Source of the DNA: Pedobacter endophyticus
GTDB taxonomy: Bacteria; Bacteroidota; Bacteroidia; Sphingobacteriales; Sphingobacteriaceae
Direction of reading: 5' to 3'
Assembly (NCBI RefSeq): GCF_015679185.1
Contig: NZ_CP064939.1
Location: 1,178,001 to 1,242,000, forward strand
Length of the DNA stretch: 64,000 bases
Below are positions 1-64,000 of the stretch, piece by piece (position 1 is the stretch's first letter; each line of letters begins with the position of its first letter). The notes under the pieces were generated by a model. That model had not been told where the DNA came from. It saw only the letters and a list, made by a program, of their open reading frames with translations, and ran no database searches. The translations under genes and the position numbers were made by a program.

Positions 1-85
1 TCCTATTTGCGCACGGAACATCAGGTAAAACCTATCTAGCAAAATTTTGTTGATTTGGTGAACCGGAAAAAAGGATTGCTTATAA

Positions 86-799
86 ATGATCGCAAGATAT
101 GAGGAAAAAGGCTGGCAGATTATTACCCAGCGGGCGCATGGGCTGCTCGCCGGACAAATATGCGCCAGGTGGAGGCTCGCGGACCGACCCGAAAAATGGG
201 TGGAGACCGTCATCGCCACAGCTGAACATGATGATGTTTTCAATGAATTTGAACGCAATCCCCTGATCGATGATAACGGAGCGCCGATCAACTTCAAACA
301 GACCAGATTTGACCTAGACTGCTCGACTAGATTGATGGATATGGCAACAACCAAGAGCCGGTTTACAGCTTTGCTCACAGCCCGGCACATCTGCTTTGTC
401 CATGGAAGCGATCCATTGGCCAAAAAGTTTATTGTAGATCTAAAAAAGCAAGAGCGGCAATGGCTCAAGGATGCGGGAATCACAAAAAAATCTATTGATA
501 TGACCTATGCGCTTCTGGAATTTTGCGATGCCCTTTCATTGCTGATCTGTCAGTGGCAGATCCCGCCAGAGGGCCGGCGGGTGGAGATCAGCTCCGGGCC
601 GGACGGAACTTCCTATTTCCTCTACCAAAAAGAAGCAGCGATCATTGTGGAGCCCTGGCCTTTTGAAGCAGAGCGTTTTTCAGTCAGTTATGAAATCAGA
701 ACGATAAAACAGCTCAGGTTTCGAAGTGATGAAGAGTTCAGGTCACAGCTGAAAGCTTCAGCTGCTGAGAACAATAATCAGGTAATTTCGCGTTCATAG
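86..799 (+). CDS. DUF3891 family protein
   Basis: The 237-residue product begins with the family-typical opening (MIARYEEKGWQIITQ, then H-GLLAGQICARW near residues 18-28) and keeps the HDD motif around residue 48, which matches DUF3891, a soluble family with no established function. There is no signal peptide or membrane segment. No partner gene lies close: about 900 bp of apparently degraded DNA follows. In Bacteroidota such genes are often found among stress-response genes, as here, but a specific role cannot be read from the sequence. The family call rests on recognising the N-terminal pattern. Confidence 0.8.
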   Translation: MIARYEEKGWQIITQRAHGLLAGQICARWRLADRPEKWVETVIATAEHDDVFNEFERNPLIDDNGAPINFKQTRFDLDCSTRLMDMATTKSRFTALLTARHICFVHGSDPLAKKFIVDLKKQERQWLKDAGITKKSIDMTYALLEFCDALSLLICQWQIPPEGRRVEISSGPDGTSYFLYQKEAAIIVEPWPFEAERFSVSYEIRTIKQLRFRSDEEFRSQLKASAAENNNQVISRS

Positions 800-1730
800 C
801 GAAACATAAAACAGCCAAAAACGGGGAAATCTTTACATTTTTCATGGGACTTTATACAGCGGGTTTAACAACTAGGCGGTCCATTCAATAATGTTACATA
901 TAGTATAATTATTCTACGCCGATAATATCTTACTTATAGGAAAACCTTAATGATGAAAGTTATCGATACGCCCTCAAACAATCCCGGAGATGTAAACAAA
1001 AGAAAGCATGAACTCGGGGGAAGCCTGGGCGTATTTCAACTATTGACCAGTCATCTCTCGAAGGAGAGTGAGCTCAAATGAGCGTACTTTGGAAATACTG
1101 GAAATACTGATTTCTCTGCTTGAGAGATCGCTGGAGCTGAACGACAGTAAGGACAGATGACCACTAGATAACTAATCTCTTCTGCATGTAAGCAATGGCG
1201 TGCCCCGAGTCTTCCGTCAAAACTGAACTTTTGAAAATGATATTGTACTATATTGGAATCTTTCCAGATTACACGAATGTTGAGCCGGGAATTTGGGCCA
1301 CATCTAATTGCCTAAGTACTTAAAAAGTTTGAAAGCGAAGCCTATGTAAAAACTTTCGAAACATTTCGCCCAATCGACTGGACTGAAAAGCACTTTCTAA
1401 CAAGCGGCACCAGATCCTTCCCAAGCATGCGATATGCGTCCACATATGGAATAATCTAAGGCGCATAAACAAGTCCAACAAAAACATCACATACTCTCCA
1501 GATGCAATCTATAATCAGTTGAAATCGAATCGTGCAGGATTAAGCATATACGACACCTAGACCGATTACTGGCAGACTTTTATTTAGAGTATTTACCGTC
1601 GATTTTGTTGCCAAATTAACATAATGAGCATTGTCGCAACAAAGAGACTCGTTACATCCAGAACATTTAAGGATAGTTCATTTGTTTAAATCACTAATTC
1701 CATAAATCTTTGGGTTACTGAATCCAAAGG
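800..1730. other. gene-poor stretch with coding remnants
   Basis: No intact gene is visible. A 43-codon plus-strand frame at 950-1081 starts with ATG and is open, but has no recognisable similarity. The C-terminal coding remnant at 1384-1559 is listed separately. The rest is broken by stops in all frames and looks like decayed coding DNA. Confidence 0.5.
1384..1559 (+). pseudogene. C-terminal remnant of an unrecognised protein
   Basis: A 58-codon frame is open from just after a TGA at 1381 to a TAG at 1557-1559 and has no usable start codon. The translation looks like a protein tail (HAICVHIWNNLRRINKSNKN, then SPDAIYNQLKSNRAGLSIYD). I do not recognise the family. The lack of a start and the stop-rich upstream sequence suggest the tail of a decayed gene. 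Confidence 0.35.
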
Positions 1731-3313
1731 CTACCGTGTACTGGTCGTGGATCCGAAAAACGGAAAGCAATATGGGAAGTGCTTAAAAACGCATTCATTG
1801 AAGCACTTATGCCGAGTATTGACAATGAGATCTCCATCGCTTCGGTAGAAGAAGTAGAAGGAAAAGGCAAAAAGAAAAGCTTTTTTGGACGATTGTTTTC
1901 AGGGAAAGATGATGAAAAGAAGAAAGGACGGTCTGGGTTAAAGAAATACAAGACCATTAAAAATCGATACTGCCCATCACCACCCATCAACGGAAAGGTA
2001 TCCTCCCAGATCTTTCCTGCGGTAATATCGTTTTTGAACTTTGTGGCGACTCTTTGGGCATGTTCCGGATGACTGACTATCTCCCAGCCGCCATTGCGCA
2101 TGCGCTCCAAGTCCTGTCCTGTAAAATCGCTCCAGCGTTTATTATACCAATAAATATCGCCCGTTGCATCCGCCATCCACGCGAGTTGGGACATATTGTC
2201 TGCTAAGGTCTGAAGGTTCATCTCGCTTTCTACCAGCCTACTATTTAGGCTAAAGAGATGTTCCTGGGTCTTGATGAGCGAATCGTTTACCAATATTACC
2301 TCGCGGTTGATTATGGCCAGCTCCTCATTCTTTGATTCCAGTTGATCGTTGAGTGCCTGTTTGGACTGCTGGGCAATAACCTGACTGGTGACGTCAACAG
2401 CCATATCGATCACGCCGGTTACTTTCCCATCCTCCATCAGCGGCGCATAAGTAAAATTGAAGTAGCTCCTCTCTATTTTTCCGTTTCTCTTCAGATCTAC
2501 TGCCGTACCATCTCCAAATATAGGCTCGCCCGTTTCCAGAACGCTATATAAAAGGTCAAAGGGCCGCTGCCCCTTAAGTTCGGGAATAGCAACCAAAAGC
2601 GGCTTGTCAATTATATCCCCTTTTTTATTCAAAATCTCCAACATAGGCGGATTAACGGATTCTATCACCATTTCCTGCCCTCTGAACACGATAATAGCGA
2701 CGGGCGCCTGTTGGATGAGTGACTGGACTCGGCTGCTGCTCAGTTCAAGATTCTGGAGAAGGCTGGCAGAATGCGCCTCAGCTTTTTCAAGGGATAAATT
2801 AAGCGCTTCCATTTCTACCAGCTGTTTCCGGAGTTCAAGCTTGTCCATCACCTGCTTGGCAATCACTTTCAGGGCGTACCTTTGCTCTTTACTTAATACC
2901 TTTCGATTGGGATCTATAATACATAGTGTGCCGAGGCTAAAGCCATCCTTGGAGATCAACGGGATGCCCGCATAAAAGGTTATATTTGGACTCCCCGTTA
3001 CAAGTGGATTGTCCTTAAAACGGTCATCTTGATGCGCGTCTTCAACAATCATCATATCTGTGCCCGAGGCAATCGCATGTGCACAGAAAGATTGTTCAAT
3101 TGGGGTCTCCGAAGCCTCAAGCCCCCTGTGAGACTTGAACCATTGGCGATTTTCATCAACAAGGCTGATTAGGACAATGGGAACCTGGCAGATGGCGCTT
3201 GCGACTGCGGCGAGGTCATCGAATTCACGCTCTTCTATTGTATCAAGTATATGATAGGATTGTAAAGCACGCAAACGGGCTGCTTCATCGTGCGCATCTG
3301 AAATTTTTGACAT
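1715..3313 (-). pseudogene. GAF-PAS sensor histidine kinase, truncated before its kinase domain
   Basis: Residues 1-170 form a GAF domain with the hallmark stretches LQSYHILDT, DENRQWFKS, FCAHAI and KDNPLVTGSPN. A PAS domain follows at about 195-310, a coiled coil at about 315-365, and the start of a second PAS (QLAWMADATGDIYWYNKRWS) at about 375. Homology stops within the second PAS at about GGDGQYRF (near base 1970). The remaining 80 or so residues are low-complexity read-through. The HisKA and HATPase domains that the intact paralogue at 31475-34033 has are missing. It was probably cut by a rearrangement that joined it to a foreign frame running the other way. If translated, it would be a sensor without kinase output. 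Confidence 0.75.
1734..1955 (+). pseudogene. foreign C-terminal coding fragment opposing the truncated kinase
   Basis: A plus-strand frame is open across this segment and reads as plausible protein: a helical part (RKAIWEVLKNAFIEALMPSI), then an acidic and lysine-rich tail with GKKKSFFGRLFSGKDDEKKK. It ends where the antisense kinase homology begins, so it is likely the tail of another gene brought in at the breakpoint near 1960-1975. I do not recognise it, and no start for this frame is visible. Confidence 0.35.
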
Positions 3314-3711
3314 TTATAAGAATTGAGTTAGATAAATATAGTCATTAACCGACTAAGTTAAAACTTAGAGATATTGAGCAAGCATTTTTACGGACTTATA
3401 AGCTAGCGATGATCTGGCCTTACCCGTTTTCGAGACTTTCGTCTAAATAAAGAACGCTTGGTAAAAGCATATTGACAACGTCATCCAGAGAAAATTGATT
3501 CTATACCGAAACAGGAAAAATAAAGGCCTATTCATAATTAACAAAAACTGAACTATAAGAAATTCATGTCTTCATAAAATGCGATCAGCACACCCAGTCT
3601 TTCGGCAAAGGCGAGTTCTTCAGGCTAAAGGGATGCTTTTTACCATTTAATAAGTTAAAATCTGAGAGCGCTTACAGATAATGCTTTTCAGCAGGGATTG
3701 TCTAAACTTTG
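3314..3711. other. intergenic region, no gene found
   Basis: About 400 bp between the truncated kinase and the sigma factor gene. On the minus strand a 21-codon open stretch ending near 3563 reads ELAFAERLGVLIAFYEDMNF before a stop, which might be a coding remnant. It is too short to assign. No hairpin terminator or promoter stands out. Confidence 0.4.
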
Positions 3712-4320
3712 TCATTTAATACTTGAGATTCGGCATCTGGAAAATTGATTCCTCAACTGGAGAATTGCCTGTCTAATCCTGGTCTTTACTGTCCCAATGG
3801 GCATGTTCAAAAGTTCAGCAATTTCAGTGTGGCTATAGCCCTTATAGTAAAAAAGATCTAATAGATCGCAATGGCGGCTATCCATTCCATTGATCATATC
3901 GCGAAGGCCTATCGTATCAGTGTTGATCGAGTAGCTATGATGATCAAGTAAACCACCAGTTTCAATACCTGTGGTTAGCTGACTATCCCGGGTTGACCTT
4001 AGTCGCAAATGATCCATTGCTGTATTACGGGCAATATTGAGTAACCAAGTAAAAAGACGGGCACGTTCAGGTGCATAGGAGTGAAAGCTTCGTATGATCT
4101 TGATGAATACTTCTTGTAAAAGATCTTCAGCAGTTTCTCTGTGTTCCACAATTTTCATGATTACCCCAAATAGACTTGGCGCATACATTTTATAGAGATC
4201 ATGGAAAGATGTAACATCAGCATTCCGCAAGCGCAATACCAACCCTCGCTCTACATCAAACAATTGAGTATGCTGATATTTTGATCGAAGATTTGGTTGA
4301 GTAAGTATAAATGCAATCAT
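3712..4320 (-). CDS. ECF-type sigma-70 family RNA polymerase sigma factor
   Basis: The 202-residue product has the two ECF sigma regions. Region 2 (about 38-105) contains FHDLYKMYAPSLFGVI, AEDLLQEVFIKII and FTWLLNIARNTAMDHLR. Region 4 (about 140-190) has a helix-turn-helix with GYSHTEIAELLNMPIGTVKT. It would direct core RNA polymerase to a stress regulon. No anti-sigma gene lies next to it; neighbours on both sides are broken genes. The leader of about 25 residues before region 2 is longer than usual, so the true start could be internal. It is intact, unlike its neighbours, and is a plausible regulator of the surrounding stress genes (inference). Confidence 0.9.
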   Translation of the reverse strand: MIAFILTQPNLRSKYQHTQLFDVERGLVLRLRNADVTSFHDLYKMYAPSLFGVIMKIVEHRETAEDLLQEVFIKIIRSFHSYAPERARLFTWLLNIARNTAMDHLRLRSTRDSQLTTGIETGGLLDHHSYSINTDTIGLRDMINGMDSRHCDLLDLFYYKGYSHTEIAELLNMPIGTVKTRIRQAILQLRNQFSRCRISSIK

Positions 4321-4486
4321 AAGCTATCGTATAAGAAAATCAACATATTTTTGACCCGTATGTTTGAGATATTCTTGATCGCTATAGAAAAACATAAGAT
4401 AACGGATCTATGGGTATCAGGTCAAATGTTGGGAATGAACAAGCTTTTTTGAATGCCACGAAAACAAAGGAACAGAGATATCCTAA

Positions 4487-5441
4487 AAATGGCCGCCTGC
4501 AGAATACCCTTCAAGAAAAACAAATTTATTGGTATATGCATATAAGGATTTCATTTCGGAATATCTGGCGAGTATGAGAGAAGATATGGGTGGAGTTCTG
4601 GTCCAAACCGTACGGTTTAAGGATTTGGCCGCCTATGTTGTCAGGCAGTATCCCAATTCAAAATCTCAGGACGAGGCTTTTTTATCCAAATTTCTAGACA
4701 TTACCTTCAGGCCGACCAGCGAAGAGGCCAAAGCTATGAATGTGCTATCAAACTCATATGGTCCCTATTTCCTTGAGGCAAGGGAACATCAAACTGTGGT
4801 AAGCAACCATAAAAAAATTCAGATCCAGAACTACGAGACCTGGGTACGACCAGGTATCTTTTCAAGCTGCTCGACCCAAATCACATCGAATATCTCAAGC
4901 CCGCTATTGACGCCTATGTGAGCGTTAACAAAAACATGACGTTTAAGAGCCGATTGTTAACAGCCTATCAAGAGGAATTAAAAAAGCTACATCAAGGTGA
5001 ACTGCCCAAACAAGCGGTCCTGAATTCGAGTAGAGAACTTCATAGAGAAAATTTGCTGGCTGACATGCTAAAAAAACATAAGGGAAAGGTTGTGTACCTT
5101 GATGTATGGGCCACCTGGTGCGCCCCATGTATTGCAGCCATGCGATCTTCTGAAAAACTACGGAAAAAATTTAAGGGTCAGGACGTCATATTTTTGTACG
5201 TATGCATAAATTCGCCTAATCAGGATGGATGGAAAAGGATCATCGCCGCAGAAAGGCTGGAAGGGGAAAATTATTTCCTGGATGTCAAACAATCAGCGAT
5301 ACTTACAAAAACGCTAAATATAACTACCATTCCACATTATGCTTTAATAGATAAGAGTGGAAAAATTATCGATTTTAAAGCGCCTTCGCCGAACAAGGCG
5401 ATACATTTCAATCGATAGGCCACTTACTAAATGATAAATAA
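4487..5441 (+). pseudogene. TlpA/thioredoxin-like thiol-disulfide oxidoreductase, frameshifted
   Basis: Three overlapping pieces make one protein. The first (from 4487, with no ATG; the open frame follows a stop) reads YKDFISEYLASM to NYETWV. A shift near 4850 moves to the frame RYLFKLLDPNHIEYLKPAID and on into a thioredoxin fold with the active site WATWCAPC (about 5105-5130). A second shift near 5395 separates APSPN from the natural tail GDTFQSIGHLLNDK, which ends at 5441. Both are consistent with loss of one base. The family is a periplasmic or membrane-anchored redox protein with a long N-terminal region. The signal peptide part is missing, so the gene is almost certainly dead. Confidence 0.75.
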
Positions 5442-5521
5442 ATAACTATATGAACTAAATAGTGGCATCTTCTTTACATATAGCATAACCGATGCTAATA
5501 CTGTGGCACTAACGTAAAGCG

Positions 5522-5553
5522 GGCTTAGTATATGCTGCAGCATATACTAAGCC
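5522..5553. repeat. 32-bp perfect palindrome
   Basis: A perfect, loopless inverted repeat centred on CTGCAG, beginning GGCTTAGTATATGC. All 16 pairs match. It lies between the broken TlpA-like gene and the next gene. No T-tract follows on either strand, so it is not a classic terminator. It could be a protein-binding or recombination site. Confidence 0.7.
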
Positions 5554-5674
5554 AGTCAGTTTTGGACTACCGGATCAGACAATGACTTGGGGGGACTTTA
5601 ACAGGTGTTGTTGCTAACTTTAACCCTGCACAAAATAAACATCAGTTAACAGTATTAGCAACTATTAGCACTTT

Positions 5675-6186
5675 ATGAGAAAAATTAAACTGGCCCTTTG
5701 CGTACTGAGCCTTCATTTATTGTTCTTACCACATGTTACGGCTCAAGGTAACCCGCATACCTTAGATTCAGTACTCAGCAACTATTTGACTAATCAATTG
5801 ACTTTGAACATCCGGAAATTTCACGACTCTGCCAACTTATATTCCTTTGCTATAAAAATCACCATCACAAGAATAAATAGTCAATCCATTAGAATTGACT
5901 CGATCAGCACAAATAACCCAGTGACAGCACAAATTTTGTTCGGTGACCTGCAAGAAATTAGAAAGCTAAAACATTTCGACCCATGGAATTACAAAAAACT
6001 ACAAATTATCAAGCCCGTATCAATATTGATTGGTTCCAGCCAGCTGATAAATCCCTCGAAGATGTGTTCCTTCAAAATTGTAGACTATTCTATCTGAATG
6101 GTTCGAATAAGAACACCCCTTACTTCCATTATAGGCAGCTTCACCTAGCCCCGTTAATTTCTGTATTCGACCTTAAAGTTTATTAG
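5675..6186 (+). pseudogene. secreted protein of unknown function, frameshifted
   Basis: The gene starts with a clear signal peptide (MRKIKLALCVLSLHLLFLP, cleavage probably after VTAQ at about residue 24). The frame runs to about residue 128 (QLINPSK), where a one-base loss near 6060 switches it. The natural continuation is in the neighbouring frame, DVFLQNCRLFYLNGSNKNTP and then a typical tail LAPLISVFDLKVY ending at 6186. The full protein would have been about 170 residues. Family not recognised. Read literally, the frame stops at 6097 after an unrelated 12-residue tail. Confidence 0.55.
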
Positions 6187-6472
6187 TAGCCGATATTATC
6201 CAATGTCCTGTTTTTAAAAAAAAACAACCAATCGACCGATATTTGTCTACAATATTTTCAAAATGCGAAAGTTAAAGATTTTTTCACTAGGATCGTTTCC
6301 ATGGGAATATGTTCCCCCAATACAATGTGCTGCAATAGACCATTCAGCCATTTCTTGAGTTGGCCGTCAGCCTGCCTATTCAAATCGTTTAAAAAGAATA
6401 GTAAGATTTTATTAGCTTATTTCGTAATGTTAAACGAGGAGTCATTAACTGCTTCCCATTAGTCAAACAATA

Positions 6473-6504
6473 AAGCCTCACAATGACTGTGAGGCTTACG
6501 TTTT
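6473..6504. terminator. hairpin, probable terminator
   Basis: A perfect 10-bp stem (AAGCCTCACA / TGTGAGGCTT) with a 5-base loop, followed on the plus strand by ACGTTTT. The T-run is short, so termination would be weak. It lies between the broken secreted-protein gene and the convergent DUF3606 gene and may serve both. Confidence 0.55.
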
Positions 6505-6652
6505 AATGTGAATCATGTTATTATATTAACGTCATAAAGATAACTGATGAAATTGAAACTTTCTGTATGACTATCTATCGACGATAGTCTGATAATTTAG
6601 CGAGTGAAATTTATGTATGGCTCTCCAACTCCCTAAATCTTAACGACGCTGG

Positions 6653-6835
6653 TTATTTGTTCTTAGTGATATATTCTGCAATAATTTTGCGAGAAGATGA
6701 GAAACACTCCTTTGCCAGTCTTCGATATTCAGCAGCTGGCACACCAGCCTCCTGAGCTGCATAATTTACCTCATTTGGATCGTTCAGATCTACTCTAGCA
6801 TCATCACGACCATCCTGTTTTGTTTTATCGTCCAT
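6653..6835 (-). CDS. DUF3606 domain small protein
   Basis: The 60-residue product matches DUF3606: a charged N-terminus with DDKTKQDGRDDARVDLNDP, an acidic/aromatic segment (EVNYAAQEAGV), then a helix and a short C-terminal tail. It is soluble with no signal peptide. Members are common in Bacteroidota and Proteobacteria near stress genes. The biochemical role is unknown. The gene stands alone. Confidence 0.75.
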   Translation of the reverse strand: MDDKTKQDGRDDARVDLNDPNEVNYAAQEAGVPAAEYRRLAKECFSSSRKIIAEYITKNK

Positions 6836-7348
6836 AAAAACACAACACCCGTTTAGATGTTTGGTTTGCCTGAGTGCGAAATTTCTAGTTTCTTAATACG
6901 TCTGCATCGTCGATCATAACATCCAAATATTTTTTACGGAACGGATAGTTAAAACTGTTTGTCAGATTCACCTTGCCCACTTACAACCTCATTATTCTCG
7001 AGAATGCAATCTTACTTACGTGAGACATACGACTCTAATTTTTGACAAGGCGCCATTTGAAGCATTATCCATGGTTTTCGATAGCAGAGGCATTGCGCCT
7101 ACAGTCTCTAAGCGGTGAATGAGAAGCCATTGCCACCAAAGAAAAGCGTCAACTAAAGGAGATTTTTGCAACGGCAACAAAATATGGAGCCGTTGTTAGG
7201 CAAAGGGCAGGCTAGTATTGGCAATAGTTACGAAATAAAAGGTTCGATAAACAGGAAGAGTCATTTTGGTAATATTGCTTAAAAAGGAAAGAGGTGCCGA
7301 ATGCTACCGGAACAATCCATAACGCCCCTGCCAGAAATAAACTTGCGA
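6836..7348. other. intergenic region, no intact gene
   Basis: About 510 bp. A plus-strand stretch near 7140-7200 has short open runs (for example KEKRQLKEIFATATKYGAV) but no start and frequent stops, which suggests decay. I see no recognisable gene, promoter or RNA. Confidence 0.4.
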
Positions 7349-7798
7349 TTATTTTATAAGAGAATCCACTTTGAAACCCATGATCTTGATTGCTTCATTG
7401 TCAGATTTAAGAATGAAACGTTCACGAAGAGGTCTTTGATACTTATCTCTTTGTGAACGAAATTCAATTTTGTATGAACCGTGAAGCGCTTCTGCTTCCA
7501 CAACAGCACTACTGTTAGAAACTAATTCAATTGATTTCAGGTCACCATACCGATTTAGAATATTCTGGAAGGTTTCAAGAAGGGCAACTCGCTTTGCTTG
7601 ATATTGCGGTTGATTTGGAATTAGATTAAAAAGTAATAACGCACCTTCTTGATCGCGGTTTTTGAGGAACTGGTAAAATTTCTTCGTTAATTCCAAGGCT
7701 TTAGCCTTGTCTTCAGGTCTGTTGATATAGGTTTTTGTTTGCTTGCAACTAAGGATTATGACTGTTAATAGAAACAGACATGTTATTTTGTTTTTCAT
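7349..7798 (-). CDS. putative lipoprotein of unknown function
   Basis: The 149-residue product has a lipoprotein signal: a lysine-rich start, a hydrophobic core LFLLTVIIL and a lipobox-like LSC with the cysteine at about residue 17. After export it would be lipid-anchored. The mature part is a small alpha+beta domain (ALELTKKFYQFLKNRDQEGA near residues 34-53, then a strand region ending in IKIMGFKVDSLIK). It resembles the many small NTF2-like or DUF4864-like lipoproteins, but the match is not strong enough to name. It is monocistronic. Confidence 0.65.
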   Translation of the reverse strand: MKNKITCLFLLTVIILSCKQTKTYINRPEDKAKALELTKKFYQFLKNRDQEGALLLFNLIPNQPQYQAKRVALLETFQNILNRYGDLKSIELVSNSSAVVEAEALHGSYKIEFRSQRDKYQRPLRERFILKSDNEAIKIMGFKVDSLIK

Positions 7799-8025
7799 TG
7801 ATTTTTATGTAGTTAATTAAAGATTTGGAGGTCAAGTTAGTGTCCGATTTTTTCACGGGGAAGCGTTAGCATGAAAACGTCCATCTTTTTTGCAAAGACT
7901 AACTTGATATTGACCTACCCTGACGAAAATCGCATCTTTTTATTGACGAATAGGATGCTGTGAGCTTACCTTAATGTGGCCAATGTTTACATTGGGCAAA
8001 TATCTAATAATTTAACGCATACCAT

Positions 8026-8470
8026 ATGAAATATTTTTTTCTCATTCTTTTCTTGTTCATTAGTGTTAAAGTTCAAAGGGTTAGGCGTCTTGCTCATCGG
8101 CATTTCAACAATTATGACTACTACTCACAGCAGGATCTTTCATCCATCTACACTAAAACAAAACCAACTGCTTTTTTCGGCGAACCTTTGAATAAGAAGG
8201 ACGCACAACATGTATGGGCTATTGGCGCAAAAAGCAGAATCTAGTACGCTTGCAACACAAAAACTCCAAATATAGCGGAAGAAGCCCTATAGAAACAATA
8301 GAAATCTTAAAAAAAAATCAATAATCAATAACCCTAAAGGTTATCGGCTGCAAAAAGTCTTAGTCCATGCCCGTTATCCAAATCACGACTTTTCAAATTG
8401 CCGCTATCAATATGGCAAGGTTAATTACTCAAATGCCCACGCTAAGGACATAAATGACAAATTGATATAG
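8026..8470 (+). pseudogene. small secreted protein gene broken by frameshifts
   Basis: The start MKYFFLILFLFISVKV looks like a signal peptide, and the frame runs to about KKDAQHVW. From about 8210 the likely continuation is in another frame (YGLLAQKAESSTLATQKLQI, then a stop). From about 8310 it is in a third (NNPKGYRLQKVLVHARYPNH, then a tail ending in DINDKLI at 8470). Each piece ends abruptly and the pieces together look like one protein of about 145 residues. Family unknown. Confidence 0.45.
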
Positions 8471-8634
8471 CGCTTTCCATGATTTAGAAACAGTCTTTAT
8501 TTGTCAAAGCTCATCAGAATACTGTTCGATAAATGTCTCTGGAAGTAAAAACAAAGCGAAACAGCCTGCTGTAAAATAGTCTTTACACGATTTCTTCTTT
8601 TTCAGAAAATATTATCTTGAGGAAAAACGGTAAA

Positions 8635-9012
8635 ATGAACAAGAGTATTTATGCAAACGACTTTCAAATTTTAAACACAGGCAAAGGCAGGTTGGTGCTT
8701 TTACTGGTGTGCACCGATCAAGCTGCATCTGAAGGCTTGTCATCATTTATCCTTTCCACAGGCAAAAACTTTCAAATAATCTTTGTTGTAGAAAAGGATG
8801 GCCTCCTTACCCTGAATTTAGACTTATATATCAAAGGGTATCTGGCTACGGTTGAAGTCAAATCATCAAAAAATGCACAGACGTATAAGCATGTCGACAT
8901 TGTTTATAACGAACAGATAACACACCTGTCAACAGGTTGGTTTCATAAATCAAGATTGATGCATGACAGCATAATTAAAATCACTGACAAACCCGTTTAT
9001 GCTAATCAATAG
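8635..9012 (+). CDS. hypothetical protein
   Basis: A 125-residue product if the ATG at 8635 is used; the frame is open upstream to a TTG at 8617. There is no signal peptide and no clear membrane span. The sequence alternates short strands (GRLVLLLVCTD, NFQIIFVVEKDGLLTLNLDL) and looks like a small alpha/beta domain. I do not recognise it. Neighbours give no functional clue; the preceding gene is broken, so this one may also be a fragment. Confidence 0.45.
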   Translation: MNKSIYANDFQILNTGKGRLVLLLVCTDQAASEGLSSFILSTGKNFQIIFVVEKDGLLTLNLDLYIKGYLATVEVKSSKNAQTYKHVDIVYNEQITHLSTGWFHKSRLMHDSIIKITDKPVYANQ

Positions 9013-9268
9013 TTAACGCAGTTACTGTCCATTGTTAGCATCCTGTTTGCTGGTAATGCTCCGAACGATATGAATCATGGCATTGCTGCGAACATGGCCG
9101 TCCCGTTTGGATTTTTGATCAACCAATTACATCCTTTTTGGACAGCTTTCAGGAATAACCTTCTGATTATTCCGCTGAAAATAGCTTTTCCTGACTGCTT
9201 TATGGAAAAGGAACGTCTAACTTTTTCTTTAAACAGTTGTTTAAAAGACGACTATATTACATATTATC

Positions 9269-9652
9269 ATGAATGACACAAAACATACTGGAAGCCCAAA
9301 TGACCATCTGGCCAATGAGCGGACTTTTTTAGCATGGATCCGCACAAGCATTGCAGTAATGGGCTTCGGCTTTGTTGTGGTTAAATTTTCTTTGTTCGTC
9401 AGGCAAATTTCTGCCGCCCTTGGCACGAGTGTACAAGTCCACCAGACCGGAAATTCTCATAATCTTGGAATAATGTTAGTTGCACTGGGCGCAGTTATGA
9501 TTCTCCTAGCTTACCTTCGCTATCACAGCACTAAGGTTCAACTTGAAGCTGGAAAATATCAATACGCTAGCAGGCTTATCTTGATTACGACCTTACTAAT
9601 ATTTGCTGCAAGCATATTATTGCTTATTTACCTGTTAAATTCTGTTTCTTAA
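9269..9652 (+). CDS. DUF202 (YidH-type) membrane protein
   Basis: The 127-residue product has the DUF202 signature near its start (DHLANERTFLAWIRTSIAVM, residues 12-31) followed by three predicted membrane helices: about 28-45, 68-88 (GIMLVALGAVMILLAYL) and 104-124. This is the size and order of the family, an inner-membrane protein of unknown function. Start chosen because the LANERTFLAW motif lies close to the N-terminus in relatives. Monocistronic. Confidence 0.85.
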   Translation: MNDTKHTGSPNDHLANERTFLAWIRTSIAVMGFGFVVVKFSLFVRQISAALGTSVQVHQTGNSHNLGIMLVALGAVMILLAYLRYHSTKVQLEAGKYQYASRLILITTLLIFAASILLLIYLLNSVS

Positions 9653-10561
9653 AGCCCACAGTTACATAAGTTGTTTTGTTTGAGGCTCTAAATATTCCGC
9701 AAATCTGGCGTCGATTCTGCTGGTGGTTTTATACCACAATACTCAGCAAAGACTGCACGCAATCAATCTCAGCCGGCGAACTAATCGCGAAGTTCGCCGG
9801 ACACACTTTTCGCGGGCTAGTTTATATCGCGGGAACTTCCCAGTCCGGCACGGCCGCAGACATCAAAGGCTCGCTGGGCTCGTGTCCTTGATCGGCCTGA
9901 AAAACGACAATTGTGTTTTTACTTACTCATAGGGAGCATACTCTCAAACAAAAGTGCTTATTTTTCTATGCATTGTAAAACCTCATACTGCATAAAACTT
10001 TTCGGACGTGGGTAGGTCCTTATGGGGATTTAACCATTGCGTATTAAGTCTTGAAGGGCAATCAGGCATCCTTATTGCAGATATATAAAAACGGTGTGTT
10101 GTTATGCGCTGTCAAGAATTTACCGGCCTCCGTTACGATGATGATAGCGATACTCTCCGAGTTCCTTTACCGTTTTGCCATCAATCCTGCTTGCTTGGTT
10201 CTTCAGATAGTAACAATGAGAATATTTGCTTATCCACCCACGCATCAAACGTATAAATAATCAGAGCCTTGCTGGTTGGGCACCGTTTTGGGTGAATACC
10301 AGATGTATCATTTGCCATGTGGGCCGTTTTATAGCATGCTGATCTGAAAGCGTCTCCGATTGTAAACTGACTTGCCAGCGTTACAACCAATTTGAAGATT
10401 ACTTTGTTGCGCTTATGTCTCCTCGAGATTAATTATCCCTTGAATTTAGCAAATGGAACATACCGAAACAGTAATCCGATAGAAATCGGGGCAAAAAACT
10501 CCTTGACAATACGCCCAAGATAAATATTCGGAGCACGCTTAGCGCTACAAGATGACATAAT
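9653..10561. other. gene-poor stretch with a GC-rich patch
   Basis: Roughly 900 bp without a convincing gene. The part from about 9700 to 9895 is clearly richer in G+C than its surroundings and contains an inverted pair, CCGGCGAACT / AGTTCGCCGG, near 9773-9800. That hints at foreign origin. On the minus strand, 10120-10245 holds an open 41-codon frame reading YLKNQASRIDGKTVKELGEY and HHRNGGR, which looks like a coding fragment I cannot assign. Confidence 0.4.
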
Positions 10562-11628
10562 TTACCGCCGCGGAAGTTCGATAAAAAAAGTACTTCCGTG
10601 GTCTTCCTTGCTTTCAAACCAAACTTTTCCTTGATGCCATTCCACGATTGTCTTGATGATGGACATGCCAAGGCCTGTAGACTGTTCTCCCTTCAGCCCG
10701 TTTCTTCTTGCACTGGTGAACTTTTCAAAGAGATCTGCATGATACTTTTTGGGAATCCCGATACCGCTGTCAGCCACTGAAATGACAATGTTCCGCCTGT
10801 TTTCACGCACATAAATATCAATACGGCCGCCATCAGGGGTAAATTTCAGGGCATTTGAAATCAGGTTGTTGATCACCTGCATAAACTTGTCCTCATCGAT
10901 TTCTGCGAAAATGCGATCTTTGTTAGAATGGCACGAAAAACGAATCCGCAACTCCTCCTGAGTATCGAAGTATTCCTGGGTAGTCAGGGATATCCTGCTA
11001 ACAAGTTCTACACGTTTTATCGCCAGTGCAACCCCGGCGCTTTCCAGAAACTCCTGGTTCAAAAAATCGTGGATGAGTTTTATGCTCTTTTTGGTAATCC
11101 GGTTGATCAGTCCGAGGTATTGGGGTATGGCTGGAGTTGCATTATCCCGGATATCCTTTGCGAGCATGTCTGATATGTTTCCAATCGCCCCCATTGGTCC
11201 CGCAAGATCGTGTGCCAGAATGTTCAGTATAGCGTTTTTTTTGCTATTATGGTTATTTAACATTTCAGTATTTTCCTTAGTAGCGGTGATGTCCTCCGCT
11301 ATTCCAATCAAAAGATATTTAGGCTGATCATCGATCAAATATGGCGCGATGCTCAGCCAGCGCTCATGTTCGCCCCTCCTCACCCGGAACTGAACATCCG
11401 AGACGGTCTTACCATCTCTGCAATCGCACAGCATCGAGATCACATAACGCTGGTCCTCGGAATGTATTATTTGCAGGAGAACCTTTGGTCTGACATCCTT
11501 ATTTCTAGACCAAAAAAAGTCCTGCAGGCGGGGTTCATGTATGCAAACGCGTCTCGCTTTAGATCGAAAATGAAAAACAGCCGATCTGCTCGTTCGGAAA
11601 GATACAATAAAACTTTTGGGATGTTCAT
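10562..11628 (-). pseudogene. PAS-domain histidine kinase with an internal frameshift
   Basis: This is a paralogue of the kinase at 35515-36579. Alignment by eye shows the natural start MNIPKVLLYLSERADRLFF (11628) and a PAS core to FFGLEI. The frame then shifts near 11506 (consistent with one lost A) to KDVRPKVLLQIIHSEDQRYV and continues to the end. The rest is intact: an H-box ILNILAHDLAGPMGAI, an N-box INNLISNALKFTPDGG, a G1 box VADSGIGIP and a G2 box STGLGMSIIK. Read literally, the second frame opens at 11749 but its first 80 residues are not native. The catalytic half is undamaged, so a shortened kinase starting internally is possible. Confidence 0.75.
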
Positions 11629-12408
11629 AGGCGATGGAAACGCTGTAACCCGAGAGGCCGTTTCGCCAACAATGTAGGACATATTTCAATACTGTGTACC
11701 ATAATTCAAGGCATTGAGGATAGATAACAAATAAAAACTGCTTATTCACGCCGCTGAGGCGTGAGAAGGGTGATTATTACATTTATTTCCAGTATTAATA
11801 CGAAATCGATGTGTAAACTACGCAATTACGCCACAAAGCTCTTAAAATAGCAGTCAAGAACACAAGCGCCTCAGAAGCACCTTTTTGCCGATGAAAATCT
11901 GATAAGCTGCCAAATTAACACATGCACTGAGCAAGAAAATTACCTGTTGGATTTGCACAGTAAGCATTAATTTGACTAAAAAAACCCAGGATAACTGGAT
12001 AAAACACACCCGGTTGATCTATGGCACCGGAGTCTAAATTAAATAGAGTCATTAGTTATTGTGTCCTTACCGATTTGGCAATACAGGATAATGTTAGTTT
12101 TTCCACCAATGTTTCCTCGTTGGAATTTTTGCCTTGCCATTGCTTCTCGTTGCCACTTTTAATTTTTAATGACAGCGATAGCAAAACTTGAGCGTTCGGA
12201 CGGAGAGTTATTGACTTCCTAAAGATATAAAAGTATCCGAATCTTACAATCACAGCGGTAAGCGTAAGCAAAGTGTGCTATGATTAAATCAGTAAAAAAA
12301 ATAATTTATCTAAAGAACCGGCACGAAAAGCGATATGTGAAAAGTAAAAATGACGCTTCTTTTTATCTTGCTCGATAACTTTGGCGTTGACCCAGACTGG
12401 GTAGCAAT
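11629..12408. other. intergenic region, no gene found
   Basis: About 780 bp between the broken kinase and the broken DUF421 gene. Open frames here (for example 12056-12271 minus) have no coding character or recognisable motif. No tRNA, terminator or repeat was noticed. Confidence 0.4.
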
Positions 12409-12932
12409 TTAGTCAATTTTCTTTACACCCATCAGTGGCGAGTCCTCGCTCGTTAAATTACCTTCTTTAACAACGGTAAACTGCCCATTTGATTCCATCA
12501 CTACTGCTTCTATACTTGCTATGGAAACAACACCATTACTTCGCAGTATTGATCGCACTTCGGCTTCAGTAACTCTTTCCTTTTTTAGTGCCTCCATAAG
12601 AAATTTCCTTTGTAAAATATGAGCGTCGGTTCTGAGCTAATTAATTTTGAAAAAGTTTTCGATCGCACAGAAACGTAAGCTAGGATGTATTGCAGGCCAA
12701 TCATCACACCCATCGCGATGACCCCATCCATCAGCGAAATCTCCTTTGTCAGCAGCACAGAGGCAAGGGTAGAGCCGAGCGCAACCGTAACAATAAAATC
12801 AAACTCCTTCATTTGAGACAGCGTCCTCTTCCCTGAGATCCTCAACATTAAAATTAAAGAAAAGTAGGCAAGAACCCCAACCAAAAAGGTTTGCCCAATA
12901 CTTTCCCAATTGCTAAAAAAGATGTTTTCCAT
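12409..12932 (-). pseudogene. DUF421/YetF family membrane protein split by a frameshift
   Basis: The first frame (start 12932) has the YetF features: two or three membrane helices, the signature RISGKRTLSQM near residues 31-41, and FDFIVTVALGS. It stops after IFYKGNFL. The natural C-terminal cytoplasmic domain continues in another frame from an ATG at 12597 (EALKKERVTEAEVRSILR, then SIEAVVMESNGQFTVV) to 12409. Inserting one base at TTCTTA/TGGAG restores a normal 170-residue protein. Because the second frame begins with an ATG overlapping the end of the first, coupled translation of two subunits cannot be excluded. A more damaged relative lies at 30246-30608. Confidence 0.7.
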
Positions 12933-13550
12933 GATATTATTTTAATATATAAACAACTCCTTTTGAGCCGGGTTATTTTTTTATCACTGCTGAAGACAGC
13001 TCGGATGTTCAATATCCAATCGGTACGGTGGTCCTTACAACCAAACCTAATTGATCAGATCTTGACGAAAAGTAATCCTATTTCACATTTTAACAGCAAG
13101 CATTCCGAACATCAGCATGCTCCACATTTTAACATTATTTATCTTCGTTGAATGTGCGGAAAAAGACTAACTGTTGAGATGTCTGCACCCGCGATCCGGT
13201 TAGATTATCTTCAGTTGCTGAACATGATAACACAGGCTTAGAATTATTGGCTACTGAAGCCAGCCAGTTCGGCGAGCAACTTAAAGATTAAAAATATCCA
13301 TAGCCGTTATCGATCTTCAATCGGGGCCAGAAATTTTGTTGAAGCTTGGAACAGTCATGGTCCGGCAAATCAATGCGCTATTGAAAAAGCAAGATAACTT
13401 CCAAGACTATAAAATTAAAACATATGTTAAAGATTCCAAAAATCAATATTTGCTAAATTTTAGATTATAATTTTCGCTGTCTGCTAGCGCCTATTCTTCA
13501 CGTATCCCGTTCATCGCTAATCATCTGATTCAACTCGTTGCCTTTTTTTT
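12933..13550. other. intergenic region, no gene found
   Basis: About 620 bp. A 37-codon plus-strand frame at 13357-13470 starts at ATG (VRQINALLKKQDNF and onward) but shows no recognisable similarity and may be a remnant. Nothing else stands out. Confidence 0.4.
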
Positions 13551-14579
13551 TCAATGTCTTTTATTTTGTAGCCCTCTTCCCCATTCTTTCTGCTCCAGCA
13601 AGCAAGCGCCGTGCGTCTCAGGGCTGTTTATACTCCGGTCACTCCTGGATTCAACTAAAGAGGCGTTGGCTTTCTTTTCATTCTTCTCCTTGTAACGCGC
13701 AACCCTGCCTGGGCTTGCGAAGACAAAAAACAAACCTTCCCTCATGCACTTCGCTTTTTTCAAGTCTTTCCATATGTCTATGAACTCATGAAAGTTGACG
13801 TAGATAGGGTTACCCTTCTGCTGAAGCTTGGTGGTAAGACCGTATTCGACTTGTTCCTCTTCAGCCTGGTAAGTGGAAAAGACCCGGTCCCAAATTATAA
13901 AAGTGGCACCAAAGTTCTTGTCGATATACTTGTCCTGGGAGCCGTGATGGACACGATGGTTGGAGGGCGTGGCAAACAGGAACTCAATAACCCTTGGAAG
14001 TTTTTTGATATACTCGGTATGAACCCAGAACTGGAATAAAACAGCGATCTGATTGGCGACGAAAAATACAATGGGGTGAAAGCCGCATACTGCTACCGGT
14101 AAAAAAAAAACAATCTTAATGTGCTGTACCCAACTTAGACGGAACGAAACGGTCAGGTTATAATCCTCAGCACTATGGTGTACAACGTGCGTTGCCCACC
14201 AGAATCTTTGTGTATGGGAAACCCTGTGCGACCAATAACTGCAAAAATCTAATAGGATGTAACATGGTATCAACATCCACCAGTTTATATACATTCTCCA
14301 AGGCAGTAGATTATAAACCGCGATGACCAATAGAAACAGCCCAAACTTAATGATAAATGCAATAATGACGTTTCCAATACCGACCAACACGGAGGTGTAG
14401 GTCTCAATCTTATTATATAGCCCCCTTCGCTGGCGCCAAGAGAAATAAAATTCGATAAGTACAAACAAAAACATTATCGGTGCGGCATAAACAATGATCT
14501 CCGGCGCATTGTCGCTTAAATTCTTTGCATCTTCAATAGTAATCCTCGGTGCCCCGAACAGTTGCGTCATAAATGTCAT
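13551..14579 (-). CDS. sterol desaturase / fatty acid hydroxylase superfamily protein
   Basis: The 342-residue product is an integral membrane di-iron hydroxylase. About four helices span residues 28-130. The histidine clusters that bind the two irons are in order: HRVSH (about 147), HVVHHSAED (about 160) and HRVHHG (about 237). Relatives hydroxylate or desaturate sterols, carotenoids or alkyl lipids; the substrate here is unknown. The C-terminus carries a lysine-rich extension after FVFASPGRVARYKEKNEK. The same tail occurs as a stray fragment at 26845-26974, which shows a second copy once existed. The last 40 residues are not family-like and may come from a lost stop codon. Confidence 0.85.
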   Translation of the reverse strand: MTFMTQLFGAPRITIEDAKNLSDNAPEIIVYAAPIMFLFVLIEFYFSWRQRRGLYNKIETYTSVLVGIGNVIIAFIIKFGLFLLVIAVYNLLPWRMYINWWMLIPCYILLDFCSYWSHRVSHTQRFWWATHVVHHSAEDYNLTVSFRLSWVQHIKIVFFLPVAVCGFHPIVFFVANQIAVLFQFWVHTEYIKKLPRVIEFLFATPSNHRVHHGSQDKYIDKNFGATFIIWDRVFSTYQAEEEQVEYGLTTKLQQKGNPIYVNFHEFIDIWKDLKKAKCMREGLFFVFASPGRVARYKEKNEKKANASLVESRSDRSINSPETHGACLLEQKEWGRGLQNKRH

Positions 14580-14736
14580 AAAATGAAAACGCAGCTACGT
14601 TGAAAGGGTTTTCATTTTTCTGATTTTAAAGGTCCCTATACCCATCTTCCATGATTACAAACAAAAGGAAATAGTAAGTATGCAAACATCAGTAAGCCGT
14701 TTACAAGATTTCATTCTATCGGTTTGGGTTCATAGC

Positions 14737-16578
14737 TCATTTAAGTTGGTCATGATCTGTACTTTTGTTTCGGCTGTCATCGAGTTGCTTGTCGAGGTTA
14801 TAGGCAGCGCTGATCAGGCCAAGATGGGTAAAAGCCTGTGGAAAGTTTCCGAGGTGCTCGCCCTTGAAACCCAACTGTTCTGCGTATAGCCCCAAGTGAT
14901 TTGAATATCCCAGCATTTTTTCGAAGTAGAGCCTCGCCTTCTCCAATTGTCCAGATTTGGAAAGGCATTCGACATACCAGAAACTGCACATGGAAAAGGT
15001 GCCCTCCCGACTTAAAAACCCGTCAGGCGCAGCATCCTGACTATAGCGATAAACCAGGGCATCTGAGACCAAATCCTCTTCTATTCTTTTCAGGGTAGAT
15101 AGCCACATTGGATCCTTTGGGCTGATGAACCTTACGAGCGGCATAAGCAGACAAGAGGCATCTACAGTACCAGACCCAGGATATTGCATAAAAGCCTTTT
15201 TTTCCTCATCCCAAAAATCAGTATATATGGTCTTGAATATATTGTCTCTTTCCCTAGTCCAATGCGGCATTAATGGAAAAGAACGCTCTTCAGCGATTTT
15301 GATTGCCCGGTCCAGCGCAACCCAGCTCATCAGGCGTGAATACAGGAAGTTCTGTCTGCCTCCCCGAACCTCCCAAATTCCCTCATCTGGCTGATTCCAG
15401 TTCGCTGCAAGCCAATCAACCTGTTTCTCCAGGTTTTTCCATAAGTCATAAGAAATAGGTTCGCCATACTTGTTAAACAGGTACACCGAATCCATAAGTT
15501 CTCCATAAATGTCCAGTTGCAATTGACCATAGGCATCATTCCCTATCCTTACAGGAGCGGATTTCTGATAGCCCTCAAAGTTCGTTAGGGTCGTTTCGTG
15601 CAACTTTGTATCACCATTTATTGCGTACATAATACCCAGGCGGTTTTCACCTTTTAGCCCTTCGCAAAGGCTTTCCACCCAGTTCATGAAAGCTCCGGCC
15701 TCTTTGGTGTAGCCCATCCGTATAAGGGCGTACATAGAAAATGAAGTATCCCGGATCCATGTAAACCGGTAATCAAAGTTGCGCTTCCCGCCAATGCTCT
15801 CGGGCAAACTGAAGGTAGCCGCAGCAATCATTGATCCGTAGCGATGGGAGGTCAGCAGCTTCAAAACAAGTGCCGAACGGTTCACCATATCGCGCCACCT
15901 TCCCGAATATGCAGACTGTTCCACCCATTCTTTCCAATAGTTCACCGTATCAAAAAGACACTTGGTCACGAACGCTTCAAATCCAATATTTTCAGGCGCA
16001 CGTTCATCAATGTGTTCAAACAAAAAATCGGCGATCTCGCCCGGGCCAAGACTAAATTCGGCCTGGATCTTATTTTCCAGAATCGTTAGTGCGGCAGAAC
16101 TGGTAAGCCGTAAAGATACCCGATCTTCGTCTGCAGTAGCCACGGTATTAAAAATCACTTCTGTCGGCGACACTCTTTCTATGGTATGTGCTGCTCTTCC
16201 ATAATTGAACCTTGGCCCGCACGTCATCATATATTCTACTTTCCCACGGATCGTCGTTACTCTTCTGATCAGCTTCTTCCCTGCGGAAATCTCTTGTACA
16301 GGCATGAAATCGGTAATCTCAGCCACTCCCTGTTCATCGAGAAAGCGGGTCACAAGTACATTTGTATCCGGAAGGTACATTTGCTTTGACCTTGGATCTT
16401 GAAAAACGGGACTGATCTTAAAACTTCCGCCTACCGCATCGTCCAACAGTGCGGCGAAGATACTAGGGGAATCAAAGTTTGGAAAGCACATGTAGTCAAT
16501 TGCACCATCAAGACCGACCAGTGCGACGGTGTTAAGATCGCCGATAATCCCATAATCTTCAATTGGTTTATATCCCAT
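14737..16578 (-). CDS. glycoside hydrolase family 15 protein (glucoamylase/trehalase-like)
   Basis: The 613-residue product starts with the GH15-like pattern YKPIEDYGIIGDLNTVALV and DGAIDYMCFPNFDSPSIFAAL (N-terminal beta domain). It continues into the six-hairpin catalytic domain with FDYRFTWIRDTSFSMYAL near residue 265 and GIWEVRGG near 400. Family members hydrolyse alpha-glucosidic bonds, and bacterial relatives of this length often act on trehalose. There is no signal peptide, so the enzyme is cytoplasmic. The gene is last in a three-gene operon (APC permease, MscS, GH15). Its ATG overlaps the stop of mscS in a TAATG, which implies translational coupling. Trehalose turnover with osmotic release is a reasonable guess. 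Confidence 0.9.
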   Translation of the reverse strand: MGYKPIEDYGIIGDLNTVALVGLDGAIDYMCFPNFDSPSIFAALLDDAVGGSFKISPVFQDPRSKQMYLPDTNVLVTRFLDEQGVAEITDFMPVQEISAGKKLIRRVTTIRGKVEYMMTCGPRFNYGRAAHTIERVSPTEVIFNTVATADEDRVSLRLTSSAALTILENKIQAEFSLGPGEIADFLFEHIDERAPENIGFEAFVTKCLFDTVNYWKEWVEQSAYSGRWRDMVNRSALVLKLLTSHRYGSMIAAATFSLPESIGGKRNFDYRFTWIRDTSFSMYALIRMGYTKEAGAFMNWVESLCEGLKGENRLGIMYAINGDTKLHETTLTNFEGYQKSAPVRIGNDAYGQLQLDIYGELMDSVYLFNKYGEPISYDLWKNLEKQVDWLAANWNQPDEGIWEVRGGRQNFLYSRLMSWVALDRAIKIAEERSFPLMPHWTRERDNIFKTIYTDFWDEEKKAFMQYPGSGTVDASCLLMPLVRFISPKDPMWLSTLKRIEEDLVSDALVYRYSQDAAPDGFLSREGTFSMCSFWYVECLSKSGQLEKARLYFEKMLGYSNHLGLYAEQLGFKGEHLGNFPQAFTHLGLISAAYNLDKQLDDSRNKSTDHDQLK

Positions 16579-17498
16579 TATTCCATATTTAGTTTGCTGA
16601 TCGTTTTTGGCTGGGGGCGGCTTTCTATCACTTCATTTAGTCCAACCCCTCCTTTGATGCCAAAATCCAATGTTCTGATTGGAAATGGAATCATAATACT
16701 GTTTTCATCATATGCTTTTTTGATCAATATGATCGCCTGGCTTTGAACTTCAAGAAAATTTACCTGCTCGGCGATACTGATCCAGAGACGGATCACGTAG
16801 TTTATGGAGCTATCACCGAATTCTGTATAAAACATGGTCACTTCATCATCGGTGGTTAGTCCCGGTATGTCCTTCACAGCCTCGATTGTGATATCTCTTA
16901 CCCTTTCCAGGTCTTCGCCATAGGAAATCCCTATTTTCAAATCAATTCTGCGTTTTCCCAGCAAAGTGTAATTCTCTATCGGACTCTGGAAAACGTCTTT
17001 GTTGGGGATGATTACCATCTGTCCCTGGTAGGTTCTGATCACGGTATCCCTGAGATTTATTTCCTCAACCTTGCCCATATAGTCTTTGATCTTGACGATA
17101 TCCCCGACATGTAATGGTCGTCTGACCGAAAGGAATATTCCCGAAATAAAATTGGCCGCGATATCCTGAAATGCAAATGCAAGCGCCAGCCCCAAAATTC
17201 CTGCACCAGCAAGTAATGAAGTTACTGCCTTATCGAGTTGCAACACGCTCAAGGCAATGAAAATAACGATACCGATTAGAAAAATGTAGATCAACGAGCT
17301 GAACAGATTATCCAAGGTTTCATTCTTGATGACTCTTCCCATTAACCTTTTCAGCCCGTTTCTGATGGATTTTGCAAGAAAAAAGCCAAACACGAGTATG
17401 ATTGCCGCTAAGGCAATATTGGGCAAAAGCTTAATAAATTCCTTAGCCCAAAGGCTAAGCTTATCAACGATCAATTGATAGGCATGATTGATATCCAT
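16578..17498 (-). CDS. MscS-family mechanosensitive ion channel
   Basis: Starting at the ATG of MDINHAYQLI gives 306 residues; the upstream open part overlaps the permease gene and is not family-like. There are three membrane helices (about 22-42, 64-86, 90-110). The pore-lining helix is LLAGAGILGLALAFAFQDIA, followed by the beta-domain signature FISGIFLSVRRPLHVGD and VEEINLRDTVIRTYQGQ. MscS channels open under membrane tension and let solutes out during hypo-osmotic shock. The gene lies 17 bp after the permease and overlaps the GH15 start, so the three are co-transcribed. Confidence 0.9.
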   Translation of the reverse strand: MDINHAYQLIVDKLSLWAKEFIKLLPNIALAAIILVFGFFLAKSIRNGLKRLMGRVIKNETLDNLFSSLIYIFLIGIVIFIALSVLQLDKAVTSLLAGAGILGLALAFAFQDIAANFISGIFLSVRRPLHVGDIVKIKDYMGKVEEINLRDTVIRTYQGQMVIIPNKDVFQSPIENYTLLGKRRIDLKIGISYGEDLERVRDITIEAVKDIPGLTTDDEVTMFYTEFGDSSINYVIRLWISIAEQVNFLEVQSQAIILIKKAYDENSIMIPFPIRTLDFGIKGGVGLNEVIESRPQPKTISKLNME

Positions 17499-17515
17499 AG
17501 TATCTAATTTTGATT

Positions 17516-19312
17516 TTACATGATGAGCCTGACTCCTCCAAGTTCTGAAACATGGTATGGGAATTTGTCTCCTGGAGATCCAATGAACATAAAATTCTTG
17601 GGAATCTTCCATTTTTCTGATAAGGTGTTAACCATGTCAGGACCGAATTGCCCTTCTATTTCGACAAAATCGATATCAATTTCCGGATAAGCCCTGTCAA
17701 GCACTTCAATGTCTTTTTTGAGGTTTTCGTTGTTACTCCCCTCATTGGCTATATGAACGATCTTAAGTTTTCTGGTCGCTTCGTTTTCTTCCACATAGAT
17801 CATGACCCTGTTGAGTGCTGAAACATTATCCCCACGTGTAAAAAAGACCAGTTCCTGTGCGTTTAATTGTATAATCGAACGGTGCAGCCTGAAGTTCTCA
17901 AGTACCATATTCTGGATGGGCTTGCCCATATAATTCAGCAAGTACAACAGCCACTTAATGATCCGTACCCTATTGAGCATTACAATAATAAATAACATTG
18001 CCGGAGCAAGATATTTGAGAAAGACATAAAAGGCCCGGGGATTAAGCTGCATATTTCCGGCAAAGGCGGCAACTACGAAACCAATGGCAACAATAACAGA
18101 AAGCACGGTGGCTCTTTCTGGCCGGGGCAGCTTGTTGCGCTTGATTTTTAGCATGAGGTTACCAATGCCAAAAAGGGCCATAACGGTAAGAAAAGAAAAA
18201 GTGTACACACCGGCCAGGTTCACCAGATTTCCCCGCGTAACCAGCAGGATAGAAACACAAAGTATAAAAAAACCAATCACTATGCGGTAATTCACACCCC
18301 GGCGGTTCTTTGCCAACAAAAAGTTTGGCAATATCCTATCCAAGGCAATCCGCTCTGCGAGTCCTGTTACCCCTACGAAAGATGTCAGGACTGCACCGCT
18401 CAATACCAGCACGGCATCAATGGAGATAAGGTAACTTAGCCAGCTTCCGCCTGCAGTTTCCCCCATAAAAGAAAGCAAAGATTCTTTATGTGCATCAATA
18501 GTTGTCAGGGGGATAATGCTTAAGGCCAATAGTGCGATGACAGGGTTGAAGAAAGTTACCACCCCCCACATATTTCTTAGGGTCTTGGGAAATACGCCTG
18601 GTTTTTGCTCTTCTACGAAGTTTGCAGAACTCTCAAATCCAGATATGCCCAGCATTGCTGCTGAGAAACCAAAAAACAATGCCGCGGTAAATCCTCCGGA
18701 CCGTACGGGAAGATTCCAGTTGAGGTGGAACAAATCCATTCCATTATTAAATAGGAACCAGCAGGATGCCACTACCAGCAGGCCCAGTGAGGCGAGGTGT
18801 ATAATAAAGATAAACACAGCAACCATTGCGGACTCTCCAATTCCAATTATGGAAAGCATCATAAAGATGAGCAACAAAACGATGGTGGCTGGGATAAGGG
18901 GTAGGCTATGAACGATGTCTTGAAAATAAAACATTCCCTCATATGCTGAGATTACCGCCGTTGCCATATAAGAAAGTATAGTCAGGCAGGCTGCAAAAGA
19001 TGCTGTAAGTTTGGATGTAGTATTCAATAGTACGTTATAAGCGCCACCGTTCAGCGGAAGGGCACCAACAACCTCCCCGTAAATCTTCCTGAAAAGAAAA
19101 AGCACTATTCCGACGATGATCAGTGAAATCCAGGCGTACTGACCGGCGTATGCGATGGTCAACGCTGCTACATAAAGGCACGAAGAGCTAATATCATTAC
19201 CGCAGATGGCCGTAGACTGTAGTTCATTAAGTTTTTGGTGTAAAGCGTTCGCAGATTCTCTCATGTGCAATAATCTAAGCGCAGACGCAAGATTCATCTT
19301 CTCGCTGTGCAT
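17516..19312 (-). CDS. APC-superfamily amino acid permease with cytoplasmic C-terminal domain
   Basis: A 598-residue membrane transporter with about 12 helices. The start of the first helix holds GNDISSSCLYVAALT, and the family motif EVVGALPLNGGAYNVLLN is near residue 80. FGFSAAMLGISGFESSANFV (about residue 215-235) is the substrate-site helix. The last 130 residues are soluble and resemble a universal-stress-like or regulatory domain (RVMIYVEENEATRKLKIVH). The ATG at 19264 (MRESANALHQK) is a likelier start than the first. It is first in the operon with the MscS and GH15 genes. The substrate cannot be told from sequence. Confidence 0.85.
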   Translation of the reverse strand: MHSEKMNLASALRLLHMRESANALHQKLNELQSTAICGNDISSSCLYVAALTIAYAGQYAWISLIIVGIVLFLFRKIYGEVVGALPLNGGAYNVLLNTTSKLTASFAACLTILSYMATAVISAYEGMFYFQDIVHSLPLIPATIVLLLIFMMLSIIGIGESAMVAVFIFIIHLASLGLLVVASCWFLFNNGMDLFHLNWNLPVRSGGFTAALFFGFSAAMLGISGFESSANFVEEQKPGVFPKTLRNMWGVVTFFNPVIALLALSIIPLTTIDAHKESLLSFMGETAGGSWLSYLISIDAVLVLSGAVLTSFVGVTGLAERIALDRILPNFLLAKNRRGVNYRIVIGFFILCVSILLVTRGNLVNLAGVYTFSFLTVMALFGIGNLMLKIKRNKLPRPERATVLSVIVAIGFVVAAFAGNMQLNPRAFYVFLKYLAPAMLFIIVMLNRVRIIKWLLYLLNYMGKPIQNMVLENFRLHRSIIQLNAQELVFFTRGDNVSALNRVMIYVEENEATRKLKIVHIANEGSNNENLKKDIEVLDRAYPEIDIDFVEIEGQFGPDMVNTLSEKWKIPKNFMFIGSPGDKFPYHVSELGGVRLIM

Positions 19313-19433
19313 TATCTTTATAGTGAACAGCGATTATACAAAAATGTTTTCCGTTCACTTCTCCCTAACCAATCGACCAGGAAGTACTTATCAACGGATT
19401 TTATTGGCAATATTATTGTGGCATTAACGCTGT

Positions 19434-20956
19434 ATGAAACAAAGCAACTTCATCACTTCCCTCATCTCGCTCGTCCTTTTGTCGCTATCGGTAAAAGCAG
19501 ATTTCATACTCAGTCCGGCACGTGGCATGAATGATAGTACCTCAGTCACGCTGTTTCATACGGACAGCAGCGCGGTAGCACATTTTATCCAAAGCAATCA
19601 ACTCCAGGCGCCTCTAGCAGACCAGTTTAGGCAATTCTACAATGACCGGCAATATCAGCACGCATGGGTAATAGAAGATGGCTTGTCGGAACAAGCGCAG
19701 ATGCTTTTGAATTTGTACAATCAATTTATATATTACTCAGGCGACTCTTCACTCACACATCGCGAATTGCTTGCCCAGACTGGACTTTTACAGAGTGAGG
19801 GGCCCAATAAACCACTTCAAAGTTATAGTGAGGTCGAATTACAGCTCACCAACTTTTTTATAGCTTTCTTAGCACGCGCATATGCTGGCAAAATCGACCC
19901 AAGCAACTTACAATGGCATATTCCACGAAAAAAAATCAGAATAGCAGCATTGCTGAAAAAGTTTGCGTCGTCCGAGGATGCAATCACCGATAATTGGTTG
20001 CCGATTAGTAAGGCATACCTTGACATGAGGGCCCATGTACTTCGCTTAAAATCTTTTGAGCAGGAGCAATGGAAAGAAATTTCGCTAGTGAAAAGAAAAA
20101 TGTTGCAGGTAGGCGATACCGCACAAATTATCAAAACCATTAAAAGCAGATTGATCATGCTGGGAGATCTGAAGACCGGAGATACGACTTCTATATACAA
20201 TCAAAACCTGATAAGTGCTGTGGAAGGTTTTCAGAACAGACATGGGTTGTCTGTTGATGCTATCATAGGTCCTGAATTTATCCAAGCGGTAAACATTCCA
20301 ATACAAGCAAAATTAGAGCAGATGCTGATCAATATGGAACGAATGCGATGGATGCCGGTATATACGGAAAAGAAAACGGTAGTGGTCAATATTCCGGAGT
20401 TCAAATTACATGTATTTCAAGATGGTGACGAAGTTTTGAATAGGATGTCGTCGTAGGAAAAGCTGCAAGCAGGACGGTGGTCTTCTCAGATCGGATCAAG
20501 TACGTGGTTTTTAGCCCGTACTGGAACCTGCCCATGAGCATTGTTAAAAACGAGGCGTTACCGGGGCTGGAAACCAATGCTGACTACATCGAGGATCATA
20601 ATATGGATATTCGCGGAGAGCAGAATGGGTTACCAATTGTTAGGCAAAGGCCTGGGCCCCGAAATGCGCTGGGAAGGGTCAAATTTATTTTTCCAAATAA
20701 ATACAGTATTTATCTTCATGACACCCCTTCAAGGCAGTTATTTCACAAAACAGTAAGAGCCTTTAGCCATGGGTGTATCCGAGTTGAAGACCCATTTGCC
20801 TTCGCATCGAATCTCTTATCACCGCAAAAAGCTTGGACTTCCCAGCGAATAAAGGATGCAATGTCATCAAATTCAGAGCAATGGGTCACCCTGGATAAAC
20901 CCACACCGGTTTATATCACTTATTCACATGCTGGGCAGATACAGCTGGAAACTTAA
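19434..20956 (+). pseudogene. L,D-transpeptidase (YcbB type), frameshifted
   Basis: The N-terminal part has a signal peptide (about 1-22), the helical scaffold domain, a peptidoglycan-binding domain (SAVEGFQNRHGLSVDAIIGP, about residue 262) and the linker NMERMRWMP. A one-base loss near 20446 ends the frame just after VFQDGDEVLN. The YkuD catalytic domain continues in another frame (DVVVGKAASRTVVFSDRIKY to 20956). The catalytic block FSHGCIRVEDP with the nucleophilic Cys is intact near 20770. An intact protein of about 507 residues would make 3-3 crosslinks in the periplasm. As the sequence stands, scaffold and enzyme cannot be made as one chain. Confidence 0.8.
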
Positions 20957-21736
20957 ATTTCAGAAAGGACATATACGGCCATGACAAAAAACTTGCTAAG
21001 CGTCTGTTCACCCCCTAAAAAACAGAAAAGATCACCTACCGCTAATGCTCTTGCCTCATAAAATATGGTCGCAATAAAATATAGCTTTTCAAAGCAGCGT
21101 GAAATGTGTTAAAGCCCTGAGCATAGTTAATTCTTTGTTTGAAGTAAGATCAAGCTGATGATACCAATATTGAGCAATGGTATTACCTCAAGGCCCCTAA
21201 TACAAATCGCGAGAATTTGATCGACGAATTAGCATCCGATTGCCAGACCTTCATTTTCGACAATCGTTTGGCCTAAATTGTTTCCATCTCTATATAAACG
21301 AGATTATCTGCAAGGAGATAAAAATCGTAAGAAAAATTATTATCTCGGATACCTAATGTGCGCACCGGGGGACATCTTTACTTCCGACTTTTTGTTCTCC
21401 CATATTCTAGCCGGATTTTGTTACCTGAAATTTGGCGGTGTTTAAGCAAAGGTAATACTGCAGCGAACGTCGTCAATCAAGCCAAAAACAAACATGGTAA
21501 AGGTGAATTGCCAAGTGTGAATGTTTCAATTGATGCAAAAATTCTTGACACTTTTACTGAGCATAAGTACCGCGATAGGCTAACATTAATATGGAGGTAA
21601 AACTATGGGAGTTCATTTCAGCCGTGTCTCTATGACAGCAATTAAGTTGAATTGTGTAAAGAAACAAAAAATAGATCCCAACAAATAAGCTTTTAGTCGG
21701 TTGTTAAAGAACGATATAAATGTGTGCGAATTGAGA
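20957..21736. other. gene-poor stretch with a coding remnant
   Basis: About 780 bp. A plus-strand frame near 21150-21277 has no start but reads like protein (IEQWYYLKAPNTNRENLIDE, then CQTFIFDNRLA and a stop), which suggests the tail of a decayed gene. A frame at 21358-21600 is open but unrecognisable. No RNA or repeat was seen. Confidence 0.4.
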
Positions 21737-22771
21737 ATGAACGAACAACAGGAATCAACAGGTGAATATGGCTATGTTAAAAAAGTTTGGATAGCGGTAG
21801 GCATTGTGGCCTTAATAATAAGCTTATTGCTTATTTTAACCGCCACTTTTGGGGTGATCTTAGTGATTTTCGCAGGAATACTGCTGGCGGTGTTCTTCAG
21901 GGGCTGTACCGGAATGCTGAACAGATGGACGAAATGGAATGAAAAACTCTGCGTCTTTATTTCCATAGTTTTCGTGTTGGCCCTGGTAGTAGGTTTTTTC
22001 TGGTTGGTTGGCTCTCAAATAGAAACTCAGATTGCCGAACTTTCCGACACGCTTCCAAAAACCATAGAAAATCTAAAATCCAGACTCGGCAACAGTAATC
22101 TGGGTAACAAGGTGATGGACAGAATTTCAAGCGAAGATTCTGAAAAGAAAATACAGGCCTTCGCAACTGGATTCTTTACTTCTACTTTCGGTGGCTTCGG
22201 GGACATTTATGTTGTGGTATTTATAGGGCTTTTCATAACGGTTTCCCCCGAACTCTATATTGAGGGAATTATTGAGCTTGCTCCACGTAAGGCACGTCAA
22301 GGAACACGTGATTTGTTTTTCTCACTCGGTGAGCAACTGCGAAAATGGATCAAAGGAAAACTACTTTCCATGTTTGTGGTCTTCATACTTACTGCCATCG
22401 GATTATGGATTCTGGGAATCCCATTATGGCTCGTCCTTGCGATGATTGCTGGAATATTGAGTTTTATACCAAATTTCGGACCGATCGCGGCACTTATACC
22501 AGCAGTATTAGTTGCGCTTTTACAAAGTCCACAGACCGCGCTTTGGGTGACTGGTATGTATATCGTCATCCAGTTCATTGAAAGCAATTTTATCACGACG
22601 CTCATCCAGCAAAAAATGGTCAATATACCGCCTGCACTTATTATATCTGCACAGATGATGCTTGGAGCACTTACGGGAAGCTGGGGACTGGTGCTTTCCA
22701 CCCCACTTACTGTAGTGGTGATTGTACTAATCAAACATCTCTATATAAACAGAAGAGAAAAGAATGATTGA
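21737..22771 (+). CDS. AI-2E/PerM family transporter-like membrane protein
   Basis: From the ATG at 21737 (MNEQQESTGEYGY) the product is 344 residues. The order of helices is as in the AI-2E family: two N-terminal spans (about 18-55), one at 70-95, a soluble helical segment (SQIETQIAELSDTLPKTIEN) and five C-terminal spans. The family motif GIPLWLVLAMIAGILSFIPN and NFGPIAALIPA is near residue 240-265. The name comes from a proposed autoinducer exporter, but many members act as other secondary transporters, including Na+ or H+ antiporters. The neighbours here are also Na+/H+ antiporters. Confidence 0.85.
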   Translation: MNEQQESTGEYGYVKKVWIAVGIVALIISLLLILTATFGVILVIFAGILLAVFFRGCTGMLNRWTKWNEKLCVFISIVFVLALVVGFFWLVGSQIETQIAELSDTLPKTIENLKSRLGNSNLGNKVMDRISSEDSEKKIQAFATGFFTSTFGGFGDIYVVVFIGLFITVSPELYIEGIIELAPRKARQGTRDLFFSLGEQLRKWIKGKLLSMFVVFILTAIGLWILGIPLWLVLAMIAGILSFIPNFGPIAALIPAVLVALLQSPQTALWVTGMYIVIQFIESNFITTLIQQKMVNIPPALIISAQMMLGALTGSWGLVLSTPLTVVVIVLIKHLYINRREKND

Positions 22772-23027
22772 GACAGATTTATTACGGACGTGCTCGACGA
22801 AGCTTATCCCTGTCCCAATTGCATTCAACTTATTATCTGAGACTTTTACGATCTGGTTATAGGTATTGTGACGAATCAATGGATGAATACCTGAAAATAA
22901 CAGGTGGAGTTCATAATAGTATTTTGATAAAAAAATTTGTCAAATTCATTTTAAAAAAATTTTGGAAAATGGATAAGATTGGAGAAAGCCGAAGTGGACA
23001 GGATCTAAGCTTACGTTTAGAAAATAC

Positions 23028-24341
23028 TTAGCCTGAAATTTTCCTAAGAAAGAGAAAGCCAGTAAGACCCGAGAGAACCGAGGCAATCAAGATCCCATAT
23101 TTGGCCTGCTCCACAAATTCAGGTTTACTAAAAGCGAGTCCACTGATAAAAAGGGACATGGTGAAACCTACGCCCGCAAGAAGTGCAATCCCGGTTAAAT
23201 GTTTCCAATTTGCGCCACTGGGAAGCCGGCCAATGCCAAGCCTTACCATAAGCAATGTAAAAATCATAATTCCGGCAAACTTTCCTATGACCAGTCCTGC
23301 TACCACGCCGATGGAGATGGGGTTGATCAATGAGCCAAAGAATCCACCATCGATGTGTATTCCTGCATTTGCAAGCGCAAATAAAGGCATAATCAGGAAA
23401 GCGACCCAAGGATGCAAGGCATGTTCTATTTTCTGTAGGGGCGTTTCTGCAGCCAGGCTCAGGTTTTTGACATGTTGGATGGTCTGATGTTGTTCAGGAG
23501 TGGTCAGAGTGCTATTGCTGGGAACTTCCTTTTCAAAATCGTATGAAAGCCTCCTCAAGTTTTGGGAATATTCATTTTCATTTATTCTCCTTGTAACCGG
23601 AATGGTAAAGGCTACAAGAACCCCGGCAATAGTGGCATGTACCCCGGAGAGCAAAAAGCCTATCCATACTGTGATCCCGATAATGAGATAGAAGGAACTG
23701 TTACGAATTCCCATTCTGTTGCCAATGATAAGGACTAAAAGAAATATCCCGGCGATACCCAGGGCGTTGAAATTGACCTGGTTGGTATAGAAAAAAGCAA
23801 TCACCAGCACAGCACCAAGGTCATCGGCAACGGCGAGGGCAGAAAGGAAGACTTTCACTGAGGTAGGAATATTCTTTCCAGCCATGGAGAGTAGCGCGAG
23901 CGCAAATGCGATATCAGTGGCCATAGGGATTCCCCATCCATGCCTGGCACCTGAATCGATGTTGATCACGGTATATAAGATCGCGGGCACCACCATTCCC
24001 CCAACTGCGGCACCCATCGGCATAACCGCTTTCCTGAAGCTGGAAAGCTCACCATCCATAAACTCCCTCTTTAGTTCCAAGCCGATCACGAAAAAGAAAA
24101 TTGCCATTAGGCCATCATTAATCCAAACGTGCAGGGGCCTACTGAAATGATATTCATCAAAGGTAACCGATAGGTCTAAATGCCAGAGATGATGGTAGCT
24201 ATCGCTGAATCCTGAATTTGCCCATAAAATAGCGGCGATTACGCTCAGAAGCAATACAACGCCGCTGGTGTACTCAAGATGGATAAACCTGTTCACTGGG
24301 GCGATTATTCTCTCGATGGGAGTTTTTTCGGTAACTTTCAT
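23028..24341 (-). CDS. nhaA: Na+/H+ antiporter NhaA
   Basis: The 437-residue product has the complete NhaA pattern: IERIIAPVNRFIHLEYTSG at the start, LHVWINDGLMAIFFFVIGLE (about 70-90), GWGIPMATDIAFALALLSM (about 135-153) and the ion-binding aspartate pair in ALAVADDLGAVLVIAFFYT (about residue 168). A loop insertion of about 40 residues near 260-300 (EVPSNSTLTTPEQHQTIQ) is longer than in E. coli and typical of Bacteroidota forms. It exports Na+ in exchange for protons at the inner membrane. It is divergent from the CPA1-type antiporter across a 260-bp gap, so the two may share control. Confidence 0.95.
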   Translation of the reverse strand: MKVTEKTPIERIIAPVNRFIHLEYTSGVVLLLSVIAAILWANSGFSDSYHHLWHLDLSVTFDEYHFSRPLHVWINDGLMAIFFFVIGLELKREFMDGELSSFRKAVMPMGAAVGGMVVPAILYTVINIDSGARHGWGIPMATDIAFALALLSMAGKNIPTSVKVFLSALAVADDLGAVLVIAFFYTNQVNFNALGIAGIFLLVLIIGNRMGIRNSSFYLIIGITVWIGFLLSGVHATIAGVLVAFTIPVTRRINENEYSQNLRRLSYDFEKEVPSNSTLTTPEQHQTIQHVKNLSLAAETPLQKIEHALHPWVAFLIMPLFALANAGIHIDGGFFGSLINPISIGVVAGLVIGKFAGIMIFTLLMVRLGIGRLPSGANWKHLTGIALLAGVGFTMSLFISGLAFSKPEFVEQAKYGILIASVLSGLTGFLFLRKISG

Positions 24342-24603
24342 ATAAGGGATGGATGTTTGGTAAAATTAGAAAAATAATCTTCGATAGGCGGATTTGTTAA
24401 AAAATGTGTCAGCATGGTTCCAAAAAGAACAATGCGGCACGCCATGATCTCAGGAAACAGGAAGGACATCAATGTTTACATGACATGAAAAGGAACAAGT
24501 AACCATGTTTTATACTCCATTTTGCGGATATCTTACTTATTTATGTGATCAAGCTATGGTATGATGTCCCTGTTTTTGTATCTTTAAAAAGAACCCTTAA
24601 AAG

Positions 24604-25833
24604 ATGAATCAGTATATTCTATTAATGCTAATCGCGGGAATTGCTAGTATTGGCATGGCGTTTATTCCTTCGATGGCCAAGAAAATTGGCATATCCTATT
24701 CTATTATCTACGTGGCTGTTGGCGTGTTAATTTACCTGATATGGCCGAAAGAGCTGCCCGATCCGCTTCCACAAAAAGATAACAGTCTTGTGCTTCACCT
24801 CACAGAGCTGATTGTTGTCATCTCTTTGATGGGGACGGGCATCAAGATTGACAGAAGTTTCTCGCTCAAGAAATGGTCTACGCCGCTCAGGTTGATTCTT
24901 ATCGCCATGATCCTGGCCATATTAATCTCTGCATTGCTGGGCGTTTTTGTCTTGGGACTTACCCTCTCGGCTGCGCTGTTGCTTGCCGCAGTTCTTGCGC
25001 CGACAGATCCAGTCCTTGCTGCCGATGTACAGGTGGGGCCACCCAATGAACGCGGTAAATCTGAGCCCCGATTTGCACTTACCTCGGAGGCGGGACTAAA
25101 TGACGGAATGGCATTTCCATTTACATGGCTAGCCATTGTAGTGGCTTCCCAAGGGATTAGCACTTCTTCAATGTGGCATTGGACATGGTATTACCTTTTC
25201 TATAAGATTTCAGCAGGCCTGGTTATAGGCTGGCTTTGCGGCAAGGTGGTGGGATATTTGGTGTTCTCTATTTCTGAAAAATACCGTTTGTTAAAGGCAA
25301 CTGACGGTTTTCTTGCTATTTCCCTTACGCTTTTTACCTACGCGATCACTGAATCATTTTATGCTTACGGATTTATTGCGGTCTTCGTTGCGGGGCTGAC
25401 ATTAAGGCATTATGAGAAAGGCCATGAGTATCATCAACAACTCCATTCCTTCACCGATCAAATGGAACGGATGCTTCTGGCGGTACTGCTGATTTTTTTT
25501 GGTGGTTCTTTGGTTGGTGGAGTGCTTGCTCCCCTGACCTTTAAAATGGCGCTAGTATCAGTGGCATTTGTGGTCCTGGTGCGGCCTTTCGCGTCCTACT
25601 TGTCTCTATTAGGAAGTTCAACCCCTTTAAAGGAAAAACTTGCGATCAGTTTTTTAGGCATTCGCGGTATGGGTTCGATATATTACCTCGCCTTTGCTTT
25701 CAGCCAGGCAACATTCGATCAGCAAGATGTGCTATGGCCAGTTGTATCCTTTACCATTTTGACATCCATCCTTCTTCATGGCGTGACCGCGACAACTATA
25801 ATGGCAGGTCTTAGCAGCAAAAAGAATGACTGA
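24604..25833 (+). CDS. CPA1-type sodium:proton antiporter
   Basis: A 409-residue protein with about 12 membrane helices and no long C-terminal tail. The helix containing LAAVLAPTDPVLAADVQVGP (about residues 130-150) and the following SEAGLNDGMAFPFTWLAIVV (about 160-180) are the cation-binding core of the NhaP-like CPA1 family. ISFLGIRGMGSIYYLAFA near 350 is also typical. It exchanges Na+ (or K+) for H+. It lies next to and divergent from nhaA, so this small cluster is devoted to cation and pH homeostasis. Confidence 0.9.
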   Translation: MNQYILLMLIAGIASIGMAFIPSMAKKIGISYSIIYVAVGVLIYLIWPKELPDPLPQKDNSLVLHLTELIVVISLMGTGIKIDRSFSLKKWSTPLRLILIAMILAILISALLGVFVLGLTLSAALLLAAVLAPTDPVLAADVQVGPPNERGKSEPRFALTSEAGLNDGMAFPFTWLAIVVASQGISTSSMWHWTWYYLFYKISAGLVIGWLCGKVVGYLVFSISEKYRLLKATDGFLAISLTLFTYAITESFYAYGFIAVFVAGLTLRHYEKGHEYHQQLHSFTDQMERMLLAVLLIFFGGSLVGGVLAPLTFKMALVSVAFVVLVRPFASYLSLLGSSTPLKEKLAISFLGIRGMGSIYYLAFAFSQATFDQQDVLWPVVSFTILTSILLHGVTATTIMAGLSSKKND

Positions 25834-25952
25834 TAGCCTGATGTGCAAAGAAATTCTCGTGGTACTTATGAAACTTGATGTATAAGCTTTTAGTGATGAA
25901 TCTTCAAAATGCTGAATGCTTCTAAACAATATTTGCTTTCTGGTGGGAATGG

Positions 25953-26375
25953 TCAGGTTCCCTTAAAGCCTAGTTCTATATCCTGATACATCGTTGATCG
26001 CCTTATTTCGTTAAGCATTTTATCAAAAACCGGCCTGGTTGTCTGCGTCCAAAGTAGTAAAAGAATATGATGCAGTTCCATGGTTAGCAGCCGATCATGC
26101 TTTCCATAGTCCCATATAGGATAAATGCATTCGGCAAAAATCTCTTCAAAAGTTCTTTCCTTGACGAAGATCCTGGACACGTTGTCTCGATCAACGATTG
26201 CATGTTTCGGGTAGTATTCACTTCGAAATTTTAGTAGATGACCAAGTACCTGTAGACTTAAAATCGCTGTTCCAGGATCATTAATACCTGGACTGAGTGC
26301 TTTCACGGCCACTTCCATCAACTGCCTGAAACCATAATAATAATTGGCATCAATATTTTGTCCGCCATGTATATT
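25953..26375 (-). pseudogene. C-terminal fragment of a DUF2254 membrane protein
   Basis: The frame matches the last third of the intact DUF2254 protein at 27685-28929: both contain VKALSPGINDPGTA / IKALSPGINDPGTA and IYPIWDYGKHD / IYPIWNYGKND. Homology extends upstream of the ATG in a different frame (GQNIDANYYYGFRQL), so at least one frameshift near 26320 adds to the truncation. The membrane half is missing. Homology ends within about 15 bp of the IS-like end at 26390, so a mobile element probably cut this gene. Confidence 0.8.
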
Positions 26376-26389
26376 TGTGTATTTCGGTG

Positions 26390-26842
26390 AAAGTGACCCC
26401 TCTGTTTCGGGCCAAACTGGCCACCAAATTGATTACCGGATGATGCACATCTAAGTTCCTTTCCCTCTGAACAAATATACACTTCGGATCCAAATCCATT
26501 TTCCTCAGGACTTTTCGGTTTAATCCATCTTACTGCCGGATTTATCCTCAATTCAGACCTTTCTAGCGATCAAAATCCATTCGCAGGTATTGGAACGCGT
26601 AAAAAAACGCCATACCCCCTTCAAAACAGCGAAGTGACCGTAATCCATCCCGAATAGTAGATATGCTCCCAGGAGCCTTTATTTTATGCAGAAATTGAAA
26701 AATTATTCCCGAAAGCCAGTTGCGAAAAAAGCTGATCGAAAGATCAGAACGGCCAGTTTGCCCCGAAACAGGTGGTCACTTTAAAGCGAAATGGGGTGAC
26801 AGTTTAAATGCGGAACGGCTGGCCATTTTTGCCGAAATGCCC
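26390..26842. mobile_element. remnant of an IS21-like insertion sequence (ends only)
   Basis: The left end (26390-26422, starting AAAGTGACC and containing CTGTTTCGG and CAAACTGGCC) is an inverted copy of 26751-26782 on the right with a few mismatches. The right side continues with further end-type blocks, GGGTGACAGTTTAAATGCGG and GGCTGGCCATTTTTGCC, to about 26842. Such multiple related terminal blocks are typical of IS21-family ends in Bacteroidota. The inner 330 bp contains no transposase. The element is flanked by two unrelated gene fragments (DUF2254 tail and hydroxylase tail), which marks it as a rearrangement junction. Confidence 0.5.
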
Positions 26843-26844
26843 AA

Positions 26845-26974
26845 TATATGGAAAGATCTAAAAAAAGCAAATGGGATTAGAGAATGTCTATTTTTTGTGT
26901 TCGGAAGCCCAGGTCGGGTTGCAAGGTACAAGGAAGAAAAGAACAAAAACGCTAAGCATCATTTGCCAAATTAA
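26845..26974 (+). pseudogene. C-terminal fragment of a sterol-desaturase-like hydroxylase
   Basis: The translation IWKDLKKANGIRECLFFVFG then SPGRVARYKEEKNKNAKHH is a close copy of the tail of the hydroxylase at 13551-14579 (IWKDLKKAKCMREGLFFVFA and so on). It is fused in frame to translated IS-end sequence, so the apparent 84-residue reading frame from 26720 is a chimera. The catalytic histidine clusters are absent. Confidence 0.8.
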
Positions 26975-27684
26975 CAAGCAACCAGTGTTCAAAATCTGTT
27001 CCCAAGGTAAAAAGATTCCCAGCAAATCATGTAAATGCTGTTTGTGGTTCAAGGAAAATTTCTGGAATTTTGTTACTGAGTAACCATAGAAAAGATTGAT
27101 TTAATGCTCGCCGACTTAGAAAGTGGAACATTGATAATAAAAACAAGTTTGATGGGAAACTAAGGAATAATTATTAATTGAATACTGCTCGACTTTGAAA
27201 TTTCAAAGTGGAAATTGTCTCAAAAAAAGAAAATATTCTTTTCTCAATTTTGTTTTTAGCTATCATCTGTAAAACTGGATATGAGTGCACAAGGATACAT
27301 TGATATCATTATATCATAATGTGTTAGTGCTCCTATTATCAGATCAGTAAGTTCTTATCTCAAAAAACGAAGATATGCGCCTACTCTAATCATTTTTGTC
27401 TTGCAGAATAAAGTCATGTAGAGAGTTAGGTTATACATAAAGGCATAATTGCGTAAAATATACTATACTACCCAGTCCCTTAAATGCATTATGAAGTTTC
27501 TACTTTTAAGCAGAAAGCAAAGTTCATTGATTTTCCTTTATTTTGTAAGATATTTCCTTTTTCTTTGCCGTATTTGATGCTGGATATTTCAGCTAAAAGA
27601 AAAAAAGCACAGGACATTCCTTTGTTTCTTGAGACACTTTTTCCACCGCAAATAATTTACTGAATACAATAGTCTTTAAAGCGC
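26975..27684. other. AT-rich intergenic region, no gene found
   Basis: About 710 bp, AT-rich, with stops in every frame. I see no recognisable gene, RNA, promoter or strong hairpin. Confidence 0.5.
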
Positions 27685-28929
27685 CTAACTTTTATCGAGC
27701 TCCGCTTGTATATGATTCTCTATCTTAATCATCAATTTAGCAAACACTCCTGCATATTGGTTTTTAAAGTCCGTTAATTTTAATTGTTCGATGATATGTA
27801 ATAGCTCGTATTGGATGTACTCATCATTCTTACCATAATTCCAGATCGGGTATATACATCTTTCAAACATTTCCTGGAACGAGGAAGCAGGTATGTGTAT
27901 TCTGCCAATATTTTCATCATCCTTCCTAATTTCCGGCAGGTTGCAATACAGTTTAAACGATAATATGTTTGATAATGAATTGAGCGCTATCACAGCTGTT
28001 CCGGGATCATTAATACCGGGGCTCAGTGCTTTAATGGCAATTTCTGCAAGCTGCCTGAAGCCATAATCAGCATTCTTGTCTATTGGCTGTCCACTATAAA
28101 AGTCCACTGCAGACGATATTTCCTGCAGACATTCCTCTTCAATGCGTTCTTTACTATAAACCCTTATAAATACCATCCCTTTTACCAGAAATGTTGCCTG
28201 CTTGTATAAAAAGCTGATATGCAAATTCTCTTTTGAGGCAATTTTCAATAGCTTTTTCTCATTAAAATTTTGAAAGTAATCAGACTCCTCCGATTTAATT
28301 TCTACATAAGGAAGCTTATCCCATCCTAATTTCTCCTCTTTGACCTGTTCAAATTTATTCTTCATCGTATGTAAGGTTTGCTTCCTTACGCGGTCAATAA
28401 CCGTTTCATATTTGACAGTTTGGGTGACATAATCCAGAAAATAAATAAAGAGAAAGATATCAATAACTGTTAGGAAGATAAGGAGGTATATACTTAATGC
28501 GGGAACATATATACCGCTGGCAACATCCCTGATTGTACTCAGGAGGAAGAGTGCATATACGATTGTTCCGATGTAGAACCCTAAGACCATCTGTTGAAAA
28601 CGATTCTCTATCATACTCGTCAATACCCGGTTACTCATTTGGGATGCTGCCTGATTTAAGACAATCATGACCATCGAAAAACTAAATACGGTAAGTGAAA
28701 TTAATGCTCCGGCAACAGTAGAGATAATAGACCTGGCCGTGCTGGCATCTTTAAGGCTTAACCAGCTTAAACCTGATTTTAATTCTTTGCCCCATTCTGA
28801 AAAGTCTATTTCAAGCATTCCCCATGACAACAGCAAAAAACCGATGGCGATCAGAGCTGGGTAAAACGCAATACTTTCCGTTATTTTGTTATAATAAACC
28901 CTTAGCCACTTTGTTACGTTCATGTTCAT
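27685..28929 (-). CDS. DUF2254 family membrane protein
   Basis: The 414-residue product has four N-terminal membrane helices (about 20-42, 62-90, 108-130, 140-165) with the DUF2254 motifs LISLTVFSFSMVMIVLNQAA and SNRVLTSMIENRFQQMVLGF near residues 78-118. A cytoplasmic domain follows with FRQLAEIAIKALSPGINDPG (about 300) and IYPIWNYGKNDEYIQ. The function is unknown; bacterial relatives are predicted inner-membrane proteins. A broken second copy sits at 25953-26375. The gene is probably co-transcribed with the endonuclease-fold gene whose stop lies 25 bp upstream of its start. Confidence 0.85.
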   Translation of the reverse strand: MNMNVTKWLRVYYNKITESIAFYPALIAIGFLLLSWGMLEIDFSEWGKELKSGLSWLSLKDASTARSIISTVAGALISLTVFSFSMVMIVLNQAASQMSNRVLTSMIENRFQQMVLGFYIGTIVYALFLLSTIRDVASGIYVPALSIYLLIFLTVIDIFLFIYFLDYVTQTVKYETVIDRVRKQTLHTMKNKFEQVKEEKLGWDKLPYVEIKSEESDYFQNFNEKKLLKIASKENLHISFLYKQATFLVKGMVFIRVYSKERIEEECLQEISSAVDFYSGQPIDKNADYGFRQLAEIAIKALSPGINDPGTAVIALNSLSNILSFKLYCNLPEIRKDDENIGRIHIPASSFQEMFERCIYPIWNYGKNDEYIQYELLHIIEQLKLTDFKNQYAGVFAKLMIKIENHIQAELDKS

Positions 28930-28954
28930 TTAACGGATAGTTTAGTTTAAGTAA

Positions 28955-29953
28955 TCAAGGAAGAAAAGCCAGTTGCGCGTAAAAAGGATAGTGGTCCGAA
29001 CCAAAAGCAGACAATCTTTGCAAATTCACAACTTTGAATTCGTCAGACACATATATATAATCTAGCGGCCACTTAAATATAAAAGTGTGTGCACTAAAAG
29101 TGTTGTACAAGCCCCTTCCGCAACGGACATCGTTTAAATTGCTGATATCCGAAAAATTTGATGTCGTGTAAGACCAGCCTACATCATTAAAATCGCCGGC
29201 GACCACCGTTGGTATCTTTTCTCGGGCGACCAGGTAAGCAGCTTTCAGGAGGCCGTTCTCTTTTTCGCCCATATTATCAGGATGTAGGCTGGGCTTCGGA
29301 GCAACCGGATGAACTGTCAGTAGCTGAAACGTTTTCCCGTTGCGCAACCTCACCATACATTGAAAGGAGGGTACTTTTTTATTATTTAAGAATAGCACCT
29401 TGCTACTGGTTAGCGGGAGCTTGGAATAAAGAGACATTCCATAAGTATTATCAGTCGGAAAAAGAATTTGGTAAGGATAGCTTTTATCAAGTACACGGAG
29501 ATCGTTCACCCATCTGCTATTTACTTCCATGGCTAATACCATATCCGGCTCCCTGCTATTTATTTGTTCAAGAAGGCCTTTTGTATTTCGATTACTCATT
29601 AACACATTTGCAATCAGCATACTGATAGAAGATTGACGGCTGACTTGATCTGCATCAACGGACTTCACTTTTTTTTGAGAAAGAGAGGTGTATGGTAAAA
29701 TTATCCACACCTGTAAACACACAGATACCAGGAGGCACGCTGTGAAAATAAAATAGGACACCTGCTTTTTGGCGCTTAACAACAAACAGAGCACTCCGCA
29801 AGTCACGAGAGCTATTAAAATAGCTAAACGAGGAAAACCCAAGACCGCCAGATACCAGTGGGATGTATTTAAAAGCGATAGCAAGGTGACACCGATTAAA
29901 AATATCCCGCATCCCATGATAAAAAAGTAAAGGCACTTACGGATTAAATTCAT
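28955..29953 (-). CDS. membrane-anchored endonuclease/exonuclease/phosphatase family protein
   Basis: From the ATG at 29953 (MNLIRKCLYFF) the product is 332 residues. Three hydrophobic helices occupy about residues 7-90. An EEP domain follows with MLIANVLMSNRN and MVLAMEVNSRW (metal-binding Glu), TVHPVAPKP, VVAGDFNDVGWS (Asp, Asn) and a terminal GSDHYPFYAQL (catalytic Asp-His). Such proteins cleave phosphodiesters of nucleic acids, lipids or sugar phosphates; with its anchor this one probably acts outside the inner membrane. It precedes the DUF2254 gene on the same strand. Confidence 0.85.
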   Translation of the reverse strand: MNLIRKCLYFFIMGCGIFLIGVTLLSLLNTSHWYLAVLGFPRLAILIALVTCGVLCLLLSAKKQVSYFIFTACLLVSVCLQVWIILPYTSLSQKKVKSVDADQVSRQSSISMLIANVLMSNRNTKGLLEQINSREPDMVLAMEVNSRWVNDLRVLDKSYPYQILFPTDNTYGMSLYSKLPLTSSKVLFLNNKKVPSFQCMVRLRNGKTFQLLTVHPVAPKPSLHPDNMGEKENGLLKAAYLVAREKIPTVVAGDFNDVGWSYTTSNFSDISNLNDVRCGRGLYNTFSAHTFIFKWPLDYIYVSDEFKVVNLQRLSAFGSDHYPFYAQLAFLP

Positions 29954-30245
29954 AGTATATAAAAAATTCCTAAAGGCCCTTATAGACTCCAAACCAGTGG
30001 GCTTCCATTAATAATGCATTTTTCCAGCGTCCTATTGGTATTTATCAGGCAATTATGCGGAAGCTAATATACGCTATTCAGTGACATTATTTACAACTTA
30101 AACACGATGATCACGATATAATGGTATATTATCACCAGCAATGTATCGTGCGGCAACGTAAACATCAGGTTTCCGTCATCGGTTGGATTCTTCTGCCAAT
30201 GAATTCAATTCAAACCGGTAAATAATGTGGTTAAAATAATAGAAG

Positions 30246-30608
30246 ATGAGCAACATGTTTTTTGATGATTGGGAAAGCATTTCTCGTACTTCATTATTAC
30301 GATACTGATATACACCGCCTTGGTCGCAGCCATACGTATTTCGGGCAAAAGGACTTTATTCCAAGATGAATGCCTTCGGTTTCATTGTCACCATTGCACT
30401 GGGATCCTGCCTTGCAGCCGTATCGTTAAATAAGAATATCGCGCTAGCCGAAGGCATAGTAGTCTACTCCACGCTTATCGGCCTCCAGCTTCTCATTATC
30501 TGGTTATCGGTAAGGATAAAGCAAGTAAAAACAATTGTGAGGGGCCAGCCCGTATTACTTCTTTATAAGGGAGAGGTATTAAATGATGTGACGAAAAAGG
30601 AAGCTTAA
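30246..30608 (+). pseudogene. second DUF421/YetF gene, frameshifted and truncated
   Basis: Starts MSNMFFDDWESISRT, parallel to MENIFFSNWESIGQT of the copy at 12409-12932. A one-base loss near 30282 moves to the frame YFIITILIYTALVAAIRISG, and an extra base near 30362 moves to MNAFGFIVTIALGS. The frame ends at 30608 after LYKGEVLNDVTKKEA, without the cytoplasmic C-terminal domain. Two frameshifts plus truncation make this a clear pseudogene. Confidence 0.8.
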
Positions 30609-30779
30609 ACCCTAGAATGTAAAGTATACTTGCACTATGGTAGTACTTCAACCTCTCGGCTCCTTCTCTTTTAGTTGTAGATCTAAAGCATTAAGCACGG
30701 CAAAGAGAAGACAATTTCCTAAACAAAGCGAATGATATTATGCAATGTACTATCAATGAAAGGTTGTCATTGGAACGAA

Positions 30780-30811
30780 ATTATAAAATAAAGGATCCTT
30801 TATTTTATAAT
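30780..30811. repeat. 32-bp perfect AT-rich palindrome
   Basis: All 16 pairs match around a GGATCC centre (arm ATTATAAAATAAAGGA). It lies between the DUF421 pseudogene and the convergent cheB-like gene. It could work as a bidirectional transcription stop or a binding site, although the stem is weak. It has the same length as the unrelated palindrome at 5522-5553. Confidence 0.65.
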
Positions 30812-30860
30812 ATAATTAGACGTTACTAACTAAATATAATGTTTTTAAGCCTATTAATAG

Positions 30861-31430
30861 TTAGGACACTATTTGTGTTATTAATTCCCCTATAGCTTTT
30901 GGTGTTAATGAATATTGTGCTTCCCCTATACCTAAAGCGCCATTTGGCATTGAGGGGTGTTGAGCGGTAATCGGTAGCTGGGCAATGGTTATGCCTCCCT
31001 GCTGACCGATCAACAGGCTTCCCTTTGAACCATCCCCATCCAAGCCGGATAAAATTACGCTGATGGCCTTGCTCCCTAATGGAAGTGCCATCGAGTTCAT
31101 TAATATATCAATTGCGCGGTTAATAATTTCCTCTGGCTTTCTTTCCCTGAGCCACAGGCACCCATCGGCATAAGTCATCATCTGATTTTCTGGAAGAACA
31201 TAAATATGGCCTTTTTCCAAGGGCATACCATTTTTTACAGTAACAACCGGCAGCGAAGTATGCATTCTAAGCAGGGATGAAGCCATACTTTTATAAGCAC
31301 GGTGCAGATGCTGTACCACAATCACAGCGGCATTTAGTTCTGTTGGCAGATGGTTTAGCAACTCATGCAATGGATGTACCCCTCCTGCTGAAAGGCCTAT
31401 AGCAACAATATATTCAGGATTTTTGGACAT
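30861..31430 (-). CDS. cheB: stand-alone CheB-type protein-glutamate methylesterase domain
   Basis: The 189-residue product is only the CheB catalytic domain. The Ser of the triad is in IGLSAGGVHPL (about residue 14), the His in VVQHLHRAY (about 41) and the Asp in ILSGLDGDGSKG (about 130). The receiver domain of classical CheB is absent. The gene sits 45 bp downstream of a GAF/PAS histidine kinase on the same strand. No chemoreceptors or CheR are near, so the role is more likely in sensory signalling than in chemotaxis. A second, broken copy lies at 34815-35416. Confidence 0.85.
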   Translation of the reverse strand: MSKNPEYIVAIGLSAGGVHPLHELLNHLPTELNAAVIVVQHLHRAYKSMASSLLRMHTSLPVVTVKNGMPLEKGHIYVLPENQMMTYADGCLWLRERKPEEIINRAIDILMNSMALPLGSKAISVILSGLDGDGSKGSLLIGQQGGITIAQLPITAQHPSMPNGALGIGEAQYSLTPKAIGELITQIVS

Positions 31431-31474
31431 GATATGCTGTTACCTTAAGATTTTTAAGAACATTAGCTTATATA

Positions 31475-34033
31475 TTAATCAATTAATTTTTCAGGTGATG
31501 TAAATAGCGGAAGGCTGAAACAGAAAGTGCTTCCCTTACCTAATTCACTTTCTACCCATATTTTCCCCTCATGTCGATGGATAATTTCAGCACAAAGGTA
31601 TAGTCCGATCCCAAAGCCGTTTGTAGTTTTCATGTCTTCACTTTCGACCCGGTAGAAGCGGTCAAAAACATGTGGCTGATCTTGCTGGGCCAGGCCCATA
31701 CCTTCATCTTTTACACTTACCTGTATCTGGTCCCCCACCGCTAAGCAGGTTACCTGTATGGTGGAACGCTGTGGAGAATATTTTACCGCATTATTAATAA
31801 AGTTTGTTACTACCTGACCAATTTTATCTTCATCTGCGAAAACAGGAGTATGATGTACCGGTGCAAAATAAACAGTATGTGATGTTACAGTGGCCAGTGA
31901 CTCCTGTTCGGCTTCGCCTATCAGTTCAGCCATATCAAAGCAGGTCTTATCCAGATGTATCTTTCCCGCTTCCATCCGCGCAATGTCCAAAAATCCTGTG
32001 ATGAGTTTACGCATTTTACCAACCTGGCGCTGGGTTTTTTCCAGGATGCTTTGTGTGGCGGTATCTCCATTCTTTTTGGCTTTGAGCGCAAGCACCTGAA
32101 CATAGCCGTTTAAAGAAGTCAAAGGTGAGCGTAATTCATGGCTGACTATACCAACAAAATCTATCTTACGCTGCTCTTCCTCTTTCATCCTTTCAATATC
32201 AGTTGTCGAGCCGACCCACATGGCAATCTGTCCCTTATCATCCAGTACAGGCGAGGCGATATTCAAATGCCAGCGGTAATGTCCATTTATGTCCTTGAAA
32301 CGCATCTCCATTTCAAGCGGAACCCCATTAGAGGCAGCTTCACCCAAACGGCGCTGAAACTCCGAGATTTCATCCGGATGCATCATCTGGTGATAGCCGA
32401 AGTCCCGCAAGTCTTCAAAATTCATCCCGCTATAATCCAGCCAGTGCTGGTTAAAGAAAGTTACCTCACCACTGGGCAACGCATTACTGATCTTTGCAGG
32501 AACAATATCTGCTAGTGAACGAAAATGCTTTTCACTGGCTTCAATCTTACTACGCGCCTCTATCTGGTCGGTAATATCAATGACGATCCCCGATAAGGAT
32601 GGCCTTAAAGCATCTGCTCCCTGAAAAAAACGTCCCGTGGTACGTACCCATTTGAGCTTCCTGTCATGGTAACCAATCAGCGGATATTCCATATCATAAC
32701 TTTCTCCTTTTGTAATTGCATCATTTACTGCTGTATTGATCTGTTCACGATAGTCTTCACGTACATGTAGCATTGCAGCATTATAGGGCATATCTTCCTG
32801 CTCGTAATAGCCAAAGATCTCTTTAAGTTTTGGTGAGGCATGCAGTACCCTGGTATCCGGATCAATAAACCATGTAGCTATTTTAGCAGATTCAATAGCC
32901 TGTGCAAGAAGTTCCTTCGCCCTGGCAGCTTCAGTTCGTGCCTCAACCAACTGTTCATTAGCGGCATTCAGCTCCTCATTTATAGCCATCTGCTCCTCAG
33001 TTGCAGTAGTCAGTTCCTCATTAATAGCAGCCATTTCGCTATTTAAATCCTGGAGCTGCAATTTATTTGCTTCCAGCGCCTGCCTGTCTTTTACCGCCTG
33101 GGTAACTTCAAAGGCCAGTACTATTATCCCGTCTACCTGATCTTTTACATTCAGCCTTGCCTGATATATGAAGTCAAAGTACCGCTCTTCTACAGGGCCG
33201 TCAGGAATATAGGCTAACGGGATCAGCTGGCCGCTTGCAGCAAAAGTTTCTCCACTTGAATAAACGTTATTAAGTATTTCTTCAATAGGTGTCCCTTTTA
33301 TTTCTGGTAAGGCCTCAAGCACAGGTAAACCAAAAAATTTTCTTCCTGGGAAGAACTGCTGATAGCCTGCATTTACCAGTTCATAAATATGTTCAGGCCC
33401 GTTCAATATGCATATTCCTGTAGGTGCCTGCTGAAAAAACCTATTTAGCCGGTCCTGCTCTACCTGGAGCTCTTGTTTTGATTTAGAAAGTTCGTCATAT
33501 AACTGCTGTTGGTGTTCATTAGCATCCTGCGCTTCTATAGCCTTACGTCGTAACTCTAACTTGTTAATTACCTGATGCGCCAGCGTTTTAAGGGCGGACC
33601 TTTGCTGCTGGGAAAGTTTTTTCTTTTCAGTATCAATGACACAAAGCGAACCCAGGGCGTAACCATCTTCATTTACCAGGGGAACACCCGCATAAGAAGC
33701 AATATTGGGCTCGCCGGTTACCAAAGGATTGTCTTTAAAACGATCATCTGCCTGTGCATCTTCCACCTCAAAAATTTGATCCGGGTTTAAAATCCCATGC
33801 GCACAAAAAGAATAGTCACGATCAGTTTGCGAAAAAGGCAAACCTTTTACAGATTTAAACCACTGCCGGTCTTTATCAACCAGGCTGATAAGGGCAATTG
33901 GCGTTCCGCAAATCACAGATGCAAGCTCTGTCAATTCATCATAATCCTGCTCGGTAGCAGTATCTAATATGTGATAGGACTGAAGGGCTTCAAGGCGTTC
34001 TTGTTCATCAGACGGTGTAATTGCAAAGGCCAT
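31475..34033 (-). CDS. GAF-PAS multidomain sensor histidine kinase
   Basis: With the start at 34033 (MAFAITPSDEQERLEALQSY) the product is 852 residues. Order: GAF (about 10-165, DKDRQWFKS, FCAHGIL, KDNPLVTGEPN), PAS (about 200-310), coiled coil (about 320-380), PAS_3-like domains at about 385-505 and 515-635 (TFFNQHWLDYSG, YRWHLNIASPV), HisKA with H-box FVGIVSHELRSPLTSLNG (about 645), and HATPase (NFINNAVKYSP, DEGMGL, NGFGIGLYL). There is no membrane segment, so it senses cytoplasmic or diffusible signals. It shares its N-terminal architecture with the truncated kinase at 1715-3313 and is followed by the cheB-like gene. Confidence 0.9.
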   Translation of the reverse strand: MAFAITPSDEQERLEALQSYHILDTATEQDYDELTELASVICGTPIALISLVDKDRQWFKSVKGLPFSQTDRDYSFCAHGILNPDQIFEVEDAQADDRFKDNPLVTGEPNIASYAGVPLVNEDGYALGSLCVIDTEKKKLSQQQRSALKTLAHQVINKLELRRKAIEAQDANEHQQQLYDELSKSKQELQVEQDRLNRFFQQAPTGICILNGPEHIYELVNAGYQQFFPGRKFFGLPVLEALPEIKGTPIEEILNNVYSSGETFAASGQLIPLAYIPDGPVEERYFDFIYQARLNVKDQVDGIIVLAFEVTQAVKDRQALEANKLQLQDLNSEMAAINEELTTATEEQMAINEELNAANEQLVEARTEAARAKELLAQAIESAKIATWFIDPDTRVLHASPKLKEIFGYYEQEDMPYNAAMLHVREDYREQINTAVNDAITKGESYDMEYPLIGYHDRKLKWVRTTGRFFQGADALRPSLSGIVIDITDQIEARSKIEASEKHFRSLADIVPAKISNALPSGEVTFFNQHWLDYSGMNFEDLRDFGYHQMMHPDEISEFQRRLGEAASNGVPLEMEMRFKDINGHYRWHLNIASPVLDDKGQIAMWVGSTTDIERMKEEEQRKIDFVGIVSHELRSPLTSLNGYVQVLALKAKKNGDTATQSILEKTQRQVGKMRKLITGFLDIARMEAGKIHLDKTCFDMAELIGEAEQESLATVTSHTVYFAPVHHTPVFADEDKIGQVVTNFINNAVKYSPQRSTIQVTCLAVGDQIQVSVKDEGMGLAQQDQPHVFDRFYRVESEDMKTTNGFGIGLYLCAEIIHRHEGKIWVESELGKGSTFCFSLPLFTSPEKLID

Positions 34034-34814
34034 ATCTAACGTAAAAAATAATTCAATGTAAATGTATAAAATAAGATTTAAGAACACCGCTGATGAATGT
34101 AAATCATACAATCAATGAGTAGATCTAAAGGTTGCTTCAGTACATCATACAGTTTTAAGCTAAGAAAGTAGGATATGCTTGTAATAACAGTTACAAAAAG
34201 AAACTTTTAAAGCAATATATGAGATACTTGCAAGAAGTAAGATTATTATAAAATAAACCTTCATATCTGCCGTAATTATAACTAGGTAAAACCCAATAAT
34301 GTTTTATAACATTTATTACTGTTAAAGTCTGTGGAAGACATTTTTATATAACGACACAAAGAAACAATGTCTCAAATTGAAGGATGTTTAACCCTACAAA
34401 TGAATTAATCACTGGGCTCTATCTTATCATTAAACGGTGGAATAATGATAATGCTGCCTTACACGTATACCTTCGTTTTTTTGTAATCCAAATTATCAAA
34501 AACTCATCATCAAAAACTAAAATTCTGATTTGAATAATGGAATGGGTTTATGATAATCGGCAAAAAGAAAAAGAAATATTTAATGCTTATCTGGAACGGT
34601 TTACTTCGCTTAAAGGCATCGACATTTGCTCACAGTCGATTATCAGAAAAGAAGGGAATAATGATAACCGCCAAAGCAGATAAGCTTGTGGTGATCCAAT
34701 CAGCGAGTATATGCTAAGACACTTGTGAAGTGTCCTAAAAACTTGTAGAATAAAATTGACAATTACAATTAGCGGTAATACTGTTATATAATTTTTACAT
34801 ACCTTGTGGATTAT
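34034..34814. other. intergenic region with a repeat copy and a short ORF
   Basis: About 780 bp between divergent genes. It contains the 72-bp repeat copy at 34436-34507. A 48-codon plus-strand frame follows at 34537-34683 (MEWVYDNRQKEKEIFNAYLE, then FTSLKGIDIC) which looks protein-like but is not recognised; it may be the start of a lost gene. The rest shows nothing. Confidence 0.45.
34436..34507 (+). repeat. dispersed direct repeat, copy 1
   Basis: Begins GGTGGAATAATGATAATG and ends AAATTATCAAAAACTCAT. It differs from the copy at 41339-41407 by only a few substitutions and a 3-base indel. The surrounding DNA is unrelated. Together the copies bracket the CheB-kinase-stressosome block. Confidence 0.8.
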
Positions 34815-35416
34815 ATGGAAGATAAATACATAATTGCTTTAGGTGCATCTGCCGGAGGACTATCTGCTTTATTTGAATTTTTCGACAATACGCTTCCTGA
34901 TGCAGTCTCTTATGTGATCACAATGCATCTTTACCCATATCAAAAGAGTCATTTAACTGAGGTCCTCCAAAACATAGTGCCATTGTAGTTTGTGAAGTAG
35001 AAGACGCTATACAGATTCAGGCCAACACTGTGTATGTAATGCCTGAAAATAAGGTAATGACTATAGATAACGGCAAATTGATCTTAACACCAAGGAATCT
35101 ATCTATTAAAGTCAACATGGCTATTGATATCTTTTTTAGGTCACTGGCAAAAGATGCATTGTTTAATAAAATTGCGATCATATTTTCCGGTATGGGTCAT
35201 GATGGATCTGAAGGTATAAAAATGATCTCTGAAAGTGGTGGTTACATAATTGCACAAGATCCAAATTCGGCTGACCAAAGCAGTATGCCCTTAAGTGTCA
35301 TTGCTGGAGGATATACCGATGAGATTCTTCAACCGAAACAAATGCCAAAATACATCCGTGAGTATTTAGCAAGACAACTTGCTATTAAGATTGCAAGTGA
35401 ACAACCAGTCGACTGA
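34815..35416 (+). pseudogene. CheB-type methylesterase domain, frameshifted
   Basis: The first frame (ATG at 34815) contains the catalytic Ser motif ALGASAGGLSAL and a His in TMHLYPYQKSHL, and ends after EVLQNIVPL. One missing base near 34973 (probably one C of CAAAACCAT) restores the frame to HSAIVVCEVEDAIQIQANTV, VMPENKVMTIDNGKL and the catalytic Asp block FSGMGHDGSEGIK, ending at 35416. The complete protein would be about 200 residues and resemble the intact copy at 30861-31430. Confidence 0.75.
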
Positions 35417-35514
35417 TGAAAATGAATTAGGATTATTTTTTAATATTCATCCATAAAAATCTGAATTTTTCCCGGATGATTCTGATTAATAAGCGTCCAA
35501 GTTCTAAGCCCCTT

Positions 35515-36579
35515 CTATAGTTTTAGGTAACTGGATATAGAAGTTGTTCCTTTATTCTCTTCGCTTACAAACCAGATATTACCGTCATGCCACTCCACAA
35601 TTGTCTTGATGATAGACATTCCCAAACCCGTGGAATGCTCTCCTTGCAGGCCACTTCTGCGGGCATCAGTAAATTTATCAAAAAGCGTTGCGTGGAATTT
35701 CTCAGGTATACCTATTCCGTTATCTGCTACAGAAATTAAAACGTAATCCTGTTGCTCTTCTATATCTATCGTAATAGCGCCACCTGCAGGCGTAAATTTA
35801 AGTGCGTTTGAAATTAAATTGTTGATCACTTGAAGAAACTTATCCTGATCAATTTCAAGATAGATGATTTCTTTGTTGGCATGGCAAAAGAATTGAATGT
35901 TCAGCTCGTTTTGCATACCAAAATACTCTTGGCTGGCGACATTAATTTTTTCTACCAGATTTACCCGCGTTTTTATTAACCTGACACCAGCACTTTCGAT
36001 GAATTCCTGATCCAGGAAATCATGAATAAGTTTAATATTACTTTTGCAAATTCTATTGATCATGCTGATAAACTGATCAATCTTAAGGTTGTTTAAATGT
36101 GAGGTTTCCCGGGCAAGCATCGTTGATAAATTCTGTACAGTACCAATAGGCCCCGCTAAGTCATGAGAAAGAATATTGAGTATCGAGTTTTTTTTGTTGT
36201 GGTTGTATAGCACTTTACTGTTCTTCTTAACAGCAGTAATGTCTTCGGCCTGCCCAATTAACAGCTGCTCCTTATTTTCGGTGGAAAGAAATGGGGGAAT
36301 ATTTAACCACCGTTCATGTTGGTTTCTTCTGATCCTGCACTCTACATCGGCTACAGTTTGGCCTTCAGTACAGGCATTTAGCTTTGACAGTACATACGCT
36401 TGATCTTCCGAGTGGATCATAGCCATTAATACTTCCGCCTTAATGTCGGTTGTTTCCAAATTGAAAAAAGAAATACAAGTCGGGTTCATGTAAGTAAACC
36501 GCTTGTCAGTCAAGCTATAAATAAAAAAAAGTTCACTGGACCGCTCGGCCAGGTGTAATAGAGATTTAGAAGAAGACAT
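35515..36579 (-). CDS. PAS-domain histidine kinase with a shifted C-terminus
   Basis: A 354-residue soluble kinase. The PAS domain (about 5-120) contains FFIYSLTDKRFTYMNPTCIS and is followed by HERWLNIPPF. The H-box ILNILSHDLAGPIGTV is at about 135, the N-box VINNLISNALKFTPAGG at about 245, then VADNGIGIPEKF and HSTGLGMSIIKTIVEWHDG. The final eleven residues (SISSYLKL and before) are out of frame. One extra T near 35545 would give the normal last strand FYIQLPKTIEG, ending at 35504. Only the last strand is altered, so activity may survive. It is a paralogue of the broken kinase at 10562-11628 and convergent with the broken cheB. Confidence 0.8.
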   Translation of the reverse strand: MSSSKSLLHLAERSSELFFIYSLTDKRFTYMNPTCISFFNLETTDIKAEVLMAMIHSEDQAYVLSKLNACTEGQTVADVECRIRRNQHERWLNIPPFLSTENKEQLLIGQAEDITAVKKNSKVLYNHNKKNSILNILSHDLAGPIGTVQNLSTMLARETSHLNNLKIDQFISMINRICKSNIKLIHDFLDQEFIESAGVRLIKTRVNLVEKINVASQEYFGMQNELNIQFFCHANKEIIYLEIDQDKFLQVINNLISNALKFTPAGGAITIDIEEQQDYVLISVADNGIGIPEKFHATLFDKFTDARRSGLQGEHSTGLGMSIIKTIVEWHDGNIWFVSEENKGTTSISSYLKL

Positions 36580-36821
36580 TGGATACAGCGAAACGCTTGC
36601 TATCCCTTGGGCCGCTCCGTTGCAAAAGTACTGATTAATAAACTAATATAATTTTTAGTATAATTCAACCCCTGGCTGGTTTCCTGAATAGTATTAACAG
36701 ATAAGGCCAGATGGTAAATTCTGAAGTGCTCTATCAAAAAACGGTGGTATTAATTAGATAGGCGACTTGAATAGATGCGAAAGAATAAGTATTTGTCTCA
36801 AAAAAATGAACATTAAGTTAC

Positions 36822-37202
36822 CTACCTTGCGTCGGTATCTATCTGGCTTGCAACCCTTCTGGAAAAATCCAATATGTCAAATGGCTTACTTATAAAGTCT
36901 TCCGCACTGCAGAGACCGGACATTTGTTCAGAGGTATAGTTGGCAGACATCATTATTACCGGGATATCACTTGTACTTTTATCTGCTTTGAGTTCACAGC
37001 AGACATCAATGCCATTTCCGTCTGGAAGCATCACGTCAAGAATAAAGGTGTTAGGCACCTGATTTAGTAGCCCCTTCCTAAAGGAAGATACGTCAGGAAA
37101 TCCAACCACCTCATAGTGGTCAGCAGTAAGCAGAAGTTCCAGAATCTCTCTAATGTCGTCGTTATCCTCAAGGATATAGATTAATTTGGTCGTTGAATTC
37201 AT
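36822..37202 (-). CDS. single-domain response regulator (CheY-like receiver)
   Basis: The 126-residue product is a lone receiver domain. The acidic pocket is LEDNDDIRE (about 11-19), the phosphorylated Asp is in FILDVMLPDGNG (about residue 56), the Thr/Ser switch in IMMSANY (about 85) and the Lys in FISKPFDILDF (about 105). It has no output domain, so it signals by protein contact or as a phosphate relay. It lies 118 bp downstream of the stressosome-linked kinase on the same strand and is the obvious candidate partner. Confidence 0.9.
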   Translation of the reverse strand: MNSTTKLIYILEDNDDIREILELLLTADHYEVVGFPDVSSFRKGLLNQVPNTFILDVMLPDGNGIDVCCELKADKSTSDIPVIMMSANYTSEQMSGLCSAEDFISKPFDILDFSRRVASQIDTDAR

Positions 37203-37320
37203 TAAAAATATAGCAAAGAGTTATTACAATCTTAATCTACTACTCTTAGTGATCCGAATTGCTTAGGGTATTAACAAAAATCTTTTAATATCAGTTTTTC
37301 AAAAAGTGAGATTAAGCCGT

Positions 37321-38529
37321 TTAATGAAGATTTTCGGATATCAAGGGTATGGTAAAGAAAAAGGTGGACCCGACATCCTGAACACTCTCCACCCAGATTT
37401 TTCCGCTATGATCAGATACTATCTTTGATGCTATATAAAGCCCCATTCCCAGTCCTGGATGAGAACTGGCTACCTCTTCCATCCTGTAAAACTTATCAAA
37501 AATTTTTGCGACACCATCTTTCGACATGCCTATCCCTGAATCAGACACCTTTATCAACACCACATCTTCCTCATCTGAGACACTTGTGGCAATGGTTATC
37601 ACCGATCCCTTTGCAGAATATTTTGATGCATTACCGACAAGGTTCGTAAATACTTGTTCAAGTCGTAGGGGATCAGCCATGGCAACACATTTCCTACCTA
37701 ACTGTAGATCGAGTTTATTGTGGGAATGAACATTTGACAACATTGATACCGTTTCGTTTAAGAAACGATTCAGGTCAACCTTTGCCATATCATATTGTAG
37801 ACTTCCATGTTCCAGTTTTGAAACATCCATTAATTGGTAAGCAAGCAAGGATAGCTTATTAGTTTGAGTTTCCAGTTTCTCTACCAGCTTGCCTACTTTG
37901 TCAGAATATTCTGCCTTTAACAGTCTTAACATCTGCGTGTATGCTTTGATAACCGTGATCGGGGTTTTCAGTTCATGGCTTGCGACCGAGATGAATTCCT
38001 TTTTTCGCTCATCAAGTTCCCTTACAATTCGAATCTCTTTTTCCTGCTCGGCAGTAAGCCGATTTAGCTGACTGTTTTTGTTCTTAATTTCCTCGTAGGC
38101 ATTCAAAGGTGACGAGGTATCGAAATATACTTTCAACAAACCGATTTTACCCTCATCAAGTTTTAGTGATCTTGGAAGCCCGAGCCCCATTCCTATCTTG
38201 TAAGAATTTTTGTTTACCTCAAAATGAAAATCAGGTAAAAGGCGTTTGGCATAATAGAAACCCTCATCTGTCTCGCGAAAAGTAAGATCACTTTCGAATG
38301 AAATGTTTGCGTTTATAGAAAAACGAGGTATCTTCCCAGAAATTACAATACTTAACTTTCCATTATCGGTAAGATCAATTACTGTTCTTACCACTTCTGA
38401 TACAGCGGTAGCAAGCGTGGTGCGTGTAGCCACAGTCAGCCCAAGCTGTTCTCCCACCTGCATAGTTCGCTTGTGGGCAAGGATGAGATCCATTTCGTTT
38501 TCCAGTGAAATCCCGATAATCTCTTTCAT
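37321..38529 (-). CDS. histidine kinase with N-terminal RsbT-like domain (stressosome output)
   Basis: A 402-residue soluble protein. Residues 1-145 resemble RsbT-type ATPases: ATRTTLATAVSEVVRTVIDL corresponds to the N-box helix, and MGLGLPRSLKLDEGKIGLLK to the glycine box. The N-box Asn is replaced (R-T-V instead of R-N-M), so this domain probably does not bind Mg-ATP normally. A HisKA domain follows with FISVASHELKTPITVIKAYT (His near 185), then a full HATPase (FTNLVGNASKYSAKG, VSDSGIGMS, HPGLGMGLYIASKIV). It begins one base after the stop of the phosphatase gene, so it belongs to the rsb operon and is the likely receiver of the partner-switch signal. Confidence 0.85.
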   Translation of the reverse strand: MKEIIGISLENEMDLILAHKRTMQVGEQLGLTVATRTTLATAVSEVVRTVIDLTDNGKLSIVISGKIPRFSINANISFESDLTFRETDEGFYYAKRLLPDFHFEVNKNSYKIGMGLGLPRSLKLDEGKIGLLKVYFDTSSPLNAYEEIKNKNSQLNRLTAEQEKEIRIVRELDERKKEFISVASHELKTPITVIKAYTQMLRLLKAEYSDKVGKLVEKLETQTNKLSLLAYQLMDVSKLEHGSLQYDMAKVDLNRFLNETVSMLSNVHSHNKLDLQLGRKCVAMADPLRLEQVFTNLVGNASKYSAKGSVITIATSVSDEEDVVLIKVSDSGIGMSKDGVAKIFDKFYRMEEVASSHPGLGMGLYIASKIVSDHSGKIWVESVQDVGSTFFFTIPLISENLH

Positions 38530-38530
38530 A

Positions 38531-39538
38531 TCAACGGACTTTTATAACAATTATCGACATATCATCTGTGAATCTTGCATGATCCTTATAAATAGCCGCT
38601 GCAAGTAAGGCCGGGTCATGGTTTAAAATACCCGGATATTTGGTTGTTTCCCATCGGGTCTTGATTCCATCTGAGCATAATACGAGCTGATTATATTCAG
38701 AAATATTGACAGTCTGATCATTCATGGTGTTTGGTATATTGTGGCCAACGATACCATTATAGGACATCTGGTTTTTAGAGCCAACCGGTCCAATCCACTT
38801 TGCAGCGATATTGCCAATTCCGGCAGAGGACCATTCACCCTTTTCACTGCTGAAAGTTGTAACATTAGCTACCATGCCCCTAGTCTTTTTAATCGAAAAA
38901 TGCACGAAGCGAAGCGTTTCAACCGGACTGGAATCAGGAAAAACCTTAAAAGCTTTTGCCCCTTCATTTACAGCCTGGTTTGCAGCCGGGCCATGCCCAA
39001 GGCCGTCTCCAAGCATCAATTTGAAGCTTTTGCCATTGGTTTTATAGGTGAAGCCATCCCCGCTAGTCGTCTCACCTGGTTTACTGACTACAATAGGGCG
39101 AATGATCAAACCTCTTTTAACTAAAGGCTTGACCCCAATATATATCCTGCTCAACACAATAGTTCCCCAGTCCACGATGGAATAAAGATCAAAAGTATCA
39201 GATAAACGCCTGATACTTCCAAGACCCGCTCCTAGGGTGTTGCTTGTTGACATGCCGTCCTGGATCATCCTGGCAGGATTTCTCATTCCGGGCCCCTTGT
39301 CTATAGAAATAAGCTCGATGTAAGGGATCCCTTCTTCGCTAAAAATGCCAAACAGGATTTCCCCCCCATCAGCATATTTGAAAAGATTGCTTGTCATTTC
39401 GGCAGTGATAATATCAACTTCGGCAATCCGCGTCGTATCCATTCCTATTTTCAAAAGCCGCTGATGTATGTCCTTTTTAAGGAGAGAAAAATAACTTCTG
39501 TCATCAGCCTGTAGCCTTATATGTGTAGCGTCAACCAT
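38531..39538 (-). CDS. anti-sigma-type ATPase fused to SpoIIE/RsbX-like PP2C phosphatase
   Basis: A 335-residue fusion. Residues 1-135 are an RsbT/RsbW-like ATPase domain with a conserved N-box (ITAEMTSNLFKYADGGEILF), a G1 box (SIDKGPGM) and a G2 box (TLGAGLGSIRRLSD). Residues 145-335 are a compact PP2C-type phosphatase with LMLGDGLGHGPAANQAV, LVLCSDGIKTRWE and a final FTDDMSIIVIKVR, which supply the metal-binding Asp residues. In Bacillus, RsbX dephosphorylates RsbR and RsbS to reset the stressosome; this protein probably does the same. Its start overlaps the end of rsbT by 8 bp. Confidence 0.85.
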   Translation of the reverse strand: MVDATHIRLQADDRSYFSLLKKDIHQRLLKIGMDTTRIAEVDIITAEMTSNLFKYADGGEILFGIFSEEGIPYIELISIDKGPGMRNPARMIQDGMSTSNTLGAGLGSIRRLSDTFDLYSIVDWGTIVLSRIYIGVKPLVKRGLIIRPIVVSKPGETTSGDGFTYKTNGKSFKLMLGDGLGHGPAANQAVNEGAKAFKVFPDSSPVETLRFVHFSIKKTRGMVANVTTFSSEKGEWSSAGIGNIAAKWIGPVGSKNQMSYNGIVGHNIPNTMNDQTVNISEYNQLVLCSDGIKTRWETTKYPGILNHDPALLAAAIYKDHARFTDDMSIIVIKVR

Positions 39539-39950
39539 TTGCCCATTTTAAAATCATCACCACTGTCCCTTCTCCGGGCTTACTTTTTATATCAAATTCA
39601 TTACTGAGACGCTTTGCACCGGGAAGTCCCAGCCCAAGACTTTTGCCAGTGGAAAAGCCATCTTTCATCGCTGCTGCAATATCAGAAATACCAGGGCCTT
39701 GATCCTTAAAGGTCAATCTAACTCCATTGTCCCTCCCGCGGGTTACTACCTCGATAAGGCATTCTCCGCCTCCACCGTAACGGAGCATGTTTCTTAAAAG
39801 TTCGCTTGCAGCAGTGATCAACTTGGTTTGGTTAACCAGACCCATTTTGATTTTGACTGCCACCTCACGGACACGGTTACGCAATAAGACCACATCCTGC
39901 TCTTTTTGTACCTGAATGTTATCCTTACTCAGCGAAAGTATCATCATCAT
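39531..39950 (-). CDS. rsbT: RsbT-like switch serine/threonine kinase
   Basis: From the ATG cluster at 39944-39950 the product is about 137-139 residues. It is a single GHKL ATPase domain: N-box ITAASELLRNMLRYGGGGE, G1 box FKDQGPGISDIA, G2 box STGKSLGLGLPGAKRLSNEF. In the Bacillus model RsbT is held by RsbS, phosphorylates RsbR and RsbS under stress and is released to activate a downstream partner. Its reading frame overlaps rsbS by about 26 bp, which suggests coupled translation. The downstream partner here is not RsbU but probably the adjacent phosphatase and kinase. Confidence 0.9.
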   Translation of the reverse strand: MMMILSLSKDNIQVQKEQDVVLLRNRVREVAVKIKMGLVNQTKLITAASELLRNMLRYGGGGECLIEVVTRGRDNGVRLTFKDQGPGISDIAAAMKDGFSTGKSLGLGLPGAKRLSNEFDIKSKPGEGTVVMILKWANG

Positions 39951-40332
39951 CGGTTTCTTCCCCGTCCTGGATATCAGAGCCAATCATGGATTTTAAAAGA
40001 TTCATTCCGCGTTCGACATTGAGTGCTGTGTGAACACCTTTCAATGGCAGGCCAAGCTCAATTAGAGTAATAGCAACAGCCGGCTGCATTCCCACTACCA
40101 CTGTTTCAGCATCCAGAATCTTCGACATGCTGGCGATATTACCAATGATGCGCCCCATAAATGAGTCGACTATCGATACTGCGGAAATATCTATTAAGAC
40201 ACCTCTCGAACTTGTCTTATTTACCATCTGCACCAGGTCAGCCTCTAGATCGAGCGCCAGCCTGTCATAAAGGTCAACCTGAATGGTTACAAGCAGGAAG
40301 TTTCCCATCCGGAGAATAGGAATTTTATCCAT
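39925..40332 (-). CDS. rsbS: RsbS-like STAS-domain antagonist
   Basis: The 135-residue product is a single STAS domain. IPILRMGNFLLVTIQVDLYD forms the first strands, and GVLIDISAVSIVDSFMGRII near residues 44-63 contains the Ser in VDSF that corresponds to the phosphorylated Ser of RsbS. An acidic tail (DGEETDDDDTFAE) extends beyond the usual family end. It would form the stressosome scaffold with RsbR and bind RsbT. It starts 2 bp after rsbR. Confidence 0.9.
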   Translation of the reverse strand: MDKIPILRMGNFLLVTIQVDLYDRLALDLEADLVQMVNKTSSRGVLIDISAVSIVDSFMGRIIGNIASMSKILDAETVVVGMQPAVAITLIELGLPLKGVHTALNVERGMNLLKSMIGSDIQDGEETDDDDTFAE

Positions 40333-40334
40333 AA

Positions 40335-41204
40335 TTAGAAGTTGTTAGTTTTATTGATAGAACCAGCCTTTTTTACCTCAAGTCTCAGTATCTTGAAAGC
40401 ATGAGCCAATGCACTTGCAAGGCTTGCCTTGGTGATAATATTGGAAAGGTCAATACCGAGGTGGACAACAGTCTGGGCTATTTCGGGTCTGATTCCACTG
40501 ATGATACATTCGGCTCCCATTAACCTAGTAGCACTAACAGTTTTGATTAAATGTTGTGCAACAAGTGAATCTACCGCAGGTACTCCGGAAATGTCAAGAA
40601 TTGCAATACTTGATCCCGTCTCTACAATCTCCTGAAGCAAATTTTCCATTACGATCTGCGTCCTGGAACTGTCAAGTGTACCAATTATGGGAAGTGCCAG
40701 GATCCCGTCCCATACACGAATAACTGGTGTTGATATTTCTGTAATCTCATCGGTCTGTCTTAAAATAACTTCTTCTCTTCCCTTAATGAAAGTTTCAAAG
40801 GTAACAACACTTAGATTGTCCATTACCCTATTAATCTTCATACTTTCTAGAAAGAGTTGTTGTGGATCCGTGATTCCATTTTGCAGAACTTCAAGGATAG
40901 CTTCTTTTAAGCTGAAGACGAAGCGACCAGTTTCCCGAGGAGAAAATCCCTGACGGGCCCTGGTAATGGCTATTCCCCCAAGAATCTCAATAACCGAATT
41001 CCAGCTATCTCCGTCCATGTCTTCCAGATCATCGTTTGAAAGATTAGTGATCAATGCGGCAACCAGTTCCCCTGATTGTTCCCTGAGATCTTCATTGCTG
41101 ATCAGGTCTTCACGAAGCCCTTCATCAGATAATTGGTTTTTCATCCAAATCTCAAGGATGTTTGTTTTTTGTTTTTGTAGCAATTTTAGCGTATTAAATG
41201 ACAT
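40335..41204 (-). CDS. rsbR: RsbR-type stressosome sensor with C-terminal STAS domain
   Basis: The 289-residue product has an N-terminal helical sensor domain (about 1-140, KTNILEIWMKNQLSDEGLRE and ARQGFSPRETGRFVFSLKEA) of the RsbRD type rather than a globin or PAS. The STAS domain (about 155-275) contains LPIIGTLDSSRTQIVMENLL, IAILDISGVPAVDSLVAQHL and MGAECIISGIRPEIAQTVV. The Ser/Thr positions in LDSSRT and VDSL are where RsbR proteins are phosphorylated. It is the first gene of the rsbR-rsbS-rsbT-phosphatase-kinase operon. The signal sensed is unknown. Confidence 0.9.
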   Translation of the reverse strand: MSFNTLKLLQKQKTNILEIWMKNQLSDEGLREDLISNEDLREQSGELVAALITNLSNDDLEDMDGDSWNSVIEILGGIAITRARQGFSPRETGRFVFSLKEAILEVLQNGITDPQQLFLESMKINRVMDNLSVVTFETFIKGREEVILRQTDEITEISTPVIRVWDGILALPIIGTLDSSRTQIVMENLLQEIVETGSSIAILDISGVPAVDSLVAQHLIKTVSATRLMGAECIISGIRPEIAQTVVHLGIDLSNIITKASLASALAHAFKILRLEVKKAGSINKTNNF

Positions 41205-41338
41205 GTTTCAATGAATAGTTAAGGTTGTTAGACTTACATTCCATATAGGATTAAAGCATGAAAGATAAGAATTTTAGTGCAATTTCTTATTTTTATCCAC
41301 TAATGTACAATTGACATGACTACAAAATATCAAAAAAG

Positions 41339-41407
41339 GGTGGAATAATGATAATGGCTGACACGAATACCTTCGTTTTTTTGTAACCTAAATTATCAAA
41401 AACTCAT
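41339..41407 (+). repeat. dispersed direct repeat, copy 2
   Basis: Begins GGTGGAATAATGATAATGG, has the core ATACCTTCGTTTTTTTGTAA and ends AAATTATCAAAAACTCAT. It is nearly identical to 34436-34507 in the same orientation, 6.9 kb away. Confidence 0.8.
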
Positions 41408-41639
41408 TGGATAAACCGCTGCCGGTTGACCCCCAATATCCAAAAATATTTTTCTCATAACTAGCTACTAATCAATGAACTTATAAACATTAAAAATTGG
41501 TGCAAAGGGGTCATTCTATTCTGGTTTATCCACCTAACCACGCTGTGATTATTTGAAAAATTTACTTACTATACAGATGTGATGCATGCGTAGTTTCAAT
41601 TTTGAATTAAGATAAAAACTTTAACGATAACGTATACCG

Positions 41640-41847
41640 CTAAGGAAACAGATTTTCTTCACCATATTTTTCAAAGTAAGCCTCCAGCCTGTGAATCGTG
41701 TCTTCGAAATCAGTATGAAAGTTAGATTTACGTATGGTCGACTCTACCGAATCGGCGAAAGAGGCATAATTCAGATCTAATTCTGGTATGCCTCTTTCCT
41801 TTTCAACCATAGCCTGTTGAAAATAGCCGAAAACCAGAAATGCTTCC
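41640..41847 (-). pseudogene. C-terminal remnant of an unrecognised protein
   Basis: The frame is open from a stop at 41848-41850 to a TAG at 41640-41642. It reads VFGYFQQAMVEKERGIPELD, then FADSVESTIRKS and a well-formed tail HRLEAYFEKYGEENLFP. The first ATG would give 56 residues. The composition is convincing protein, and the absence of a start before the homologous-looking part suggests a truncated gene. I do not recognise the family. A genuine 56-residue gene is the alternative. Confidence 0.4.
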
Positions 41848-41941
41848 TAGATATCTATAATAATGAGAATTAAAACACTCACTGCTGTTCAATTGTGCGT
41901 CTTCGTTAATAATGATAACTTTATCCATTACGGCACACCAT

Positions 41942-42502
41942 ATGGATTTTGAACAATTTTATAATCAGCTTCACTCACTAACTCAGGAAGCTAAAATGGA
42001 TTTAGTTGATGCTATCAAAATATTCACAGCTAAAAAGGGACGCTCACTGCTGAGAAAAGGTGCGGTTTGCCAAAATATATATTTTGTTAAGAATGGACTG
42101 TGTAAAACCTTTTTCTTCAAAGAGGACAAAGAATTTATTATGCGCTTTTTCATTGAAGGATCCATTTTTACAGTGCTTGATAGTTTCCTAACCCAGTCAC
42201 CTTCTAAATTTGCTATTAATGTTCTGGAGCCAACTACCTATATATGCTTAAGCTATACTCAACTACACTTACTTTGCAAAAAACACCATTGTATGGAAAC
42301 CTTTTACAGAGAGCTTGTTTCAGGTGCATCAATTAATATGATGAAACGAATAACTGAGCTACTAGAAGATAATGCATCCGAGCGATATTTCAATTTTGTA
42401 AAAGAATATCCTGAACTGCTTCAGCGAATTAGTCTGGGTGATCTTTCCAATTATCTAGGTATAACGCAGGTTTCTTTAAGTAGGATAAGAGCCGTCAAAT
42501 AA
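41942..42502 (+). CDS. Crp/Fnr family transcriptional regulator
   Basis: With the ATG at 41942 (MDFEQFYNQLHSL) the product is 186 residues. A cyclic-nucleotide-binding fold (about 15-120) contains KGRSLLRKGAVCQNIYFVKN and FFKEDKEFIMRFFIEGSIF. The C-terminal HTH is short: SLGDLSNYLGITQVSLSRIR, ending a few residues later. This compact form is common in Bacteroidota, where the residues that bind cAMP are not conserved, so the ligand is unknown. The next gene begins 70 bp downstream with its own promoter. The regulator may control it. Confidence 0.9.
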   Translation: MDFEQFYNQLHSLTQEAKMDLVDAIKIFTAKKGRSLLRKGAVCQNIYFVKNGLCKTFFFKEDKEFIMRFFIEGSIFTVLDSFLTQSPSKFAINVLEPTTYICLSYTQLHLLCKKHHCMETFYRELVSGASINMMKRITELLEDNASERYFNFVKEYPELLQRISLGDLSNYLGITQVSLSRIRAVK

Positions 42503-42542
42503 TTTTTTATCATTTGATAAAAAATTTTATATCTCTCGCTGA

Positions 42543-42550
42543 TAACTTTG
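42543..42550 (+). promoter_or_regulatory. -7 element of a Bacteroidetes promoter for the HXXEE gene
   Basis: TAACTTTG matches TAnnTTTG exactly and lies 22 bp before the ATG at 42572. The TTG inside it could be misread as a start codon. This placement argues for the downstream ATG. Confidence 0.55.
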
Positions 42551-42571
42551 GAGAAACTAAATCAGCACACG

Positions 42572-43234
42572 ATGTTAAAATTCAGTCTACCTCAGAAGAT
42601 AAGTTTACTTGCGGCACTATCATTTTGTATTACAGCTCCGGTGATGGGTTATATAAATATCGGGTTACCACCCGTAATTATTGTAGGAGGATCCGCTGTT
42701 ATTGCCTTTTTTTGCTGGTACTTCACGTACCTAAGAAATCCTGTAAACCCTGCGATAATTCTTCCACTGTTTATATTTACTGTTGCAGCGCTTCAAATTC
42801 ATATTTTAGAAGAATATCTAACTGGATTTGGCCCTGCTATGAGCCGTTTGTTTAATATACCATGGAGTGAAAAAAGCTTTTTAATAATCTTTGCCATTGT
42901 AGGGCCTACTATTTATACGCTCACTTCATTAGGTCTTTATTATAAAATACCATTTGCAGGATTCATTGCATGGTTTATATTCATAGGCCCAGGCGTAGCA
43001 GAATTTACCCATTTTATTTTCCCTTTACTAACACCAAAAATTCAGCCCTCAAACATAAATTCAATAAGCCAATTTATACGGGGAGTGCCAATTGAAAATA
43101 TGCCTAACTATTTTTACAAAACAACAGGTAAATATTATTTTGCAGGGATGTGGACCGCCGCGTTACCCATGATACCAGGAGTTTATTCAATTTATCGACT
43201 TATTAAAGTGCAGGCAGGAGACCAAATACTATAA
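42572..43234 (+). CDS. HXXEE domain membrane protein
   Basis: A 220-residue membrane protein starting at MLKFSLPQKI. About six hydrophobic helices are visible. The diagnostic His-x-x-Glu-Glu motif is in LQIHILEEYLTGFGPAMSRL near residue 80, followed by conserved HFIFPLL near 150 (AEFTHFIFPLLTP). HXXEE proteins are membrane proteins of unknown enzymatic role, thought to have a metal-binding or catalytic centre inside the bilayer. Located just downstream of a Crp-like regulator. Confidence 0.8.
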   Translation: MLKFSLPQKISLLAALSFCITAPVMGYINIGLPPVIIVGGSAVIAFFCWYFTYLRNPVNPAIILPLFIFTVAALQIHILEEYLTGFGPAMSRLFNIPWSEKSFLIIFAIVGPTIYTLTSLGLYYKIPFAGFIAWFIFIGPGVAEFTHFIFPLLTPKIQPSNINSISQFIRGVPIENMPNYFYKTTGKYYFAGMWTAALPMIPGVYSIYRLIKVQAGDQIL

Positions 43235-43432
43235 CATCCATTTAATAATATCTGATAACTTGGCTTAAAAATGAATGTTGTTGTCACTACACGGTCGTTT
43301 TTATTGTTCATTAAAACTAGCGTTTAGCTAAGTAATCGTAATCTCCTCAATTACATATGTTGATTTCGTTTCGGCGGGTTTAACTTTTCATTATATTTTT
43401 TTTGAATGCAAACCTATAAAGGATTTCCTGTT

Positions 43433-43481
43433 AATTCGTCAAGGGTATATAAACGGCTGAAAAAGCCGCCCTTGACGAATT
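43433..43481. repeat. long intergenic hairpin
   Basis: Arms AATTCGTCAAGGG and CCCTTGACGAATT pair perfectly, and an inner stem CGGCT/AGCCG with a GAAAA loop sits inside. Outer bases (AAAGG..TTTCC / GGAAACCTTT) extend the pairing with gaps. No T-tract follows, so it is unlikely to be a simple terminator. It lies 55 bp before the unknown ORF at 43535 and near the boundary between the stress region and the mobile-looking region. Confidence 0.65.
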
Positions 43482-43534
43482 GGAAACCTTTACTAAACGG
43501 TGCATAAAAAAATATAATTATGGAAAATTATTAA

Positions 43535-43840
43535 ATGCATCAAAAAGAATTAAAAAAGGCCTGGTATAAAATCGGATCACAAAACTATTGGATAGCGAAA
43601 ACTGATGACCCGGTTTTTACTGAGGGATCAATCGCAACATGTCAGACAATAGAGTCTCTTCAAAAAGAGATTGGCTCTGGTAATTGGTGCTTAGGACAAG
43701 GATTTTCATTTAAGAACCTTTGTTTTATTAATCAAATTGATGGAGGTGACGAATGGCTAACAATCAAAGACGATTATTGCTTTGAGAGTATTACTTTCGG
43801 ACATTTTATAAAATCGGGCAAATTTATTCCCATTATCTAA
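43535..43840 (+). CDS. hypothetical protein
   Basis: A 101-residue soluble protein, MHQKELKKAWYKIGSQNYWI at the start, rich in aromatic residues (NWCLGQGFSFKNLCFINQID, GHFIKSGKFIPII). No signal peptide or membrane segment is present, and I do not recognise a family. The gene is followed by a good rho-independent terminator, so it is likely expressed. It stands alone between the long hairpin and the convergent gene at 43967. Confidence 0.6.
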   Translation: MHQKELKKAWYKIGSQNYWIAKTDDPVFTEGSIATCQTIESLQKEIGSGNWCLGQGFSFKNLCFINQIDGGDEWLTIKDDYCFESITFGHFIKSGKFIPII

Positions 43841-43895
43841 CGGTTACTTAAAGCCTCAAAAGATGAATGTATCAGGTTAACTTATTAATTCTTCT

Positions 43896-43914
43896 AGCCC
43901 CTCGGGGCTTTTTT
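43896..43914 (+). terminator. rho-independent terminator
   Basis: Stem AGCCC/GGGCT with loop CTCG followed by TTTTTT on the plus strand. It ends transcription from the gene at 43535-43840. Confidence 0.8.
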
Positions 43915-43966
43915 ATACTGTTCAAAAAATCTAAGCTTTATGAAAATAGGGTTTTTATTATAATAA

Positions 43967-44515
43967 TTACTTATTCAACTTAAAAACTCCTTGAACCCCT
44001 AACTTGTTAAAGTTAAGGTTGTGCTTATCTAATCGTTGATACATAATGGTATGGCCATAACTTATATTCAAGGCACTGTTTAAAACCTCAGGAGACGAAA
44101 CATCCAAAGAAACACCAACATTGGTAAGTGAGAATTTTTTCTTCTCCAAAGCGTTTCCGTCCAAATTAAACCCTATAAAGGTTGAAACAAGCATATCTAC
44201 TTTTTTATAGTCATCATTTTCGGGATTAAAAATCTGCTCACTGGCAAATTTATAGAAGTTAAAACCAAGGTTGGGGCCAACCTCAAAGAACGGGTTTTCC
44301 TTTAACAAAGTTAATGATGCCTTTGGCCCCAGATAAACATAGCTGCCCAAGCCAAAATTCAAAACTGTATTTATCTCAAATGCCGATTTAAAGTTGGCGC
44401 TTTTACCAAAGAGGTAACTAACACCGACCCCTAGCCCCATTTTATTAATGGCCTGTGCATTTCCAGTATGGGTAAAAATAATTGAGAATAAAAGCAAAAA
44501 CAGCATTTTTTTCAT
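43967..44515 (-). CDS. secreted protein, possible outer-membrane beta-barrel
   Basis: The 182-residue product has a signal peptide (KKMLFLLLFSIIFTHTGNAQ, cleavage after AQA at about residue 22). The mature part alternates polar and hydrophobic residues in strands (KMGLGVGVSYLFGKSANF, FEINTVLNFGLGSYVYLGPK, FFEVGPNLGFNFYKF), as in small outer-membrane barrels. It is probably in one operon with the gene just upstream (12 bp gap). No family is recognised. Confidence 0.65.
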   Translation of the reverse strand: MKKMLFLLLFSIIFTHTGNAQAINKMGLGVGVSYLFGKSANFKSAFEINTVLNFGLGSYVYLGPKASLTLLKENPFFEVGPNLGFNFYKFASEQIFNPENDDYKKVDMLVSTFIGFNLDGNALEKKKFSLTNVGVSLDVSSPEVLNSALNISYGHTIMYQRLDKHNLNFNKLGVQGVFKLNK

Positions 44516-44526
44516 AATTCGGTAAT

Positions 44527-45282
44527 TTATTGAAGATAGGAGTTTGCATAAGAAAAATTGATATTGTCTGTGCTATTTTTGTTTTTTAATGCTGCACCAT
44601 CTGGATCCTCGTCTAGTTGTAACCATTCGCCAGCCCATGTCAATGCATAACCGACACCCAATGCCGCCCCTGCTATCCCGCCGTTGTTAACAAAAGTATA
44701 AACAGAATTGTCAAAATCGGTAGTCGCTAGTAAATTTTTCATTAATAGTAAATTGTTGAGCACTGAAATTTTTTCTGTTGAGCTAATTAAAAAATCACTA
44801 TTGATATTATTTTCTGTATTGGTCAATGCAGTACTAATTATACCCTTAAAATCGGTCAAATTTCCAGCAGTCAAGTCAGCATCAGAATGGATACTTTCAA
44901 AAATTATGGCTTCAGATTCTATTTCGTTCATTAAGGTTTCAATATGCGCATATGCGTCCGGGGCCAAATAATCTTGTACAACCTCAATAACATCTTGCAT
45001 TGCATCGACTGCATCAACCATTGTCGGCGGCTGTCCTAGCTCATCAAATAAGGTTTTATGTATCTTAATCCTCGCGGAAATTTTTTTGTTTAATCCTAAA
45101 ATTCCCGCTGCATGAAGTTTGCCTAGCACCTCCTTGTCTATTCGTTCCTTATTTGGATACTCTGGTAATATATCAGCAATCAAGTTATTCATGAATAAAT
45201 GGGGAGAAACAGAATAGGACTGTTTAACAATGCCATTTGTAAAGCCTTTCATGATATTTGCACCAATGACTTCAAGCGACAA
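44527..45282 (-). CDS. hypothetical protein with glycine-rich C-terminal segment
   Basis: A 251-residue protein; the ATG at 45252 (MKGFTNGIVKQSYSVSPHLF) is an alternative start. It is largely helical and acidic with no signal peptide. A weakly hydrophobic glycine/alanine stretch (NNGGIAGAALGVGYALTWAG) lies near residue 208. It is translated just before the barrel-like secreted protein, so the pair may act together. Family unknown. Its 5' end overlaps, on the other strand, a degraded small gene, which suggests insertion next to that gene. Confidence 0.6.
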   Translation of the reverse strand: MSLEVIGANIMKGFTNGIVKQSYSVSPHLFMNNLIADILPEYPNKERIDKEVLGKLHAAGILGLNKKISARIKIHKTLFDELGQPPTMVDAVDAMQDVIEVVQDYLAPDAYAHIETLMNEIESEAIIFESIHSDADLTAGNLTDFKGIISTALTNTENNINSDFLISSTEKISVLNNLLLMKNLLATTDFDNSVYTFVNNGGIAGAALGVGYALTWAGEWLQLDEDPDGAALKNKNSTDNINFSYANSYLQ

Positions 45283-45284
45283 TT

Positions 45285-45517
45285 TGGATATCTAGCTAAA
45301 AAAGGTTTTGGATGGAAAATGTATCTGAAGATTGACTCACAGAAATTGTATTATACTGGTTCCTTCATTGAATGCATTAAAAAAGCATCGGAGTTAACCG
45401 GTCTTACGTTTTAAATATGGACATTATACAAATAAAATTTCAATTAAAGAACATAATGATAGCGGAGAGACTATGACTGTAAATGGCCATGAATGTAGTG
45501 TAACAAGAAGTAAATAA
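45285..45517 (+). pseudogene. small gene broken by a one-base insertion
   Basis: One frame reads YLAKKGFGWKMYLKIDSQKL and CIKKASELTGLTF and then hits TAA at a run of four T (about 45413). Removing one T continues the protein as KYGHYTNKISIKEHNDSGE and TVNGHECSVTRSK, ending at 45517. The 5' end is unclear because the frame runs back into the start of the opposing gene at 45282. Function unknown. It is either a broken cargo gene or a base-calling slip in the T-run. Confidence 0.4.
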
Positions 45518-45605
45518 TCTCACTAAACGAACCTATATATACGTCCTCTTAATTTTGCAATTTACACAAAACCCTAATTTCATAAAACTCCTCTATATTT
45601 ACGAT

Positions 45606-45833
45606 ATGAAAAAATTGCTCTTAGTATCTTTATTTTTAATTTTTACACTCCCTTGTTTAGCTAATGATTCCAAAATATCTAACACAGCTATCGGTAATGG
45701 TATTGGAATTGGTAGCGCACTAGCAGTTTCTATATGCTGGAGTAGGACACAATCCGTGTTGACTTCTGCAATTGCGGGGATATTTGGTTGGTTATACGTG
45801 ATTTACTATTTATTTGTTAGGAATGATGAATAA
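45606..45833 (+). CDS. small membrane or secreted protein
   Basis: With the ATG at 45606 the product is 75 residues: a signal peptide (MKKLLLVSLFLIFTLPCLAN), a short linker, then a glycine-rich hydrophobic stretch (GNGIGIGSALAVSICW) and a second membrane helix (AGIFGWLYVIYYLFV). The upstream open part lacks coding character. Possibly a small inner-membrane protein; no family recognised. Confidence 0.55.
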   Translation: MKKLLLVSLFLIFTLPCLANDSKISNTAIGNGIGIGSALAVSICWSRTQSVLTSAIAGIFGWLYVIYYLFVRNDE

Positions 45834-46138
45834 ACTAAACGCATAGTCCAATTAAATAGATTTATGCATCTTGAATCTAACTTAATTTGATGCATACATT
45901 TTAAGATTTTTAAAAATATTCTTCTCAATAAACGAACCTTATTTTAATGTTTAAAATAGTTTGCCACTTTCGCCAATTCCTGTAAATCAGGCAGGAAAAA
46001 ATTCGAAATTTGTCCAGTAACCGCTAAGGTGTAAAAGCCATATCATCTGGCACTTGTCCAGAATAAATAACCCAATAACTACGAGTCATAAAAAAAGATC
46101 TGCGGCCAGATAAGGCCAGCAAATTTTGATTTTCCTAG
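45834..46138. other. intergenic region, nothing recognised
   Basis: About 300 bp, AT-rich, between two small hypothetical genes. No open frame, hairpin or promoter match was noted. Confidence 0.5.
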
Positions 46139-46459
46139 TTAATTATTAGCCTCATCTTTGCTAACCCCTATTGCATTTGCTCGCCACAGGATATAGCCTA
46201 GTCTACCACAACATTCAGCAACAAAATATTCAATATCCGCAGGCACATCGTTTACGATACGAAACCTAATTTTATACTTTGGGTTGTAGCTGAGGTAGAT
46301 TACCAGATCATCAGATTGAAAACCTCTACCAAGTAAGGATTTTAAATGAACATGTTCAAGATCTCTAGCTGCATTTTGCAACCTGTCGTTCATCACTTTG
46401 GCTAACGCTTTTTGAGGTTTAAAATCAGTTTCTAAAATGGCAACCACGGTTACAGTCAT
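46139..46459 (-). CDS. hypothetical protein
   Basis: A 106-residue soluble protein with an alpha/beta look (MTVTVVAILETDFKPQKALA, then DLVIYLSYNPKYKIRFRIVN and AECCGRLGYILWRANAIGVS). No motif is recognised. It lies just upstream of and divergent from the recombinase module, so it may be part of the mobile element. Confidence 0.5.
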   Translation of the reverse strand: MTVTVVAILETDFKPQKALAKVMNDRLQNAARDLEHVHLKSLLGRGFQSDDLVIYLSYNPKYKIRFRIVNDVPADIEYFVAECCGRLGYILWRANAIGVSKDEANN

Positions 46460-46648
46460 ACAGCAAAAATATATCTATAAACCATATTAGCAAACACTGA
46501 CCGCAAATTATACTGATAATGAGCGGAATAATTTTTATTCTATTCTGACATGATAAGTCGTTTCAACATAAGGTATAATAGACATCTTACCCAAAGTGTC
46601 AATAAAAACAATTGCTCAATGAGAACTTTGCACGAAAGTTAATTGTAG

Positions 46649-46855
46649 ATGGATTATTTCAGAATCAAAGAAAAACGGAGCTTGACAAAAGATGCGGTGA
46701 TCCGGCTCTTGGGAAAAGAGTTGAAAATTACTGAGGATGAAACTCTCAATAGAACCCTGGACTTTATTTATGCCCTGGCAAACCTGGCAGTAAAAATAGA
46801 ATTGAAAAAAGGAAGACCGAAAAAAGAACGGATTATTAAAAAAGATCTTAAATAA
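46649..46855 (+). CDS. small protein coupled to the serine recombinase
   Basis: A 68-residue helical protein with a basic tail (IELKKGRPKKERIIKKDLK). It ends 10 bp before the start of the large serine recombinase at 46866, so the two are co-transcribed. Size, basic C-terminus and position would suit a DNA-binding accessory or directionality factor. This is inference only; no HTH is obvious. Confidence 0.5.
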   Translation: MDYFRIKEKRSLTKDAVIRLLGKELKITEDETLNRTLDFIYALANLAVKIELKKGRPKKERIIKKDLK

Positions 46856-46865
46856 AAAAAAGAAA

Positions 46866-48344
46866 ATGGCAAGATTAGCAGATTTATACATCAGGGTCAG
46901 TACAGATGAGCAGGCTGAGAAAGGGTATTCATTGAGAAGCCAGAAAGATGTATTGGAAAGATACTGTGATATAAACGGAATTAGGATTAGAAAAATCTTT
47001 ACCGAAGATCATTCGGCAAAAACCTTTAATCGGCCCCAGTGGAAACAACTCCTTACGTTTTTAAAAAGATCCAAGCGCGAATCAGACCTACTCCTATTCA
47101 CTAAATGGGACAGGTTCAGCCGCAATACCAGCGATGCATACCAGATGATTGCATTTCTTCGTAAGCTCGGGATTGAACCACAGGCTATAGAACAGCCACT
47201 GAACTTAGACGTTCCCGAAAATAAGATGATCCTTGCGGTTTATTTGACTACACCAGAGATTGAAAATGACAGGCGGGGATTGAGTACAAAAGCGGGTATC
47301 CGTCAGGCTAAAAAGGAAGGACGTTGGACTGGTCCCGCACCATTGGGATATGTAAATAAAACCAAAGAGGACGGCTCTAAATACATTTGCCACAAATTTC
47401 CGGAAGCTGCGATAATCAAATGGGTATTCGACCAATTGGAAAGAAACGTTTTTTCAGGGGAGCAGATATTGATTGAAGCGCTAGAAAAAGGGCTTAAATG
47501 CAGTAAAAACAACTTTTATTGCGTTATAAAAAACCCGATGTATTATGGGAAGGTTACTGTTCCAAGGTTCAAAGATGAAGAAGAGGAACTAGTAGATGGG
47601 AAACACCAGGCATTAATAAGCGAAGAGCAATTCCATAAAGTGCAGGAAATCCTAGCCGCGAGGGGGAAGGTACATGGTAGGCAGGTTTCTGTTCCTGAGC
47701 AGATGCCTCTAAGGGGATTTCTTATGTGCCCAAAATGCACAAGAAAACTCACAGGAAGTGCTCCTGGCGCTAAGGTTACTCGCATTTATTACTACCATTG
47801 TCATTCCAAATGCGGGGCTAGAATTAGGGCTAATGTAATGAATGCCAGATTTGTTGAGCACATCGAAAACATTAAACTGGAAAGTAAATTTGTTCCTTTA
47901 ATCTCAATCGCCTTAAACGACGCCTACGAAAACCAATTGAAAGACCTTTTGGAAGAAAAGAAAAAACTTAAAGCACAGATCGAAGGCACTCAATATAGAA
48001 TCCGGCAAGCGAGAGAAATGCTTTTGGAAGGTGCGTTGGATAGTTCAGACTTCAGGGTCATTAAGTCGGAAAACACTGAGAAACTCGAGAAGCTCAGCGC
48101 TTTACTCCAAGAGCTAAAAAACAAAAACAAAATCATTCTAGACAGAGAATATATCATCGGACACGCTCTAGGTTCTATTGAGAATCTAAACGTGCTTTTT
48201 ACAAAATCAGATATCGAAGAGAAAAGATTGTTGATTAGTCATCTCTATCCAGAGGGAATAAGTTACAAACATGAAAAATTTAGCTATCATCACTTCAATA
48301 AAGCTGGACGGATAATATTTAACTCTTCATTAATTTCTTTATAA
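46866..48344 (+). CDS. large serine recombinase (site-specific integrase) 1
   Basis: A 492-residue recombinase. The resolvase-type catalytic domain (about 1-150) starts LYIRVSTDEQAEKGYSLRSQ with the nucleophilic Ser at about residue 12 and has FTKWDRFSRNTSDAYQMI near 80. The recombinase domain covers about 160-260 (KKEGRWTGPAPLGYVNK). A zinc ribbon (FLMCPKCTRKLTG with a second Cys pair in CHSKCGARI) and a coiled coil (about 350-420) follow. Such enzymes integrate and excise mobile elements or phages. It is about half identical by eye to recombinase 2, 345 bp downstream. A strong terminator overlaps its 3' end. Confidence 0.95.
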   Translation: MARLADLYIRVSTDEQAEKGYSLRSQKDVLERYCDINGIRIRKIFTEDHSAKTFNRPQWKQLLTFLKRSKRESDLLLFTKWDRFSRNTSDAYQMIAFLRKLGIEPQAIEQPLNLDVPENKMILAVYLTTPEIENDRRGLSTKAGIRQAKKEGRWTGPAPLGYVNKTKEDGSKYICHKFPEAAIIKWVFDQLERNVFSGEQILIEALEKGLKCSKNNFYCVIKNPMYYGKVTVPRFKDEEEELVDGKHQALISEEQFHKVQEILAARGKVHGRQVSVPEQMPLRGFLMCPKCTRKLTGSAPGAKVTRIYYYHCHSKCGARIRANVMNARFVEHIENIKLESKFVPLISIALNDAYENQLKDLLEEKKKLKAQIEGTQYRIRQAREMLLEGALDSSDFRVIKSENTEKLEKLSALLQELKNKNKIILDREYIIGHALGSIENLNVLFTKSDIEEKRLLISHLYPEGISYKHEKFSYHHFNKAGRIIFNSSLISL

Positions 48345-48386
48345 AGGCTGTTCGAAAAACCCTTGTAAAGAAATTAATGCTTTTTT
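48328..48386 (+). terminator. rho-independent terminator of recombinase 1
   Basis: Perfect 14-bp outer stem CATTAATTTCTTTA / TAAAGAAATTAATG, extended by AAGG/CCTT, then C and six T. The left arm lies within the last codons of the gene. Confidence 0.75.
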
Positions 48387-48688
48387 ATTAAAGAATGATA
48401 TTGATTTGGCTGAACATATATTATTTCATTTCCAAAACAGACCTCATATGGCTAAAAGTTTTGGAAAATACATCGCCCGCGATACTTGCCTAACCTTTAA
48501 CTTCCCACCCTACCAAATGGAAACTTATGTGTACCGACCTGGATTGAGGTGCTATGGATCTCTGAATCGCTGCTAGTAGTTTCTCCATAGCAAAAAAACG
48601 CCTAACAAACCAGTTTAATTTTGCTAAAAAAAGGAATTTTTCTTATCTTAAATGAGATATAAAATTCACTTACAAAAACTGCAGAAGT
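48387..48688. other. spacer between the two recombinases
   Basis: About 300 bp. A plus-strand frame at 48448-48576 encodes 42 residues (MAKSFGKYIARDTCLTFNFP and onward) but has no recognisable features, and its reality is doubtful. The recombinase 2 promoter presumably lies near 48640-48680. Confidence 0.4.
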
Positions 48689-50293
48689 ATGAAAACAGCA
48701 GACCTATACATCAGGGTAAGTACTGATGAACAGGCGGAAAAAGGCTATTCCCTGCGAAGTCAACAGGAAGTATTGCGAAAATATTGCGACCTACATTCTA
48801 TTGCTATCCGGGAAATCTTTATAGAGGACCATTCAGCCAAAACATTCAAAAGGCCTATATGGCAGAAATATCTGGTTTATTTGAAAAGAAACAAAAAAAA
48901 ATCAGCATTACTTCTGTTCACCAAATGGGATCGCTTTAGTAGAAATACCAGCGACGCTTATCAAATGATCACAAAGCTCAACAGGCTGGGAATCGACCCT
49001 CAAGCCATTGAGCAACCATTGGATCTCAGTATTCCAGAGAATAAGATGATGCTTGCAATCTACCTTACCGCACCTGAGGTGGAGAATGACAGACGAGGGC
49101 TTAATACTAAATCAGGCATCAGGCAAGCCAAAAAGGAAGGCCGTTGTACCGGAAAGGCTCCTCTGGGATATATCAACAAAAGTTATGAAGATGGCAGAAA
49201 ATATATAACACCAAAAGAGCCACAGGCGAAGATAATGAGATGGGTATTCGAGGAATATGCCAAAGGGAATTATTCGGGAGAGCAAATATTAAAGGAAATG
49301 AATGATAAGGGTCTGAGATGTAGCAAAAACAACTTCTATCACCTATTAAAGAATCCCATGTACATGGGGAAGATCAGAGTTCCAGCAGAAAGAGATGAGC
49401 CGGAAGGATTAGTGGATGCCCTCCACCCTGCCTTAGTTACTGAGGAAATATTTGAGCAGGTACAAGTCGTTTTAGGGCAAAAAACAAAAGAAGTCAATGC
49501 TATCAAGGTATTTGACCCTAACGATCTACCTTTGAGAGGATTTATCAATTGTCCAAAATGTACGAGAGTTTTGACTGGAAGTGCATCAAAGGGCAAAACC
49601 AGTTATAGTCTATACTATCATTGCAAATCATCATGCGGCGTCAGATTTAGGGCCCTAGAAGCTAATGACTCATTCAAGGATTTGTTAACAATGTATATTC
49701 CGAGAAACCCCGATGAATGGAAAAATGAATTTGTTGATTCTTTCAATCAACAAATTAAGTGTAAAAAGAAAGATCGTAAAATATTGAAAGATAAGATTGC
49801 TGCCCTCAATACAAGAATAGAAACGTCAAGAGAAAGGATGTTGGATGATGAAATCGAGCCATCTGAATTTCGTAAGATCAAGGGAGAGACAAATCTTGAG
49901 ATTGAGGCCTTGGAAACAGAACTTTTTAGTATCGAGCCGGAAAAAAACACCGTGGCCTCTGTAAAACATACTATTGAACAAGCCATTCAATGCCTAAAAA
50001 ATATTGACAAATATTATGATTTAGCAAGATTAGATATGAAAAAAGAGATCATAAGCACCATTTTTCCGCAAAAATTGCACTACTCTGAAGGCATAGGTCG
50101 AACCCAAAAGTCGAACTTTTTCGCAAGCCTAATTTATCTGAAAAACAGCGAGTTACGAGCAAAAAAAATGGGACAAAACCATTCGAAAATGTCTTTGTCC
50201 CATACGGGGTGGCTGATGGGGCTCGAACCCACGACCCTCGGCACCACAAACCAATACTCTAACCAACTGAGCTACAGCCACCGTGTTTTTTAG
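48689..50293 (+). CDS. large serine recombinase 2, reading into tRNA-His
   Basis: A 534-residue frame with the same layout as recombinase 1: LYIRVSTDEQAEKGYSLRSQ with the catalytic Ser at about residue 11, FTKWDRFSRNTSDAYQMI, a recombinase domain, a zinc ribbon (FINCPKCTRVLTGSASKG, then CKSSCGVRF) and a coiled coil. Recombinase 1 ends at the point corresponding to ASLIYL here. The extra 40 or so residues (MGQNHSKMSLSHTGWLMG and after) are the reverse complement of the tRNA-His terminator and gene. The natural stop has therefore probably been replaced by chromosomal sequence at the integration boundary, near 50150. The enzyme core is complete and likely active. Confidence 0.9.
   Translation: MKTADLYIRVSTDEQAEKGYSLRSQQEVLRKYCDLHSIAIREIFIEDHSAKTFKRPIWQKYLVYLKRNKKKSALLLFTKWDRFSRNTSDAYQMITKLNRLGIDPQAIEQPLDLSIPENKMMLAIYLTAPEVENDRRGLNTKSGIRQAKKEGRCTGKAPLGYINKSYEDGRKYITPKEPQAKIMRWVFEEYAKGNYSGEQILKEMNDKGLRCSKNNFYHLLKNPMYMGKIRVPAERDEPEGLVDALHPALVTEEIFEQVQVVLGQKTKEVNAIKVFDPNDLPLRGFINCPKCTRVLTGSASKGKTSYSLYYHCKSSCGVRFRALEANDSFKDLLTMYIPRNPDEWKNEFVDSFNQQIKCKKKDRKILKDKIAALNTRIETSRERMLDDEIEPSEFRKIKGETNLEIEALETELFSIEPEKNTVASVKHTIEQAIQCLKNIDKYYDLARLDMKKEIISTIFPQKLHYSEGIGRTQKSNFFASLIYLKNSELRAKKMGQNHSKMSLSHTGWLMGLEPTTLGTTNQYSNQLSYSHRVF
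50161..50203 (-). terminator. rho-independent terminator of tRNA-His
   Basis: On the minus strand, ATGGGACAAA pairs perfectly with TTTGTCCCAT around a 16-base loop and is followed by a run of seven T. It starts five bases after the tRNA 3' end. Confidence 0.85.
50208..50282 (-). tRNA. tRNA-His (anticodon GTG)
   Basis: A full cloverleaf on the minus strand. The acceptor GGTGGCTG pairs with CAGCCACC over eight pairs, including the extra G(-1):C73 pair that marks tRNA-His. The D arm is AGCTCAGTTGGTTAGAGT, the anticodon loop TTGTGGT (GTG at 34-36), and the T arm contains GGGTTCGAGCCC. CCA is not encoded. The gene is preceded by a clear promoter and followed by a terminator. Serine recombinase 2 reads antisense across it. 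Confidence 0.97.
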
Positions 50294-50298
50294 TGTGA

Positions 50299-50329
50299 CA
50301 AAAGTACGACTTTTAACGTTCCTTGCAAA
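50299..50329 (-). promoter_or_regulatory. promoter of tRNA-His
   Basis: On the minus strand: -33 TTTG (50326-50329), 19-nt spacer, -7 TACTTTTG (50299-50306), a full match to the Bacteroidetes consensus with the tRNA 5' end 16 bp downstream of the -7 box. Confidence 0.8.
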
Positions 50330-50441
50330 TATTTTTTTCAAAGATTTTAACTAAAATTTTTAATTCGTTATCATTCAATAAATTGAAATGAAAATATTTT
50401 TTCAAAACCCCTTTCGATAAGCGATTACGATCCTAAAAACC

Positions 50442-50449
50442 TAACTTTG
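50442..50449 (+). promoter_or_regulatory. -7 element upstream of rnhA
   Basis: TAACTTTG followed by C, an exact TAnnTTTG match, ends 8 bp before the rnhA ATG. Transcription would start within a few bases of the codon, so the mRNA has almost no leader. No clear -33 TTTG is seen. Confidence 0.6.
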
Positions 50450-50457
50450 CTGCGTTT

Positions 50458-50931
50458 ATGATAGAGATTTATACAGACGGAGCAGCGAGCGGAAATCCCG
50501 GCCCAGGCGGCTATGGCACCATTCTGAGAGCCGGAAAGCATTATAAGGAACTTAGCGGCGGATTTAGGATGACAACCAATAACCGAATGGAGTTACTTGC
50601 CGTAATAAAGGGACTTGAAGCTTTAAAGAGCCTCAACCAACAAGTAACCGTTTACTCCGATTCAAAGTACGTTGTTGATGCGGTAGAAAAAAAATGGGTT
50701 TTTGGCTGGGTAAGCAAGGGTTTTAAAGATAAAAAGAACAAAGACCTCTGGCTTCGTTTTCTCGAATTGTATAAGTTGCACCAGGTTAAATTTATCTGGA
50801 TCAAGGGCCACAATGCCCATCCGGAGAATGAGCGTTGCGATAGACTGGCCGTTTTTGCGTCGCAAGATAAGCAGAACCTGGCCATCGATAGCGTATTTGA
50901 GGCTGAACGGAATAAGCAAACGCTGCTTTAA
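50458..50931 (+). CDS. rnhA: ribonuclease HI
   Basis: A 157-residue enzyme that cuts the RNA strand of RNA-DNA hybrids. The catalytic carboxylates are visible: Asp in [17 protein letters not shown] (about residue 6), Glu in [16 protein letters not shown] (about 43), Asp in [14 protein letters not shown] (about 63), and the C-terminal Asp in [11 protein letters not shown]. The His loop is in [13 protein letters not shown]. Length is normal for the family; there is no N-terminal hybrid-binding domain. The last four bases overlap the convergent fbp stop. Confidence 0.95.
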
Positions 50932-52007
50932 TCAATCCCGCCAATTACACCTAAATTTTCTAATTTACGATCGACTTTTTCTTCAACCGACGCAGATTTA
51001 GCAGTATAAAGCAACATCATCTCTTCTGCCTTTTCAACCATTTTAGTAGAACCGATAAATATTGGAACTCTTTGATGAACTTCTTTTGGTTGGATTTCTA
51101 AAATTCGTTCAAAGCCTGTTGTCGCCTTACCTCCTGCTTGTTCAATGATAAAAGCTATCGGATTGCATTCATAAAGCAATCGCAATTTTCCTTCTGGCGA
51201 GCGGGCGGTTGTAGGATAGATATAAATACCTCCGTTGATCAAACTTCTGTGAATATCGCCAACCATCGATCCGATATAGCGAGAAGTATATGGGCGATTA
51301 GATGCCTCATCCTCTACCTGGCAATACTTAATGTATTTTTTCACCCCTTCAGGAAAGTGAACGTAGTTACCCTCATTTATAGAGTACGTAGCTCCGGTTT
51401 CAGGAATTTTCATTTCCGGATGAGAGAGACAAAACTCGCCTATCGATGGATCCAGCGTAAACCCATTGACCCCCTTGCCAGTAGTATAAACCAACATGGT
51501 TGATGAACCGTAAATAATATAACCCGCAGCAACCTGATCTACTCCCTTTTGTAGCACATCATTTATACTCGCCCTGCCTTGCAAACTTTTTCGCCTGTAA
51601 ATTGAAAAAATCGTTCCAACCGCAACATTAACATCCGTATTTGATGATCCGTCCATCGGATCAATACAAACGATATACTTTGCATTCTGCGAAACTGGCG
51701 AATCGATATGAATAATTTCTTCTTCTTCTTCTGACGCGATAATGCAGCACTCGCCACCACTTGTAAGCGCCGCTATAAATTGCTGATCGGCATATACATC
51801 GAGTTTTTTTTGTTTTTCGCCCTGTATATTTGTTGTACCTACATGGCCGATAATATCAACCAAACCTGCTTTATTGATTTCGCGATTGACGATCTTTGCC
51901 GCAATTCCAATATCTCTGAGCAACCTCGAAAGCTCGCCCTTTGCGTAAGGAAAATCAGCTTGTTTTTCTATAATAAATTGCCCCAGTGTTTTCACGCCAC
52001 AAACCAT
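50928..52007 (-). CDS. fbp: class I fructose-1,6-bisphosphatase
   Basis: A 359-residue gluconeogenic enzyme that hydrolyses fructose-1,6-bisphosphate. The N-terminal region is [20 protein letters not shown], the metal-binding loop [15 protein letters not shown] is near residue 120, and [20 protein letters not shown] and [18 protein letters not shown] are in the C-terminal half. Length agrees with the family. The start is either MVCG or a codon slightly downstream. It is followed by rnhA convergently with a four-base overlap, and lies 19 bp downstream of the phosphodiesterase gene. Confidence 0.96.
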
Positions 52008-52026
52008 ACTTAGTGTAATTTTTACA

Positions 52027-52518
52027 TTATCTACCCGATAACTCTATTACCTCTAATGTATGAATAATTTCGTCAGTAATGCAAAAACGAACCAATGTTC
52101 TCACTTTATGCCAACCGTGTTTTCCTGCAGCACCGGGGTTAATATGCAGGCATTTTATCTTTTCATCGAAAACTACTTTTAAGATGTGAGAGTGCCCGGT
52201 AATAAATAATTTAGGCGGGTTAGTGTAAATTGCAGGCTTTACAAAAGTAGAATATCTGCCGGGATATCCGCCAATGTGCGTCATCCAAACATCTACGTTT
52301 TCGCACCTAAAACGATTTTGTTCAGGAAACTCAGCTCTGATGTCCGCAGTATCGATGTTACCAAAAACTCCGCGAAGCGGTTTAAATGCCGCTAACGGCT
52401 CTACAACACCTGGCCCGAAATCTCCCGCATGCCATATCTCATCTACGCTTTCGAAGTGCTTAAAAACAGCATCATCCAAATAACCATGCGTGTCAGAAAT
52501 TAATCCTATCTTTTTCAT
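52027..52518 (-). CDS. YfcE/MJ0936-type metallophosphodiesterase
   Basis: A 163-residue calcineurin-like phosphoesterase. The metal ligands are in order: [12 protein letters not shown] (Asp, His), [12 protein letters not shown] (Asp), [12 protein letters not shown] (Asn-type), MTHIGGYPG (His) and [10 protein letters not shown] with HINPGAAG. Family members hydrolyse phosphodiester bonds; the natural substrate is unknown. It is just upstream of fbp on the same strand, probably co-transcribed. Confidence 0.93.
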
Positions 52519-52703
52519 TTTGTAAACTGAGTTGTATTCCTATTATACAAAAGCCCGCCGTTTAAGCATGAATGCTATCGTTGCCTTTCCAAGCACATAT
52601 AAATTAACAGTAGCGATTAAACTTAGCGGAAAACGCTTTTGCCTAAAAAACATTTATTGTACAATCTTATCATTATTCCGAGACCAAAATTCGCTAAACA
52701 CTT

Positions 52704-53405
52704 CTAAAATGCCAGAAAAAAATCCTTTAACAATGCCTTGTATTCCGCAGTATGAACCTTTAGCGAATCATAGATGTAAAAATCACTTTCTTTCAAAACG
52801 CCGAATTGCCTATCTAAACAGATAATTTGCCTGAAAGTAGGTTTAGATGAATCCGAATGCAGGTTGATTCTCTCGGCCAAACCGAGCCCAAACGTGGATG
52901 CCGTTTTTATTACCTCATCCGCAATTTTTACCGGTAAAATCAACCAAATTTTCCCGTTAGTTGTTAAAAGCTCGTCCGCTTTAGCTATCAATGAATTGAA
53001 AAACGCCTCGCTAGCATGCCTGGCAATGCCCTTTCTCATTTCGTCACTTTTCAAGTCGTTTACAAAAAACGGCGGATTAGAAACAATTAAATCGAATTTG
53101 CTGGCGCTGGTATATTGTTCAATTGCTATATTATTGATTGTTAAGCGTTCGTTAAAAACTGAACGTTGAAAATTTTTGGCAGCGGTTTCCGCCGCCTGTG
53201 CGTCAATTTCAACAGCTTGGACATTTGCTTCCGGAAAACGCTGAGCCAGCATCAGCGCTATTACCCCCGTTCCGGTTCCAATATCTAAGATGTTTTTTGG
53301 CGATGAATGATCTGCCAAAGCCCCAATTAACACGCCATCAGTATTAATTTTCATGGCGCAGCCAGTCTGATCGACTTCGAATTGCTTAAATTTAAAAATA
53401 CTCAT
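52704..53405 (-). CDS. trmN6: tRNA1(Val) adenine-37 N6-methyltransferase
   Basis: A 233-residue Rossmann-fold methyltransferase of the TrmN6/YfiC type. It begins FKFKQFEVDQTGCAMKINTD, has the SAM-binding motif ILDIGTGTGVIALMLAQRFP near residue 40, and the adenine-N6 signature IVSNPPFFVND near residue 108, followed by ARHASEAFF. It would methylate A37 of tRNA-Val1. Its start overlaps the stop of the VOC gene by four bases, so the two are translationally coupled. Confidence 0.93.
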   Translation of the reverse strand: MSIFKFKQFEVDQTGCAMKINTDGVLIGALADHSSPKNILDIGTGTGVIALMLAQRFPEANVQAVEIDAQAAETAAKNFQRSVFNERLTINNIAIEQYTSASKFDLIVSNPPFFVNDLKSDEMRKGIARHASEAFFNSLIAKADELLTTNGKIWLILPVKIADEVIKTASTFGLGLAERINLHSDSSKPTFRQIICLDRQFGVLKESDFYIYDSLKVHTAEYKALLKDFFLAF

Positions 53406-53788
53406 TCTACTTCATACAATTCTAGCGGCAGGCCATCCGGATCAGCAAAAAAAGTAAACCTCTTCCCTGTCCATTCATCAACACGAATCGGTTCGGTAGT
53501 AATATCCGCATCATTCAATCTGGCAATCTCTTTTTCAATATCATCAACCTCAAAAGCCAAATGCCGTAAACCCTGCGCCTCGGGACGAGACGGACGTGCA
53601 GGCGGATTCTCGAAAGAAAAAAGCTCAATTTGGTAAATTCCATTAACTGCTAGATCCAATTTATACAATTTCCTTTCGACACGAAATACTTCACTAACCA
53701 CAGTTAAACCAAGCTTATTTACATAAAAATCCTTCGACTTTTCGTAATCAGAACAGATAATGGCGACGTGGTGAATGCGGTTGAACAT
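53402..53788 (-). CDS. VOC-family (glyoxalase-like) protein
   Basis: From the ATG at 53788 the product is 128 residues with the two beta-alpha-beta-beta-beta halves of the VOC fold. IHHVAIICSDYEKSKDFYVN contributes the first metal His, QIELFSF the first Glu, LRHLAFEVDDIEKEIARL the second His, and FFADPDGLPLELYEVE the last Glu. It resembles the SMU1112c/YaeR subgroup (GloA2), metalloproteins of unproven substrate. The longer open frame upstream is not family-like. First gene of a pair with trmN6. Confidence 0.9.
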   Translation of the reverse strand: MFNRIHHVAIICSDYEKSKDFYVNKLGLTVVSEVFRVERKLYKLDLAVNGIYQIELFSFENPPARPSRPEAQGLRHLAFEVDDIEKEIARLNDADITTEPIRVDEWTGKRFTFFADPDGLPLELYEVE

Positions 53789-53960
53789 CTTTAAGAGTGG
53801 ATTTTGTGCCAAAGGCATCCCTTTGGAAAATGAGTGAATGTTAAGCAAAGATGAAAAAAATGATTGAATTGACCTAAGTGATGTTTATTTATCCTAACGT
53901 CTACCTGATCGAACTAACATGTGATATTTTTTATTAATTTTTACATGTAACTTTAAACAA

Positions 53961-54200
53961 ATGAATACTAAACTGACATTAAATCTGAGTAAACATTTAA
54001 TTGACAAAGCAAAGATATATGCAACGAGTCATCAAGTAAGTCTTTCCAAATTAATTGAAAATTACCTTAATTCTTTGACGAGTGATATACAGCAGAAATC
54101 GTCTGTAAGCCCATTAGTCGAAAGCTTAACCGGGATAATACCAGCCGATTATGATGAGAAAAAAGACCATCGAATTTATATCGATAAGAAATATTCGTAA
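53961..54200 (+). CDS. DUF6364-type antitoxin
   Basis: A 79-residue protein with a ribbon-helix-helix-like N-terminus (TKLTLNLSKHLIDKAKIYAT, then SLSKLIENYLNSL) and a flexible C-terminal tail that would wrap around a toxin. The TAA overlaps the ATG of the PIN-domain gene by one base, the usual antitoxin-toxin layout. It would bind its own promoter and neutralise the partner. Confidence 0.85.
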   Translation: MNTKLTLNLSKHLIDKAKIYATSHQVSLSKLIENYLNSLTSDIQQKSSVSPLVESLTGIIPADYDEKKDHRIYIDKKYS

Positions 54201-54607
54201 TGGAAAAAAATTTTGTCGATGTCAAGGTAATTATTAATCTTTTAGCTAAGCGTGAACCATTCTATATAGATGCCCAAGCTTTGTTTACCTTAAGCGATAA
54301 AAAGGAAATACAACTATGCATTTCATCTTTATCATCTGCAAATGCGTACTATTCAATCGTTAAACATCATAAAGAAGTAGACGCAAAAAAATATTTAGCA
54401 AAATTTAAGGTTCTCGTTACCGTTTTCGCTCTGGAGGATAAAGCGATTGACTTGGCCCTGGCTTCAGACTTTGAAGTTTTCGAAGATGGTTTGCAATACT
54501 TTGTAGCTATGAACAATGAGGTAGACATCATCATCACCAGAAACAAAAAAGGTTTCAAAAATTCAAAGATCCCTGTTTTGACTGCTGGAGAATATTTGAA
54601 AAAATAA
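54200..54607 (+). CDS. PIN-domain (VapC-like) toxin, possibly with altered active site
   Basis: A 135-residue PIN domain. The first motif reads NFVDVKVIINLLAKREPF; relatives usually have D-T-D/N-V-x-L-D, so the third acidic/Asn position is Lys and the later Asp is Asn here. The central SSLSSANAYYSI and FEDGLQYFVAMNNEVDIIIT then TRNKKGFKNS follow the family. PIN toxins cut RNA using four carboxylates. With two of the usual polar positions changed, this copy might be inactive or retuned. It is co-transcribed with the antitoxin in front. Confidence 0.85.
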   Translation: MEKNFVDVKVIINLLAKREPFYIDAQALFTLSDKKEIQLCISSLSSANAYYSIVKHHKEVDAKKYLAKFKVLVTVFALEDKAIDLALASDFEVFEDGLQYFVAMNNEVDIIITRNKKGFKNSKIPVLTAGEYLKK

Positions 54608-54760
54608 AGCAATATTGAGGAAGTACGATTACCCCGCCATTCTATTCAATAAAATATCCGAAAACCTACTCATTCCATCCGCCACTCCTTCATTTGACAT
54701 AGAACATTAAAATTAACTAATTCTGTCATTTATTCATTCTATCATTAAATTTAAAAACGC

Positions 54761-54768
54761 TATTTTTG
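54761..54768 (+). promoter_or_regulatory. -7 element upstream of purL
   Basis: TATTTTTG followed by C matches TAnnTTTG. It covers the ATG at 54766, so that codon cannot be the start; the ATG at 54787 is 18 bp downstream. Confidence 0.6.
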
Positions 54769-54786
54769 CACTTTCAAAAAAAAAGC

Positions 54787-57700
54787 ATGATTCATTTCTT
54801 CCTTAGTCAATCGCAGGCGATTTTCGTATTACAAACCGACACAACGCTATCCCCAGATGATATTACTAAACTTGAATGGTTATTTGGCGGTGCCAAAATC
54901 TCGCAACAAACAACCCTAACCGGTTTTTTTGTTGGACCAAGAGCAGCGATGATTACCCCATGGAGCACCAACGCGGTAGAAATTACCCAAAACATGGACA
55001 TGCAGGGCATTATCAGAATAGAAGAATTTAAAGCCGTTGCCGAAGATTTTTCCGACTATGATCCGATGCTTTCTCAAAAATATGATAAGCTTGATCAGGA
55101 AATTTACACCATTAATATTAAGCCTGAGCCGATTTTAGAAATTACCGATATTGCCGCTTACAACAAACAAGAAGGCTTATCTTTAAGCGATGAAGAAGTT
55201 GAATATTTAAACTCCCTTGCTGCTCAAATACAGAGACCTTTAACTGATTCAGAGGTTTTTGGATTTTCGCAGGTAAACTCAGAACATTGTCGCCACAAAA
55301 TCTTCAACGGAAAGTTTGTAATCGACGGTGTTGAACAAGAAACTTCTCTTTTTAAACTGATCCGTAAAACATCTGAGCAAAACCCTAACGATATTGTTTC
55401 TGCTTACAAAGATAACGTAGCCTTTATAAAAGGCCCGAAAGTACAGCAGTTTGCACCTAAACGTGCCGACGTTCCAGAATATTACACCACAAGCGATTTC
55501 GATTCGGTGATCTCGTTAAAGGCCGAAACGCACAATTTCCCGACCACGGTTGAGCCATTTAATGGTGCTGCAACAGGTTCTGGTGGCGAAATTAGAGACC
55601 GTTTAGCCGGCGGACAAGGCTCTTTACCTTTAGCCGGAACTGCGGTTTACATGACCGCACTTTCTCGCTTAGCTGATGACCGCCCTTGGGAAAACGGCGT
55701 TGAAGAGCGACAATGGTTGTACCAAACGCCAATGGATATCCTGATAAAAGCATCAAACGGTGCTACAGATTTCGGTAATAAGTTCGGTCAACCGCTAATT
55801 ACAGGTTCAGTGCTTACGTTTGAACACGACGAACATCTCGACAAGCTTAATGTAACACCTAGAAAACTTGGTTTCGATAAGGTAATTATGCTTGCTGGTG
55901 GTATTGGTTATGGCAAGGCCGATCAGGCACAAAAACAAAAACCACAAGAGGGCGATAACATTGTAATTCTTGGTGGCGAAAATTATAGAATCGGGATGGG
56001 TGGAGCAGCAGTTTCATCGGCCGACACTGGCCAACATGGCTCAGGTATAGAGTTAAACGCCATCCAAAGATCGAACCCCGAAATGCAAAAGCGTGCGGCA
56101 AACGCCGTTCGTGGAATGGTTGAGAGCGATCACAACTCGATTATCTCTATTCATGATCACGGCGCTGGCGGACACTTAAACTGTTTATCGGAGCTGGTTG
56201 AGGAAACTGGCGGATTGATCAATTTGGACAAACTTCCGGTTGGCGACCCTACCCTATCTGCAAAAGAGATCATCGGAAACGAATCTCAGGAAAGAATGGG
56301 ATTGGTAATCGGCAACGAACATATCGAAACCTTACAAAAAATCGCCGATCGCGAGCGCTCGCCCATGTACACCGTGGGTAAGGTAACCGGCGATCATCGC
56401 TTTACTTTCAAATCGGAAACTTCGGGCATTAAGCCAATGGATCTGGAATTGGCAGCCATGTTTGGCAGCTCGCCAAAAATCGTAATGGAAGATCAAACCG
56501 TTGATCGCAAATATGACGAAGTAACCTATAACAAAGCCGAGCTAAACACCTATTTAGAGCAGGTTTTACAATTGGAGGCCGTAGCCGCTAAAGATTGGTT
56601 AACCAACAAAGTCGATCGTTGTGTAGGCGGCCGAGTGGCCAAGCAACAAACCGCCGGGCCTTTACAATTGCCTCTAAATAACTGTGGCGTAATGGCTTTA
56701 GATTTCCAGGGCAAGGAAGGTATCGCCACTTCGGTGGGCCATGCCCCTATTTCTGCCTTGATTGATCCCGCTGCCGGTAGTCGCAATGCCATTGCAGAAT
56801 CTCTATCCAACATTGTTTGGGCACCTTTAAAAGATGGTCTCAAAAGCGTTTCGCTTTCGGCCAACTGGATGTGGGCCTGTAAAAACGAAGGCGAAGATGC
56901 CCGTTTATATACCGCCGTTAAAGCTTGCTCGGATTTTGCCATCGACCTTGGAATCAATATTCCAACCGGAAAAGATTCGCTGTCGATGAAACAAAAATAT
57001 AAAGACGGCGATGTAATTGCACCCGGAACCGTTATCATTTCTGCAGGCGGCAATTGTAACGACATTACAAAAGTGGTTGAGCCCGTACTTCAAAAAGATG
57101 GTGGATCGATTTATTACATCAACCTTTCCAGCGATACCTATAAATTGGGCGGTTCATCTTTTGCGCAAATCTTAAATAAGATAGGCTCAGAAACACCCGA
57201 TATTAAAGATGCTGATCAGTTTGCTAAAGCGTTTAACACCATTCAACAATTAATTAAGGAAGATAAAATTCAGGCTGGACACGATATTGGCAGCGGTGGC
57301 TTAATTACAACCTTATTAGAAATGTGTTTTGCCGACCGCGAGTTGGGTGCATCGATTGATCTGTCTCCGTTGGCAGAGCAAGATATAATTAAGTTACTAT
57401 TTGCCGAGAACATTGCCCTCGTTTTTCAGGCCGATGCATCCGTTGAAAGTGCCTTAACCAAGGCCGGTGTTGCTTTCCATAAAATTGGCGAGGTAACCGG
57501 ATCAGCTACACTGGAGGTTAAAAATTCGACAGAGAGTTTCAGTTTTGATATCGACCATCTGCGTGATGTTTGGTTCAAAACATCATACTTATTAGATAGC
57601 AAGCAAACCGGAAATGGTTTAGCAAAAGAGCGTTACGACAATTACAAAAACCACCTTTTAAAATACAGTTTCCCGGCTCAGTTTGATGGTAAGAAACCTA

Positions 57701-58482
57701 CGATCGATGCATCAAAACCACGCCCGAAAGCAGCAATAATCCGCGAAAAGGGAAGCAACTCCGAGCGTGAACTGGCCAATGCAATGTATTTAGCAGGCTT
57801 CGATGTAAAAGATGTGCACATGACGGATTTGATTACCGGCAGAGAAACTTTGGAAGACATTCAATTTATCGGCGCCGTTGGTGGTTTCTCTAACTCCGAT
57901 GTTTTAGGATCGGCAAAAGGTTGGGCCGGAGCATTTTTATACAATGAAAAAGCAAAAGTCGCCTTAGAAAAATTCTTTGCTCGCCCCGACACCTTATCCG
58001 TTGGCGTTTGTAATGGATGTCAATTGTTTGTTGAGCTTGGCTTGATTAATCAAGATCATGAGGAAAAACCGAAAATGTTGCACAACAAGAGCGGGAAGCA
58101 CGAAAGTATTTTCACTTCATTAACCTTGCAAGAAAACAACTCGGTTATGCTATCATCGCTCGCGGGCAGCACCTTGGGCGTTTGGGTATCGCATGGCGAA
58201 GGAAGATTTTCGTTGCCTTACGCAGAAGAAAAATATAAAATTGTAGCCAAATATGCCTACGAAACTTATCCGGCCAGCCCGAACGGTTCCGATTACAACA
58301 CCGCAATGATGTGCGATGAAACTGGTCGCCATTTGGTAATGATGCCACACATCGAGCGCTCCGTATTTCAATGGCATTGGGCTAATTATCCAGCCGGAAG
58401 AAAAGACGAAGTTACCCCATGGATGGAAGCCTTTGTAAACGCCAGAAAATGGATTGAGGCTAAGGTTGAAGGAAGAGGGTAG
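54787..58482 (+). CDS. purL: phosphoribosylformylglycinamidine synthase (large form)
   Basis: A 1231-residue single-chain FGAM synthase, fourth step of purine synthesis. The order is as expected: an N-terminal PurS-like domain, a linker with FSQVNSEHCRHKIFNGKFV, two AIR-synthase-like ATP domains (SLKAETHNFPTTVEPFNGAA, GGEIRDRLAGGQGS, and later NIPTGKDSLSMKQKYK), and a C-terminal glutaminase. The glutaminase has the nucleophilic Cys in SVGVCNGCQLFVELG and WVSHGEGRFSLPY before the end. The start at 54787 is fixed by the promoter position. It is followed by a strong terminator and is monocistronic. Confidence 0.97.
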   Translation: MIHFFLSQSQAIFVLQTDTTLSPDDITKLEWLFGGAKISQQTTLTGFFVGPRAAMITPWSTNAVEITQNMDMQGIIRIEEFKAVAEDFSDYDPMLSQKYDKLDQEIYTINIKPEPILEITDIAAYNKQEGLSLSDEEVEYLNSLAAQIQRPLTDSEVFGFSQVNSEHCRHKIFNGKFVIDGVEQETSLFKLIRKTSEQNPNDIVSAYKDNVAFIKGPKVQQFAPKRADVPEYYTTSDFDSVISLKAETHNFPTTVEPFNGAATGSGGEIRDRLAGGQGSLPLAGTAVYMTALSRLADDRPWENGVEERQWLYQTPMDILIKASNGATDFGNKFGQPLITGSVLTFEHDEHLDKLNVTPRKLGFDKVIMLAGGIGYGKADQAQKQKPQEGDNIVILGGENYRIGMGGAAVSSADTGQHGSGIELNAIQRSNPEMQKRAANAVRGMVESDHNSIISIHDHGAGGHLNCLSELVEETGGLINLDKLPVGDPTLSAKEIIGNESQERMGLVIGNEHIETLQKIADRERSPMYTVGKVTGDHRFTFKSETSGIKPMDLELAAMFGSSPKIVMEDQTVDRKYDEVTYNKAELNTYLEQVLQLEAVAAKDWLTNKVDRCVGGRVAKQQTAGPLQLPLNNCGVMALDFQGKEGIATSVGHAPISALIDPAAGSRNAIAESLSNIVWAPLKDGLKSVSLSANWMWACKNEGEDARLYTAVKACSDFAIDLGINIPTGKDSLSMKQKYKDGDVIAPGTVIISAGGNCNDITKVVEPVLQKDGGSIYYINLSSDTYKLGGSSFAQILNKIGSETPDIKDADQFAKAFNTIQQLIKEDKIQAGHDIGSGGLITTLLEMCFADRELGASIDLSPLAEQDIIKLLFAENIALVFQADASVESALTKAGVAFHKIGEVTGSATLEVKNSTESFSFDIDHLRDVWFKTSYLLDSKQTGNGLAKERYDNYKNHLLKYSFPAQFDGKKPTIDASKPRPKAAIIREKGSNSERELANAMYLAGFDVKDVHMTDLITGRETLEDIQFIGAVGGFSNSDVLGSAKGWAGAFLYNEKAKVALEKFFARPDTLSVGVCNGCQLFVELGLINQDHEEKPKMLHNKSGKHESIFTSLTLQENNSVMLSSLAGSTLGVWVSHGEGRFSLPYAEEKYKIVAKYAYETYPASPNGSDYNTAMMCDETGRHLVMMPHIERSVFQWHWANYPAGRKDEVTPWMEAFVNARKWIEAKVEGRG

Positions 58483-58544
58483 AAAGGTAGAAGGCGTTAA
58501 GGTATAGGGTTTGGGGTTTTGAACCGATAAACACTTTTAAAATT

Positions 58545-58574
58545 AAGGCTTGGGTTTTCGCCCAAGCCTTTTTT
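58545..58574 (+). terminator. rho-independent terminator of purL
   Basis: Perfect 10-bp stem AAGGCTTGGG / CCCAAGCCTT, loop TTTTCG, then TTTT. Confidence 0.85.
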
Positions 58575-58678
58575 AATTAATCCACCTCACTTTTTCCTGA
58601 GTTATTATTGAGCGTTAAATAAAATCGGATGTTAATACTTTTAGCCTTAGTGGCGTTTATTGCGTTCGTAGCCACCAT

Positions 58679-58796
58679 GTCGTCATTTCCGCGCCAGCCT
58701 GAACGGACGGGATTAATGCAATTGACCCTTTTCGAGCATAAGGATCCCCAGTCAAGCTGAGGATGACGACCGTTCATGGTTGGCGTTCATGGTTGA
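58679..58796. repeat. MITE-like intergenic repeat plus a short tandem duplication
   Basis: A 92-bp segment (58679-58770) is bounded by the inverted pair GTCGTCAT / ATGACGAC and has CCCCAGTCAAGCTGAGGATG near the right end, like the dispersed intergenic repeats of many Bacteroidota. Directly after it a 13-bp unit CGTTCATGGTTGG is repeated twice (58771-58796). No coding capacity. It lies between convergent purL and tonB. Confidence 0.5.
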
Positions 58797-58843
58797 CGTT
58801 CGGTGATCTTCTCAAACCTCAAATCTCCCCGCTCAAATCGCTA

Positions 58844-59689
58844 TTACATCATTTGAAAGTTAATCGCCATATTATATCTCACGCGAACAGGAACACCTTT
58901 ATTTTTGCCAGGTTTCCAAAGGGGCGATTTTTTGATTACCTTAATAGCTTCTTCATCGCAGCCAAAACCAATTCCCTTTAAAACCTTAACATCAGTTACC
59001 GAACCGTCTTTTTCTACCACAAAGCTTACAAACACCTTTCCTTTCACACCTTCTTCTTGCGCCTGGTATGGGTACCTTAAATTGCGCTCCATGTATTTAG
59101 ACCAGGCTTTTGGGCCACCCGTAAATTCAGGGTATTCATCTACCCCCGTAGCATCAATAATAGCATTCGGGTCGCCCCCGCCCTCTCCTTCTTTGCCCAG
59201 GCCAGTTCCTTCACCGCCACCCTTCGTATTGGCAATTACCGCGTTTGGTGCTATAATTCCATCTTGCGTTACATTGCTAACAACAGCAAGTTTAATATCA
59301 TCTATTGTTGGTGGAGGTGCAAGATCTTCTTTATCCACTACCACAATATTTTGCGAAAGTGCCACGGTTTTAACTTTTACGGGCTCGGCCTTTGCCGGTT
59401 CAACCTTTTTTTCTGGCTCCTCAACGGGTTTCTTCATTTGGTGAATTACATTATCCAGTTCTACAACCGTTGGGGTCTTTTCTACCAATAGCTCTTTCGG
59501 AAAAAGCTTACCGTATATTAAAGGAGCAAAAAACAAGAGCAGAAAAAATGCCGACGATAAGAACAGCGCCTTGGTAATAATGGTTGATGATTTAGCCCTT
59601 AACTGGTAGGCGCCATACTTTTTGTTGCGGTCTGCAAATACAAGATCGAGCCACTCGGTTTTGTATACGTTAATCGATGAGTTGAACAT
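58844..59689 (-). CDS. tonB: energy transducer TonB
   Basis: From the ATG at 59689 (MFNSSINVYKTEWLDLVF) the product is 281 residues. The N-terminal KKYGAYQLRAKSSTIITKAL leads into a single membrane anchor (LFLSSAFFLLLFFAPLIYG). A Pro/Lys/Glu-rich periplasmic spacer follows (KPVEEPEKKVEPAKAEPVKV), then the C-terminal TonB domain with FTGGPKAWSKYMERNLRYPY, GKVFVSFVVEKDGSVTDVKV and a terminal RVRYNMAINFQ. TonB passes proton-motive energy to outer-membrane receptors. No exbB/exbD is adjacent, as is common for Bacteroidota orphan TonBs. Confidence 0.93.
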   Translation of the reverse strand: MFNSSINVYKTEWLDLVFADRNKKYGAYQLRAKSSTIITKALFLSSAFFLLLFFAPLIYGKLFPKELLVEKTPTVVELDNVIHQMKKPVEEPEKKVEPAKAEPVKVKTVALSQNIVVVDKEDLAPPPTIDDIKLAVVSNVTQDGIIAPNAVIANTKGGGEGTGLGKEGEGGGDPNAIIDATGVDEYPEFTGGPKAWSKYMERNLRYPYQAQEEGVKGKVFVSFVVEKDGSVTDVKVLKGIGFGCDEEAIKVIKKSPLWKPGKNKGVPVRVRYNMAINFQMM

Positions 59690-59864
59690 AGTTGTTGAGT
59701 TTTCTACAATGATGCAACCCAATTGCCAATTCCATAAAACATTCGAAAAATCTGAATATTTTACGAAAAATGAAAAAATCAGACTAAAAATCTTTTTTTT
59801 ATTTCAATTTCAAAAAAATTGATACAAATAGCAGATTTGTTTTATAAAAATTAATAAATTATAC

Positions 59865-59872
59865 TATTTTTG
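59865..59872 (+). promoter_or_regulatory. -7 element upstream of glnN
   Basis: TATTTTTG matches TAnnTTTG, 20 bp before the ATG. A TTTG at 59836-59839 is 25 bp upstream, longer than the usual spacing, so the -33 assignment is uncertain. Confidence 0.5.
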
Positions 59873-59892
59873 ACAAAAAACATAACGAATTA

Positions 59893-62067
59893 ATGAAAAG
59901 CTTAAGAACCATCGCATTAAAAGAGGCTCAAAACAGAATTTCTCCTGAAGTTAAATCTCCTTCGTCGAAAATTTCTGACTTTTTCGGCGCTAATGTATTT
60001 GATAAGAAAAAAATGAGAGATTTCTTATCTAAAGACGTGTATGAGAAATTAATTTCATCTATCAATCAAGGTGAGTTAATTAATACCGATGATGCTAACC
60101 AGATTGCAACCGCAATGAAATCGTGGGCTATGAGCGCTGGTGCAACACACTATACACACTGGTTTCAGCCATTAACAGGTACAACTGCCGAAAAACACGA
60201 CTCATTTTTTGAGCCAAGTGGCGAAGGTGCAATCGAGAAATTTGCAGGAAGCGCGTTAGTTCAACAAGAGCCAGATGCATCAAGTTTCCCTAACGGTGGT
60301 ATTCGTAATACTTTCGAAGCACGTGGTTATACCGCATGGGACCCATCGTCTCCAGCTTTCATTATGGATAGCAAAGCAGGTAAAACCCTTTGTATTCCAA
60401 CCGTATTTGTATCGTACACAGGTGAAGCTTTAGATTATAAAGCACCTTTATTAAAAGCATTAGCAGCGTTGGATAAAGCAGCTGTAGATGTTTGCCAATA
60501 TTTCGATAAAAGCATTACCAAGGTAAACGCCTCGTTGGGTATTGAGCAAGAATATTTCCTGGTTGATGAATCGTTATTTAACGCCCGTCCTGATTTATTG
60601 TTAACTGGTCGTGCTTTGTTCGGACACATGTCTGCAAAAGGCCAGCAATTAGAAGATCACTATTTCGGATCAATCCCAGAGCGTGTATTTACTTACATGG
60701 TCGATTTCGAAAATGAGGCTTTAAAGTTAGGTATTCCTTTAAAAACACGTCATAACGAGGTTGCGCCTTCACAATTTGAATGTGCTCCAATTTACGAAGA
60801 AATTAACCTGGCTATCGATCACAATCAATTGTTGATGGATTTGATGGAAAAAGTTGCCCGTCGTCACCATTTCCGTGTTTTATTGCACGAAAAACCATAT
60901 GCAGGCATCAACGGATCAGGTAAGCACAACAACTGGTCGTTAATTACCGATACAGGTAAAAACCTATTATCGCCAGGTAAAACGCCTAAAAATAACCTGA
61001 TGTTCCTTGCTTTCTTTGTTAACACCATTAAAGCCGTTAGCGAACATGCCGATTTGTTACGTGCAAGTATTGCATCAGTAAGCAACGATCACCGTTTAGG
61101 TGCCAACGAAGCTCCACCGGCAATTATTTCTATCTTCCTCGGTTCACAATTGAACGATGTTTTGGATGAAATTGAGCACTCACGCATCAGCAAAAAAATT
61201 AAAGAAGATAACGCACTTTGGTTAGGTATTCCTAAAATCCCTCAAATTTTGTTGGATAATACCGATCGTAACCGTACCTCTCCTTTTGCCTTTACCGGAA
61301 ATAAGTTTGAATTAAGGGCTGTTGGTTCTTCTGCCAACTCTTCTGCGCCAATGACCATCTTAAATGCAATTATGGCCGAGCAGTTAACTAAATTTAAGGT
61401 TGAGGTTGACAAACTGATTAAAAAAGGTGATAAAAAAGATATCGCTTTGTTAACAGTAATCAAAAAATACATTAAAGAATCTAAATCTATTCGTTTCGAA
61501 GGAAATGGTTACAGCCAGGAGTGGGAAGATGAAGCTGCAACACGTGGTTTATCAAACATCAAAACTACGCCAAAAGCTTTAGATGCTTACTTAACCGAAA
61601 AATCGGCCGAGTTATTTGCAACTACCGGAATTTACAGCAGTCGTGAAATTCATGCCCGTCATGAAATCATGCTTGAGAACTTCTACAAAAAGTTACAAAT
61701 TGAAGCACGTGTAATGGGCGAAGTTGCCAATACTTCGATTATTCCAGCAGCAATTGCTTACCAAAATTCGTTAATCGAAAACGTGAAGGGATTAAAAGAG
61801 ATTGGTGTAGACAGCAAAACTTCTATTGATATTGTTAAAAAACTATCTGAGCATTTAGATATCGTTAAAACAAATATCGACGCCATGCTTGAAGAACGTA
61901 AAGTAACCAACAAAATCGAAGATACACGCGAGAAAGCAATTGCTTACGATGAGAAAGTTAAATCTTACTTCGATACTATCCGCTACCACGCTGATAAATT
62001 AGAGCAGATTGTTGATGACAGCGTTTGGCCTTTACCAAAATTCAGAGAATTGTTATTCATGAAATAA
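59893..62067 (+). CDS. glnN: glutamine synthetase type III
   Basis: The 724-residue product is a GSIII, the form typical of Bacteroidota, about 250 residues longer than GSI. Visible signatures are THYTHWFQPLTGTTAEKHDS (about residues 80-100), the GSIII-specific FPNGGIRNTFEARGYTAWDP, IEQEYFLVDESLFNARPD with catalytic Glu, KTRHNEVAPSQFECAPIYEE, and GINGSGKHNNWSLITDTG (ATP and glutamate site). It makes glutamine from glutamate and ammonia with ATP. Monocistronic with a terminator at 62094-62125. Confidence 0.97.
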   Translation: MKSLRTIALKEAQNRISPEVKSPSSKISDFFGANVFDKKKMRDFLSKDVYEKLISSINQGELINTDDANQIATAMKSWAMSAGATHYTHWFQPLTGTTAEKHDSFFEPSGEGAIEKFAGSALVQQEPDASSFPNGGIRNTFEARGYTAWDPSSPAFIMDSKAGKTLCIPTVFVSYTGEALDYKAPLLKALAALDKAAVDVCQYFDKSITKVNASLGIEQEYFLVDESLFNARPDLLLTGRALFGHMSAKGQQLEDHYFGSIPERVFTYMVDFENEALKLGIPLKTRHNEVAPSQFECAPIYEEINLAIDHNQLLMDLMEKVARRHHFRVLLHEKPYAGINGSGKHNNWSLITDTGKNLLSPGKTPKNNLMFLAFFVNTIKAVSEHADLLRASIASVSNDHRLGANEAPPAIISIFLGSQLNDVLDEIEHSRISKKIKEDNALWLGIPKIPQILLDNTDRNRTSPFAFTGNKFELRAVGSSANSSAPMTILNAIMAEQLTKFKVEVDKLIKKGDKKDIALLTVIKKYIKESKSIRFEGNGYSQEWEDEAATRGLSNIKTTPKALDAYLTEKSAELFATTGIYSSREIHARHEIMLENFYKKLQIEARVMGEVANTSIIPAAIAYQNSLIENVKGLKEIGVDSKTSIDIVKKLSEHLDIVKTNIDAMLEERKVTNKIEDTREKAIAYDEKVKSYFDTIRYHADKLEQIVDDSVWPLPKFRELLFMK

Positions 62068-62093
62068 GTTTAAGCCGTAAGGTTTAAGGTATA

Positions 62094-62125
62094 GGGCGTA
62101 AGGTAAAAACTTTACGCCCTTTTTT
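62094..62125 (+). terminator. rho-independent terminator of glnN
   Basis: Stem GGGCGTAAGGT / ACTTTACGCCC (one mismatch) with a short A-rich loop, followed by a run of T. Confidence 0.8.
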
Positions 62126-62265
62126 GCATCCTGATTTCGAGGATTTTTAAGATGTAAATTGAGGAGGCAATGTTCAACCTAACTGCCAACAACTAAGTTC
62201 GGATCTTTTTTGCCCCATGCTAAAAACCTTTCACCTTTTACCTTCCACCTTTTACCTCTATTCAC

Positions 62266-62273
62266 TATCTTTG
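62266..62273 (+). promoter_or_regulatory. -7 element upstream of purM
   Basis: TATCTTTG followed by C matches TAnnTTTG and ends 7 bp before the ATG, so the transcript would have at most a few leader bases. Confidence 0.55.
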
Positions 62274-62280
62274 CGGCAAC

Positions 62281-63558
62281 ATGAGTGATAATAGGTACAA
62301 TCAGCGTGGCGTTTCTGCCTCAAAAGAAGATGTGCACAATGCCATCAAAAACATCGACAAGGGAATCTTCCCAAAGGCGTTTTGCAAAATCATTCCCGAT
62401 ATTTTAGGTGGCGATGAAAACTATTGCAATATTATGCATGCCGATGGTGCGGGAACAAAATCTTCGCTGGCCTATGTTTACTGGAAAGAAACCGGCGATG
62501 CGTCGGTATGGAAAGGAATAGCACAGGATGCCATTATCATGAACATCGACGATTTAATTTGCGTAGGTGCAACGGATAACATTCTCTTATCATCAACCAT
62601 CGGGCGTAATAAAAATCTCATTCCAGGCGAAGTTATTGCCGCTATAATAAATGGCACCGAAGAGATTTTAGCAGATTTACGCGAGCAGGGAATTTCCATC
62701 TACTCTACCGGTGGCGAAACTGCGGATGTAGGCGACCTGGTACGAACAATTATTGTAGACTCGACAGTGACCTGCCGCATGAAACGCGAAGACGTGATCA
62801 GCAACGATAACATCAAAGCTGGCGACGTAATTGTTGGGTTGGCCTCTTATGGTCAGGCCACTTATGAAACCGAATACAATGGCGGTATGGGCTCAAACGG
62901 GCTTACCTCTGCACGGCACGATGTATTTGAGAAATCGATAGCAAATAAATATCCCGAAAGCTTTGATCCTGCTGTACCGTTTGATCTGGTTTTCTCGGGC
63001 AAGAAGCAATTGACGGAGGAGGTTGATGTTTCGACTCCGCTCAACATGACAGACTCGACTCCGCTCAACATGACAGACTCGACTCCGCTCAACATGACAG
63101 ACTCGACTCCGATCAACATGACAGACTCGACTCCGCATAAAATTACGGCCGGCAAGTTAGTGCTCTCTCCTACCCGTACGTATGCGCCTGTAATAAAAAA
63201 AGTATTGGAAAGCTATCGAAGCCAAATTAACGGCATTGTACATTGTAGCGGAGGCGCACAAACCAAAGTGCTTCACTTCATCAATGATGATGTTCACGTA
63301 ATAAAAGACAATTTATTTCCCGTTCCACCGCTTTTTAGGTTGATACAGGAGCAATCGGGTACCGATTGGAAGGAAATGTATAAGGTATTTAATATGGGGC
63401 ACAGAATGGAATTATATGTACCTACGGAGATTGCACAAAGCATTATCGAAATTTCGCAAAGCTTTAATATCGATGCGCAAATTATCGGTCGGGTCGAAAG
63501 CGCTGATAAAAAACAGGTAACCATAGAAAGCGAAAAGGGAACTTTCATTTATTATTAA
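62281..63558 (+). CDS. purM: phosphoribosylformylglycinamidine cyclo-ligase (AIR synthase) with repeat insert
   Basis: A 425-residue PurM relative, fifth step of purine synthesis. Signatures are RYNQRGVSASKEDVHNAIKN, IMHADGAGTKSSLAYVYWKE, IAQDAIIMNIDDLICVGATD, YSTGGETADVGDLVRTIIVD and, in the C-terminal half, GKLVLSPTRTYAPVIKKVL and NMGHRMELYVP. Between KKQLTEEVDV and HKITAGKL it carries about 35 extra residues, four copies of STPLNMTD (one with Ile) plus STP, encoded by a tandem 24-bp repeat. Without them the length would be about 389, normal for Bacteroidota. The insert falls in a loop before the second domain helices, so function is probably kept. Confidence 0.93.
   Translation: MSDNRYNQRGVSASKEDVHNAIKNIDKGIFPKAFCKIIPDILGGDENYCNIMHADGAGTKSSLAYVYWKETGDASVWKGIAQDAIIMNIDDLICVGATDNILLSSTIGRNKNLIPGEVIAAIINGTEEILADLREQGISIYSTGGETADVGDLVRTIIVDSTVTCRMKREDVISNDNIKAGDVIVGLASYGQATYETEYNGGMGSNGLTSARHDVFEKSIANKYPESFDPAVPFDLVFSGKKQLTEEVDVSTPLNMTDSTPLNMTDSTPLNMTDSTPINMTDSTPHKITAGKLVLSPTRTYAPVIKKVLESYRSQINGIVHCSGGAQTKVLHFINDDVHVIKDNLFPVPPLFRLIQEQSGTDWKEMYKVFNMGHRMELYVPTEIAQSIIEISQSFNIDAQIIGRVESADKKQVTIESEKGTFIYY
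63031..63136 (+). repeat. in-frame tandem repeat within purM (24-bp unit, about 4.4 copies)
   Basis: Units begin at 63031, 63055, 63079, 63103 and a partial one at 63127. Each starts TCGACTCCGCTCAACATG and ends ACAGAC; the fourth has one substitution (C to A in CCGCTC, giving Ile). The unit is a multiple of three and is read S-T-P-L-N-M-T-D. Its complement (CATGTTGAGCGGAGTCGA) resembles dispersed intergenic repeats of the group. Confidence 0.95.
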
Positions 63559-63576
63559 CCCTTTTTTTGATAACAG

Positions 63577-63608
63577 AAGGCTTTAGATTAACATCTAAAG
63601 CCTTTTTT
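63577..63608 (+). terminator. rho-independent terminator of purM
   Basis: Perfect 12-bp stem AAGGCTTTAGAT / ATCTAAAGCCTT, loop TAAC, then TTTT. Confidence 0.85.
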
Positions 63609-63734
63609 GATGAATTAACATTTCGGATTATCGATGCGGCCTAATCCAGCGTTATGAAATAAATTCATTACAATGGTAACAATCGAAGCTAACAAAGAAA
63701 ATGGCGTTATATTAGCTAGATCAAATAACAAGAC

Positions 63735-64000
63735 ATGTACTACAAAAAATCTCTGGTGCTGGCCTTATTGGTATCCTTTGCCTTTGGCCTAAGTGCCTTT
63801 ATGCCACAGAAGTCAGATGAAAAGAAAGCTAAAAATCTAAAGGTTCTACCGAAAGACATCAGTCATGAAGATCTAGACAAGATCATGGACAACTTTAAGA
63901 TGGCGCTGGGCGTAAAATGCGGATACTGCCATGCGCCAATGGCCAATAACCCACGAAAGCTAGACTTTGCAAGTGACGCAAAACCCGAAAAGGAAACCGC
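63735..64000 (+). CDS. c-type cytochrome, partial (runs off the window)
   Basis: The first 88 codons are present. The protein has a signal peptide (YYKKSLVLALLVSFAFGLSA) and then a lysine-rich segment and a helix (HEDLDKIMDNFKMALGVKCG). A haem-binding CxxCH motif reads CGYCHAPM at about residue 61. It would be a periplasmic monohaem cytochrome of the short form often annotated as photosynthetic-reaction-centre-like c subunit in Bacteroidota. The electron partners are not visible. The 3' end is beyond 64000. Confidence 0.85.
   Translation, partial: MYYKKSLVLALLVSFAFGLSAFMPQKSDEKKAKNLKVLPKDISHEDLDKIMDNFKMALGVKCGYCHAPMANNPRKLDFASDAKPEKET

Follow-up and report, generated by a model that had tools for sequence, protein, structure and literature searches.

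The window analysed here is a stretch of 64,000 nucleotides from the genome of Pedobacter endophyticus, which is assembled as one contig of 5.43 Mb with an estimated completeness of 100%, and it contains a purM gene that remains open through a short tandem array (Table 1). The encoded protein scores above the cut-offs of the Pfam models AIRS and AIRS_C and also matches TIGR00878, the NCBIfam purM model, but below the cut-off of the latter. Its closest solved relatives are the Bacteroidota PurMs 3MDO and 3KIZ, and its best matches in named genomes are from Pedobacter species. A search of the genome for PurM returned a single match and no second copy, and the nearest relative in an alignment of 47 PurMs shares 92% protein identity with it. 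The open frame, this degree of identity and the fact that purM is single-copy suggest that the enzyme is still functional. Immediately 5' of purM, Tandem Repeats Finder reports a ACCTTCCACCTTTT repeat (62226-62257), and several relatives carry a similar text, CTTTTACCTTCCACCTT, 5' of their purM; a short 13-bp tandem repeat (2.4 copies, same program) is located at 58771-58801. Moreover, Bacteroidota-type PurMs with approximately 73% identity in the best segment were encountered in two records with other labels, i.e., the complete genome CP034120.1 (L137, labelled Glaciecola amylolytica) and a MAG labelled Candidatus Kuenenia stuttgartiensis (L108), which may reflect mislabelling, contamination or transfer.

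Table 1. Features of the purM locus and of related loci in the same genome; positions are those of the window unless stated otherwise.
Feature	Position	Strand	Remarks
purM ORF, host gene	62281..63558	+	425 aa, open through the array; sole PurM match in the genome
24-bp minisatellite	63031..63136	+	4.4 copies, 97% matches; Tandem Repeats Finder, period 24
Array unit starts	63031, 63055, 63079, 63103; partial unit from 63127	+	
Unit 1, complete REP palindrome	63025..63050	+	arms ATGTT/AACAT around core TCGACTCCGCTC, followed by TGAC (GTCA on the other strand)
Insert, residues 251-286	63031..63138	+	36 codons; STPLNMTD x3, STPINMTD, STPH; replaces EGFG of the nearest relatives
Predicted beta-strand before insert, residues 247-249	63019..63027	+	AlphaFold2 model
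Predicted beta-strand after insert, residues 287-289	63139..63147	+	AlphaFold2 model
Sibling REP-core array	288378 of genome (L243)		period 21 bp, between genes, complete palindrome first
Sibling REP-core array	1863258 of genome (L251)		period 21-22 bp, between genes, complete palindrome first
Sibling REP-core array	2451245 of genome (L254)		period 21-22 bp, outside called genes
RAYT (REP-associated tyrosine transposase)	L142:1426-1980		single in genome; several ACTCGTT..AACGAGCG palindromes around
IS200-type TnpA locus	L141:1417-1875 and 1890-2590		TnpA with an adjoining long array of a further palindrome, GCCGTCGGCTAAAGCCAGACGGC

The four full units and one partial unit of the original prediction were recovered by Tandem Repeats Finder at identical coordinates. 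Units 1-3 have the same sequence, from which unit 4 departs at a single base (CTC to ATC, replacing L by I), the partial fifth unit consists of TCGACTCCG, and the starts of successive units are exactly 24 bp apart; the 24-bp unit has 4 matches in the window, versus 0 in 100 shuffles. Since the 24-bp unit corresponds to exactly eight codons and has no stop in this frame, the number of units can vary without frameshift. The frame is open as had been proposed, but because the 36 codons stand in place of four (EGFG) the net gain is 32 residues and not about 35. Likewise, the start assigned earlier is that of the tandem array, but the palindrome of the first copy begins further upstream, at 63025. 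This first unit has the arms TGTT/AACA, and units 2-4 have AGAC/AACA, i.e., their 5' arm is absent. The AACA 3' arm is confined to purM among the 20-mers with at most 1 mismatch to the unit. Within this genome the palindromic 24-mer TGTTTCGACTNCGCTCAACATGAC is found only in purM, in a single copy. Of 400 genomes of the order, 9 others contain it too, so that it represents a genuine REP subtype for which the own genome offers no donor copy.

The alignment of PurM orthologues, which had been suggested as a check, gave relatives that are devoid of the insert. The segment VFSG...SPTR or its equivalent comprises 63 residues here. In the other 109 PurM loci compared (29 of them from same-genus genomes and 80 from named records, with some species counted twice) it has 27-40 residues, 31 in 85 of them, and the insert is missing from all 109. 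The best PurM match in every other genome listed ends at or before residue 257. At the insert site the nearest purMs read EIEIEGFGKTTVGK or similar, where the protein studied here reads EEVDV-STPLNMTD...STPH-KITAGK. The nearest purM found is 83% identical at the DNA level upstream of the insert, and the event can therefore be dated only to after that split. The recent expansion and the variable copy number between strains that were suggested earlier would fit the near-identity of the units. An old protein repeat, for which the original prediction expected the insert in all relatives and no unit elsewhere in the genome, is ruled out by these 109 loci: the insert is absent from them and the unit is dispersed. 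Judged from these comparisons, the in-frame insert, which the PurMs of the relatives examined do not have, appears to be a derived state.

The insert is placed in a beta-hairpin loop that is length-variable in the other PurM loci as well, as reflected by the 27-40-residue segment. An AlphaFold2 model of the protein (mean pLDDT 81.9; TM-score 0.97 to 3MDO by target length) assigns pLDDT values below 50 to residues 254-284, between two short strands, and the alignment of 47 PurMs contains no invariant column in residues 244-294. The insert is accordingly modelled as a disordered loop of the hairpin, and it is probably flexible and polar as well as disordered. PurM appears to tolerate it, and the array is probably harmless.

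The core of the unit belongs to a family that is dispersed over the genome. Its strict pattern, TCGACTNCGCTCNNNNTGAC, has 267 matches (143 + 124), as compared to 0 for the reversed pattern that served as control, and it is present in 61 of 145 same-genus genomes including the own genome, e.g., with 43 matches in G003 and 103 in G019. The copies have a core of 12 bases, which pairs only partly, enclosed by an outer stem of 4-5 bp. The arms vary among copies yet pair, with TTTC/GAAA, TCCT/AGGA, CCCT/AGGG, GTCT/AGAC, and GGCT/AGCC as the commonest combinations. At 129 loci, drawn from 301 copies by leaving out copies less than 500 bp from the previous copy kept, 93.6% of the arm positions are paired, versus a mean of 63.7% and a maximum of 69.2% in 1000 arm shuffles. 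An end tag is found on the other strand in 273 of the 301 copies (TGTC in 225 and CGTC in 48), and base counts beyond the 5' arm revealed no CCA consensus on that strand. On the basis of its high copy number, covarying arms and TGTC/CGTC tag, the dispersed family is a REP. The resemblance of the purM unit to dispersed, mostly intergenic repeats was thus recognised correctly, and a chance likeness is ruled out by the 0 of 100 shuffles and the 267 to 0 ratio with the control.

The location of the copies was determined by allowing at most 2 mismatches in 16 fixed bases, with genes called by a simple codon-usage script and not by a published gene finder. An even sample, made up of the window and 99 stretches of 20 kb each (2.04 Mb in total, 73.8% of it called coding; 1242001-1262000, beside the window, left out), contains 168 copies, of which 162 are intergenic, 5 are inside a called ORF and 1 is at an ORF edge. 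The five in-ORF copies are the four purM units and one copy in a weak 48-aa ORF. Addition of 25 extra stretches, selected for bearing copies, gave 295 intergenic, 5 in-ORF and 1 edge copy among 301, and in two relatives all 27 copies (15 of G019 and 12 of G003), taken from 16 stretches that were picked because they bear copies, are intergenic. The 115 copy clusters with genes on both sides lie in convergent gaps 34 times and in divergent gaps 9 times, as compared to 206 and 240 among 1256 gaps overall, a total that includes the gaps in the 16 stretches from relatives. A generally gene-invading family is therefore rejected, since purM and the weak 48-aa ORF account for all in-ORF copies among the 301; within the 2.28 of 5.43 Mb covered, purM is the exception. 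The element had been proposed as a Bacteroidota counterpart of the Rickettsia palindromic elements, and at purM it acts like one, but the family otherwise avoids genes: apart from the purM units, the even sample contains 164 copies, 162 of them intergenic, one in the weak ORF and one overlapping an ORF edge.

A single REP seed followed by local tandem amplification probably explains the array in purM. A REP-type palindrome, GATGTTTCGACTCCGCTCAACATGAC, tagged by TGTC/CGTC on the other strand, would have come into the length-variable hairpin loop, with some four codons of the host gene (those for EGFG in the relatives) lost in the process. The 24 bp downstream of its 5' arm, consisting of the core, the 3' arm and a 4-bp linker, would subsequently have been duplicated in tandem, most simply if replication slipped between the TCGACTCCG words with which every unit opens, and each unit gained or lost would add or remove eight residues (STPLNMTD) with the rest of the enzyme left intact. 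Both this order of events and the slippage between these words are inferred. The two arms occur together in unit 1 alone, and its complete palindrome is present once in the genome, which is better explained by one seed and tandem duplication than by repeated invasion; a colonisation of purM by several incoming copies, as originally suggested, is therefore not supported. A single complete unit (26-mer, z -0.18) and the whole array (z 1.24) fold no better than shuffles, and hairpin-driven slippage is therefore without energy support; an intergenic-type copy gave a z of -0.62, and a 27-base copy of the type of units 2-4 has no stable fold (energy 0). Further points count against the one-seed account: neither simple insertion nor slippage accounts for the missing EGFG codons, an intermediate allele with one unit is not known, and the genome holds no second copy with these arms as a source of the seed.

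A short-period pattern (core, 3' arm, at most 8 bases, core again) was used to look for comparable arrays. It matched 12 times in this genome, at 4 places, and only once across the 144 other genomes of the genus. Read from their start, the sibling arrays at 288378 and 1863258 have later units without the 5' arm, which begin at CGACTCCG or at a shortened CACTCCG. The array at 2451245 is overlapped by a TTG-started ORF of 109 aa that the codon-usage caller rejected as a gene. Tandem amplification of REPs is thus a habit of this lineage. A more specific reading, which we regard as unlikely, is that an activity of the lineage turns REPs into 'headed' minisatellites by repeatedly restarting the copying just downstream of the 5' arm at CGACTCCG, so that a single complete palindrome stands first and units without that arm follow; if true, the purM array would act as a length switch that is still changing, in frame, within a housekeeping enzyme, and this activity would provide a route from intergenic repeat to protein. 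REP arrays of longer period (approximately 45-52 bp) were seen at 7374, 102124, 321906, and 4839830 of the genome; the spacers of the first three resemble TTGGTTCATTGGTTCATTG, and the fourth was recognised by spacing alone. Elsewhere, a 246-bp tandem repeat of 5.9 copies lies within a called ORF of 1647 aa (L148:11036-12499).

Transposase action in trans has been proposed for REPs and RAYTs, and it is conceivable, albeit rather unlikely, that a Y1 (HUH) transposase brought the seed into purM before its amplification, a course that is compatible with the one-seed account. The genome encodes one RAYT above the NCBIfam cut-off (NF047646) and one IS200-type TnpA. However, the purM-type core has no copy in the RAYT or the TnpA locus (3264 and 3342 bases), and even its first six bases and the 3' end pattern are absent from both these loci of approximately 3.3 kb. 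Around the RAYT lies a different palindrome, ACTCGTT..AACGAGCG, and around the TnpA yet another, GCCGTCGGCT..AGCCAGACGGC. For published CGTC REPs, too, no dedicated transposase is evident (PMC3733652). In view of the different palindromes and the lack of core copies at both loci, mobilisation by the local RAYT cannot be taken as demonstrated.

The in-frame period of 24 bp and the identical or nearly identical units would also fit a functional repeat, i.e., a selected loop in which the number of units tunes PurM activity or partners. We consider this improbable, as the array is present in only one genome among those examined, no residue of the loop is invariant among relatives, the loop is predicted to be disordered, and the same type of array is also found between genes. 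Serial colonisation, in which every unit is an independent REP that arrived in purM in turn, is less probable again: REPs are numerous in this genome and often clustered, but units 2-4 lack the 5' arm, have the AACA 3' arm in common, which was found only in purM (20-mers, at most 1 mismatch), and start at exact 24-bp intervals. Least credible of all is an artefact or a decaying gene, with a misassembled unit number or a non-working purM, since the error-prone assembly of tandem arrays and the occurrence in one genome only are outweighed by the single-contig assembly with 100% estimated completeness, the open frame, the 92% identity to the nearest aligned relative and the absence of a second PurM match, and gain or loss of whole units by assembly would leave the reading of the site unchanged.

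The purM array is a clean example of non-coding repeat DNA incorporated into a conserved enzyme: a single genome shows the family it came from, its derived state and the pattern of its amplification. The case separates a gene-invading repeat family from one rare landing with local amplification, and with the sibling arrays between genes the amplification step becomes open to testing in a bacterium of the Pedobacter group. A text search of the literature with the REP core sequence gave only unrelated papers, and searches on in-frame palindromes and RAYTs of Bacteroidetes, in-frame REPs and RPEs, Pedobacter repeats, and REP-derived minisatellites gave PMC3733652 as the only close one; the RepRanger paper (PMC12306157) names Bacteroidota genomes, and the portion of its text available does not describe a purM-type element. 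The 'headed minisatellite' form may be the least familiar part, as the literature search found nothing specific to it.

Like the RPE-1, RPE-4 and RPE-6 elements of Rickettsia, the purM element is a palindromic repeat that lengthens a housekeeping protein without disturbing the reading frame, and the protein presumably remains functional. REPs, BIMEs and REPINs associated with RAYTs are known as short palindromes of high copy number that occur in pairs and clusters, all of which applies to the family described here. Coding minisatellites (VNTRs) of bacteria have near-identical units with a length that is a multiple of three, and their copy number is expected to change by slippage; the purM array resembles them in unit length and near-identity, and differs in that its unit is a recognisable piece of a dispersed palindrome. 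Unlike RAYT-type REPs, the family shows no GTAG-type tag (PMC3733652), and none of its copies is found beside the RAYT. According to that same study (Di Nocera, De Gregorio and Rocco, 2013), whose main text makes no mention of Pedobacter, CGTC-tagged REPs are found in five phyla, Bacteroidetes included, as short, mostly intergenic palindromes that prefer convergent and co-directional gaps and have no evident transposase; the superfamily is characterised by a stem of 8-9 bp starting with AT, a loop of 4-5 bases and an unpaired tail that is mostly CCA. The purM family resembles them in its TGTC/CGTC end, mostly intergenic location, few divergent gaps, in-gene copies and lack of an evident transposase, whereas full membership in the CGTC families is opposed by the absence of a CCA tail and, less clearly, by an outer stem of only approximately 5 bp. 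The same source classes the Rickettsia RPE-4 and RPE-6 as CGTC-4 and CGTC-1 REPs, and reports many RPE copies within ORFs of R. conorii, unlike the situation here, in which purM is the sole convincing case among the copies examined (PMC3733652). It furthermore describes single and grouped CGTC REPs inside ORFs of several species, with clusters that encode 43-82 residues in Thauera and R. conorii. Since intragenic REPs have thus already been published, the purM array joins a known type of event, and it is distinguished from the CGTC in-gene clusters of that study by its units without 5' arm behind one complete palindrome, and by its place in a PurM of the Pedobacter group.
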